A DNA stretch of 43,973 nucleotides from Fidelibacterota bacterium (GTDB lineage: Bacteria > Fidelibacterota > Marinisomatia > Marinisomatales > TCS55): the NCBI GenBank assembly GCA_029936965.1, contig JAPYRG010000018.1, positions 1-43,973 on the forward strand, given 5' to 3'. The position numbers were made by a program, and so were the translations under genes. Numbering within the stretch: the first letter of the stretch is position 1; the number at the start of each line of letters is the position of its first letter. The notes beneath the pieces were generated by a model, which saw only the letters and a list, made by a program, of their open reading frames with translations, searched no databases and was not told the origin of the DNA. Shown here piece after piece: positions 1 to 43,973 of the stretch.

Positions 1-133
1 TATATTCATCAACACTAGCAGGTTTGACATTCATGTAATCGAAAGTTACAAATGCCCTTGATTGAGCAAATGAGAACGAATAAACCATTATCAATGTAAC
101 GATCAAGTTATTCAATATTTTCTTAATAGACAT
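1..133 (-). CDS. Partial exported protein, N-terminus only
   Basis: This is the first 44 codons of a minus-strand gene that runs off the left edge of the window. It starts with ATG at 131-133, preceded by a strong ribosome binding site (AAGGGAGGG, 137-145). The N-terminus is a classic Sec signal peptide: a KK pair, a hydrophobic stretch from about residue 8 to 20, then a likely signal peptidase I cleavage after FAQ-S. The first mature residues (AFVTFDYMNVKPASVDEY) read like the first strand and turn of a small dimeric alpha/beta-barrel domain, in which a 'xVKPG..xEY' turn is common, but too little is present to name a family. It is separated from the small gene at 304-429 by a terminator and so probably has its own promoter. 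Confidence 0.7.
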   Translation of the reverse strand, partial: MSIKKILNNLIVTLIMVYSFSFAQSRAFVTFDYMNVKPASVDEY

Positions 134-254
134 ATACCCTCCCTTGGTTATTATCTTGGAATTAACTAGCCTTTATTGATGGTTATAGATTCACCAAAAA
201 CATCGGCTAATGATGTAGAAAGTTATTCAACATTAGTCCTAAATGTCTAGAAAC

Positions 255-280
255 AAAAAACCCCGCGACTAGGTGGGGCT
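255..280 (-). terminator. Intrinsic terminator after the 41-aa gene
   Basis: Read on the minus strand, a CCCC/GGGG stem (275-278 with 261-264, loop of 10) is followed at once by six T residues (255-260). It sits 23 bases past the stop codon of the microprotein gene at 304-429 and upstream of the next minus-strand gene, which is where a terminator is expected. The stem is only four G-C pairs, so it is short but well placed. Confidence 0.6.
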
Positions 281-303
281 TGATGTTTACCTAATTAAAT
301 AAT

Positions 304-429
304 CTAATTATCATCTGATTCTGTTTGTTCTTTAAAAATACCAGATTCTTTGAGCTGTTTTTCCAACATAATAACTTTCGCAAGAGCACCAAGCCCAAAA
401 ACAAATCCCATTATTCCAATTGCTTCCAT
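304..429 (-). CDS. 41-aa putative membrane microprotein
   Basis: A small complete reading frame: ATG at 427-429, TAG at 304-306, with a GAGGAAC ribosome binding site 8-10 bases upstream. The product has a glycine-rich hydrophobic helix at about residues 4-21 (IGIMGFVFGLGALAKVIML), then a charged amphipathic helix (LEKQLKESG) and an acidic tail ending TESDDN. That layout, one membrane helix followed by a short coiled-coil-like segment, resembles many unnamed bacterial single-pass microproteins. A terminator follows at 255-280, so the gene looks monocistronic. Start, ribosome binding site and terminator together make it a credible gene. I do not recognise a named family, and its function is unknown. 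Confidence 0.6.
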   Translation of the reverse strand: MEAIGIMGFVFGLGALAKVIMLEKQLKESGIFKEQTESDDN

Positions 430-952
430 TTTATAGTTCCTCTATTAGTAATTATTTAAGTTATTATTTGATGAAAATTACAAAAAATTACCCTACAATA
501 TGTGTGCCTCTTTTATTTTTTGAGGGTCGCCCGCTTGTTTGGTTTTTAGGTTGAGAAATTCGTATTGAGAAATCCGTTTAGTTCTTTTTAGCTCTTTTAG
601 ACTGCGAAAATTTGCGGTAGGTATAAGGTTTGTAACATATGTTTACACAATTAAAGGGGAAATTTTAAGACACCATATCCCCAACCGAAACGGACTCTCC
701 TTGGTGTACCGGGTAGGTAAATGTGTGAGCGGATTATTTGTTAGGGGAATAAGCACTAACAAGGGTACAAACAAGGTATAGGGGTGTACCCCTAAAAGTG
801 TACCCCAAATGATATTTTTAGTAACTGTTAGATTTTGTTAGAAACTTTATACAATTAAGGAAAGATAAATATTTTAAAGGGTTATTAATTGAGAAAGCCC
901 CTCTAAAAACTTGGTCTCTAGAGAGGCTTTTATTAACTTCCGAACCTTTAAT
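430..952. other. Long intergenic region with short repeats and no convincing gene
   Basis: About 520 bases with no credible gene. It contains a direct repeat GTGTACCCC (784-792 and 798-806), the first copy of which is part of a near-perfect palindrome AGGGGT-GT-ACCCCT (780-793). Related GGTGTACC and GGGTACA sequences lie at 703-710 and 763-769. A second imperfect repeat is TTTACACAATTAA (642-654) with TTTATACAATTAA (846-858). On the minus strand, 493-642 is open for 49 codons with protein-like lysine-rich composition (for example SLKELKRTKRISQYEF) but has no ATG, GTG or TTG start and no ribosome binding site. It could be a relic of a longer gene. The region next to a tRNA may be an old integration scar or a regulatory region; the sequence does not decide. 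Confidence 0.4.
894..934 (+). terminator. Hairpin with T tract just upstream of tRNA-Met
   Basis: AAAGCCCCTCT (894-904) pairs with AGAGAGGCTTT (920-930) with one C-A mismatch and a 15-base loop, followed on the plus strand by TTTTATT (928-934). It has the shape of a plus-strand intrinsic terminator, yet no plus-strand gene lies upstream. Alternatively the same bases hold a weak tRNA promoter: TTGGTC at 911-916, then 17 bases, then TAACTT at 934-939. Confidence 0.4.
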
Positions 953-1026
953 GGCGGAGTAGCTCAGCTGGTTAGAGCAGTGGAATCATAATCCACGTGT
1001 CGGGGGTTCGAGTCCCTCCTCCGCTA
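953..1026 (+). tRNA. tRNA-Met (CAU)
   Basis: A complete cloverleaf. The acceptor stem is GGCGGAG/CTCCGCT with one G-U pair, the D-arm is GCTCAGCTGGTTAGAGC, the anticodon stem GTGGA/TCCAC encloses loop ATCATAA with anticodon CAT at 987-989, and the T-arm is GGGGGTTCGAGTCCCTC. The anticodon stem lacks the three consecutive G-C pairs of an initiator tRNA, so it is most likely elongator Met. An Ile2 tRNA with lysidine cannot be excluded from the anticodon alone. The 3' CCA is not fully encoded. It is the only plus-strand gene in the first 6 kb. Confidence 0.95.
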
Positions 1027-1034
1027 CAGTTCTT

Positions 1035-1109
1035 TTACAAATGGGTTGACCAGATTACTACGTAGCAATAAATCAAGAACCCCAGACTTAATACAACAAA
1101 GATCTTCAT
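1035..1109 (-). CDS. Possible 24-aa hydrophobic peptide
   Basis: A tiny frame with ATG at 1107-1109 and TAA at 1035-1037. It would encode a single hydrophobic helix with a lysine at position 2 (begins MKIFVVLSLGFLIYCYVVIW). It starts 14 bases after the stop of the 116-aa membrane protein gene, so it would be the last gene of that operon, and ends 8 bases before the end of the convergent tRNA-Met gene. The ribosome binding site (AAGAAA) is poor. A frame this short can arise by chance, so this is a candidate only. Confidence 0.25.
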   Translation of the reverse strand: MKIFVVLSLGFLIYCYVVIWSTHL

Positions 1110-1123
1110 TATAAATTTCTTGA

Positions 1124-1474
1124 TCAAACTAAATATACAATACCAGTTATTAAAAAAGCTGCTACCAAAGCTTTAATTACAATTTTCAATGATTGAAATC
1201 GTTGAACTTTTAATGAATCGATTTCTCTTTCTCTTTGATGTTTATCTCCCATATTCTTTATTCCCAAATATGCATATACAATACAGGTTCTATCCAACAC
1301 TTCAAAAAAAGTCACAGTTGCAACTATAGCTGGAAAAAAAACAAGAAAACGCAATTGATTCTGATCAAAGAATACGGTATATATAATCGCAATTATGGTT
1401 GCAAATAGGCTTACATATCCTATCATTAAACGCTTACGGACTTCTTTTTGCGCAATATTCGGACAACTATTCAT
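1124..1474 (-). CDS. Small integral membrane protein, 116 aa
   Basis: A good GGAGAAG ribosome binding site precedes the ATG at 1472-1474. Three hydrophobic segments are visible at about residues 18-36, 41-60 and 97-115. Between the second and third lies a soluble stretch with a Cys (DRTCIVYAYLGIKNMG) and then a basic and acidic linker (DKHQREREIDSLKVQR). The pattern of a membrane pair, then an Arg/Cys-containing turn and an N-[ML]-G motif, resembles unnamed conserved membrane proteins that I have seen in several phyla, but I cannot assign a function. It lies 30 bases downstream of the exported protein gene at 1505-2170, the last certain member of the operon that starts with the polyphosphate kinase. 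Confidence 0.75.
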   Translation of the reverse strand: MNSCPNIAQKEVRKRLMIGYVSLFATIIAIIYTVFFDQNQLRFLVFFPAIVATVTFFEVLDRTCIVYAYLGIKNMGDKHQREREIDSLKVQRFQSLKIVIKALVAAFLITGIVYLV

Positions 1475-1504
1475 GCTCTTCTCCTTAATAACATCTAAAT
1501 ATTT

Positions 1505-2170
1505 TTAAAGTTTGTACCCAATTACAACGCCTGCTTGCACCCACCCTAAAAAGGGCAAGGTATTAAAAAAGATACTCTCCGGCGCTTCTTTATTCTTTTT
1601 TGCAAAACTTCCATTTGCTCTTATAAATGGTTTTATCAAAATAGGAACATTTGGTGCATCTATTTCAAAACCTGCGCCAAAATGCACACCATCGTCATTC
1701 ATTGCTCCGACACCGCCAATTAAAGAAAACTTACCAAACAATCTCATATTTACTGTACCGTAAATAGTTGATTTTTCATTACCTGATTCAATCCCTAAGC
1801 CAAGTCCAATAGTTAATCTGCTAAAAGAAATTGTAATTGGAGAAGAAATCATTATACCGAATATTGGCTTATATTTTTCAAGTTCGAATCGATGTCCTGC
1901 ATAGACTGGTTGATTTATAGACCAACCAACTGTAAATCCACTAAGTTTATCATAAGTTGGAATTACATATTCTAAAAGAACATCATTTTTTTCATCTATT
2001 TCTATATCCGATATGTTTTCTTCTTTCTTATTGTTGACTTTTTTCTGTTCTATATCAGAATCAATAATAGATGATTCTTCAATATCCGTCATTATTGTAT
2101 CTTGTTCTTGTGCATATATATTTACACAAGTAAAAAAAATAGTGAAGAATATAATGTGAAGATATTTCAA
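1505..2170 (-). CDS. Exported protein, probable outer-membrane beta-barrel-like domain
   Basis: The start codon is TTG at 2168-2170, because no ATG precedes the signal peptide and AAAGGAT lies a suitable distance upstream. Residues 1-20 form a signal peptide (IIFFTIFFTCVNIYAQ) with cleavage likely after YAQ. Residues 22-65 are highly charged and probably disordered. From about residue 75 to the end the chain alternates polar and hydrophobic residues with many glycines (SRLTIGLGLGIESG, FSLIGGVGAMNDDGVHFG) and ends GVVIGYKL, as in small outer-membrane barrels that end on an aromatic or hydrophobic strand. It is separated by five bases from the exported coiled-coil protein gene upstream, so the two are probably made together in the envelope. 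No family recognised. Confidence 0.75.
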   Translation of the reverse strand: MKYLHIIFFTIFFTCVNIYAQEQDTIMTDIEESSIIDSDIEQKKVNNKKEENISDIEIDEKNDVLLEYVIPTYDKLSGFTVGWSINQPVYAGHRFELEKYKPIFGIMISSPITISFSRLTIGLGLGIESGNEKSTIYGTVNMRLFGKFSLIGGVGAMNDDGVHFGAGFEIDAPNVPILIKPFIRANGSFAKKNKEAPESIFFNTLPFLGWVQAGVVIGYKL

Positions 2171-2175
2171 GCTGA

Positions 2176-2979
2176 CTATCCTTTGGTCTGTATTGATATT
2201 ACAACCCCATCTTCCAAATAAATGTATTGATATTTACCCTTATTGTAAACCCATTGTTCCCTTATGAAAAAGGAATATTCTGTTTGATTGACTGCGTCAG
2301 GTCGACCAAGAGCTTCTTCTACCATCATATCTGTAAAACCAATCTCAATAATACCATTATGTATCTTATGTCCAAGATCTTCACCCCATTTATCTAATAA
2401 AATTCGTTTACGATACTCTTTTTTCTTCTGAGCATATGTATAATCTTCAATACTTTTTGCTAGATATGTTGATTCATGAATTATTTCTTTTTCTCGTCTT
2501 TTAAAACGATCATTTTCATTTTCAAGATTTAATCTAGTTTTTTCTCTGATAATTGCATTTTTTCTTGCCTCTTGAAAATAGGGAGGTAAACCAACTTGAT
2601 CATAGAATGCTGAACTCATATATCCAATAGTGTCATTATACGATATACGAATAAAATCACTGATATAATATGGATACAATGAAATTTCTTTCCCCTGTGG
2701 AATATCTTTTCTTTTTCCTTTTAATGGTTCATCAATCCACATACCCGCAAATGCAGCTCTGTTAATACGTTTCACTACTGATTTCTCCATAAGCAAAAAC
2801 CGTTCTTCTGCATATTTTGCTTGTAGTTTAATTAGTTCTTTTTGGAGACTATCTAATTCTATTGTAGTTACTGTAATCTTGTCTTCATATTCTTGCATCA
2901 AATGATTTAAGCTATCCAATTTTGATTGAGCGTGAAGTAACACCATTTGAAAAGCAACTATTAGATAAAATAATTTCAT
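2176..2979 (-). CDS. Exported coiled-coil protein with SH3-like and SmpA/OmlA-like segments
   Basis: Residues 1-18 are a signal peptide ending LLHAQ. Residues 20-65 form a coiled coil rich in Leu, Glu and Lys. Residues 95-125 (ISLYPYYISDFIRISYNDTIGYM) look like a small SH3-like beta segment. Residues 135-185 are strongly charged and helical. The last 60 residues follow the pattern 'G(F/M)TxxMVxEALGxPDxxN...EQWVYxxGxYxYxYLEDGxV', which is the two-helix, three-strand fold seen in SmpA/OmlA (BamE)-like and related lipoprotein domains. No lipobox cysteine is present. Its ATG overlaps the stop of the upstream hydrolase gene (TAATG), which implies coupled translation. A structural or periplasmic scaffold role is plausible but inferred. 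Confidence 0.8.
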   Translation of the reverse strand: MKLFYLIVAFQMVLLHAQSKLDSLNHLMQEYEDKITVTTIELDSLQKELIKLQAKYAEERFLLMEKSVVKRINRAAFAGMWIDEPLKGKRKDIPQGKEISLYPYYISDFIRISYNDTIGYMSSAFYDQVGLPPYFQEARKNAIIREKTRLNLENENDRFKRREKEIIHESTYLAKSIEDYTYAQKKKEYRKRILLDKWGEDLGHKIHNGIIEIGFTDMMVEEALGRPDAVNQTEYSFFIREQWVYNKGKYQYIYLEDGVVISIQTKG

Positions 2980-3497
2980 TATAAGCGGTAAGAATTTACA
3001 AGATTATAAAAATGATCCTCCAACTCCATATTCACCTTTTGACAACGATTAATTACAGCTTCAGCCCAATCAATATATTCTTTACAACGAGAATCGTCCC
3101 AATCAGTAGGTTTTTCATTTATTAGGTCGGTCACATTTGATGTTTTATCTGCAATTTTTACTAAGGTAGCTTCCTTTGATAGATCAGGCGCATGATCAAT
3201 TTGAAATTGTTTTCTTTCAGAATATGATAATTCTTTATTATCTGTAAGCTCCTCAACAATGCTACTGATTTTTGATCCAAATTCTCGATCTATTTCATCT
3301 GCTGTTGTATCAGTATCTTCAATTGTATCATGTAATAAAGCAGCTGATAATATTTCCTCATCATCTATGCCGCCAATCTCTGACAATATCATGGCAACTG
3401 ATATAGGGTGAATAACATATGGCGTCTTGCCATCTTTTCTTTTTTGATTCTGATGCTTTAAAGCAGAAAATTGAGTCGCTTTCAGAATCAGGTTCAT
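2979..3497 (-). CDS. MESH1-like HD-domain alarmone (ppGpp) hydrolase
   Basis: A 172-aa protein that is essentially a single HD hydrolase domain of the RelA/SpoT type with no synthetase, TGS or ACT domain. The metal-binding set is visible: His30 (YVIHP), His56-Asp57 (ALLHDTIEDT) and Asp117 (KIADKTSN). The RKDGKTPYVIHP segment and the HDTIEDT helix match MESH1/HDDC3-type small alarmone hydrolases, which remove the 3'-pyrophosphate of (p)ppGpp; metazoan MESH1 can also act on NADPH. It is cytoplasmic (no signal). It overlaps both neighbours (ATGA with the small membrane protein gene, TAATG with the coiled-coil gene) in the operon headed by polyphosphate kinase, which links it to starvation physiology. 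The family call is strong; the exact substrate in this organism is not shown. Confidence 0.9.
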   Translation of the reverse strand: MNLILKATQFSALKHQNQKRKDGKTPYVIHPISVAMILSEIGGIDDEEILSAALLHDTIEDTDTTADEIDREFGSKISSIVEELTDNKELSYSERKQFQIDHAPDLSKEATLVKIADKTSNVTDLINEKPTDWDDSRCKEYIDWAEAVINRCQKVNMELEDHFYNLVNSYRL

Positions 3498-3715
3498 TTT
3501 TCATCAATGTTATTAACAAAATATTCCTCAGCAATCGGCCTCCACTCATTACGCAAATTAATCGCCCGTATAACTGCAATTATAGTCAAGAATATTAACA
3601 GGACTAGAGTACTGTATATACTATACTTATTTGATCGGTCAAAAGTGATGATTAGAAAAAATAATATAAACCAAAGAGCTTTATATATGATATTTACTAT
3701 ATAATTGATCTTCAT
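3494..3715 (-). CDS. Small two-helix membrane protein, 73 aa
   Basis: The product has two hydrophobic helices at about residues 8-24 and 33-50, joined by a short polar loop (DRSNKY), and a C-terminal soluble tail (NLRNEWRPIAEEYFVNN). There is no signal cleavage site. It overlaps the dehydrogenase gene upstream by four bases and the HD hydrolase gene downstream by four bases, so translation is probably coupled on both sides. That placement supports it as a real gene despite its size. No family recognised; the Asn-Glu-Trp-Arg-Pro sequence after helix 2 is the most distinctive part. Confidence 0.75.
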   Translation of the reverse strand: MKINYIVNIIYKALWFILFFLIITFDRSNKYSIYSTLVLLIFLTIIAVIRAINLRNEWRPIAEEYFVNNIDEK

Positions 3716-4851
3716 TTACTATAAGGAGATATCTGTACTATACGGCCAGGATCTTCTAAAGCTACATAAATCATACCATTGGGTCCAATTTCAACATCTC
3801 GAACTCTACTTCCAGGTTCATATATAATTTCATCTTTTACCATATTTAATCCATCCAACTCAATACGGTGCAAACGTTCAAATTTTAGAGATGTTGCTAA
3901 AAGATTGTTTTTCCATTCTGGAAATTGATCTCCATCATAAAATGCTATCCCGCATACAGCAATAGAGGGTGTCCAATGAAAAACCGGCTGATCCATTCCT
4001 TCTTTATGTGTAAATCTTGATATAATTGTACCAGAATAGTTTTTTCCATAAGTAATAACTGGCCATCCATAGTTATGTCCTTTCAAGATAATATTTACTT
4101 CATCACCACCCCGAGGACCGTGTTCTGCTTCCCATAGTTGTCTTGTTAATGGGTGTAGAGCCAATCCTTGAGCATTTCTATGGCCATAAGACCATATAGA
4201 TTGAATTGCTCCTTTTGTATAATAAAAAGGATTATCTATGGGTATAGTTCCATCATCGTGGATCCTGTACATTTTACCGTTTGGCATTTCAAGATTCTGC
4301 GCTAAATCTCTATCACCTCTATCACCTATGGAAAAATAAATAAATCCCTCATCATCGAAAACAATTCTAGAACCAAAATGATGAGCTTTTTTAGTGAAAA
4401 ATTGTTCTTCAGGCTTAAAGATTACCTGAGAATCAATCAATTGATTATTTACAAGTTTAGCACGGATTAATGATGTGTGAGATTTATTATCTAAAACATC
4501 GCTATATGTCAGGTATATATAAGAATTATTACTAAAATTGGGATGAACTTCTACATCTAGCATTCCACCCTGCCCCTTTGATCGAACATTAGGGATCTCA
4601 CCATTTACTTTCATCTTATCAGTTCCATCTTTTGCAACAAGCCAAAGATCACCTATACGATCTGTTACCAGCATTCTTTGATCTGGCAAAAATGCCATTC
4701 CCCAGGGTATCTCAAATCCGTCTATAAATGTCTGTACTTGAAACGAAACTTTTTCCGTATTATATATAGCAGCATCCCAATCGGAATCATCTGCTGAAAG
4801 TGGAAATACAAACCATAATACTATTAGCAAAACCTGTTGCAAGATATTCAT
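3712..4851 (-). CDS. Exported PQQ-dependent sugar dehydrogenase-like protein (GSDH family)
   Basis: A 379-aa protein with a signal peptide (cleavage near residue 20, PLSA) followed by one six-bladed beta-propeller of the glucose/sorbosone dehydrogenase family (soluble aldose dehydrogenase, YliI-like). Family landmarks: IPWGMAFLPD near 48-57, KAHHFGSRI around 155-163 (His of the catalytic base region), SIGDRGDR near 174-181, SYGHRNAQGLALHP at 221-234 and EAEHGPRGGDEVN at 241-253 with GHNYGWP after it. Relatives use pyrroloquinoline quinone and Ca2+ to oxidise aldoses in the periplasm; many in this family have no known substrate. No PQQ biosynthesis genes are in the window. The start is kept at the ATG that gives the signal peptide. 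It lies two bases after sixA and overlaps the next gene by four. Confidence 0.9.
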   Translation of the reverse strand: MNILQQVLLIVLWFVFPLSADDSDWDAAIYNTEKVSFQVQTFIDGFEIPWGMAFLPDQRMLVTDRIGDLWLVAKDGTDKMKVNGEIPNVRSKGQGGMLDVEVHPNFSNNSYIYLTYSDVLDNKSHTSLIRAKLVNNQLIDSQVIFKPEEQFFTKKAHHFGSRIVFDDEGFIYFSIGDRGDRDLAQNLEMPNGKMYRIHDDGTIPIDNPFYYTKGAIQSIWSYGHRNAQGLALHPLTRQLWEAEHGPRGGDEVNIILKGHNYGWPVITYGKNYSGTIISRFTHKEGMDQPVFHWTPSIAVCGIAFYDGDQFPEWKNNLLATSLKFERLHRIELDGLNMVKDEIIYEPGSRVRDVEIGPNGMIYVALEDPGRIVQISPYSK

Positions 4852-4853
4852 TA

Positions 4854-5354
4854 CTATTTCTTAGCGTACTTCTTGGGATATTCATAATAAATCAAATTCC
4901 CAGAACCATAATCAATATCTGACCAATTTTGAACATTAAAATCAATTCTAACTACTCCACATGTTACAACATTAAAAATATTTTCGTTGGATAGCATATT
5001 AGCAAAAGTTGTAAAAGTTGGATTATGCCCGAATAACATTATTGAATGATACAAATTATCTTGATCCTTTACGATATCTAACAATTGATAAGGGCCAGCG
5101 CCATAAATCGTATTATTTACTATAATATCATTATCAATAAATCCAAAAATTTCTGCAAATGCTTTCGCAGTGGAAAAGGCACGGTTTGCAGGACTGGAAA
5201 TAAGTACATCTGGAATATCTGCTTTTCCATGAATTAATTGACCCATAAAAGGTGCGGCTTTTTTACCTCGGCTATTTAATGGACGATCTATGTCTGATAA
5301 ACCAGCATGATCCCAGCTCGATTTCGCGTGTCTAGTTAGAAATAAATTTTTCAA
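4854..5354 (-). CDS. sixA: SixA-like phosphohistidine phosphatase (histidine phosphatase superfamily)
   Basis: A 166-aa member of the histidine phosphatase (phosphoglycerate mutase-like) superfamily. The catalytic motif LTRHAKSSW holds Arg8 and the nucleophile His9. The second conserved Arg is in SSPANRA (Arg58) and the second His in FGHNP (His110). The short length and the RHAKSSW and 'DxxRPLNxRGKxxAP' segments are typical of the SixA branch, which dephosphorylates phosphohistidine proteins such as ArcB or the PTS protein NPr in E. coli. No such partner is present here, so the substrate is open. It starts seven bases after ppk2 and ends two bases before the dehydrogenase gene. No export signal, so cytoplasmic. 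Confidence 0.88.
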   Translation of the reverse strand: MKNLFLTRHAKSSWDHAGLSDIDRPLNSRGKKAAPFMGQLIHGKADIPDVLISSPANRAFSTAKAFAEIFGFIDNDIIVNNTIYGAGPYQLLDIVKDQDNLYHSIMLFGHNPTFTTFANMLSNENIFNVVTCGVVRIDFNVQNWSDIDYGSGNLIYYEYPKKYAKK

Positions 5355-5361
5355 TAATATA

Positions 5362-6135
5362 TTAACCTGGTAATAATTCAGGGTTTAATAAGTTATCTTC
5401 CATAATCTTTATTTCATCAATGCCCGAAATAACGACTTCAGAATCAAATTCAAGATGCTTTTTAGCAATTTTCGCTTCATAATCCAGATTAAACAAAATA
5501 TTCTTTATACAATTAAGACGTGCTTTTTTCTTGTCATCTGAACGAATAATTGTCCAAGGCGTAAGGGAACGATTTGTAGCGTTTAGCATTTCGAATTTAC
5601 GTATGGAGTATTGATCCCATAATTTTTGTGCCTGTTTATCCACTGGGGACAACTTATATTGTTTTAATGGATCAGTATCACGGGATTTAAATCTATCTTC
5701 TTGTTCTTTCTTAGAGACAGAAAAATAGAATTTAAATAATTGAATCCCACTTTTAACCAATAGCTTTTCAAATTGAGGTGCATATTTTAAAAATCTTTTA
5801 TGCTGCTCATCTGTACAGTAGCCCATCACTGGTTCAACCATCGCTCTGTTATACCAACTACGATCAAATAAAACAATTTCACCTGCTGCAGGTAAATGAG
5901 AAACGTAACGTTGAAAATACCATTGGGTTCTTTCACGATCGCTTGGTTTTTCAAGAGCAACAACTCTCGCACCTCGTGGATTCAAATGTTCTGTAATCCT
6001 TTTAAGTGTACCTCCCTTGCCAGCAGCATCACGACCTTCAAAAATTAATGCAATTCTTAAACCTTTATTTTTTACGTGGGTCTGCATTTTGAGTAATTCA
6101 ATCTGCAGCCTTTCAATTTCTTCATTATATTTCAT
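5362..6135 (-). CDS. ppk2: Polyphosphate kinase 2 (PPK2), single-domain
   Basis: A 257-aa single-domain PPK2, which transfers phosphate between polyphosphate and nucleoside mono- or diphosphates. The Walker A motif is EGRDAAGKGG (33-42), the Walker B region is VLFDRSWYNRA (88-98), and the lid module is the Arg/Lys-rich part around 140-185 (FKSRDTDPLKQYKLSPVD). The ALEKPSDRERTQWYFQRY segment is also diagnostic. Length and motifs fit class I enzymes (mostly NDP to NTP), but the class cannot be fixed by eye. It is the first gene of the operon; a promoter at 6180-6208 and an AAGGGGAG ribosome binding site precede it. With the alarmone hydrolase downstream it suggests a stress-nucleotide and polyphosphate module. 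Confidence 0.95.
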   Translation of the reverse strand: MKYNEEIERLQIELLKMQTHVKNKGLRIALIFEGRDAAGKGGTLKRITEHLNPRGARVVALEKPSDRERTQWYFQRYVSHLPAAGEIVLFDRSWYNRAMVEPVMGYCTDEQHKRFLKYAPQFEKLLVKSGIQLFKFYFSVSKKEQEDRFKSRDTDPLKQYKLSPVDKQAQKLWDQYSIRKFEMLNATNRSLTPWTIIRSDDKKKARLNCIKNILFNLDYEAKIAKKHLEFDSEVVISGIDEIKIMEDNLLNPELLPG

Positions 6136-6179
6136 AAACTCCCCTTTTATAACAAATCATCATTTGTTTTACATATTGA

Positions 6180-6208
6180 AATATAAATGAAAATTCGTTG
6201 TACACCAA
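6180..6208 (-). promoter_or_regulatory. Sigma70-like promoter for the ppk2 operon
   Basis: On the minus strand TTGGTG (6203-6208) and TATATT (6180-6185) are separated by exactly 17 bases. A transcript starting near 6173 would have a leader of roughly 38 bases that ends in the AAGGGGAG ribosome binding site of ppk2. It is the only well-formed promoter I see in the 138-base divergent intergenic region; none equally good was found for the plus-strand gene. Confidence 0.5.
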
Positions 6209-6273
6209 TCGAGGAATATTATTTCAAAAATCAAATCTATCATTTCTATTGAACGCTATATAGTTTTTAACTA

Positions 6274-7755
6274 ATGAATTTACCCATATGGAAACCTTTT
6301 GCTAATGAATGGAGTACTTTCTTTCTATTCTTAATAACGATATTTTTATTAATAATTATTAGTGAATCCGCACGTTCATATCTTCACTGGAAACCTGAAT
6401 CTAGTCGCAAACTAGTACATGTAATTGTGGGAATATTGGTCTCGATTTGTCCATTTATTTTTAAATCAAAATTTCCTCCTATAACTCTAGCTGTTATTTT
6501 TATCATTATCAATGCAGTTGCTTTAAAAAATAAAACTTTTAAAGGAATACATTCTACTGATAGAGTTAGCTATGGTACAGTATATTTTCCATTCGCATTC
6601 CTAATACTAGCTATATTTTGGTGGGAGAAACCAATTACACTGGTATTATCTATTTTGATAATGACACTTTCTGATACAATTGCAGCAATTATTGGCGAAC
6701 GAACTACTCATCCAAGGCAATTTAAATTATGGGTGGATGTTAAATCTATTGAGGGTTGTATAGGTATGTTCTTATCAAGTTTCATGATTATTTATATAGG
6801 AACCGACTTATTTGCGTGGCTTTTTGAGGCTGCATTCTTTATTCCTCTACCAATTTTAATTGGAGTAAGCGGATTTGTTGCAATGCTAGTAACTTTATCA
6901 GAGTCTAATAGCTCTCGTGGATCTGATAATTTTTCCGTACCTATTATTGCCGCATTAAGCTATGATTTATATCTTATAAATTATACTCATGGGCATCTAG
7001 ATAGTTTATTAATATGGAGCGTATTATCTGGAATCGCTTTCTATCTTGCCTTCAAATATAAATCCTTAAGTAAAAATGGAGTAATTGCAGCATATATTAT
7101 GGGTATTATAATATTTGGTGCTGGTGGATTAAAGTGGGTTACACCAATAGTTACCTTTTTTATCCTATCATCAATTATTTCAAAAATATCTAAATCGGAT
7201 AATCAAATACATAAAGGATCAAAACGAGACATTATCCAAGTGTTAGCAAATGGCGCTATTGCAACAATTATTTCAATAATTAATTTTTATGAACCAAACG
7301 AAAATCTTTATGTTATATATCTTGCAGTCATCGCAGCGGCAACTGCTGATACTTGGGCAAGTGAAATTGGTTCATTTAGTCATACTGATCCTTTTCATGT
7401 AATTAAATTTACAAGAGTACCAAAAGGTGCTTCTGGCGCTATATCATTTCTTGGTACGATTGGATCCGTATTAGGAGCTACAACAATTGCCATTGTTGGA
7501 TTGATTTGGAATGTTTCATTACCATTAATTTATTTAATAGTAATTACTGGAAGCATAGGTAGCCTTGTTGACTCATTTATTGGAGGATCTATCCAAGCAA
7601 ATTTTCAATGTTTAAAGTGTAATAATATCACTGAGAAAAGAACCCATTGCAATTCATCCTCATTGCATCAATCAGGAATCTATTTTATTGATAATGATAT
7701 GGTAAACTTTCTTAATACTGTTTCTGCGATATTCATATTGATTATCCTAAAATAA
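6274..7755 (+). CDS. Membrane fusion protein: phytol/dolichol-kinase-like half plus DUF92 (VTE6-like) half
   Basis: A 493-aa polytopic membrane protein made of two enzyme-like halves. Residues 1-250 resemble the VTE5/SEC59 CTP-dependent lipid-alcohol kinases: SSRKLVHVIVG (43-53), SDTIAAIIGER (133-143) with a following DVKSIEGCIGMF, and SRGSDNFSVP (214-223). Residues 255-493 are a complete DUF92 domain, as in plant VTE6 and Slr/Sll homologues: ATADTWASEIGS (357-368), PKGASGAISFLGTIGS (383-398), GSLVDSFIGG (429-438), then a CxxC...HC cysteine/histidine group (446-459) and DNDMVN. In plants VTE5 phosphorylates phytol and VTE6 phosphorylates phytyl phosphate, so the fusion could turn an isoprenoid alcohol into its diphosphate. 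A stop codon just upstream fixes the start at 6274. The substrate here is unknown. Confidence 0.85.
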   Translation: MNLPIWKPFANEWSTFFLFLITIFLLIIISESARSYLHWKPESSRKLVHVIVGILVSICPFIFKSKFPPITLAVIFIIINAVALKNKTFKGIHSTDRVSYGTVYFPFAFLILAIFWWEKPITLVLSILIMTLSDTIAAIIGERTTHPRQFKLWVDVKSIEGCIGMFLSSFMIIYIGTDLFAWLFEAAFFIPLPILIGVSGFVAMLVTLSESNSSRGSDNFSVPIIAALSYDLYLINYTHGHLDSLLIWSVLSGIAFYLAFKYKSLSKNGVIAAYIMGIIIFGAGGLKWVTPIVTFFILSSIISKISKSDNQIHKGSKRDIIQVLANGAIATIISIINFYEPNENLYVIYLAVIAAATADTWASEIGSFSHTDPFHVIKFTRVPKGASGAISFLGTIGSVLGATTIAIVGLIWNVSLPLIYLIVITGSIGSLVDSFIGGSIQANFQCLKCNNITEKRTHCNSSSLHQSGIYFIDNDMVNFLNTVSAIFILIILK

Positions 7756-7775
7756 AAAGGGCCCAACAGGGCCCT
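7752..7775 (-). terminator. Strong hairpin terminator between convergent genes
   Basis: AGGGCCC (7758-7764) and GGGCCCT (7769-7775) form a perfect seven-pair stem with an AACA loop. On the minus strand it is followed by TTTTATT, a good terminator for the DUF350-like gene that ends at 7799. On the plus strand the downstream sequence (CTCATTTAG) is a poorer T tract, but the same stem also lies 2 bases past the plus-strand fusion gene, so it may serve both directions. Confidence 0.75.
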
Positions 7776-7798
7776 CTCATTTAGTTTACATTATTCGA

Positions 7799-8035
7799 TT
7801 AAATTACTTTATGAACTAGGATACCAACCATTACAATCAAGGCAACAAATATATAAGCAACGCCCATATTGCCCTTTTTGATTTCTTCCCATTCATCTAT
7901 ATCTGTTGATAGCCAATCAAATACTTTTAAAGCTAAACCAACACCGAATGAAAAACCAATTGCAGCAGCGACAGACCAGCCGATTGCACGTCCATATTCT
8001 GCTAATAAACCAGAAAAGCTAGTAGGATCTAACAT
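7799..8035 (-). CDS. DUF350-like small membrane protein, 78 aa
   Basis: A GGAGG ribosome binding site lies just before the ATG. Two hydrophobic segments, at about residues 17-40 and 58-77, are separated by a soluble link whose sequence DWLSTDIDEWEEIKKGNMGVAY matches the signature of the DUF350 (YjfL/UPF0719-like) membrane family, where 'IKKGNxAVA' leads into the second helix. Usual family members carry two or more such units; this one is a single unit. It follows the exported protein gene at 8045-8500 by nine bases and ends in front of a strong terminator. No activity is established for the family. Confidence 0.75.
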   Translation of the reverse strand: MLDPTSFSGLLAEYGRAIGWSVAAAIGFSFGVGLALKVFDWLSTDIDEWEEIKKGNMGVAYIFVALIVMVGILVHKVI

Positions 8036-8044
8036 AATTCCTCC

Positions 8045-8500
8045 TTACAAAGTTTGAATTGAATCTTTTATTTCTCTCATAAAGTCAACAGTGCCTACTG
8101 CCCCCTCAGCAAGTTCTTGAACCATCGCAGAGTTTGCTTCAGCTGAAAATATCGTTTTATCTCTTCCCATGGGAACCGTAACAACCACATTAACTTTTTC
8201 AGGTACTATTGCTTCATAATTATTGATTGTTTGTTGAAGATGCTTTTGATGGATGATTGCTTGACCCGCTGAGGCAAACCCAATAAGCATTACCATCTCA
8301 AAATTATTCCTTCTACTTTCAAGATTAATAGAAAAATTATTATTTTCAAGATCAAGAACCATATCATCTGTAGTTACTTCCAAACGATGGGATTTACAAG
8401 TGGAGGTTACCTTTCGATAAAAAGCATAATTAGCATATAGAACCTGAGAGCTCATTATAGCAAATAAAAACAAGCTAAGTATTTTATTTATTGATTTCAT
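8045..8500 (-). CDS. Exported protein of unknown function, 151 aa
   Basis: Residues 1-23 are a signal peptide (ILSLFLFAIMSSQVLYANYA). The mature part begins with an aromatic-rich stretch and a single Cys (VTSTCKSHRLEV), continues with beta-like sequence (MVLDLENNNFSINLESR), a hydrophobic glycine/alanine helix (EMVMLIGFASAGQAIIHQKH) and then another beta-like run (EAIVPEKVNVVVTVPMGRDKTIFSAEA). The alanine-rich hydrophobic part could be a membrane helix or an amphitropic hairpin. It is transcribed with the DUF350-like gene. The 45-base gap to hutI upstream is AT-rich and may hold a promoter. I recognise no family. Confidence 0.7.
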   Translation of the reverse strand: MKSINKILSLFLFAIMSSQVLYANYAFYRKVTSTCKSHRLEVTTDDMVLDLENNNFSINLESRRNNFEMVMLIGFASAGQAIIHQKHLQQTINNYEAIVPEKVNVVVTVPMGRDKTIFSAEANSAMVQELAEGAVGTVDFMREIKDSIQTL

Positions 8501-8545
8501 TTATATTTATAAAATATAATATGAAGTTTACAGGGATATCTATTG

Positions 8546-9751
8546 CTAATCAAGGCTTATCAATGGATCACCATTTTTTATTACGTTCCTAATAGGTGGG
8601 CTGGTAATATTATATGGTATCTGTTCGATTGTATCTAAATCCCAAATAATTAAATCTGCTTTTTTCCCAAGCTCAATGGAACCAATTCTCTCTTCTTCAT
8701 TTATAGCACACGCAGCTGACCATGTTGTTGCCTTTAATGCCTCTTTAACTGATAAACCTAAATAAATGCATGATAAACCAATAATAAAAGGCATTGATTT
8801 AATATGACAACTACCAGGATTAAAATCAGATGCTATGGCAATATGCACACCTCTATCAATTAATTTACGTGCAGGTGCATACTTTTCTTTGCCTAAGAAG
8901 AAAGTAGTTCCAGGTAATAATATTGCTATCGTATCAGAATTAGATAATAATTCGATATCCTCATCTGATATTTCCATCAAATGGTCTGCTGATATAGCTT
9001 TTACTTCTGATGCTAATTTTGATCCACCGATATTAGAAAATTCATCTGCATGGATTCGTGGAACTAAATCATATTCAATTGCTGTTTTAAGAATCTTACG
9101 GGACTCTTTTAGATCAAAATACCCTTCTTCACAGAACACATCACAAAATTTTGCAATTCCTTGCTCTGATACTGCTGGTATCATTTCATTACATAATAAA
9201 TCCACATAAGCATTTGAATCTCCATTAAATTCATCTGGTATAGAATGAGCGCCAAGAAAAGTAGGGAAAATATCAATCTTATGATTATTATGAACATGAT
9301 CTAGAACCCTAAGTGATTTCAATTCAGATTCCGTATCTAATCCATAACCGGTTTTTGCTTCAATAGTAGTTGTTCCCATACTTAAAAATTCATCCATCCG
9401 CTTTTTTACATGATCTAATAATTCTATTTCAGTAGACTCTCTAACTTCTTCTATACTTGAATTTATTCCGCCTCCTTTAGCGGCTATTTCTTCATAACTT
9501 TTTCCAGATATCCTTTGAATAAATTCTTTTTCCCTTCCATTTTTAAAAACAGGATGTGTATGGGCATCTACAAAACCAGGGGTAACAAGTTTCTGATTGC
9601 AATCAATCATATGATCACCATTATTATTGTTTTCCCCTATATCAATAATTATATCATTTTCAATATCAATATTACAATTTTTTATATTCTCAAATGATCC
9701 TGTTGTAGAATTATAAGTAGATAGGAGGCCTATATTTTTTAACTGAAGCAT
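8546..9751 (-). CDS. hutI: Imidazolonepropionase
   Basis: A 401-aa amidohydrolase-superfamily enzyme that opens the ring of 4-imidazolone-5-propionate to give N-formimino-L-glutamate, the third step of histidine breakdown. Metal ligands are visible: HTH of VDAHTHP (His64, His66), RIHADEF (His234, with Glu237), the SADH motif (His257) and SDFNPGS (Asp309). The KTGYGLDTESELK segment and GAHSIP are characteristic of HutI rather than of other amidohydrolases. Length is normal (about 400-415). The ATG lies directly after the hutU stop codon with no gap, so the two are co-translated. The lyase HutH and the later enzymes (HutF/HutG or FtcD) are not in this window and must be elsewhere if the pathway is complete. 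Confidence 0.96.
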   Translation of the reverse strand: MLQLKNIGLLSTYNSTTGSFENIKNCNIDIENDIIIDIGENNNNGDHMIDCNQKLVTPGFVDAHTHPVFKNGREKEFIQRISGKSYEEIAAKGGGINSSIEEVRESTEIELLDHVKKRMDEFLSMGTTTIEAKTGYGLDTESELKSLRVLDHVHNNHKIDIFPTFLGAHSIPDEFNGDSNAYVDLLCNEMIPAVSEQGIAKFCDVFCEEGYFDLKESRKILKTAIEYDLVPRIHADEFSNIGGSKLASEVKAISADHLMEISDEDIELLSNSDTIAILLPGTTFFLGKEKYAPARKLIDRGVHIAIASDFNPGSCHIKSMPFIIGLSCIYLGLSVKEALKATTWSAACAINEEERIGSIELGKKADLIIWDLDTIEQIPYNITSPPIRNVIKNGDPLISLD

Positions 9752-11407
9752 TTAACTGTTTTCTCTCATTGGAATCTTTATATCCCAATTATTAGCATGG
9801 CCTATAGCATTTTCATATCCTGCGTCAGCATGTCGTAAAATTCCTATTCCGGGATCATTACTTAAAACACGTTTAAGCCTTTTCTCCATTTCTTTACTTC
9901 CATCAGCACAAATTACTTGACCGGAATGAATAGATAATCCCATACCAACTCCACCCCCATGATGTATGGAAACCCATGTAGCTCCACTTGCAGTATTCAT
10001 TAATGCATTTAATAATGGCCAATCGGCAACTGCATCAGATCCGTCTAGCATGTTTTCAGTCTCTCGATATGGAGAGGAAACAGAACCTGTGTCAAGATGA
10101 TCTCTTCCAATTACTATTGGAGCCATAAGCTCACCTTTCGCAACCATATTATTTAATTCTACACCAAATTTTGATCTTTGCTCATAATTCAACCAGCAAA
10201 TTCTAGCTGGCAAACCTTGAAATTTTACTTTTTCTCTAGCAAGATTAATCCATCGTAATAATCTTGTGTCATTTGGAAACATTTCAATTATCTTATTATC
10301 AGTCTTAAAAATATCTTCTTCTTCTCCAGATAAAGCTACCCATCGAAAAGGCCCTCTCCCTTCACAGAATAAAGGTCTTATATATGCAGGTACAAAACCT
10401 GGAAAATCAAAGGCATTTTGAACTCCAGATTTTAATGCTTGTCCTCTAAGATTATTTCCATAATCAAAACATATAGAACCTTTATCCTTTAAGGCTAGTA
10501 CACCTTTACAATGTTCTCCCATTGCGCGAAAACTCTCTTTAATGTATTTATTAGGATTTTTCTTTCTTAAATCTAAAGCTTCTCTATAGGTATATCCATT
10601 TGGGATATATCCATCTAATTCATCATGCGCAGATGTTTGATCAGTGACTAAATCAGGGACTATATCCATTTTAGCTAAATTTGGTATAATATCCGCAGCA
10701 TTCCCTAATAACCCAACAGATAGTGGCTCTTTATTATTTATAGCTTTCTTAACCATATTTATCGCTTCATTTAATGAATCTGTAGAATATTGAAGATAAT
10801 TTGTATCTAACCGCCTTTGAATACGTGCGGGGTCTATCTCAATAATTAAGGCAACACCATTATTCATTGTAATAGATAAAGGTTGCGCTCCTCCCATACC
10901 TCCTAACCCTGCAGATACTACAAGTTTTCCAGTTAAATCATTGTCAAAATGTTGTTTTGCAGCTGCAGCAAATGTTTCATACGTCCCTTGCAAGATACCT
11001 TGAGTACCAATATATATCCAAGAACCAGCTGTCATTTGACCATACATCATCAAACCATTTTTATCTAACTCATTAAAATGTTCCCAGTTTGCCCAATGAG
11101 GAACTATATTTGAATTAGCAATTAAAACACGAGGGGAAGACTCATGTGTCTTCACTACACCAACTGGTTTACCTGATTGAATTAAGAGCGTTTCATCTTC
11201 ATTCAGTTCTTTTAATGATTTAATTATCATATTGTAACAGTCCCAATTTCTTGCAGCTTTTCCTTTACCACCATAAACCACTAAGTTTTCAGGGTCTTCT
11301 GCTACATCAGGATGAAGATTGTTTTGAATCATTCTATAAGGAGCTTCAATCTGCCAATTTTTACAGGTTAATTGATTTCCAATAGGAGATTTTATATTAA
11401 TTTTCAT
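9752..11407 (-). CDS. hutU: Urocanate hydratase
   Basis: A 551-aa urocanase, the second enzyme of histidine degradation, which adds water to urocanate using tightly bound NAD+ as an electrophile. Visible landmarks: [12 protein letters not shown] near 45-56, the NAD-binding [14 protein letters not shown] (165-178), [13 protein letters not shown], and [16 protein letters not shown] near 400, where the conserved Cys sits beside the active site. Length equals that of characterised enzymes, so the gene is intact. The ATG lies 11 bases inside the end of the glycoside-hydrolase-like gene, and the stop abuts hutI, so all three are probably on one message. Confidence 0.97.
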
Positions 11408-12593
11408 TTATTTTATCAAGTAACGACGAATAGTCAGAGTTATTTTTCATCTGATTATAGGAGAATACTGAAATTCCAACAAATTTTTCCTCAATAGAAT
11501 ATTTTATTTTTTTTGCAGCATCAATAGAACTTTGGTTATATAGAGCAATACCCATAATTATTTTATCACGATATTTTTTTGGAAAATTATCATTAATAAC
11601 ACTAATATTTTGGGAAAAATCGCTCATATTAGGTGAATAATTCATAGGAACTATCCAATCAACATATCCAGCAGCTAACCATACATCCCATTCTTGCAAG
11701 AAACGCTCTCTTGCAACATAAAGATTAGGTTTTACTGCTGCAGATAAAATAATATTTGGACGCGTATCATTTATAAGTTCCTTTATTTCTTTAACTAAAT
11801 TTGTAATGGAACTTCGTTTGGCATTATTCCACTGTTTTAAATTTCCTATCAATCTTTGGCTAGCAACATTGCTTCTCTCCATCTCTAAAAACCAAGGGTT
11901 TGGGTCTCGTCCTACATCTTTTTTAAATTTGGCAATCGCATAAGGATTTCTTCCATAGTCAACATCTTGATAACGGATGTAATCTAGATGTAATCCATCT
12001 ATTTCATATTTATCTATTATTTCTTTAAAAATAGAAACTAAATAATTATTTACCTCAGGGTGATTAGGGGCAAGAAATACGCCCTCTCCTTCATTATTTC
12101 TTGATATTCTATTAAGCTGTCTATTTATATTTAATGGCCATTCTTCTGTAGTGTCAACCCAATCTTCATTTTTATAGATTATATGTTTTTTATCAATAGG
12201 CATTGTTCTGTTGGACCAAATAAGGTATACATTCACCCAAGCATGTACTTTAATTTCTTTACCCTTTATATTTTGAAGTAAATAAGATAATGGGTCAAAT
12301 TCATTACTAGGAAGCAATTGGCTTCTAGGAATCATTTGAGATTTATATAAGGCATCTCCACGTCCTCTTACTTGTACAAATAGATCATTTATATTTTTTT
12401 CAGATGCGAAATTAATTAGATCATCGATTGATTTCTGTGATTGCAAAGCATCTCTTACGACCCATAAGCATTGATAATTAAAAGAATTACCTTTATCAAT
12501 ATCTTTAGAAAAAATAATGTTAAAATTTAATGTAAAAAGAAGGGCAACCTGTAAGATTGCCCTTGAAGAAATAAACGTATTAGATAAATTCAC
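11397..12593 (-). CDS. Secreted glycoside-hydrolase-like protein (GHL10/DUF187, YngK-like)
   Basis: The 398-aa product has an N-terminal signal sequence (about residues 10-29, [18 protein letters not shown]) and then a TIM-barrel of the GHL10 (DUF187) family, whose members resemble glycoside hydrolases acting on cell-wall or other glycans. Landmarks are GxWVVRDAL-like LWVVRDAL near 43-50, [11 protein letters not shown] (74-84), [12 protein letters not shown] (115-126) and [10 protein letters not shown] (199-208), whose Asp204 lies at the usual acid position; [12 protein letters not shown] follows later. The start is GTG at 12591-12593, 19 bases after rplQ; no ATG, GTG or TTG is available just downstream. 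The codons for residues 10-22 also form the terminator of the ribosomal cluster. hutU overlaps its 3' end by 11 bases. Substrate unknown. Confidence 0.85.
12534..12564 (-). terminator. Intrinsic terminator of the ribosomal supercluster, inside a coding region
   Basis: On the minus strand AAGGGCAA pairs perfectly with TTGCCCTT (12557-12564 with 12540-12547; loop of nine) and is followed by CTTTTTAC. It lies about 48 bases past the rplQ stop codon, the natural end of the alpha operon. It also lies inside the signal-peptide codons of the gene that starts at 12593. Confidence 0.75.
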
Positions 12594-12612
12594 TCTTAAG
12601 TGTTAATTATTT

Positions 12613-13023
12613 TCATTCCGAATTTTTCTCTTCAGCAGAAGTGACAAGCTCAGAATCATTTGAACCTTCCATATCTACAAATTCAATAAGTGCGACCGAT
12701 GCTCTATCATTGTCTCTAAACCCTAGTTTAATAATGCGAGTATACCCACCATTCCTATTTTTATATACCGGAGCTATATCATTTAATAAAATACTTAGAA
12801 TATTTTTGTGACGAATTTTTCTAGCTATCATTCTTATTGAAGTTAGATCTCCTCTTTTTGCCTTTGTAATAAGAGGCTCAATATATCTACGCAATTCCTT
12901 AGCCCTAGACTCAGTAGTCTTAATACGCTTATGAAGTATTAAATTTTCAGCCAAGTTAGATAGTAAGGCTCTCCTATGGCTTGGATTAACACCTAATTTT
13001 CTACCTTTTTTTCGATGTCTCAC
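12613..13023 (-). CDS. rplQ: Large-subunit ribosomal protein L17 (bL17)
   Basis: The N-terminus MRHRKKGRKLGVNPSHRRAL and the TTESRAKELRRYIEPLITKAK segment are unmistakable bL17. The core ends near residue 117 (VALIEFVDM); a further 19-residue acidic tail (SNDSELVTSAEEKNSE) makes the protein 136 aa, slightly longer than the E. coli form. It is the last gene of the alpha-operon segment, four bases after rpoA and about 48 bases before the terminator at 12534-12564. Confidence 0.98.
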   Translation of the reverse strand: MRHRKKGRKLGVNPSHRRALLSNLAENLILHKRIKTTESRAKELRRYIEPLITKAKRGDLTSIRMIARKIRHKNILSILLNDIAPVYKNRNGGYTRIIKLGFRDNDRASVALIEFVDMEGSNDSELVTSAEEKNSE

Positions 13024-13027
13024 TATA

Positions 13028-13999
13028 TTATACTTCTTCTTTTAAGTATTTATCTACTTCTATACCAAAACTAAGACCCATTTGATCAAGTTTTTCAACG
13101 AGCTCAGTTAATGACTTTCTACCAAAATTCTTGTATTTAAGCATTTGGTTCTCTTCTTTACTAACTAATTCATAAATAAATTTTATACCTGCAGCTTGAA
13201 GGCAATTATGACTTCGAACTGAAAGCTCCATTTCATCTATAGTTAGATTCAATAGCTTACGTATCTCTAATACTTCTTCACTTACTGGCTCTGATATCTC
13301 AAGCACTTCAGGTTTGCTAATTGATTCAACTATACGTAATTGGTCCATTAACACAGTCGCCGAGTAACTCACGGCATCTTGAGGAGCAATTGATCCATCA
13401 GTTGTAACTTCTAACGATAGTATCTCGATTGGTTCTTTAGCACCAGGAACGGGAGTAACATTAAACATCACTTTACTAACAGGATTATAGATACTATCAA
13501 TTGCAATTGTACCTAAAGGAGCATTTGGAAGCTCATTTTCTTCTGAAGGCGTATAACCTTTACCAACGCCAATTTTTAATTCTATATCCAACTTTACACC
13601 TTCATTCAATTCAGTTATGTAATGTTTTCTATTTAAGACCTTTAATTCTGAAGTAGCCTTTTGAATATTAGCTCCAGTAAATTTGCAAGGACCTACTAAT
13701 TTAATATTTATTTTTTCAGGATCATTATCGTCTAATTTAAATCGAACTCCTTTAAGATTCTGGATTATATCCGAAACATCTTCATGAACACCTTCAATTG
13801 AAGAAAATTCATGTAATACCCCATCTATCCTAATATTTGAAATGGCAGCGCCTGGTAAACAAGTTAAAAGAACACGCCTCAATGCATTTCCAATAGTAAT
13901 ACCATATCCTCTTTCTAATGGTTTTACAATAAATTTACCAAATGTATCATTAAGACTGTTTTCTTCAGCTTTTATTTTAATTTCAAGTTTTTTTGACAT
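13028..13999 (-). CDS. rpoA: RNA polymerase alpha subunit
   Basis: A 323-aa alpha subunit. The N-terminal dimerisation and assembly domain (about 1-230) contains NALRRVLLTCLPGAAIS and GVHEDVSDIIQNLKG. After a linker rich in Glu and Ile, the C-terminal domain (about 255-318) shows LSVRSHNCLQAAGI and FGRKSLTELVEKL, the two helix-hairpin-helix elements that bind UP elements and activators. Length is close to the E. coli protein (329). It is placed, as in most bacteria, between rpsD and rplQ, so alpha is made at ribosomal-protein levels. Confidence 0.99.
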   Translation of the reverse strand: MSKKLEIKIKAEENSLNDTFGKFIVKPLERGYGITIGNALRRVLLTCLPGAAISNIRIDGVLHEFSSIEGVHEDVSDIIQNLKGVRFKLDDNDPEKINIKLVGPCKFTGANIQKATSELKVLNRKHYITELNEGVKLDIELKIGVGKGYTPSEENELPNAPLGTIAIDSIYNPVSKVMFNVTPVPGAKEPIEILSLEVTTDGSIAPQDAVSYSATVLMDQLRIVESISKPEVLEISEPVSEEVLEIRKLLNLTIDEMELSVRSHNCLQAAGIKFIYELVSKEENQMLKYKNFGRKSLTELVEKLDQMGLSFGIEVDKYLKEEV

Positions 14000-14020
14000 T
14001 ATCTATTACCCTTTAATTTA

Positions 14021-14638
14021 TTACTTTGAATATAGTTCAACAATTAACTGTTCATTGGCTATTATGCCCATGTCTTCTCGATCCGGAACATCAATAAAAG
14101 TACCAGTTAACTTTGCTTTATCAAGCTCTAACCAAGACAAATCTAAATCACCTTTTACTAATCGTACAGAATCCAATATTACATCTAATTTTTTGCTTTT
14201 TTCACGAACTTTAATTTGATCACCAGGCTTAACAAGATAGCTTGGAATATTTACTTTTATATCATTAACTAAAAAATGCGCATGATTTACCATCTGTCTA
14301 GCCTGAGGACGCGATGAGGCAAAACTCAATCTATAAACAACATTGTCTAGCCTTCTTTCAAGCAGTTTCATAAGATTTGCTCCTGTTTCACCTTTCATTT
14401 GATCTGCTTTGGAAAAATATAATCTAAATTGTTTTTCTAACAGACCATACATGATCTTAATTTTCTGTTTTTCATGTAATTGCACACCATAATTCGATAA
14501 GCGTCTACGACGAGCCTGCCCATGCTGCCCAGCAGCATATGGCTTACGATTCAACAAACGATCATATTTATTATTTCCAAAAATATTTTCACCAAATTTT
14601 CTAACTAGTTTTCCCCTTGGTGTTTTTAGCTTTGCCAT
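14021..14638 (-). CDS. rpsD: Small-subunit ribosomal protein S4 (uS4), zinc-free form
   Basis: A 205-aa uS4, a primary 16S rRNA binder at the 5' domain and, in E. coli, the translational repressor of the alpha operon. The N-terminal region lacks the four-Cys zinc site found in some bacteria. The S4 RNA-binding domain is visible at about 95-157 (LERRLDNVVYRLSFASSRPQA, then VNIPSYLVKPGDQIKVR). It lies 14 bases after rpsK and 21 before rpoA. Confidence 0.99.
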   Translation of the reverse strand: MAKLKTPRGKLVRKFGENIFGNNKYDRLLNRKPYAAGQHGQARRRRLSNYGVQLHEKQKIKIMYGLLEKQFRLYFSKADQMKGETGANLMKLLERRLDNVVYRLSFASSRPQARQMVNHAHFLVNDIKVNIPSYLVKPGDQIKVREKSKKLDVILDSVRLVKGDLDLSWLELDKAKLTGTFIDVPDREDMGIIANEQLIVELYSK

Positions 14639-14652
14639 AATTCCTCTCTTAA

Positions 14653-15045
14653 CTAGACCCTTCTTCTTTTTGGCGGTCTACAACCATTATGTGGCAATGG
14701 TGTAACATCTTTTATTGACATAACATTTAATCCCGCCGAAGCCAATGACCTCACCGCAGATTCTCTACCAGACCCTGGCCCCTTAACTCTCACATCTATA
14801 GATACGAGACCCATAGAGATTACTTCTTTGGCAACCTTTTCAGCCGCCACAGTAGCAGCATAAGAAGTATTTTTACGGGAACCTTTGAATCCTGATGTTC
14901 CAGCTGTAGACCAAGCAATTACATTGCCAAATTTATCTGCAATTGAAATATGAGTATTATTAAAAGTAGCCTTTATACTAGCAATTCCTCTAGAATCGGC
15001 AACTTTCTTCTTTTTTGATTTCTTCTTTTGTTTTGGTTTAGTCAA
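14653..15045 (-). CDS. rpsK: Small-subunit ribosomal protein S11 (uS11)
   Basis: A 130-aa uS11 of the 30S platform. After a lysine-rich N-terminus the conserved run [15 protein letters not shown] appears, and the C-terminus has [18 protein letters not shown] and [16 protein letters not shown], the segment that contacts 16S rRNA near the decoding region. Spacing to rpsM and rpsD is 14 bases on each side, in the standard rpsM-rpsK-rpsD order. Confidence 0.99.
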
Positions 15046-15059
15046 TTAATACAACCTTT

Positions 15060-15446
15060 CTATTTCTTCTCTAACTCTTTCTTACCCATTCCAACAGTCT
15101 TCTTGCGGCCTTTTCTTGTTCTGGCGTTCGTTTTTGTACGTTGGCCATTTACAGGTAATCCTCTTCGATGACGCATCCCTTTATAGCTACCAATATCTCG
15201 CAAACGTTTAATATTCATAGCAACTTCTGATCTATGTTCACCTTCAATTGCTAATTCCATTTTTGAAATAACATCACGAATAGCAACTACCTGCTTTTCA
15301 GTTAAATCTTTAACTCTTTTATCGTGATTAATCTTAGCTTTATCACATATTTCTTTTGCCGTAGTAAGACCAATCCCATAAATATATCTTAATGAATAAG
15401 GAACTTTCTTATCTCGCGGAATATCTATACCTGCTATTCTTGCCAT
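15060..15446 (-). CDS. rpsM: Small-subunit ribosomal protein S13 (uS13)
   Basis: A 128-aa uS13 of the 30S head, which contacts the P-site tRNA with its C-terminal tail and bridges to 23S rRNA. Recognised from [36 protein letters not shown] and [20 protein letters not shown]. The basic tail is a few residues longer than in E. coli. It follows rpmJ by 11 bases. Confidence 0.99.
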
Positions 15447-15457
15447 AATATTTAACC

Positions 15458-15571
15458 CTACCCCTGTCTTTGCTTATGCTTGGGGGTCTCACAAATTACT
15501 TGTACAACACCCTTTCGTTTAATAATCTTACATTTAGGACACATTTTTTTTACAGAAGGTCTAACTTTCAT
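15458..15571 (-). CDS. rpmJ: Large-subunit ribosomal protein L36 (bL36), zinc-binding form
   Basis: A 37-aa gene with ATG at 15569-15571 and TAG at 15458-15460. The product [16 protein letters not shown]... carries the complete zinc site: Cys11, Cys14, Cys27 and His32, so it is the C+ form. It starts two bases after the infA stop, the usual infA-rpmJ-rpsM order. Its length makes it easy to miss. Confidence 0.97.
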
Positions 15572-15573
15572 AA

Positions 15574-15801
15574 TTACTTTTGCCTATAAATAATTCTTCC
15601 ACGTTTTAAATCATAAGGTGATATCTCTAACGTTACAATATCCCCAGGTAAAATCTTAATGTAATGCATTCTCATTTTTCCTGATACATGAGCTAAAACC
15701 TCATGCATCTCTCCTCCAATTTCAACCTCAACTCTAAACATTGCACTTGGAAGCGTTTTAGTAATAACTCCATCAATTGTTATAGGTTTTTCTTTAGCCA
15801 T
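15574..15801 (-). CDS. infA: Translation initiation factor IF-1
   Basis: A 75-aa OB-fold protein that binds the 30S A site during initiation. Diagnostic stretches are [35 protein letters not shown] and [11 protein letters not shown]. The start codon lies eight bases inside the end of map, so translation of the two is coupled. Length is a little above the 72 aa of E. coli. Confidence 0.98.
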
Positions 15802-16552
15802 TTAACCTGCTTCCTGAAAGCACTTCAGGGCCATTCTTACGAATTGCAATCGTATGTTCAAAATGTGCAGAATTATAGCCATCCTTAGTTTTCACTGTCC
15901 AACCATCATCTAAAGTATACACTTCTCTGCTACCTCTATTTATCATTGGTTCTATCGCAAGGCACATACCTTCTTTCAATACAATTCCCATGCCTGGATC
16001 TCCATAATTTGGAACCTGAGGTTCCTCATGAAGATTCGTACCGATTCCATGCCCAACTAACTCTCTTACAATTGAATAACCTTTAGGCTCAACAAATGTC
16101 TGAATTGCATGACCAATATCTGAAACATAGTTACCCGGAACTGCTTTTTTAATACCATGATACAAAGCTTCTTGAGTAGTCTCTATCAACTCTTTATCTT
16201 TATTACTTATATTCCCAACAGCAAATGTCCTAGCTGAATCTCCATAATAACCATTTTTAACTGCTCCACAGTCTATTCCAACGATCTGACCATCATTAAG
16301 CATATTATTTGAAGGTATGCCATGCACAACTTCATCATTCACTGAAATACATAAAGTAGCTGGAAATCCCATATATCCCTTAAACGCTGGAATAGCCCCT
16401 TTAGACCGAATAAATTTTTCTGCTAACATATCTAACTTCAATAATGTAACACCAGATTTTACTCTTTCTGAAAGCATATCTAGTGTATCACCAACAATTT
16501 GGGCACTTTCAGCGATAAGCTCAATTTCTCTTTCTGTTCTAACTCTAACCAT
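15794..16552 (-). CDS. map: Methionine aminopeptidase, type I
   Basis: A 252-aa type I enzyme that removes N-terminal Met from nascent chains. The five metal ligands of the pita-bread fold can be placed: Asp in VGIDCGAV and in YYGDSARTF, His in [13 protein letters not shown], Glu in LAIEPMIN and Glu in HFEHTIAI. No extended zinc-finger N-terminus. Its ATG overlaps the secY stop (TAATG) and its end overlaps infA. The adk gene that often sits between secY and map in bacteria is absent. Confidence 0.98.
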
Positions 16553-17886
16553 TAAATTCGCCTCCTACCTCTAATTTTACCTTTTGACAAAAAACCATCA
16601 TAGTGACGCATTAGCAGATGAGATTCTATTTGTTGCAATGTATCTAAAGCTACCCCAACAATTATCAAGAGACTTGTTCCTCCAAAAAAAGAGGCTAAAT
16701 CATAACCAACATTCATAACATTCATTAAAACAAATGGGAAAACAGCGACTCCAGCAAGAAATATTGATCCTGGTAGAGTAACACGAGTTAAAATATTATC
16801 AATATATTCAGCAGTTTTCTTTCCAGGTCTTACACCTGGTATAAATCCTCCATGCTGCTTCATATTAGAAGCAACTTGAACAGGATCAAAAGCTATAGCA
16901 GTATAGAAATATGTGAAGAATATTATCATTAAACCAAAAACAGTCCAATAGAATGGATGATCAAATGAAAACCATCTAGTCACACCTAACATTAATTCAC
17001 TCTCAGGAAAAAACATAGCCACTGTACTTGGTATAAACATTACAGATTGAGCAAAGATTATAGGCATCACACCAGCTGTATTTACCCGCAATGGGATATG
17101 TGTAGCTTGACCGCCGTATATTTTACGCCCTACAACTCTTTTTGCATATTGTACAGGTATTTTTCTTGTTCCCTGAGTTAATCTTACTACAAATGCAATA
17201 ATTATAAACATTATTCCAAGTAAAATAACTTCTGTTAAAATTCCTCTAAGACCTGCTTGCACTTGAGTAATCTCTCCTAAAATGACAGATGGAAGGACAG
17301 AAACTATACCAACCATAATTATTAAAGAAATTCCATTACCAATACCACGTTCAGTAATCCGTTCACCTAACCACATAAGAAACATTGTACCTGTTACAAT
17401 ACTTACTATTGCAACAAATTTAAATCCCACTCCAGGATTAGTAACTACTGCAACACCATTACTTGAGGTCATCGATTCTAGAAATATTGTGATACTATAA
17501 GCTTGAAGAATAGATACAGCAACTGTACCATATCTTGTTAATTGAGTTAATTTTCTTCGCCCCTCTTCGCCTTCTTTCTGTAAACGTTGGAAATAAGGGA
17601 CAACACTACCCATTAATTGGAAAATAATTGAAGTTGTAATATATGGCATTATTCCAAGCGCAAATAATGTTGCTTTTTGAAAAGCGCCACCCGCAAACAT
17701 ATTAAAAAGACCTAGAAGGGTATTTTGACTTTGCATAGCACGAAATGCATCCATTAAAGCCTCACTATTAATCCCAGGTATAGGTATATGCGCTCCCATT
17801 CGAACCACAACTAGAACACCAAAAGTAAATAATATTCTACCTCGAAGTTCGGGTATATTAAACATGTTTCTAATTTTCTCAATCAT
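16552..17886 (-). CDS. secY: Preprotein translocase subunit SecY
   Basis: A 444-aa channel-forming subunit of the Sec translocon with ten predicted membrane helices. Landmarks are GMxAHIPIPGIN-like RMGAHIPIPGINSEAL near the first helix (plug region), GIMPYITTSIIFQLM, ERGIGNGISLII, and GGFIPGVRPGKKTAEYID between helices 8 and 9, which docks on the ribosome and SecA. It overlaps rplO by four bases (ATGA) and map by one. SecE, its partner, is encoded in the same cluster at 41707-41889. Confidence 0.99.
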   Translation of the reverse strand: MIEKIRNMFNIPELRGRILFTFGVLVVVRMGAHIPIPGINSEALMDAFRAMQSQNTLLGLFNMFAGGAFQKATLFALGIMPYITTSIIFQLMGSVVPYFQRLQKEGEEGRRKLTQLTRYGTVAVSILQAYSITIFLESMTSSNGVAVVTNPGVGFKFVAIVSIVTGTMFLMWLGERITERGIGNGISLIIMVGIVSVLPSVILGEITQVQAGLRGILTEVILLGIMFIIIAFVVRLTQGTRKIPVQYAKRVVGRKIYGGQATHIPLRVNTAGVMPIIFAQSVMFIPSTVAMFFPESELMLGVTRWFSFDHPFYWTVFGLMIIFFTYFYTAIAFDPVQVASNMKQHGGFIPGVRPGKKTAEYIDNILTRVTLPGSIFLAGVAVFPFVLMNVMNVGYDLASFFGGTSLLIIVGVALDTLQQIESHLLMRHYDGFLSKGKIRGRRRI

Positions 17887-18323
17887 TGTAATTCGATTTT
17901 TCCCCCAACTTTCTCAATCTTTAAAATAGCTGATTGACTAAAACTAGTAGCTTTAATTTTTATTGCTTTCTTTATTTCACCATCACCTAAAACTTTAACA
18001 GGCTGTAAAGAAGAAGTTATTAATCCATTATCGAATAATTTCTTTGAATCGATTTCATCCATATTTAGAGCATCAATATCTCTAAGGTTAACAATTTGAT
18101 ATTGTTTCCTAAATAGATAATTGGAAAAACCTCTTTTAGGAAGACGCCTATGTATCGGCATCTGACCACCCTCAAACCAAGATCTGTTTTTACTACCACT
18201 TCTAGAATGATATCCTTTTTCTCCTCTTCCTGCAGTACGACCAAGACCAGATCCGTGTCCTCTACCAACACGTTTTCTATTAAATGTAGCACCTTTAGCT
18301 GGTCGTAATGATGTAAGATCCAT
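17883..18323 (-). CDS. rplO: Large-subunit ribosomal protein L15 (uL15)
   Basis: A 146-aa uL15. The basic, glycine-rich N-terminus (KRVGRGHGSGLGRTAGRG, then FEGGQMPIHRRLPKRGF) is diagnostic; it threads into 23S rRNA in the assembled subunit. Its start abuts the rpmD stop and it overlaps secY by four bases, the usual rpmD-rplO-secY order. Confidence 0.98.
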   Translation of the reverse strand: MDLTSLRPAKGATFNRKRVGRGHGSGLGRTAGRGEKGYHSRSGSKNRSWFEGGQMPIHRRLPKRGFSNYLFRKQYQIVNLRDIDALNMDEIDSKKLFDNGLITSSLQPVKVLGDGEIKKAIKIKATSFSQSAILKIEKVGGKIELQ

Positions 18324-18517
18324 TATAATTCTTCCACATTAATTAAAAACTCTATTTTCTTAATCATGCCTCGTGTAGCAGGATTATCAGGCATTATAAC
18401 TGTTTTATTTAGTTTTCTCAAACCCATAGCATCCAATGTGGCTTTCGCTTTCTTTTTATAACCTATTCTACTTTTAATCTGAGTAATCTTAAGGTTTTTA
18501 TTTTTTGATTTAGCCAT
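18323..18517 (-). CDS. rpmD: Large-subunit ribosomal protein L30 (uL30)
   Basis: A 64-aa uL30 recognised from LKITQIKSRIGYKKKAKATL and LRKLNKTVIMPDNPATRGMI. It lies one base after rpsE and shares one base with the rplO start. Length is typical for the bacterial form, with a slightly longer lysine-rich N-terminus. Confidence 0.96.
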   Translation of the reverse strand: MAKSKNKNLKITQIKSRIGYKKKAKATLDAMGLRKLNKTVIMPDNPATRGMIKKIEFLINVEEL

Positions 18518-18518
18518 C

Positions 18519-19022
18519 TTAACCGAATAATTCCTTGATTGTCATACCACGTTTATTTGCGACTAAAACTGCATCCTGTAAATTCTCCAAAGCATTAATA
18601 GTTGCACGCACTATATTTAATGGGTTAGTTGATCCATATCTTTTTGATAAAATATTATTTATTCCTACTTGCTCCATAACTGCTCGAACTGGACCTCCTG
18701 CAATAATACCTGTGCCCTGAGATGCTGGCTTTAGCAAAACCCTACTTGAACCATATTTGCCAACAATTTTATGTGGAATGGTACCATTAATTATCCTGGC
18801 TTTAAATATATTGCGCTTTGCGTTATCTTTAGCCTTAGTTATACTTGATATAACCTCATTAGCTTTTCCAAGACCAACACCGACATGACCGCTTCCATCA
18901 CCGATAACAACTAAAGTTGAAAAACTAAATCTTTTTCCTCTAGATGTTACTTTAGCCACACGATTAATTCTTACTACTGATTCTTCTTTTAAATCTAATT
19001 CCGCTGGATTAATGATAGACAA
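18519..19022 (-). CDS. rpsE: Small-subunit ribosomal protein S5 (uS5)
   Basis: A 167-aa uS5, part of the mRNA entry site and important for decoding fidelity. The double-stranded RNA-binding N domain shows VVRINRVAKVTSRGKRFSFS and GDGSGHVGVGLGKANEV; the C domain shows ASQGTGIIAGGPVRAVMEQVG. Sequence and length are normal. It follows rplR by 15 bases. Confidence 0.99.
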   Translation of the reverse strand: MSIINPAELDLKEESVVRINRVAKVTSRGKRFSFSTLVVIGDGSGHVGVGLGKANEVISSITKAKDNAKRNIFKARIINGTIPHKIVGKYGSSRVLLKPASQGTGIIAGGPVRAVMEQVGINNILSKRYGSTNPLNIVRATINALENLQDAVLVANKRGMTIKELFG

Positions 19023-19037
19023 TTTTTATCCCCTTAA

Positions 19038-19409
19038 TTAAAATTTTAAACCTGTTTTTCGAGCAGCATCTGCCATTGCTTTTACCCTACCGGTATACGG
19101 ATAACCATTACGATCAAACCATACCTCTTTAATCTTATTTTTTTTTGCTTTTTCACCAATCTTTTTTCCTACAATTATACTTCGCTCAACCTTCCCTTTA
19201 ACCTTAGTAATCTCAGATTTTAAACTTTTATCCAATGAAGAAACTGAAACCAATGTTTTACCATTTAAATCATCAACAATTTGCGCTTGAATATTTTTTA
19301 AACTTCTACTTACAACAAGCCTTGGCCGATTAGAAATATTATTTTGCGTACGTTTACTACGATTTCGCCTACGTTCGCTTCTTGCATTATCTTTCGTTAA
19401 CTTGCTCAA
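19038..19409 (-). CDS. rplR: Large-subunit ribosomal protein L18 (uL18)
   Basis: A 123-aa uL18, which binds 5S rRNA together with L5. Recognised from RPRLVVSRSLKNIQAQIVDD near the start and VWFDRNGYPYTGRVKAMADA near the C-terminus. The N-terminus is very basic (ARSERRRNRSKRTQ). It overlaps rplF by four bases. Confidence 0.98.
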   Translation of the reverse strand: MSKLTKDNARSERRRNRSKRTQNNISNRPRLVVSRSLKNIQAQIVDDLNGKTLVSVSSLDKSLKSEITKVKGKVERSIIVGKKIGEKAKKNKIKEVWFDRNGYPYTGRVKAMADAARKTGLKF

Positions 19410-19954
19410 TCTTCACCTCCACCAACAGTTTTACCTTGCTTAGATCTAACATGTTCACCCTTATAGCGTATCCCTTTTCCTTTAAATGGCTCAGGTTTTT
19501 TAAATGATCGAATTTTAGCTGAAACCTCTCCAACCAACTGTTTATTTATTCCCGAAACCTTTATTTCAGTGCGATTATTTGTTTCTATTACAATGCCATC
19601 AGGTGGATCAAAATGGATTTCATGGGAATAACCTAACACAAGGATTAATCTTTTACCCTGCATAGTTGCCTGATAACCAACACCGCGAATCTCTAATTCT
19701 TTATAGAACCCATCTGAAACACCTGTTACACAATTCATCAATATCATTCTCGTTGTTCCATGCAAAGATCTATGAAATCTATTATCAGAGGACCTGGATA
19801 CAACTAAGACATTATCTTTAAGATTCAAATTCATATCTTTATGAATATTAATATCCAAAGACCCTTTTGGCCCTTTTACTAATACAGAGAAATCATTGAT
19901 AGTAACATCAACTCCTTCAGGTATCAAAATTGGCTGTTTTCCTATTCTTGACAT
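19406..19954 (-). CDS. rplF: Large-subunit ribosomal protein L6 (uL6)
   Basis: A 182-aa uL6 located near the factor-binding site of the 50S subunit. Identified by MSRIGKQPILIPEGVDV, the tandem alpha/beta repeats, and the C-terminal signature PEPFKGKGIRYKGEHVRSKQ. It lies six bases after rpsH and overlaps rplR. Confidence 0.99.
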   Translation of the reverse strand: MSRIGKQPILIPEGVDVTINDFSVLVKGPKGSLDINIHKDMNLNLKDNVLVVSRSSDNRFHRSLHGTTRMILMNCVTGVSDGFYKELEIRGVGYQATMQGKRLILVLGYSHEIHFDPPDGIVIETNNRTEIKVSGINKQLVGEVSAKIRSFKKPEPFKGKGIRYKGEHVRSKQGKTVGGGED

Positions 19955-19960
19955 AACTTC

Positions 19961-20359
19961 TTACCAAACATTACATACAATTTCGCCGCCAACGCCCAAT
20001 TTTTTCGCTACCTTATTAGAAATTACTCCTTTTGAAGTAGATAAGATAGAAACACCAAGCCCATCTAGAACTTTTGGTATTTTTGAGCACTCAACATACA
20101 CTCTATATCCAGGTTTACTAACTCTATTAATTTCAGTAATAACCGACTTTCCTTTATAATCATATTTTAGAAATATTCTAATGAATTGACTCATATTATC
20201 TTTAACATAAATAAAATCATCAATATATCGTTCTTCTTTAAGAATAAAAACTATACGCTTCTTCATATTTGACGATGGTATGTCAACCCAACGTTTATTT
20301 ACAGCTAATCCATTACGAATTCTTGTAAGTAAATCAGCTGTAGGATCTGTCATTGTCAT
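19961..20359 (-). CDS. rpsH: Small-subunit ribosomal protein S8 (uS8)
   Basis: A 132-aa uS8, a primary 16S binder and in E. coli the repressor of the spc operon. Recognised from MTDPTADLLTRIRNGLAV (from residue 3) and the C-terminal GLGVSILSTSKGVISNKVA and GGEIVCNVW. The start MTMTDP offers two ATG codons; the upstream one is used here and the second would shorten it by two residues. Confidence 0.98.
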   Translation of the reverse strand: MTMTDPTADLLTRIRNGLAVNKRWVDIPSSNMKKRIVFILKEERYIDDFIYVKDNMSQFIRIFLKYDYKGKSVITEINRVSKPGYRVYVECSKIPKVLDGLGVSILSTSKGVISNKVAKKLGVGGEIVCNVW

Positions 20360-20374
20360 ATAATTATATCTCCT

Positions 20375-20560
20375 TTACCAACTAGCCTTAGTAACACCCG
20401 GTATTTCACCTTTAAGAGCCATCTCCCTAAAACATATTCTACATAATCCAAATTTTCTCATATATGCTGATGGACGACCACAATTAAAACACCGATTATA
20501 TTTTCTTGTAGAAAATTTTGGTTTTTGTTTTGCTTTGTGTATTAATGATTTCTTTGCCAT
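20375..20560 (-). CDS. rpsN: Small-subunit ribosomal protein S14 (uS14), zinc type
   Basis: A 61-aa uS14 of the short, zinc-binding type. The CxxC-x12-CxxC site is complete: Cys24, Cys27, Cys40 and Cys43 (RCFNCGRP ... LCRICF). This short form differs from the 101-aa zinc-free protein of E. coli. Its ATG overlaps the last base of the rplE stop region, and rpsH follows after 15 bases. Confidence 0.98.
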
Positions 20561-21213
20561 TAATCAACCTCAACTATTTCTTCCTTTACTGGTTTTTCCC
20601 TTAATGGAAATCCAAATTCTTTGAGCAACCAATAAGCCTCATCATCTGATTTTGCAGTAGTAGTAATATTTATATCCATACCTCTTACACTATCTATTTT
20701 GTCATAATTTATTTCTGTAAAAATAATCTGCTCTGTAACTCCAAAGTTATAATTTCCTCTTTTATCAAATGATTTGAACGAAAGCCCTCTAAAATCTCTA
20801 GTTCTAGGTAATGCAACAGTAATTAGACGTTCAAGAAATTCATACATCCTATGCCCTCTAATAGTAACTTTACACCCCACAGGAAATCCTCTCCTAATTT
20901 TAAAGTTTGATATATCTTTCTTTGATAAAGTTATAATAGGCTTCTGACCAGAAATTAAAGACAATTCTTCAACAGCACTTTCTAAAGCTTTTGGGTTCAC
21001 TTTTGCATCGCCTACACCCATATTTATTGAAATTGTTGTTAATTTAGGAACTTCCATTGGGTTCGTATAATTAAACCTTTCAAGTAATTTAGTTGTAACA
21101 TTTTCTAAATAATGTCTCCTCAGTTTTGGAACATAATTAACAACTTTAGATTTTGCTTTCTTTTTACTACTCTTAGCATTGTTTTTAGAAACTGATTCTT
21201 TTTTAGACGCCAT
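20560..21213 (-). CDS. rplE: Large-subunit ribosomal protein L5 (uL5) with basic N-terminal extension
   Basis: A uL5, which binds 5S rRNA and contacts the P-site tRNA. The core starts near residue 28 ([20 protein letters not shown]) and contains [34 protein letters not shown] and [20 protein letters not shown]. The protein is 217 aa because of about 27 extra N-terminal residues rich in Lys and Ser ([20 protein letters not shown]) and a short acidic C-terminal tail; most L5 proteins are near 180. The upstream ATG lies two bases after rplX, so the longer form fits the operon spacing. No internal ATG lies at the usual start. Confidence 0.97.
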
Positions 21214-21215
21214 AA

Positions 21216-21527
21216 TTATACCTCAATTTCCTGACCCGTTCTCAACGAAATTCTAACCTTTGATCCATCATCTAGAATTTTATATCCTATGCGAGTAATC
21301 TGACCTTTTTGTACAACCATCAGATTAGATAAATTTATCGGCGCTTCTTTTTCAGAAAAACCACCGCTAGGGTTTTCTTGAGTAGGGCGAACTGAACGCT
21401 TAACCATATTCACACCTTCAACTATTGCTCTGTTTTCCTTTGGAAAAACAAATAACAACTTTCCTTCAGATCCTTTGTGATTACCCTTAATCACCCTTAC
21501 TAACATTCCTTTGCGTAAATGCATCAC
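21216..21527 (-). CDS. rplX: Large-subunit ribosomal protein L24 (uL24)
   Basis: A 103-aa uL24, an assembly initiator at the 5' end of 23S rRNA. The KOW motif appears as [20 protein letters not shown], and [19 protein letters not shown] is diagnostic. Two starts are possible: GTG at 21525-21527 or the next codon, ATG at 21522-21524. The ATG forms a TGATG junction with the rplN stop, so I favour it (102 aa). Confidence 0.96.
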
Positions 21528-21892
21528 ATTACCTCAGGAGCCATAGATACAATTTTCATATAACCGCTATCACGTAATTCTCTAGCAACAGGCCCAAATA
21601 TACGCGTTCCCCTTGGCTCACCAGCTTCTGTAAGAAGTACGGCTGCATTATCATCAAATCGAATATACGATCCATCATCTCTTCTCACTTCTTTTCTCGT
21701 TCTAACCACCACTGCTCGCGTAACATCACCTTTTTTAACTGCACCACCAGGAATTGCATTTTTAACAGTGACCACTATTAGATCACCTAAAGATGCATAC
21801 CTTCGTTTAGACCCACCTAATATTTTGAAGCACAATATCTCTTTTGCTCCTGAATTATCGGCTACTTTTAATCTTGTCTCTTGTTGAATCAT
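21524..21892 (-). CDS. rplN: Large-subunit ribosomal protein L14 (uL14)
   Basis: A 122-aa uL14, part of intersubunit bridges and the binding site of RsfS. Recognised from [35 protein letters not shown] and [20 protein letters not shown]. Length is exactly that of most bacteria. Confidence 0.99.
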
Positions 21893-21911
21893 AGTGATAT
21901 ATAAATAATTT

Positions 21912-22160
21912 TTACCTTATTACTTTACTTACTAACCATCTTTTGTTTTTACTCATAGGTGGTATTAATCTTATTTCTACTATATTGCCAATACTTGCTT
22001 CAATCGCACCTACATGAGCCATATATTTTTTAGATCGTTTTACATATTTCCCATAAACAGGATGAGGGATCTTTTTTGTAACTTTAACGACAACTGTTTT
22101 TTGCATTTTTTCACTTACTACTTCTCCAACTAATTTTTGTCTTTTTCTTATTTCAGCCAT
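21912..22160 (-). CDS. rpsQ: Small-subunit ribosomal protein S17 (uS17)
   Basis: An 82-aa OB-fold uS17 that binds the 5' domain of 16S rRNA. Identified by [36 protein letters not shown] and the C-terminal [15 protein letters not shown]. It lies two bases after rpmC. Confidence 0.98.
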
Positions 22161-22162
22161 CT

Positions 22163-22381
22163 TTATTCTTTCATCTCTTTTTCGTTACGTATACCTAAAT
22201 CATACTCTCTAAGAACTGTCTTTAACTGAGCTATTTCTTTTTTAACATCTCTTATTTGCGAAGGATCTTCTAGCTGTTGAAGCGCTTTTTGAAAACGGAA
22301 ATTTCGTAATGAATCTAAGTTATCCTTTAACTTAACTTCCATCTCTGAAACAGTCATATCATTCAATTCATTATTTTTCAT
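22163..22381 (-). CDS. rpmC: Large-subunit ribosomal protein L29 (uL29)
   Basis: A 72-aa all-helical uL29 near the polypeptide exit tunnel. Recognised from the MTVSEMEVKLKDNLDSLRNF helix and QLEDPSQIRDVKKEIAQLKT. A short N-terminal lead (MKNNELND) and an acidic C-terminal tail make it a little longer than in E. coli (63). Confidence 0.96.
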   Translation of the reverse strand: MKNNELNDMTVSEMEVKLKDNLDSLRNFRFQKALQQLEDPSQIRDVKKEIAQLKTVLREYDLGIRNEKEMKE

Positions 22382-22387
22382 AAATAT

Positions 22388-22801
22388 CTAACTCTCTCTT
22401 CTAACAGCAAATTTTGTTTTAATAGATAATTTATGACCTGCTCTACGGAATCCTTCTTCAGCCTCTTCTCTACTTATACCTTCAACTTCAAATAATATTC
22501 TACCTGGCTTAACTACAGCGACCCAGTATTCTGGCGATCCTTTTCCTTTACCCATGCGAGTTTCTGCAGGTTTTTTTGTAATTGGTTTGTCAGGGAATAT
22601 TCTAATCCACATCTTTCCAGTTTTGCGAACTACTCTAGATATTGTTATTCGCGCAGATTCAATCTGTCTAGAAGTTATCCATCCAGGAGTAACCGCTTTC
22701 AATCCAAAACTTCCAAAAGCAACATGACTTCCACGACTAGCCATTCCTCGTCTATTACCCCTATGGTGACGACGATATTTTACTTTTTTTGGCTCAAGCA
22801 T
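22388..22801 (-). CDS. rplP: Large-subunit ribosomal protein L16 (uL16)
   Basis: A 137-aa uL16 at the A-site side of the peptidyl transferase centre. Diagnostic stretches: [59 protein letters not shown] and [20 protein letters not shown]. Its ATG lies eight bases inside the end of rpsC. Confidence 0.99.
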
Positions 22802-23423
22802 TTTTATTTGCTCCCAAACATATCCAAACTTTTATACCAATTACACCATATGAAGTCTTAGCCTCGGTTAAAGCATAATCTATATCTGCTCTAAGTGTAT
22901 GCAATGGAATTCTTCCTTGTGCGAACTTCTCACTTCTAGCAATTTCTACACCTCCCAGTCTACCAGCGACATTCACCCTTATCCCTTGTGCGCCCATTCT
23001 CATAGTAGCCTGAATTGCTTTACTAACAACCCTCCTATACGATATTTTCTTAACTAATTGATGCGATATGTTAGCACCAACTAAAGCAGCGTCTAACTCC
23101 GGTCTTTTTATTTCAGATATATTCACCTGAACATCTTTGTTCGTTAACTGGGCGACCTCAGCTTTTAAACGAGTTACTTCCTCTCCACCTTTTCCAATAA
23201 CTATACCTGGTCGTGCAGTAAAAATCGTTACAGTTACAACTTTTGTTGTTCTAGTTATTTCTACCCTAGATACTCCTGCATTTGGCAATCTGTGTTTCAA
23301 ATATTTTCTTATCTTAACGTCCTCTTCAAGTTCTTGAGGGAAGTCTGCTTGCGCAAACCAATTAGATCGCCAATTCTTATTAACTGACAGTCTAAATCCA
23401 AGTGGGTGTGTTTTTTGACCCAA
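22794..23423 (-). CDS. rpsC: Small-subunit ribosomal protein S3 (uS3)
   Basis: A 209-aa uS3, part of the mRNA entry channel and helicase. The KH domain is visible ([20 protein letters not shown]), and [12 protein letters not shown] marks the N-terminus. The start codon is TTG at 23421-23423, preceded by an AGGAGG ribosome binding site; no ATG or GTG lies nearby. The short C-terminus is common outside Proteobacteria. Confidence 0.99.
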
Positions 23424-23434
23424 AATTTTACCTC

Positions 23435-23779
23435 CTACGAATCATCGCTAATTACAATCGTTAAATGACTAGTAGGCTTGTTTAATCTTGATATCCTACC
23501 CATAGAAGCTGCTCTAAATCTTTTTAAATGAGGTCCACCATTTGCAAAAGCTTCCTTAATAATAAATGAATCAGGATCTAAGTTAGCGGATTCCTTTAAC
23601 TGCATTAAATTTGCAACAGCTGATCTAACAGTTTTCTCTGCCATATAAGAAGCTTTAAGTGGAGAAAAATGAAGATAGTCTAAAGCATACCCCACTCTTT
23701 TACCTCTTACCTTATCAAGTACAATCCTAATTTTTTTAGGTGACTGTCTTATGTATCTACTAATTGATCTGGCTTCCAT
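23435..23779 (-). CDS. rplV: Large-subunit ribosomal protein L22 (uL22)
   Basis: A 114-aa uL22 whose beta-hairpin lines the peptide exit tunnel. Recognised from YIRQSPKKIRIVLDKVRGKR and the hairpin/C-terminal region FANGGPHLKRFRAASMGRIS. It lies two bases after rpsS and 11 before rpsC. Confidence 0.98.
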   Translation of the reverse strand: MEARSISRYIRQSPKKIRIVLDKVRGKRVGYALDYLHFSPLKASYMAEKTVRSAVANLMQLKESANLDPDSFIIKEAFANGGPHLKRFRAASMGRISRLNKPTSHLTIVISDDS

Positions 23780-23781
23780 AA

Positions 23782-24051
23782 TTAGCTCTTTCTATCACCT
23801 GAATGCATTCTAAAAGTACGAGTTGGCGCAAACTCTCCTAACTTATGACCAACCATATTTTCTGAAACAAATACTGGTATAAATTTATTTCCATTATGTA
23901 CGGCTATAGTATGTCCAACAAAATTTGGAGTTATTATTGATCTTCGAGACCACGTCTTTAAAACTTTCTTTTTTTTAGATCCACTCATACTTACGAGTTT
24001 ATTCTCAAGTTTTTCATCAATATAGGGACCTTTTTTTAATGATCGGGACAT
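23782..24051 (-). CDS. rpsS: Small-subunit ribosomal protein S19 (uS19)
   Basis: An 89-aa uS19 of the 30S head, which contacts the A-site tRNA region together with S13. Recognised from [34 protein letters not shown] and [17 protein letters not shown]. It shares one base with the rplB stop. Confidence 0.99.
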
Positions 24052-24875
24052 TACTTCCTCCTCTTAATGATAAGAGCATTAGACTTCTTATTTTTCTTTC
24101 GCGTCTTATAGCCTTTAGTAGGCTTTCCCCACGGAGTACAAGGATGCCTGCCACCTGAAGATTTACCTTCACCTCCACCCATAGGATGATCAACAGGATT
24201 CATAGCAACACCACGAACCTTTGGTCTACGACCCAGCCATCTGCTTCGACCAGCTTTTCCACTGACAATTTGTTCATGGGATTTATTTCCAACTTCCCCT
24301 ACAGAAGCATAGCAGTTTGAATTAATTAATCGAACCTCGCCGGATGGAAGTTTAATAGAAGTAAATCCATCATCATGAGACATAATTTGTGCACCCGTAC
24401 CAGCAGACCTAACCAGCTGAGCCCCTTTGCCAGGATACATTTCAATATTGTGAACAATTAATCCAGTAGGAATGTTTTTTAAACATAACGCATTTCCAAT
24501 TTTTAATTCTGCAGAAGAAGATGAAACTAATTTATCACCAACTTTTAAACCAAAAGGAGCTAAGATATATCTTTTTTCACCATCAGCATAATAAAGTAAC
24601 GCGATATTAGCCGACCTATTGGGATCATATTCAATTGTAGCAACTCTAGCTAAAATATCCATTTTATCACGTTTAAAATCAATAATTCTATACCTTCTTC
24701 TATGACCACCTCCACGATGGCGCACAGTAATCCTTCCATTATTATTTCTTCCACCAGATTTTCTTAATGCAGTGGTAAGTTTCTTTTCAGGCTGATTTGT
24801 CGTTATATGTTCAAAATCAGATCGAGTAGAAAATCGATTTCCAGGAGTTGTAGGTTTTATTACTCGAATGCCCAT
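24051..24875 (-). CDS. rplB: Large-subunit ribosomal protein L2 (uL2)
   Basis: A 274-aa uL2, essential for subunit joining and peptidyl transferase activity. The C-terminal signature [20 protein letters not shown] contains the conserved His that is essential in E. coli (His229), and the N-terminus [15 protein letters not shown] is typical. Full length. Confidence 0.99.
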
Positions 24876-24881
24876 ATAAAA

Positions 24882-25199
24882 CTAACCTACTTCACCACTC
24901 ATTAAATCTATGCTAAAACCTTCTTTAAGAGTAACTATTGCCTTCTTCCAGTCAGGCCTCTTACCAGAGGTTTTAATCGTACGTCCACCGCTTTTCATTG
25001 TCATATCTTTAGTTTTACCTAATCGATTCATCGTTGCAACCTTTTGAACTTCGACATCAAACTCTTCTTCAACCGCATTTTTAATTTCAATTTTATTTGA
25101 CTTTGCACTAACCTGAAATGCATACTTTCTTTCAATATCTTCTAATTGAGTCATCTTTTCAGTAAATAAAGGCCTTATTATAGTATCATTATGTTTCAT
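24882..25199 (-). CDS. rplW: Large-subunit ribosomal protein L23 (uL23)
   Basis: A 105-aa uL23 at the exit of the peptide tunnel, the docking site for trigger factor and SRP. Identified by IIRPLFTEKMTQLEDIERKY and the NKIEIKNAVEEEFDVEVQKV segment. It shares one base with rplD and is six bases from rplB. Confidence 0.97.
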   Translation of the reverse strand: MKHNDTIIRPLFTEKMTQLEDIERKYAFQVSAKSNKIEIKNAVEEEFDVEVQKVATMNRLGKTKDMTMKSGGRTIKTSGKRPDWKKAIVTLKEGFSIDLMSGEVG

Positions 25200-25825
25200 T
25201 ATTTAATCGCCAAACCATCATTCAATAATTCAAGACCCTTCTTATCTATTAATATAAAATCAGAATCAATAAGGTCATAAGCGCTAGCACTGATTGCTTT
25301 TAATAGAGCTATATATGGAATATTCCTTAATGATAAAAATAGGTTTTCATTTATCTTAGATGTTAAAAATAGTATTTTTCCATCAATATTTAATTTTTGC
25401 AATAATTGACAGATCTTTTTTGTTTTAATTTCATTTATATCAAAATCATCCAATATAATTAACTTTCCATCATTAAGTTTTTGCGATAAAACTGATCTAC
25501 GAGCTAACCTCTTAATCTTTTTTGGTAAATTATATTCATATTTATGCGGTTCTGGACCAAAGACAGTTCCTCCACCACGCCATATAGGAGATCGAATGGT
25601 GCCTGCTCGTGCAACACCTCGCCCTTTCTGTCTCCAGGGCTTCCTTCCACCACCGCGAACCATACCCCTAGATTTTGATGAATGTGTACCTTGACGACTA
25701 TTTGCCATTTCAGATAATACCGCTCTATATATCGCATCTCTATTTGGTTTTACGCCAAAAACAGAATCATCAACCTTAATTTTTGAAGATTCTTTACCTT
25801 TTGTATCTAAAACTTGTAATTCCAT
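25199..25825 (-). CDS. rplD: Large-subunit ribosomal protein L4 (uL4)
   Basis: A 208-aa uL4 whose basic loop (GGRKPWRQKGRGVARAGTIR) forms the constriction of the exit tunnel together with L22. In E. coli L4 also regulates the S10 operon; no S10-type leader is recognisable here because rpsJ follows tuf by one base. Length normal. Confidence 0.98.
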   Translation of the reverse strand: MELQVLDTKGKESSKIKVDDSVFGVKPNRDAIYRAVLSEMANSRQGTHSSKSRGMVRGGGRKPWRQKGRGVARAGTIRSPIWRGGGTVFGPEPHKYEYNLPKKIKRLARRSVLSQKLNDGKLIILDDFDINEIKTKKICQLLQKLNIDGKILFLTSKINENLFLSLRNIPYIALLKAISASAYDLIDSDFILIDKKGLELLNDGLAIK

Positions 25826-25826
25826 T

Positions 25827-26444
25827 TTACTTATTTACAATTACCATACCATTATTTGATCCGGGCACAGCCCCTTTTACAAATATATGATTATTCTCAG
25901 TATCTATTTTTACCACCTTTAAATTCTCAACAGTCATCTTTTTATTTCCATATTGTCCTGGCATTTTCACGCCTTTAAAGACCCTTGAAGGGTCAGAGGC
26001 CTGACCAATAGATCCCGCAGATCGCGGATGTTCTCTTTGACCGTGCGTTTTAGGGCCTCCAGCAAATCCATGTCTTTTCATAACTCCAGAAAAACCACGA
26101 CCTTTGGATGCTCCAGTTACTTTAACTAAATCACCTTGTTTAAATATGGAAGCATTAAACACCTGACCCATTTCATAATCGAACCCAGTAACAATATCAA
26201 ACTCAGCTAAAAATCTTTTTGGAGTCACACCAGCTTTCTTAAAGTGACCTTTCAAAGGCTTATTAGTATTCTTCTCTTTTTTATCTCCATAAGCAATTTG
26301 CACCGCATCATATCCATCATTATCTATAGTTTTTACCTGAGTAATACAACAGGGTCCAGCTTGAAGAATAGTTACAGGAATAACAGAGCCATTTTCATCA
26401 AATATTTGGGACATACCCAACTTCTTAGCAATTAAACCTTTCAT
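25827..26444 (-). CDS. rplC: Large-subunit ribosomal protein L3 (uL3)
   Basis: A 205-aa uL3, a first assembler of the 50S subunit close to the peptidyl transferase centre. Recognised from LIAKKLGMSQIFDENG, FKGHFKK-type LKGHFKKAG, KGRGFSGVMKRHGFAGGPKT and PGQYGNKKMTVENLKV. The hypothetical PrmB methylation site (Gln in the GQ segment) is retained. Confidence 0.98.
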   Translation of the reverse strand: MKGLIAKKLGMSQIFDENGSVIPVTILQAGPCCITQVKTIDNDGYDAVQIAYGDKKEKNTNKPLKGHFKKAGVTPKRFLAEFDIVTGFDYEMGQVFNASIFKQGDLVKVTGASKGRGFSGVMKRHGFAGGPKTHGQREHPRSAGSIGQASDPSRVFKGVKMPGQYGNKKMTVENLKVVKIDTENNHIFVKGAVPGSNNGMVIVNK

Positions 26445-26451
26445 AATAAAA

Positions 26452-26760
26452 TTAAACCTTAATTTCTATATCTACGCCAGCAGGCAAATCTAGCTTCATT
26501 AGCGATTCTACAGTTTTAGGAGTAGAATTAATAATATCCACAATACGTTTATGAATATTTGTTTGAAACTGCTCTCTAGATTTTTTGTTTACGAAAGGAG
26601 AACGTAATACCGTATAAATTGTTCGGTGAGTAGGCAAAGGTATAGGTCCAGATATAACTGCTCCAGTAGATTTTGCAGTTTTAACGATCTTTTCTGTTGA
26701 TTTATCCAACAGAGAATGATCGTAAGCTTTTAAACTTATTCTGATTATCTGATGAGCCAT
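26452..26760 (-). CDS. rpsJ: Small-subunit ribosomal protein S10 (uS10 / NusE)
   Basis: A 102-aa uS10, which also acts as NusE in antitermination. Recognised from [38 protein letters not shown] and [13 protein letters not shown]. The ATG lies one base after the tuf stop, and its ribosome binding site (AAGGA) lies within the last codons of tuf. Its first two codons (ATGGCT) belong to the exact repeat shared with the other tuf copy. Confidence 0.99.
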
Positions 26761-27975
26761 TTTATTCCTTTATTTCTGTAACCACGCCGGCACCAACGGT
26801 TCGACCGCCTTCACGAATTGCAAAACGTAATTCCTTATCCATTGCTATACTTGTTATCAAATCCACATCCATCTCTACATTATCACCTGGCATTACCATT
26901 TCTGTCCCCTTCGGCAACGTCACTACACCCGTAACATCCGTTGTACGAAAATAAAACTGTGGACGATATCCATTAAAAAACGGAGTATGACGACCACCTT
27001 CATCCTTCTTTAATACGTACACGTTTGCTTTAAATTTTTTATGAGGCGTAATGCTACCTGGCTTTACTACAACCTGCCCGCGCTTTAGATCTTCTTTATC
27101 AACACCTCGGAGAAGCAATCCTGCATTGTCTCCTGCCTGTCCTTGATCAAGAAGCTTACGGAACATTTCCACTCCAGTAACTACTGATTTGGTGTCAGCA
27201 TCCATACCAATAATATCAACTTCATCACCAACATTTATAATCCCTCTTTCAATACGACCTGTTCCAACCGTTCCACGACCCGTAATACTAAAAACATCCT
27301 CTACAGGCATTAGGAAAGGACGATCTACATCACGTTTTGGCTCTGAAATAAATGAATCACAAGCCTCCATTAATTCTGTGATACATTTTGTTGCATTTTC
27401 ATCGCCAGGACTATTTAATGCTTCCAATGCGCTTCCTTTAATAATAGGAGTATCATCACCAGGAAAATCATATTCATTAAGCAAATCACGCAACTCCATT
27501 TCTACCAATTCAACTAACTCTGGATCATCTACTTGATCTGTCTTATTCATAAAAACAATAATGCTTGGAACATTAACCTGACGCGCTAATAAAACGTGCT
27601 CTCTTGTCTGCGGCATAGGACCATCCGCTGCGCTTACCACTAATATTCCACCATCCATTTGAGCTGCACCAGTTATCATATTTTTAATATAATCTGCGTG
27701 TCCAGGACAATCTACATGGGCATAATGTCGGTTCTCAGTCTCATATTCTACATGAGCTGTTTGAATTGTGATACCACGCTCACGCTCTTCAGGAGCATTA
27801 TCAATACTATCAAATGATCGCACCTCGCTTAAACCGCGAGCGCTTTGCGTGTGAGTGATTGCTGCTGTCAAAGTTGTCTTGCCATGATCAACATGGCCTA
27901 TTGTACCAATGTTAAGATGTGGCTTTGTACGTTCAAATTTTGCTTTAGACATATTTATTTATTCTCCTTCAAATT
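26755..27975 (-). repeat. 1221-bp exact repeat, copy A (tuf and flanks)
   Basis: This segment matches 42196-43416 base for base as far as I could compare by eye, at an offset of 15441. It contains the tuf ribosome binding site, the whole tuf gene and the first six bases (ATGGCT) of the next gene. The bases just outside differ (G at 26754 against C at 42195; T at 27976 against A at 43417). Gene conversion is the likely cause of the perfect identity. Confidence 0.9.
26762..27952 (-). CDS. tuf: Elongation factor Tu, copy A (str operon position)
   Basis: A 396-aa EF-Tu, the GTPase that brings aminoacyl-tRNA to the ribosome. G1 is GHVDHGKTT (18-26), the switch I end is [14 protein letters not shown]3 is DCPGH (80-84), G4 is NKTD (135-138) and G5 is SALEAL. 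Domains 2 and 3 follow with [21 protein letters not shown] and the C-terminal [19 protein letters not shown]. It is identical in protein to the copy at 42203-43393. It lies between fusA and rpsJ, and its sequence is visibly less AT-rich than its neighbours, as expected for a very highly expressed gene. Confidence 0.99.
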
Positions 27976-30065
27976 TAGGAAGCTTTACCATGTATTTGTT
28001 CTATAATTTGGGCTTCAATTTTCGATGGAACACGTTGATAATTTGAAAATTCCATATGAAACACTGCGCGACCTTGAGTTAATGATCTCAAATCAGTAAC
28101 ATACCCAAACATTCTACTCAAAGGAACTACTGCATTTATAACCTGCGCTTCTTTCCGCTGACCCATACCTTCCACTTTTCCTCTTCTGGAATTAATATCA
28201 CCCATAACATCGCCCAAATATTCTTCGGGGACAATGACCTCTACTTTCATCACTGGCTCCATTAACACTGGGCTTGCTTTTTTACATGCTTCTTGAATTG
28301 CCATAGACCCTGCAATTTTAAAAGCCATTTCTGATGAGTCCACATCATGATATGATCCATAAACTAATTCAACTCTAATATCTTCAAGAGGGTATCCAGC
28401 TAATACACCATTTTTAATAGCCTCTTCCATACCTTTTTTAACGGAAGGAATGTATTCTTTAGGTATCACTCCGCCAACAATCTTATTTTCAAAGTGAAAC
28501 CCTTTTCCAACCTCATTAGGTTCAACATTAATAACAACATGACCATATTGACCCCTTCCACCACTTTGTCTGACAAATTTTACATTTATTTTCTCAACCT
28601 TTTTCGTAATTGCTTCACTAAAAGCAACCTGAGGTTTACCAATATGAGCCTGCACTTTAAATTCTCTTAATAACCTATCAATTAGAATTTCTAAATGTAA
28701 TTCTCCCATACCTGCAATTATTGTCTGGCCAGTATCTTCATTTATTGATACTTTAAAAGTAGGGTCTTCTTCACTAAGCTTTGCTAGCGATTTTGATAAA
28801 TTATCCTGTTCGGCTTTACTAACAGGCTCAACTGAAACTTCTACTACCGGTTCCGGAAAATCCATAGACTCAAGAATAATACGATGTTTTTCATCACAGA
28901 CTGTATGTCCAGTATTTGTATTTTTTAGACCTACAACCGCAACTATTTCACCAGCAGCAACTTCATCACGCTCTTCTCTTTTATTAGCATGCATCTGCAG
29001 AATCCTACTAACTCTTTCTCGCTTTCCGATATTAGAGTTATAGACATAAGATCCTTTATCTAATTTCCCTGAGTAGACACGCATATAAGTCAATCTTCCA
29101 ACAAAAGGATCAGTCATTATTTTAAATGCAAGAGCACTAAAAGGAGATTCCATATTAGGCTTTCTCTTAAGCTCAACTTCATTATCTTTAGGGTCATAAC
29201 CAACCACTTCTCCGACATCAATTGGAGACGGCAAAAAGTCTACTATTGCATCTAAAAGCCTTTGAACACCTTTATTTTTAAATGCAGATCCACAAAGAGT
29301 AGGAACAAAAGTATTGTCAATGCACCCTTTTCGTATCGCAGCTTTTATTTCATCAATAGATATTTCTTCACCTTCTAAATATTTCTCTAATAAATGCTCA
29401 TCGTAGGCAGCAGTTTCCTCGATTAGATGATGACGCCATTTATTTGCTTCATCAACCATATCATGAGGAATATCAGAATATTCAAACCGGGCACCTAAAG
29501 TTGATTCATTATAAAGTATCGCTTTCATATCTAAAAGATCAATTATCCCAGTAAATAATTCTCCTGCTCCAATAGGTATAACTATAGGTAAAGGATTAGC
29601 GCCTAATCTCTCTTTCATCATTTCAATAACATTAAAATAATCTCCGCCAACTCTATCCATCTTATTAACAAACGCCATCCTTGGAACATCATATTTATCC
29701 GCTTGTCTCCAAACTGTCTCACTCTGAGGTTCAACACCTCCAACTGCACAAAATACAGCAACAGAGCCATCCAATACTCTTAATGAACGCTCCACTTCTA
29801 CAGTAAAATCAACATGACCCGGAGTGTCAATGATATTTATCCTATGATCATTCCATTCTGTAGTCGTAGCTGCAGAGGTTATAGTAATTCCACGTTCTTT
29901 TTCTTGATCCATCCAATCCATGGTCGCACCACCATCATGAACTTCTCCTATCTTATGAGTGCGCCCTGTATAAAAGAGTATTCTTTCAGTTAATGTAGTT
30001 TTGCCTGCATCGATATGGGCCATAATCCCAATATTTCTTACAATATCTAAATTATTTTTTGACAC
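27975..30065 (-). CDS. fusA: Elongation factor G
   Basis: A 696-aa EF-G, the GTPase that drives translocation and, with RRF, ribosome recycling. G1 is AHIDAGKTT, the switch I region has [12 protein letters not shown]3 is DTPGHVDF and G4 is NKMDR. The later domains show [18 protein letters not shown] and, near the end, [21 protein letters not shown]. The start is GTG at 30063-30065. The full domain set and standard length make this the canonical EF-G1. It follows rpsG by 20 bases and precedes tuf by 22. Confidence 0.99.
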
Positions 30066-30085
30066 TTTTCTAAATAACTCTCTAA

Positions 30086-30553
30086 TTAATTCCTGAAATG
30101 AGCAAAAGCTTTATTCGCCTCAGCCATTCTATGCGTATCTTCTTTTTTCTTAATTGCGCCACCTTCATTATTGGAAGCAGATATAAATTCAGATGCCAGT
30201 CTTTCAGACATTGGTTTTCCAGACTGACCAGCAGCTGAATTAATTAACCAATGTGAAGCAAGAAAAAATTTTCGATGGTTTGGAACTTCAATTGGGACTT
30301 GATATGTTGCTCCACCAATCCTTCGCGATTTAACCTCGACCGAAGGAGATGCATTTTCAATAGCTTTTTCAAATATTTTAATTCCATCAGATTTTGTCTT
30401 TTGCTTAATTATATCCAAAGCATTGTAAAATATTTTTTCAGCAACACCTTTTTTTCCTCCCTTCATCAAAAAATTAATAAATTTTGATATAGAAAGATCT
30501 TTAAAAACAGGATCTGGTAAAATTTTTCTTCTTTCTGGTCTTCTTCTTCTCAT
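30086..30553 (-). CDS. rpsG: Small-subunit ribosomal protein S7 (uS7)
   Basis: A 155-aa uS7, which organises the 30S head and contacts the E-site tRNA; in E. coli it represses the str operon. Recognised from [39 protein letters not shown] and [19 protein letters not shown]. Length normal. Confidence 0.99.
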
Positions 30554-30568
30554 AATTAAACTATCTTA

Positions 30569-30940
30569 TTATTTTGGCTTTTTAGCACCATATCTTGAAC
30601 GACTTGTCGTTCTATCAGATACACCAGATGTATCTAATGTCCCTCTTACAATGTGATATCTTACACCTGGTAAATCCTTTACACGACCACCCTCAATTAA
30701 AACAATTGAGTGTTCCTGAAGATTATGACCTTCACCCGGTATATAAGCTGTAACCTCCATTCCATTAGTTAACCTAACACGAGTAACTTTACGTAAAGCA
30801 GAATTAGGTTTTTTAGGAGTAGTAGTATATACACGCGTGCAAACCCCTCTCTTCTGCGGGTTACCCTTCAGCGCTGGAGTAGCCGTTTTCTTAACTAAAC
30901 GCTTCCTCCCTTTTCGAACTAATTGATTTATCGTCGGCAT
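30569..30940 (-). CDS. rpsL: Small-subunit ribosomal protein S12 (uS12)
   Basis: A 123-aa uS12 at the decoding centre. The loops that determine streptomycin response carry the wild-type lysines ([12 protein letters not shown] and [13 protein letters not shown]), so no classical resistance change is seen. The Asp of RVKDLPG, methylthiolated by RimO in other bacteria, is also present. It follows rpoC by a 72-base AT-rich gap, one of the largest within the supercluster. Confidence 0.99.
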
Positions 30941-30990
30941 ATCATTTGCTCAATAGCCTAGTAAGTTAAAATATATATTTATATACATCA

Positions 30991-30996
30991 ATTATA
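30991..30996 (-). promoter_or_regulatory. Possible -10 element of an internal promoter before rpsL
   Basis: In the AT-rich gap between rpoC and rpsL the minus strand reads TATAAT, a perfect -10 hexamer, but the sequence 17 bases upstream (AATCTG) is a poor -35. It may be a weak internal promoter that boosts the str-like segment, or only part of an AT-rich spacer. Confidence 0.25.
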
Positions 30997-31012
30997 TTAT
31001 TCCTTTGTCTTT

Positions 31013-34000
31013 TCAGATTACCGCTGCACTCATTGAATCAAGATCTTCTTCTTTATCCTCTTTGTTTCCAACAACTATACGTCTTAGATGGTGCAAGCCT
31101 GTCCCTGCAGGAATTAACCTTCCAACAGCAACATTTTCTTTCAAACCCCGTAAATAATCTGTTTGACCTGCAGTAGCTGCATTTGTTAGAACTCTTGTTG
31201 TTTCTTGAAATGAAGCTGCTGAAATAAAACTATCAGTATTTAATGATGCTCTTGTTATTCCCATAAGCAAAGGTTCAAAAGTGGCTGGTTTAGTCTTTGT
31301 GTATTTTGCTGATTTCTTTCCTGATTCTTTAAGTTCCTTATTATTCTCATTAAACTCTTTTTTATCTACCAACATATCCTTCTCATATTCAGAGTCACCA
31401 GAATCAGTAACTTTTACCATTGATAGAATTGAATTATTAGTAGCAAAAAACTCGCTTCTATTTATTCTATCTTTAGGTAAATACTCAGTATCTCCAGACT
31501 CAACAACGCTTATTTTCTGCATCATCTGCCGAACTATAACCTCAATATGCTTATCATTAATTTTTACCCCTTGCAATCGATATACTTCTTGTATTTCATT
31601 AACTAAATATTCTCTAGCCTTATTAGCTCCTAGAATTTTTAATATATCCATTGGTGAGGTTGTGCCATCGCAAAGTTGCGTACCAGCAATAATCCTATCA
31701 AGCTCATGAACGATAACATGCTTACCATACGGTATTCTATACTTCTTTTTATCCCCATCTTTTGACTCAACAATAATTGTTCTTACGCCTCTTTTGGTTT
31801 CTCCAAATTTTACAGTACCATCAATCTCACTAACAACAGAAGGATTTCTTGGATTTCGAGCTTCAAATAATTCCGCGACTCTAGGCAAACCTCCAGTTAT
31901 ATCGCGTGTTTTTCCAATATCTCTTGGAATTTTTACTAGCGTCTGTCCTCGAGAAACTTTCTGACCCTTAATAACTATTAGAGTTGCAGTTACAGGGAGA
32001 ATTGTTCCACCAGCAAGTATATTACCCTTATTGTCAGTTATTTCAACACGTGGACTAAGACGTCTATCTTTAGCCTCAATAATAACCATCTGCTTTTTTC
32101 CACTTTCAACAGCTTCGACTTGATACGTATCCCCCTCAACAAAATCTTTTAACGCGATAAGGCCAGTCTTCCTTGCAAGTATTACATCCGTATACGGATC
32201 CCATTGAAAAAGAATAGTTCCAGATTTAATTTTTTGTCCACTTTTAACCAATATATTTGATCCATATGGGACATTATACTGAACTAATATTTTGTCCTTA
32301 TCCTTAATAAATACTTTACCATTCCTCACCATGCATCGATTAACTAATGAACCGCCTTCATCTTTTGTTTGTGCTATTTCAATATCTTCAGAAAACTCTA
32401 TTAGACCACCCCTGTTCGTTTTCATCTCTGATTGCTCAATAATACGGGTAGCAGTACCTCCAATATGAAAAGTCCTTAATGTTAATTGTGTTCCAGGCTC
32501 ACCAATACTTTGAGCAGCCTGTATACCAACTGCCGTACCAAGATCGACTATATCATGAGTAGAAAGATTCCACCCATAACATTTAGCACAAACACCCCTA
32601 GGAGAATCACAAGTTAGAACAGATCTTATTCGTAGACTTTCTACATTTGAATTTGCTATAACTTCTGTTTCTTTATCACCAATAATTTGACCATTTTTAA
32701 TTAATTTTTTCCCATCAAGAATAAAATCATCAAGTATCGTCCTACCTAATATTCTATCTGCCAAAGGCTCAATAATCTCCTCACCTTCCTTAAGATCTGA
32801 AATGAATAAACCATTAATCGTCTTACAATCATGTTCATAAATAACTACATCCTGAGATACATCAACTAATCTTCTTGTTAGGTAGCCAGCATCTGCTGTT
32901 TTTAGAGCCGTATCAGCTAAACCTTTTCTAGCTCCATGCGTAGAAATAAAATACTCTAAAACCGATAGCCCTTCTTTAAAATTAGAGATAATTGGAGATT
33001 CTATAATTTCTCCCTTGCCACCTGTCATAGATTTCTTTGGCTTAGCCATCAATCCTCTCATTCCAGCTAATTGTTTTATTTGATCTTGGCTTCCACGCGC
33101 ACCTGAATCTGCCATCATAAATACGGGATTAAAACCTTGTCCCTGATTTTTTAATCCATCCATCATAGTTTTAGCAACATCATTTGTAGCATGTGTCCAT
33201 ATATCAATCACTTTATTATATCTTTCACCATCAGTTAGAATATGACGACTATACTTATCTGCTATATCCTCAACTTTTTTCTGGGCACCAGCAATAATAT
33301 CATCTTTTTGATCAGGGATCATAACATCTCCGATAGAGATAGAACATCCCCCTTTAGTGGCTGAAGCAAAACCAAGGTCTTTAAGATCATCTAAAAATTC
33401 TACCGTTTTATGGTTTCCAGCAATTAAATAAGATTGGTTGATAATTTTTGCTAAATCATTTTTTGATATAGTTATATCAACAAAATCAAGTTCTTCAGGT
33501 ATTATTGAATTAAATATTACCCTACCAACCGTAGTTTCTTTGTGCCATTTATCATTATGACGAATATTTATTATAGCATGCATATCTACAGCTTTATTTT
33601 CATAAGCTAATAAAACTTCATCAATTGATGAAAAGGACTTACCCTCACCTTTAACATCCTTCATAGGACGAGTTAAATAATAACAACCCAACACCATATC
33701 TTGAGAAGGAACAGAGATAGGTTTCCCGTTAGCAGGGTGAAGTATGTTATGACTTGAAAGCATGAGAACTCGTGCTTCCATCTGAGATTGAACACTTAAC
33801 GGGACATGAACTGCCATTTGATCGCCATCAAAATCAGCATTAAACGCTGCGCATACTAGCGGGTGAAGTTTTATTGCTTTACCATCTACAAGTATAGGTT
33901 GAAATGCCTGTATACCTAAACGATGAAGTGTTGGCGCTCTATTAAGTAATACAGGATGGTCTTTTACCACATATTCAAGAACTTTATAAACTACCAGCTC

Positions 34001-35257
34001 TCGCTTTTCAATCATTAATTTCGCACTTCTTGGAGTTTCAGTATAGCCTCTTGCCATCAATTCATATATCATATGAGGTTTAAACAATTCAAGAGCCATA
34101 TTCTTTGGCAATCCACATTCACTCATTTTTAATTCGGGCCCAACTACGATCACAGAACGCCCAGAATAGTCAACTCTTTTTCCAAGTAAATTTTGTCTAA
34201 AACGACCCGTTTTCCCTCTCAACATATCTGAAATTGATTTCAAGGGCCTTCTAGTTCCACTTCGTATTGCTGTTTTTCGACGACTATTATCAAATAAAGC
34301 ATCTACAGCTTCTTGAAGCATCCTTTTTTCATTTCTTAAAATCACATCAGGAGCACCAATTTCTATTAACTGTTTTAAACGATTGTTTCTAATAATTATA
34401 CGTCGATATAAATCATTTAAATCGCTTGCTGCAAATCTGCCCCCCTCTAAAGGAACAAGAGGCCTCAATTCTGGTGGAATAACAGGTAAAACAGAAATTA
34501 CCATCCATTCTGGTTGATTCATTTTCTTCTTTGATAATGTAGGTAAAAAAGTTTTTGCTATTTTAAGCCTATTTAAAGCCTCTGTGCGCTTCTGTTTAGA
34601 TTTAGAAGTTTCAATCACCTCTTCAAGATTTTTTTTCAACTCAAACAAATTTATTCTTGCCAACATTTCTTTTATTGCCTCACCACCCATAGTAGCATAA
34701 AAGAAATCGTCATTGTCTCTTTCTTCTTCACTTACTGCATAAAATCCATACTCTCTATCCAATTCGAAATATTCCTCTTCATCAAGAAGCTCCATCGCCT
34801 CTCTCCCGCTTTTCCCTGGCTCAATTACGACAAAGGTTTCATAGTATATTATACGCTCTAATTCCTTAGTTTTTAAACCTGTTAAATAAGCAAGCTTACT
34901 TGGTATAGATCTTAAATACCAGATATGCACAATTGGGACTGCTAAGGTTATATGGCCCATCCTTTCACGTCTAACCTTCTTTCTTGTGACCTCAACACCA
35001 CATCTATCACATATTATGCCACGATAGCGTATACCTTTATATTTTCCACAATGACACTCATAGTCTTTTACTGGACCAAAAATTTTCTCACAAAATAATC
35101 CATCTTTTTCTGGCTTGTATGATCGATAATTAATTGTTTCTGGCTTTAAAATTTCACCATATGATCTCCCTAGAATCATCTCAGGAGATGAAAGACCAAT
35201 AGTTATCGATTTATATTTCTTAGATAAATCAACTTTAGATGATTGTATATATGTCAA
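31013..35257 (-). CDS. rpoC: RNA polymerase beta' subunit
   Basis: A 1414-aa beta' subunit. The N-terminal zinc ribbon is present ([20 protein letters not shown] near 70-90), the catalytic Mg site is [16 protein letters not shown], the trigger loop/bridge helix area includes [14 protein letters not shown]-like [16 protein letters not shown], and the second zinc site is [15 protein letters not shown]. The start codon is TTG at 35255-35257 with an AGGAAGG ribosome binding site; no ATG or GTG is near. It follows rpoB by 15 bases. A charged insert rich in Lys and Glu (about 1290-1330) lies before the C-terminal omega-binding region. Confidence 0.99.
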
Positions 35258-35272
35258 TGTACACCTTCCTAA

Positions 35273-38200
35273 CTAATTTAATTCTACGTGTATGCCTAAA
35301 CCCTGAAGTTCTTTTATAAGCACATTAAAAGATTCAGGCGACCCATATTCAGGTAAGTTTTCCCCGCGAACAATTGCATTGTAAACCTTTGACCTGCCTT
35401 CTACGTCGTCAGACTTAACTGTTAATATTTCTTGAAGCGTGTGTGCTGCGCCATAAGCCTCAAGTGCCCAACATTCCATTTCTCCAAATCTCTGTCCTCC
35501 GAATTGCGCTTTTCCGCCAAGTGGTTGTTGAGTTATTAACGAATAAGGACCCGTAGACCTAGCATGCATTTTGTCATCAACCATATGCGCAAGCTTCATC
35601 ATATATATCACACCAACCGCAACAGTATTATCATAATTTTCACCAGTAATGCCATCAATTAGCTTGACTTTTCCATCTATAGGTAAACCTGCTTTCTTCA
35701 TTTCAGTTTCAACAAGATCTGGGCTAGCGCCATCAAAAGCGGGCGTTTTATATCTCAAACCGAGTATTTCACCAGCCCAACCAAGCATAGTTTCATATAA
35801 TTGACCCAAGTTCATACGAGAAGGAACTCCAAGAGGGTTTAATACTATATCTACCGGAGTACCGTCCTCTGTAAACGGCATATCTTCCTCAGGAACGATT
35901 GTTGCAACTATACCTTTGTTACCATGCCTTCCAGCCATTTTATCACCAACCTTAACCCGACGCTTATTTGCAACATAAACTTTTGCCAGCTTTATAATAC
36001 CAGGTTGTAGTTCATCTCCGACGCGGAGCTTAAATACTTCTCTTTCTAATCTATCTTCAGCCTCAGCCCACTCTCTTCTATAAGTCCTCCAAACTGTTTT
36101 TATATCTTTCCAGCCTTTGCTATCCTCAATCCACTTTGTATCTTGCGCAAATCTTTCCATATCAAAAGACTTAATTCTTTTTTCAGTTAATTTAGTTGAT
36201 TTTTTAATCAAAGTTCTTCCATTAGACATATCTCTAATTCCACCAGATATTTGATTTTTTAATAACTCAAGAAGTTTTTTATCACGAGATTCTTTTAAAT
36301 CTTCTTTGGTTGAACGAGCTTCAATTTGTAATTCCTGGATAGCTTTCTTTAATTCTATCCTAGACATACGAGCCCTTTTTTGGAAAAGCTTAGTATTTAA
36401 CACTATACCTTGAACACCTGGATCAGCTCTACGAGATGAATCTTTCACCTCACCAGCCTTTTCACCAAATATAGCCTTTAAAAGTTTTTCTTCCGGAGTA
36501 GGGTCTGTCTCACCTTTGGGTGAAACCTTCCCAATAAGGATATCACCTTCTTGCACTTTTGCGCCAATTCTAATTATTCCATTTTCATCTAACTCTCTTG
36601 TAGCATCTTCACTTACGTTTGGAATCTCTGCTGTTAATTCTTCTTCACCACGTTTTGTATCTCGCACTTCGAGATCTATCTCATTAATATGCAAACTGGT
36701 AAAAATATCTTCGGACACCATACGTTCACTTATCACGATCGCATCTTCAAAATTATATCCTCTCCATGGCATAAATGCTACTCTAACATTATTTCCTAAA
36801 GCCAATTCACCATTATCACACGATGCTCCATCAGCAATTACATCTCCTTTTTCAACTTTTTTACCTATTTTTACTAAAGGTCTTTGATTATGGGAAGAAT
36901 TTTGGTTTGTTCTCCAATATTTCTTTAGCGGAAGCTCAACTTGGTTCGATCCTGAAGACAACGTCAAATCATCAGGCAAATCGCTAGCCTTTATCGTTAT
37001 CTTGCTAGAATCAACATAGGACACTTCACCATCAACAGGGCAGGTTAACGCAGAATAAGAGTCTTTAGCAACTTTCGTTTCAATACCTGTACCAACTATA
37101 GGTGCAGTTGGATTCATTAAAGGAACAGACTGCCTCTGCATATTAGAACCCATTAGAGCACGATTCGCATCATCGTGCTCTAAAAAAGGAATCAAAGCTG
37201 CTGCTACACTTAGAATCTGATTTGGAGCAACATCCATATATTCAATTTCACTCGAATCAACCACTGGAAAATCACCTCTTATTCTAGCTCGAACAGAACT
37301 ATCTAATAATTTACCTTCCTTATTCATTCTTGAATCAGACTGAGCAATCATAACTCTATCTTCATCGTCAGCAGATAAGTATTTTATTGATTGCGTAGCA
37401 ACCGAACTTTTTCCTTTTTTATCCAATAATCTATACGGTGCTTCAATAAATCCATGCGTATTTATTCTAGCATGTAGAGCCAAAGAGGAAATCAGCCCAA
37501 TATTTGGACCTTCAGGAGTTTCAATCGGACAAAGTCTACCATAATGAGTATAATGGACATCTCGAACCTCAAACCCAGCGCGCTCTCTTGTGAGTCCGCC
37601 TGGACCTAGAGCCGAAATACGACGCTTGTGAGTAATCTCTGCAAGCGGGTTAGTTTGATCTCCAAACTGAGATAACTGACTAGTACCAAAGAACGTATTA
37701 ATAACTGTAGTCACGACTCGAGAGTTTATTAGATCTTGAGGTGTTATAGATTCTGATTCTCTCAAATTCATCCTCTCATATATCGTTCTCAACATTCTAC
37801 TAAGAGCTACATTGAACTGATTTGTCAACAATTCACCAACTGTTTTTACCCTCCTGTTTCCTAAATGATCAATATCATCTGGACCGCGCTCACCTTTTCG
37901 CATATCTATTAAAAATCGAATTACACAAACAATATCATCCATTGTTAAGACAGTATCATCCACTGGAACCTCTAAATCAAACTGTTGATTCAATCTATAC
38001 CTGCCAACCTGACCCAAATCATATTTTTTAGGACTAAAAAACTGTCTTTCAATAAATTTCTGAGCTGTTTCTAAATTAGGCGGTTCCCCAGATCTAATGA
38101 GTTGGTATACTACACTTAAAGCCTCTTCAGTGCTTCTAGTAGGATCTTTTTCTATTGTATTAAGAAGTAACATAGATGAAAAATCCCGATCACCATCAAC

Positions 38201-39052
38201 AACATCTAGATTAAAAATTTTATTCTCACGCAAAGTTTCTACAGAGTTTTCATCAAGAATAGTACCACCTTCATAAAATATTTCCCCTGTTTTTTCATCA
38301 ATAACATCACTAACAATAGTCATACCATAATAAGCATCTATTCCTTTATTTGACTTCAAAGAGATTTCTTTTATACAGTTAAAAGCATTAAATATATCTT
38401 TATTAGTTGAGAAGCCAAGAGCACGCAATAACATAGTTACAGGAAACTTTCTTCGTCGATCTATTATTGCAAACATTGCATCATTTATATCAGTCGTAAA
38501 ATCTAACCATGACCCTCTAAATGGAATTATTCTTGCTTGAAATAACTTTGCTCCATTTGGATGAATATTATCATCAAAGAATACTCCTGGACTTCTATGT
38601 AACTGAGAGACAATAACGCGCTCAGCGCCATTAATAACAAAAGTGCCTTTTTCTGTCATCGCAGGAATATTTCCAAAGTATACATCCTGTTGAATACTTT
38701 GAGCGAATTCATTCTTATTCTCCTCATCAGTTATATTAAGAGTCAATCTCACTTTCAACGGAACTGAATAGGTTACTCCACGGTCAATGCATTCATCAGG
38801 AGAGTACTTAGGAAGACCTAAGAAATAGTTATTATATTCAAGAATATAATTCCTATGAGAATCTTCTAAAGGAAATACATCTTGAAAAACCCCCTCTAAT
38901 CCCATATGACCGCGTTCATCTTCAAGAGTATCTAACTGCAAAAAATTTTCAAAAGAATCCTTTTGCAATGAAAGAAAATCAGGCATCTCTACTAAAGATG
39001 GTATTTTAGAAAAGGACACCCTATTTGATTTGTTTTTATGTACGTATCCCAA
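35273..39052 (-). CDS. rpoB: RNA polymerase beta subunit
   Basis: A 1259-aa beta subunit. The rifampicin region reads SQLSQFGDQTNPLAEITHKR followed by RISALGPGGLTRERAGFEVR; Gly stands where E. coli and most bacteria have Met515. The catalytic segments GRHGNKGIVA and KLAHMVDDKMHARSTGPYSL near the C-terminus are present, and the protein ends with the beta' contact region. The start is TTG at 39050-39052, directly after AGGAGG and inside a run of eight T; the next in-frame starts lie well downstream. The 68-base gap to rplL is the expected place for the rplL-rpoB attenuator or processing site; only a weak six-pair AT hairpin (39090-39104) is visible there. Confidence 0.99.
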   Translation of the reverse strand: MGYVHKNKSNRVSFSKIPSLVEMPDFLSLQKDSFENFLQLDTLEDERGHMGLEGVFQDVFPLEDSHRNYILEYNNYFLGLPKYSPDECIDRGVTYSVPLKVRLTLNITDEENKNEFAQSIQQDVYFGNIPAMTEKGTFVINGAERVIVSQLHRSPGVFFDDNIHPNGAKLFQARIIPFRGSWLDFTTDINDAMFAIIDRRRKFPVTMLLRALGFSTNKDIFNAFNCIKEISLKSNKGIDAYYGMTIVSDVIDEKTGEIFYEGGTILDENSVETLRENKIFNLDVVDGDRDFSSMLLLNTIEKDPTRSTEEALSVVYQLIRSGEPPNLETAQKFIERQFFSPKKYDLGQVGRYRLNQQFDLEVPVDDTVLTMDDIVCVIRFLIDMRKGERGPDDIDHLGNRRVKTVGELLTNQFNVALSRMLRTIYERMNLRESESITPQDLINSRVVTTVINTFFGTSQLSQFGDQTNPLAEITHKRRISALGPGGLTRERAGFEVRDVHYTHYGRLCPIETPEGPNIGLISSLALHARINTHGFIEAPYRLLDKKGKSSVATQSIKYLSADDEDRVMIAQSDSRMNKEGKLLDSSVRARIRGDFPVVDSSEIEYMDVAPNQILSVAAALIPFLEHDDANRALMGSNMQRQSVPLMNPTAPIVGTGIETKVAKDSYSALTCPVDGEVSYVDSSKITIKASDLPDDLTLSSGSNQVELPLKKYWRTNQNSSHNQRPLVKIGKKVEKGDVIADGASCDNGELALGNNVRVAFMPWRGYNFEDAIVISERMVSEDIFTSLHINEIDLEVRDTKRGEEELTAEIPNVSEDATRELDENGIIRIGAKVQEGDILIGKVSPKGETDPTPEEKLLKAIFGEKAGEVKDSSRRADPGVQGIVLNTKLFQKRARMSRIELKKAIQELQIEARSTKEDLKESRDKKLLELLKNQISGGIRDMSNGRTLIKKSTKLTEKRIKSFDMERFAQDTKWIEDSKGWKDIKTVWRTYRREWAEAEDRLEREVFKLRVGDELQPGIIKLAKVYVANKRRVKVGDKMAGRHGNKGIVATIVPEEDMPFTEDGTPVDIVLNPLGVPSRMNLGQLYETMLGWAGEILGLRYKTPAFDGASPDLVETEMKKAGLPIDGKVKLIDGITGENYDNTVAVGVIYMMKLAHMVDDKMHARSTGPYSLITQQPLGGKAQFGGQRFGEMECWALEAYGAAHTLQEILTVKSDDVEGRSKVYNAIVRGENLPEYGSPESFNVLIKELQGLGIHVELN

Positions 39053-39120
39053 AAAAAACCTCCTACTTAGTTCTTGTAAATTTTATTATATCTTTAACAA
39101 AGATTGTAATTACTATGATA

Positions 39121-39504
39121 TTACTTAAGCTCGACTTCTGCGCCAGCTTCTTCAAGCTGTGCTTTTATTTCATCAGCCTCAACCTGAGGGACACCTTCTT
39201 TAATTGCCTTAGGCGCGGAATCAACAAGCTCTTTAGCTTCTTTTAACCCTAAGCTAGTAATTGCCCTTACAGCTTTAATAACATTTATCTTTGATTGACC
39301 AGCACTTGATAAAACAACATCAAACTCTGATTTTTCCTCAGATCCCTCTGCAGCAGAATCAGCTGGTGGTGCTGCAGCAACTGCAACAGGTGCAGCGGCA
39401 GTTACACCAAACTTTTCCTCAATTTCAGAAATAAGCTCTGATATTTCAACCATATTTGCAGATTCTAAGTAAGATAAAACATCTGTTCTTTTAGTTTCAG
39501 CCAT
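39121..39504 (-). CDS. rplL: Large-subunit ribosomal protein L7/L12 (bL12)
   Basis: A 127-aa bL12 of the flexible stalk that recruits translation factors. The N-terminal dimerisation domain (1-32) is followed by an Ala/Pro-rich hinge ([19 protein letters not shown]) and the C-terminal domain with [20 protein letters not shown] and [13 protein letters not shown]. It follows rplJ by 23 bases, as in the standard rplJ-rplL pair. Confidence 0.98.
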
Positions 39505-39527
39505 TATTAATACTCCTTGACTTTATG

Positions 39528-40046
39528 TTATTCAGATTTTTCATTTTTTAAATTATTTAATACATTAACAAAACTTCCTATTGGAGAACTCAATGTGCGC
39601 ACCAAATTAGTCATTGGGCTATTCAACATGATTGCGAACTTGGTTAACAGTTCATCTTTCGATGGTAAACTAGCAAATTTCTTATATTCACTACCTTCTA
39701 AGACCTCACCATCAAATAATATCGCTTTCACTTCCGGCTTATCGTGTTCCTTCATAAAACTTTCTAATACTTTAGCTGGCGACGTAGGCTCATTAAAAGA
39801 AATTGCAATAGCTGTAGACCCAACTAAATATTCATCAAGCCCTTCAATCTTCATATTTTCAGCCGCTAATTTTAATAAAGTATTTTTAGTAACTTTAAAT
39901 TCGACAGAAGCATGAAAAAATTCCGATCTCAGCTTAGTAATACTATCCACATCTAATCCTAGGTAATCCGTAAAGTATATTGCACTCGCACTTTCAAGCT
40001 TATCAGTTAGATACTTTACTTCATCTATGTTCTTTTGACTTGGCAT
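39528..40046 (-). CDS. rplJ: Large-subunit ribosomal protein L10 (uL10)
   Basis: A 172-aa uL10, the stalk base that anchors L12 dimers and, in E. coli, autoregulates its mRNA. Recognised from AIYFTDYLGLDVDSITKLRS and FKVTKNTLLKLAAENM; the C-terminal helix that binds L12 is at about 145-170. It lies three bases after rplA. Confidence 0.96.
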   Translation of the reverse strand: MPSQKNIDEVKYLTDKLESASAIYFTDYLGLDVDSITKLRSEFFHASVEFKVTKNTLLKLAAENMKIEGLDEYLVGSTAIAISFNEPTSPAKVLESFMKEHDKPEVKAILFDGEVLEGSEYKKFASLPSKDELLTKFAIMLNSPMTNLVRTLSSPIGSFVNVLNNLKNEKSE

Positions 40047-40049
40047 AAC

Positions 40050-40745
40050 TTATATTACTTTAATTGTTGATAAATCAACCTTAACCCCAGGGCCCATAGT
40101 TGAAGATAATATTATTTTTTTAATAAACTGACCTTTAGAAGAAGCCGGCCTAGCTTTTAATAGAGCTTCATAGATTGTACGCACATTTTCAATTAGATCT
40201 TTCTCATCAAAAGAAGTTTTTCCAAAGCTAGAATGAATTATACCATTTTTTTCAACTCTTAATTCAACACGACCAGCTTTTAATTCATTTATTGCTTTTT
40301 TAAGATCCATTGTAACAGTACCACTCTTAGGATTAGGCATTAAACCTTTAGGGCCTAAAATCTTGCCTAATTTGCCCAATGATGGCATCATATCTGGAGT
40401 TGCAACTATTTTATCAATATCACTCCATCCATTTTTTAATTTTTCAATAAAATCATCGTTCCCGACAAAATCTGCGCCAGCTTCTTTAGCTTCCTTTTCT
40501 TTCGGGCCACGAGCCAAAACTAAAATAACGATCTCACTTCCCGTACCGCTAGGCAAACTTGTTGTGATTCGAATATTTTGATCAGCATGTCGAGGATCAA
40601 CACCCATATTTAATGCAATATCAACAGACTCATCAAATTTAGTAAACTTCATATCTTTAATCATAGACACCGCTTCATCTAATGAGTACTCTTTATCCCT
40701 ATCATGCTTTTCATTAATCAATTTTCTATTTTTAGTTAACGACAT
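40050..40745 (-). CDS. rplA: Large-subunit ribosomal protein L1 (uL1)
   Basis: A 231-aa uL1 of the mobile L1 stalk, which helps release E-site tRNA. Recognised from FDESVDIALNMGVDPRHADQ, MMPSLGKLGKILGPKGLMPN and PKSGTVTMDLKKAINELKAG. It lies four bases after rplK, and the pair forms the rplKA unit whose translation L1 represses in many bacteria. Confidence 0.99.
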   Translation of the reverse strand: MSLTKNRKLINEKHDRDKEYSLDEAVSMIKDMKFTKFDESVDIALNMGVDPRHADQNIRITTSLPSGTGSEIVILVLARGPKEKEAKEAGADFVGNDDFIEKLKNGWSDIDKIVATPDMMPSLGKLGKILGPKGLMPNPKSGTVTMDLKKAINELKAGRVELRVEKNGIIHSSFGKTSFDEKDLIENVRTIYEALLKARPASSKGQFIKKIILSSTMGPGVKVDLSTIKVI

Positions 40746-40749
40746 TGAA

Positions 40750-41175
40750 TCAACCTACCTCTATGCCCATACTTCTTGCAGTTCCACGGATCATTTCTTT
40801 AGCTTTTTCAATAGTATTAGCATTCAAATCAGCCATCTTAATTTCAGCAATCTGAGCAAGATCATTTTCACTAACTTTACCAACTTTATCTCTATTTGGC
40901 TCACCAGAACCCTTATCTAGACCTGCCGCTTTTTTAAGTAAAATTGCAGCAGGAGGAGTCTTTGTTATAAAGGTAAAGCTACGATCAGCAAACACAGTTA
41001 TTTCTACAGGAATTATCATACCAATCTGATCTTTGGTCTTATCATTAAATGTTTTACAGAAATCCATGATATTAACACCATGCTGACCTAAGGCCGGACC
41101 CACTGGAGGAGCGGGATTTGCTTGACCGGCACGTATTTGCAACTTTATAAATCCAATTTCTTTTTTGGGTGGCAT
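40750..41175 (-). CDS. rplK: Large-subunit ribosomal protein L11 (uL11)
   Basis: A 141-aa uL11 of the GTPase-associated centre, needed for RelA activation by stalled ribosomes in other bacteria. Recognised from [20 protein letters not shown], the thiostrepton/micrococcin region around the N-domain prolines, and [15 protein letters not shown]. Length normal. Confidence 0.99.
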
Positions 41176-41181
41176 ACTAAA

Positions 41182-41706
41182 TTATTCCTTCTCAACCTGT
41201 AAATAATCTAATTCAACAGGAGTTGGTCTACCGAAAATACTTACAGATACTTTTAATTTTTGTTTTTCCTCATTTACTTCTTTAACAAAACCAGAAAACT
41301 CCAAGAAGGGACCATCTGTAACTTTAACATGTTCGCCTACTTTAAATAATGATTTAACAACCTCTTTATCCTTAGAGCCTTTGACAACACCTAGTATGCG
41401 ATTAACTTCATCATGTTGAAGAGATTGAGGATTACCTTGTGGCCCAACGAAACTCAATACTCCAGTAAGATTTTCTATTAAATATTTGACCTCTTTATCC
41501 ATATCCATTTTAATTAGTAAATATCCTGGGAAAAAAACTTTATTCTTCACCTTTTTTTTACCATCTCTCATCTCTATAATATTTTCTGATGGAACAAAAA
41601 CCTGATCCACCATTGAAGAAAACCCTTCACGGTCTACCTCATATATCAAAGAATCACGAATTTTCTTTTCTTTTCCAGATATAACTCTTAGTGAATACCA
41701 ATTCAT
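41182..41706 (-). CDS. nusG: Transcription antitermination/elongation factor NusG
   Basis: A 174-aa NusG. The NGN domain (1-115) starts [15 protein letters not shown] and has [17 protein letters not shown] and [16 protein letters not shown]; the KOW domain (about 120-172) has [19 protein letters not shown]. NusG binds the clamp helices of RNA polymerase and couples to S10 or Rho, both partners (with S10 encoded here) being part of the same expression system. The start directly follows the secE stop. Confidence 0.98.
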
Positions 41707-41889
41707 TTATAATAACACACTTAATATTTTTGATAGCAATAGATCCGCAAAAAACAAATATAAACCTAAAATCAATGTTAGAGTGATAACGACATAAGTT
41801 GAACCTCTTAGTTCATCCCATGTTGGCCATGATACCTTATTCATCTCAAAATCAACATCTGAAATAAAAGTTTTAAGTTTACTTATCAT
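41707..41889 (-). CDS. secE: Preprotein translocase subunit SecE
   Basis: A 60-aa single-span SecE. The conserved amphipathic helix has FEMNKVSWPTWDELRGSTYV, followed by the one membrane helix (about residues 33-57). This short form, with one helix rather than three, is the most common type and clamps SecY. It sits between tRNA-Trp and nusG. Confidence 0.97.
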   Translation of the reverse strand: MISKLKTFISDVDFEMNKVSWPTWDELRGSTYVVITLTLILGLYLFFADLLLSKILSVLL

Positions 41890-41922
41890 TCTAATTCCAA
41901 TTACTTAGAAATATAATTTAAG

Positions 41923-41996
41923 CAGGAGTGACAGGAATCGAACCTGTAACCCCCGGTTTTGGAGACCGGTGCTCTACCTAATTGAGCTACACTCCT
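41923..41996 (-). tRNA. tRNA-Trp (CCA)
   Basis: On the minus strand the acceptor stem AGGAGTG/CACTCCT is perfect with discriminator G. The anticodon stem CCGGT/ACCGG encloses CTCCAAA, giving anticodon CCA, and the T-arm is ACAGGTTCGATTCCTGT. CCA is not encoded at the 3' end. It lies between rpmG and secE, a placement also seen in other phyla. Confidence 0.96.
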
Positions 41997-42036
41997 ATTA
42001 GATTTATGTGAAGTATTTAAATATTTCATAAATAAA

Positions 42037-42201
42037 TTATTTCGATTCTTTAAATATCACGTGTTTACGAACTATAGGGTCGTATTTTTTATATTCAACA
42101 CGATCAGGGTGCAATCGTTTGCTTTTTGTAAATACATACCTATACCCAGTCCCGGCTGTACTTTCTAATTGAATAATAGTTCTCTTACTATTACCAGCCA
42201 T
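42037..42201 (-). CDS. rpmG: Large-subunit ribosomal protein L33 (bL33), cysteine-free form
   Basis: A 54-aa gene: ATG at 42199-42201, TAA at 42037-42039. The product ([20 protein letters not shown] ... [17 protein letters not shown]) is clearly bL33 and has no cysteines, so it is the zinc-free type. It starts one base after the tuf stop and takes its ribosome binding site from the last tuf codons, exactly as rpsJ does at the other tuf copy. Confidence 0.96.
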
Positions 42202-43416
42202 TTTATTCCTTTATTTCTGTAACCACGCCGGCACCAACGGTTCGACCGCCTTCACGAATTGCAAAACGTAATTCCTTATCCATTGCTATACTTGTTATCA
42301 AATCCACATCCATCTCTACATTATCACCTGGCATTACCATTTCTGTCCCCTTCGGCAACGTCACTACACCCGTAACATCCGTTGTACGAAAATAAAACTG
42401 TGGACGATATCCATTAAAAAACGGAGTATGACGACCACCTTCATCCTTCTTTAATACGTACACGTTTGCTTTAAATTTTTTATGAGGCGTAATGCTACCT
42501 GGCTTTACTACAACCTGCCCGCGCTTTAGATCTTCTTTATCAACACCTCGGAGAAGCAATCCTGCATTGTCTCCTGCCTGTCCTTGATCAAGAAGCTTAC
42601 GGAACATTTCCACTCCAGTAACTACTGATTTGGTGTCAGCATCCATACCAATAATATCAACTTCATCACCAACATTTATAATCCCTCTTTCAATACGACC
42701 TGTTCCAACCGTTCCACGACCCGTAATACTAAAAACATCCTCTACAGGCATTAGGAAAGGACGATCTACATCACGTTTTGGCTCTGAAATAAATGAATCA
42801 CAAGCCTCCATTAATTCTGTGATACATTTTGTTGCATTTTCATCGCCAGGACTATTTAATGCTTCCAATGCGCTTCCTTTAATAATAGGAGTATCATCAC
42901 CAGGAAAATCATATTCATTAAGCAAATCACGCAACTCCATTTCTACCAATTCAACTAACTCTGGATCATCTACTTGATCTGTCTTATTCATAAAAACAAT
43001 AATGCTTGGAACATTAACCTGACGCGCTAATAAAACGTGCTCTCTTGTCTGCGGCATAGGACCATCCGCTGCGCTTACCACTAATATTCCACCATCCATT
43101 TGAGCTGCACCAGTTATCATATTTTTAATATAATCTGCGTGTCCAGGACAATCTACATGGGCATAATGTCGGTTCTCAGTCTCATATTCTACATGAGCTG
43201 TTTGAATTGTGATACCACGCTCACGCTCTTCAGGAGCATTATCAATACTATCAAATGATCGCACCTCGCTTAAACCGCGAGCGCTTTGCGTGTGAGTGAT
43301 TGCTGCTGTCAAAGTTGTCTTGCCATGATCAACATGGCCTATTGTACCAATGTTAAGATGTGGCTTTGTACGTTCAAATTTTGCTTTAGACATATTTATT
43401 TATTCTCCTTCAAATT
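42196..43416 (-). repeat. 1221-bp exact repeat, copy B (tuf and flanks)
   Basis: The partner of 26755-27975. It runs from the ATGGCT start of rpmG through tuf to 23 bases upstream of the tuf start codon, including the AAGGAG ribosome binding site. Both copies point the same way, 15.4 kb apart, so recombination between them would delete or duplicate the rpoBC/rpsLG/fusA block. Confidence 0.9.
42203..43393 (-). CDS. tuf: Elongation factor Tu, copy B (tRNA-linked position)
   Basis: The second EF-Tu gene, identical in its 396-aa product to the copy at 26762-27952 and apparently identical in DNA. The position, directly after four tRNA genes in the order Thr-Tyr-Gly-Thr and before rpmG, tRNA-Trp and secE, corresponds to tufB of E. 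coli. A 54-base gap separates it from tRNA-Thr(GGU), so it is probably transcribed with the tRNAs and released by RNase cleavage. Confidence 0.99.
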
Positions 43417-43447
43417 AAATTAATCTTTCAAATATCTATCTTTATAG

Positions 43448-43520
43448 AGCCTACGACCGGATTTGAACCGGTGACCTTTTCCTTACCAAGGAAATGCTCT
43501 ACCGACTGAGCTACGCAGGC
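43448..43520 (-). tRNA. tRNA-Thr (GGU)
   Basis: On the minus strand the acceptor GCCTGCG/CGTAGGC has one G-U pair. The anticodon loop TTGGTAA gives anticodon GGT, and the T-arm is ACCGGTTCAAATCCGGT. It is the fourth tRNA of the operon, equivalent to thrT of E. coli, and directly precedes tuf. Confidence 0.96.
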
Positions 43521-43529
43521 AATCACTTG

Positions 43530-43600
43530 AGCGGGTGATGAGAATCGAACTCACGTAACCAGCTTGGAAGGCTGGTGTTCTACCATTGAACTACACCCGC
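43530..43600 (-). tRNA. tRNA-Gly (UCC)
   Basis: On the minus strand the acceptor is GCGGGTG/CACCCGC, the anticodon stem CCAGC/GCTGG with loop CTTCCAA gives anticodon TCC, and the T-arm is GTGAGTTCGATTCTCAT. It is the third tRNA of the operon, equivalent to glyT. Confidence 0.96.
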
Positions 43601-43606
43601 GTAACG

Positions 43607-43689
43607 TGGGGAGAGAAGGATTCGAACCTCCGTAGGCATACGCCGGCAGATTTACAGTCTGCTGCCTTTAACCCCTCGGCCATCTCCCC
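43607..43689 (-). tRNA. tRNA-Tyr (GUA)
   Basis: An 83-base class II tRNA with a long variable arm (CCGGCGTATGCCTACGG). The acceptor is GGGGAGA/TCTCCCC, and the anticodon loop CTGTAAA gives GTA. It is second in the operon, equivalent to tyrU. Confidence 0.96.
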
Positions 43690-43728
43690 AGCAGACTTGT
43701 TTCAAATTGTTAAAGAACACTCATTCAG

Positions 43729-43801
43729 AGCCGGCGAAGGGACTCGAACCCCCGACCATCTGATTACAAATCAGAAGCTCTACCAGCTGAGCTACACCGG
43801 C
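43729..43801 (-). tRNA. tRNA-Thr (UGU)
   Basis: On the minus strand the acceptor GCCGGTG/CGCCGGC has one U-G pair. The anticodon stem CTGAT/ATCAG with loop TTGTAA plus flanking T gives anticodon TGT, and the T-arm is CGGGGGTTCGAGTCCCT. It is the first tRNA of the operon, equivalent to thrU. Confidence 0.96.
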
Positions 43802-43834
43802 AAAAAAAAAGATTTTTTATGTTATAAAATCTTT
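43802..43834 (-). promoter_or_regulatory. Leader hairpin with a T tract directly before the first tRNA
   Basis: On the minus strand AAAGATTTT (43826-43834) and AAAATCTTT (43808-43816) form a nine-pair, AT-rich stem, followed by a run of T (43802-43810) that ends at the first base of tRNA-Thr(UGU). It has the layout of a weak intrinsic terminator placed between the promoter and the operon, or of a tRNA 5' processing spacer. Stability would be low. Confidence 0.35.
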
Positions 43835-43853
43835 CACCCGCTTAAGTTATAAG

Positions 43854-43877
43854 CGTATCGTCATTAATAACGATACG
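43854..43877 (-). other. Stem-loop in the leader of the tRNA-tuf operon
   Basis: CGTATCGT (43854-43861) and ACGATACG (43870-43877) form a perfect eight-pair stem with an eight-base loop (CATTAATA on the plus strand). It starts about seven bases after the -10 discriminator, so it would be the very 5' end of the supercluster transcript. It could protect the RNA end, be an RNase site or be an operator; the sequence does not decide. Confidence 0.5.
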
Positions 43878-43883
43878 AGAACA

Positions 43884-43919
43884 GCCGCGAAATATAGAAA
43901 TAAGAAAATTTAAGTGCAA
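43884..43919 (-). promoter_or_regulatory. Sigma70-like promoter of the tRNA-tuf-secE-...-rplQ supercluster
   Basis: On the minus strand TTGCAC (43914-43919) and TATATT (43891-43896) are exactly 17 bases apart. The -10 is followed by TCGCGGC (43884-43890), an unusually GC-rich discriminator in this AT-rich genome; such discriminators mark stringently controlled stable-RNA promoters in other bacteria. The A/T-rich bases upstream (43920-43973) would fit an UP element. No other equally good promoter was found within the cluster. Confidence 0.6.
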
Positions 43920-43973
43920 AGGATTATCGACATAAAAACTAATTTTTTATTATTAGACTATTTATGATTTAAA

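Follow-up and report, generated by a model that had tools for sequence, protein, structure and literature searches.

A Sec59-like domain and DUF92 on a single chain

Positions 6274-7755 (+) of the window, by which we mean the whole 43,973-nucleotide stretch of DNA that was analysed, form a single open frame of 493 codons, and the encoded protein is best explained as an integral membrane protein in which two CTP-transferase-type domains, distant relatives of each other, follow one another. Its N-terminal half (residues about 14-238; 6313..6987 (+)) is a predicted CTP-dependent kinase domain of the SEC59/VTE5 type and its C-terminal half (residues 252-484; 7027..7725 (+)) is a VTE6-like domain of the DUF92/COG1836 family. 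We propose, with a probability of roughly two in three, that this fused prenol kinase/prenyl-phosphate kinase candidate is a CTP-dependent two-step kinase that converts a prenol to a prenyl phosphate and then to a prenyl diphosphate. The initial annotation had read the gene as a fusion of these two halves, and this is borne out by the exact limits of the open frame and by the DUF92 match described below. An AlphaFold model of the whole protein has a pLDDT of 90.8 and a pTM of 0.90, with a pLDDT of 90.4 for the N-terminal half; a fold search with the whole-protein model gave uninformative E-values.

The arrangement has a precedent in archaea. A Sec59-like domain of the same family precedes DUF92 in several members of arCOG02245 (DUF92), among them Mbar_A3310 of Methanosarcina barkeri, and these Sec59-DUF92 proteins have been proposed to act as kinases in isoprenoid biosynthesis (Makarova et al. 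2015, PMC5898192). Going by its published description, Mbar_A3310 consists of a Sec59-like N-terminal domain and a DUF92/COG1836 C-terminal domain, both belonging to the cytidylyltransferase family; the protein of the window has the same order of Sec59-like domain before DUF92 on one chain, but is bacterial whereas Mbar_A3310 is archaeal. The fusion is real, but it is not novel, as the same domain pair has been on record for archaea since 2015; the window protein is a bacterial member of the known Sec59-DUF92 arrangement. A literature search, thin on subscription journals, found no paper on the fused protein in Marinimicrobia.

The N-terminal half resembles SEC59/VTE5-type kinases

A Pfam search with the window protein found zero matches in the N-terminal half (residues about 14-238), and the N-terminal half matched CTP_transf_1 (PF01148) in 2 of 42 homologues, with a best E-value of 4.5e-7. 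Using hhalign, the profile of this half could be aligned to a stand-alone family of SEC59-like proteins of ~195 amino acids with an E-value of 3.6e-17 over 174 columns. This family, itself uncharacterised, matches PF01148 weakly (best E-value 0.02) and shares with the N-terminal half the R-K-x-x-H, D, K..EG and E..DN motifs. In the window protein these take the form of an R-K-x-x-H near the N-terminus, a DT acidic motif, K..EG and E..G-x-DN-x-x-x-P, which we take to be the marks of SEC59/VTE5/DGK1-type CTP-dependent kinases (COG0170). The first of them is RKLVH (residues 45-49; 6406..6420 (+)), in which R45 and H49 are invariant and also present in the stand-alone SEC59-like proteins, followed by the first acidic motif, SDTIAAIIGER (residues 133-143; 6670..6702 (+)), with D134 and G141 invariant, and by the second acidic motif, ESNSSRGSDNFSVP (residues 210-223; 6901..6942 (+)), with E210, S213, G216, D218 and N219 invariant. 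The R-K-x-x-H, acidic DT and E..GxDN motifs are likewise found in SEC59, FOLK and DGK1, the characterised members of which are CTP-dependent; unlike the window protein, these are single-domain kinases that form monophosphates only. The assignment of the N-terminal half to the SEC59/VTE5 type thus appears to be supported by family motifs together with an uncharacterised sister family.

When the model of the N-terminal half was compared with the PDB using Foldseek, the four best matches were chains of the CDP-DAG synthase CdsA (PDB identifiers 4q2e and 4q2g), with probabilities of 0.99-1.00, E-values of 0.011-0.026 and a TM score of about 0.37, and beyond these no match exceeded a probability of 0.30; among PDB relatives found by sequence there was a weak CdsA match alone (E-value 0.36). 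CdsA differs from the N-terminal half in its signature and in catalysing nucleotidyl transfer rather than a kinase reaction. The initial annotation had named a match to CDP-diglyceride synthetase as one outcome that would speak against its reading and, despite the shared fold and the CdsA structures at the top of the PDB matches, it is extremely improbable that the N-terminal half is such an enzyme. The CdsA signature (S-x-x-K-R...K-D...H-G-G-x-x-D-R-x-D) is absent from this half, which has R-K-x-x-H; the true CdsA is a separate gene in the same genome (G000:C37) with a full signature of the HGGVLDRFDS type, and this protein matches the N-half profile with an E-value of 0.003, as against 3.6e-17 for the SEC59-type family. 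We rejected the CdsA assignment on these grounds. The modelled fold of the N-terminal half is thus of the CTP-transferase type, combined with the sequence marks of SEC59/VTE5 kinases.

Of 149 genomes sampled from the phylum, 134 encode the stand-alone SEC59-like protein, with the copy of the source genome at G000:C32:24776-25345 and further copies at loci L106-L114. Its gene adjoins a PASTA-like gene and, in several genomes, also a gene resembling that for ribulose-phosphate epimerase (Rpe-like), as assigned by eye.

The DUF92 half and the conservation of both halves

The C-terminal half was matched by Pfam PF01940 with 202.6 bits (cut-off 27.5) and an E-value of 9e-60 over positions 3-249 of the 251 in the profile, a match also obtained at the level of the whole genome. 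Of the two domains expected in the initial annotation, Pfam thus recognised DUF92 and left the N-terminal half unmatched. NCBIfam TIGR00297 scored 114.1 bits against the same half, below its cut-off of 205.85, and because TIGR00297 is a narrower hypothetical equivalog, this excludes membership of that subgroup only. In the DUF92 half, ATADTWASEIG (residues 356-366; 7339..7371 (+)) is the first of the acidic motifs, with D359, T360, E364 and G366 invariant. A putative metal-binding loop, CLKCNNITEKRTHC (residues 446-459; 7609..7650 (+)), includes C446, C449, H458 and C459, which are conserved in at least 90% of homologues only and are lost in one of them (L029). The prenyl-phosphate kinase chemistry of this half would be of the VTE6 type, by extrapolation from plant work. 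COG1836 has been tied to phytol-phosphate metabolism by an earlier comparison of plants and prokaryotes (PMC3223725).

All motifs quoted in the initial annotation, viz., RKLVH (45-49), SDTIAAIIGER (133-143), SDNFSVP (217-223), PKGASGAISFLGT and CLKC...HC (446-459), are present in the translation. Twelve positions of the N-terminal half (R45, H49, G101, T102, D134, K157, G161, E210, S213, G216, D218 and N219) and thirteen of the C-terminal half (D359, T360, E364, G385, S387, G388, D433, S434, Q441, E454, N474, V477 and N478) are identical in 42/42 phylum-wide homologues and, because of this invariance of key residues, the motifs are not due to chance. Full-length orthologues in many independent assemblies rule out chance motifs and misassembly alike. 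In comparison with the homologue L003, dN/dS is about 0.08 for the N-terminal half and about 0.21 for the C-terminal half, and close pairs have values well below 1 in both; purifying selection acts on each of them. Comparison of the profiles of the two halves with each other brings their DT acidic motifs into alignment, with E-values of 0.0073 and 2.2e-4 and probabilities of 5% and 45% in the two directions, which is only suggestive of a relationship between them. A published HHpred search (PMC5898192) gave 97.6% for the link between DUF92 and the cytidylyltransferase family.

Distribution and ancestry of the fusion

We surveyed 149 genomes spread over the phylum Candidatus Neomarinimicrobiota (Marinimicrobia), to which the source genome and the closest named relatives belong (metagenome-assembled genomes, 94% and 82% identity). 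DUF92 is present above the family cut-off in 108 of these genomes, and in about 97 of the 108 it lies in a single frame 427 to 590 codons long, as part of a fused protein. DUF92 occurs by itself in six genomes (five members of family f19, and G164), and in the other five the gene is disrupted by contig ends or stops. In a tree of the DUF92 half, midpoint-rooted and with weakly supported deep branches, the f19 clade and G164 fall inside the fused proteins, G164 grouping with the fused protein of G108 at a support of 100/100. Since the DUF92-only proteins nest among the fused ones, the N-terminal half was probably lost in these lineages rather than never gained. The fusion, as judged from this tree, is ancestral to the phylum, and we rejected a recent or lineage-specific fusion because of the position of the f19 proteins. 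The presence of DUF92 without an attached N-terminal half in f19 means that the joining of the two halves is not obligatory. Neither the ORFs nor a six-frame HMM search revealed a split N-terminal half within about 3 kb of the f19 DUF92 genes. We also considered the SEC59-like gene of f19 as a split-off N-terminal half and rejected it, as it is the phylum-wide stand-alone gene. G164 is a doubtful case: upstream of its gene the contig continues for only ~210 bp, which makes loss, frameshift and assembly error indistinguishable there.

A contig scan for relatives in other bacterial phyla gave close kin only, and a plasmid search gave two partial matches. One is a DUF92 gene of Thermomicrobium roseum (L102:8001-8687; NC_011961.1, 548044-548730), unannotated in the record and containing one in-frame stop, which may have been omitted from the PLSDB table as a pseudogene. 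The other is a SEC59-like protein of 439 amino acids on the Roseinatronobacter plasmid NZ_CP121116.1, 30% identical to the N-terminal half over ~188 residues, the gene for which lies in a run (L103:523-8507) with genes for a UbiA prenyltransferase, a PEP/pyruvate-binding protein, a DUF3419 protein and an AMP-binding enzyme.

Proposed function

In the proposed two-step reaction, a prenyl alcohol would first be phosphorylated at the expense of CTP by the N-terminal SEC59/VTE5-type domain, and the VTE6-type DUF92 domain would add the second phosphate, yielding a prenyl diphosphate that could re-enter isoprenoid metabolism in the side chains of menaquinone, ether lipids or heme O. Both the use of CTP and the two-step course are inferred from characterised relatives: the phytol kinase VTE5, the farnesol kinase FOLK and the phytyl-phosphate kinase VTE6 have a strong preference for CTP (PMC9782597). 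VTE5 and VTE6 represent the two domain families of the window protein and act one after the other, but they are separate proteins with phytol as the substrate, in a plant and cyanobacterial setting with chlorophyll turnover. Two successive phosphorylations, as put forward in the initial annotation, are a reasonable reading of the domain pair. Salvage of polyprenols by two kinases is a recognised route, although hardly any of its genes have been identified beyond plants and cyanobacteria (PMC9782597), and the literature that we found reports no activity for any fused SEC59-DUF92 protein.

A different reading, unlikely though worth weighing, is that the N-terminal half resembles DGK1 or SEC59 in phosphorylating diacylglycerol or a polyprenol (C55-type) and that the DUF92 half is regulatory or otherwise not a kinase, so that no diphosphate is made. 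DGK1 of yeast, a member of this family, is a kinase dependent on CTP, and the near-universal occurrence of the stand-alone SEC59-like relative indicates that the fold has more than one role in the phylum; in archaea, the one conserved neighbour of DUF92 genes is uppS (PMC5898192), which would fit long-chain polyprenols. The stand-alone protein is at the same time a separate candidate already available in the same genome for single-step tasks, and the pairing of the domains in archaea and Marinimicrobia, together with the succession of VTE5 and VTE6 in plants, argues for coupled steps.

A fuller version of the two-step proposal, in which the kinase possibly channels its intermediate, serves isoprenoid salvage or recycling generally in Marinimicrobia, is shared with methanogens and is unrelated to phytol from chlorophyll, is tentative, at somewhat less than even odds. 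If true, this would be the first single-protein enzyme leading from a prenol to a prenyl diphosphate, as far as the literature found shows. Kept across an uncultured ocean phylum, the fused protein would offer a compact enzyme in which both steps, the range of substrates accepted and any channelling could be studied, and it would aid the annotation of DUF92, which is still a "domain of unknown function" in databases.

Genomic context and the source of the prenol

The gene is present as one copy in the source genome (2.14 Mb, 50 contigs) and stands alone in the window, with a divergent gene for a PPK2-type polyphosphate kinase on one side and a small convergent gene of unknown function on the other flank, followed by hutI and hutU. 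Across lineages it has no conserved operon partner and no conserved neighbour that ties it to an isoprenoid pathway or to phytol; synteny is local only, with HutI/HutU in the family of the window and other genes elsewhere. With neighbours that differ in this way, the check proposed in the initial annotation, for prenyl-diphosphate-using genes near the relatives' copies, gave no support for such a link. Elsewhere in the genome, prenyl diphosphates can be used by a heme O synthase, a MenA-like protein, a UbiA protein resembling DGGGP synthase and PcrB/GGGPS, and made de novo by two polyprenyl synthases.

The genes for GGGPS/PcrB (G000:C9:66204-66902), the DGGGP-synthase-like UbiA (G000:C25:157868-158542; 200.8 bits, below the cut-off of 296) and a geranylgeranyl reductase (G000:C28:37604-38545) form a candidate archaeal-type ether-lipid set in a Marinimicrobia genome. 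The main text of a report on archaeal lipids in FCB bacteria does not name Marinimicrobia (PMC7852524).

Two special cases of the two-step kinase differ in where the prenol would come from. Salvage of algal or cyanobacterial phytol at sea, with the resulting phytyl diphosphate built into quinones or lipids, is improbable as the specific role: the domain pair equals VTE5 plus VTE6 and the genome has a MenA-like prenyltransferase, but no phytol-related gene was found nearby, the fusion is spread phylum-wide and occurs in methanogens, which have no chlorophyll to recycle, and with a geranylgeranyl reductase in the genome reduced prenyl chains could be home-made. Recycling of isoprenoid tails from the bacterium's own archaeal-type ether lipids has a slightly smaller chance still. 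The set of three genes described above and the ability of FCB bacteria to make archaeal lipids (PMC7852524) speak for it, but genus g6, in the family of the window, keeps the fused kinase and lacks GGGPS and a geranylgeranyl reductase above the cut-off, while families f16 and f17 have GGGPS and no kinase. GGGPS is present in 108 of the 149 genomes, and the association of its presence with that of the fused kinase (Fisher p = 0.014 for all genomes) disappears without the reduced f15 lineage (p = 1.0); the distribution of the kinase does not track archaeal-type ether-lipid genes once f15 is set aside. Given the lack of conserved neighbours, the loss of the GGGPS link without f15 and the absence of GGGPS from g6, phytol is one possibility among others, and for the two-step kinase a prenol recycled from isoprenoids made in the cell is no less likely a substrate than phytol, and as likely as one taken up from outside. 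The initial annotation had taken the fusion as a sign of salvage; being ancestral to the phylum and published for archaea, it is not unusual, and salvage from outside the cell need not follow from it.

No clear pattern linked the kinase to MenA among 30 genomes. The MenA-like UbiA prenyltransferase domain of the source genome (residues 113-420) is itself fused to a PAS sensor domain (residues 7-103; G000:C2:40584-41342, locus L117:1078-2349), and a number of related genomes likewise have long MenA frames (426-517 codons), which suggests a conserved PAS-MenA fusion.
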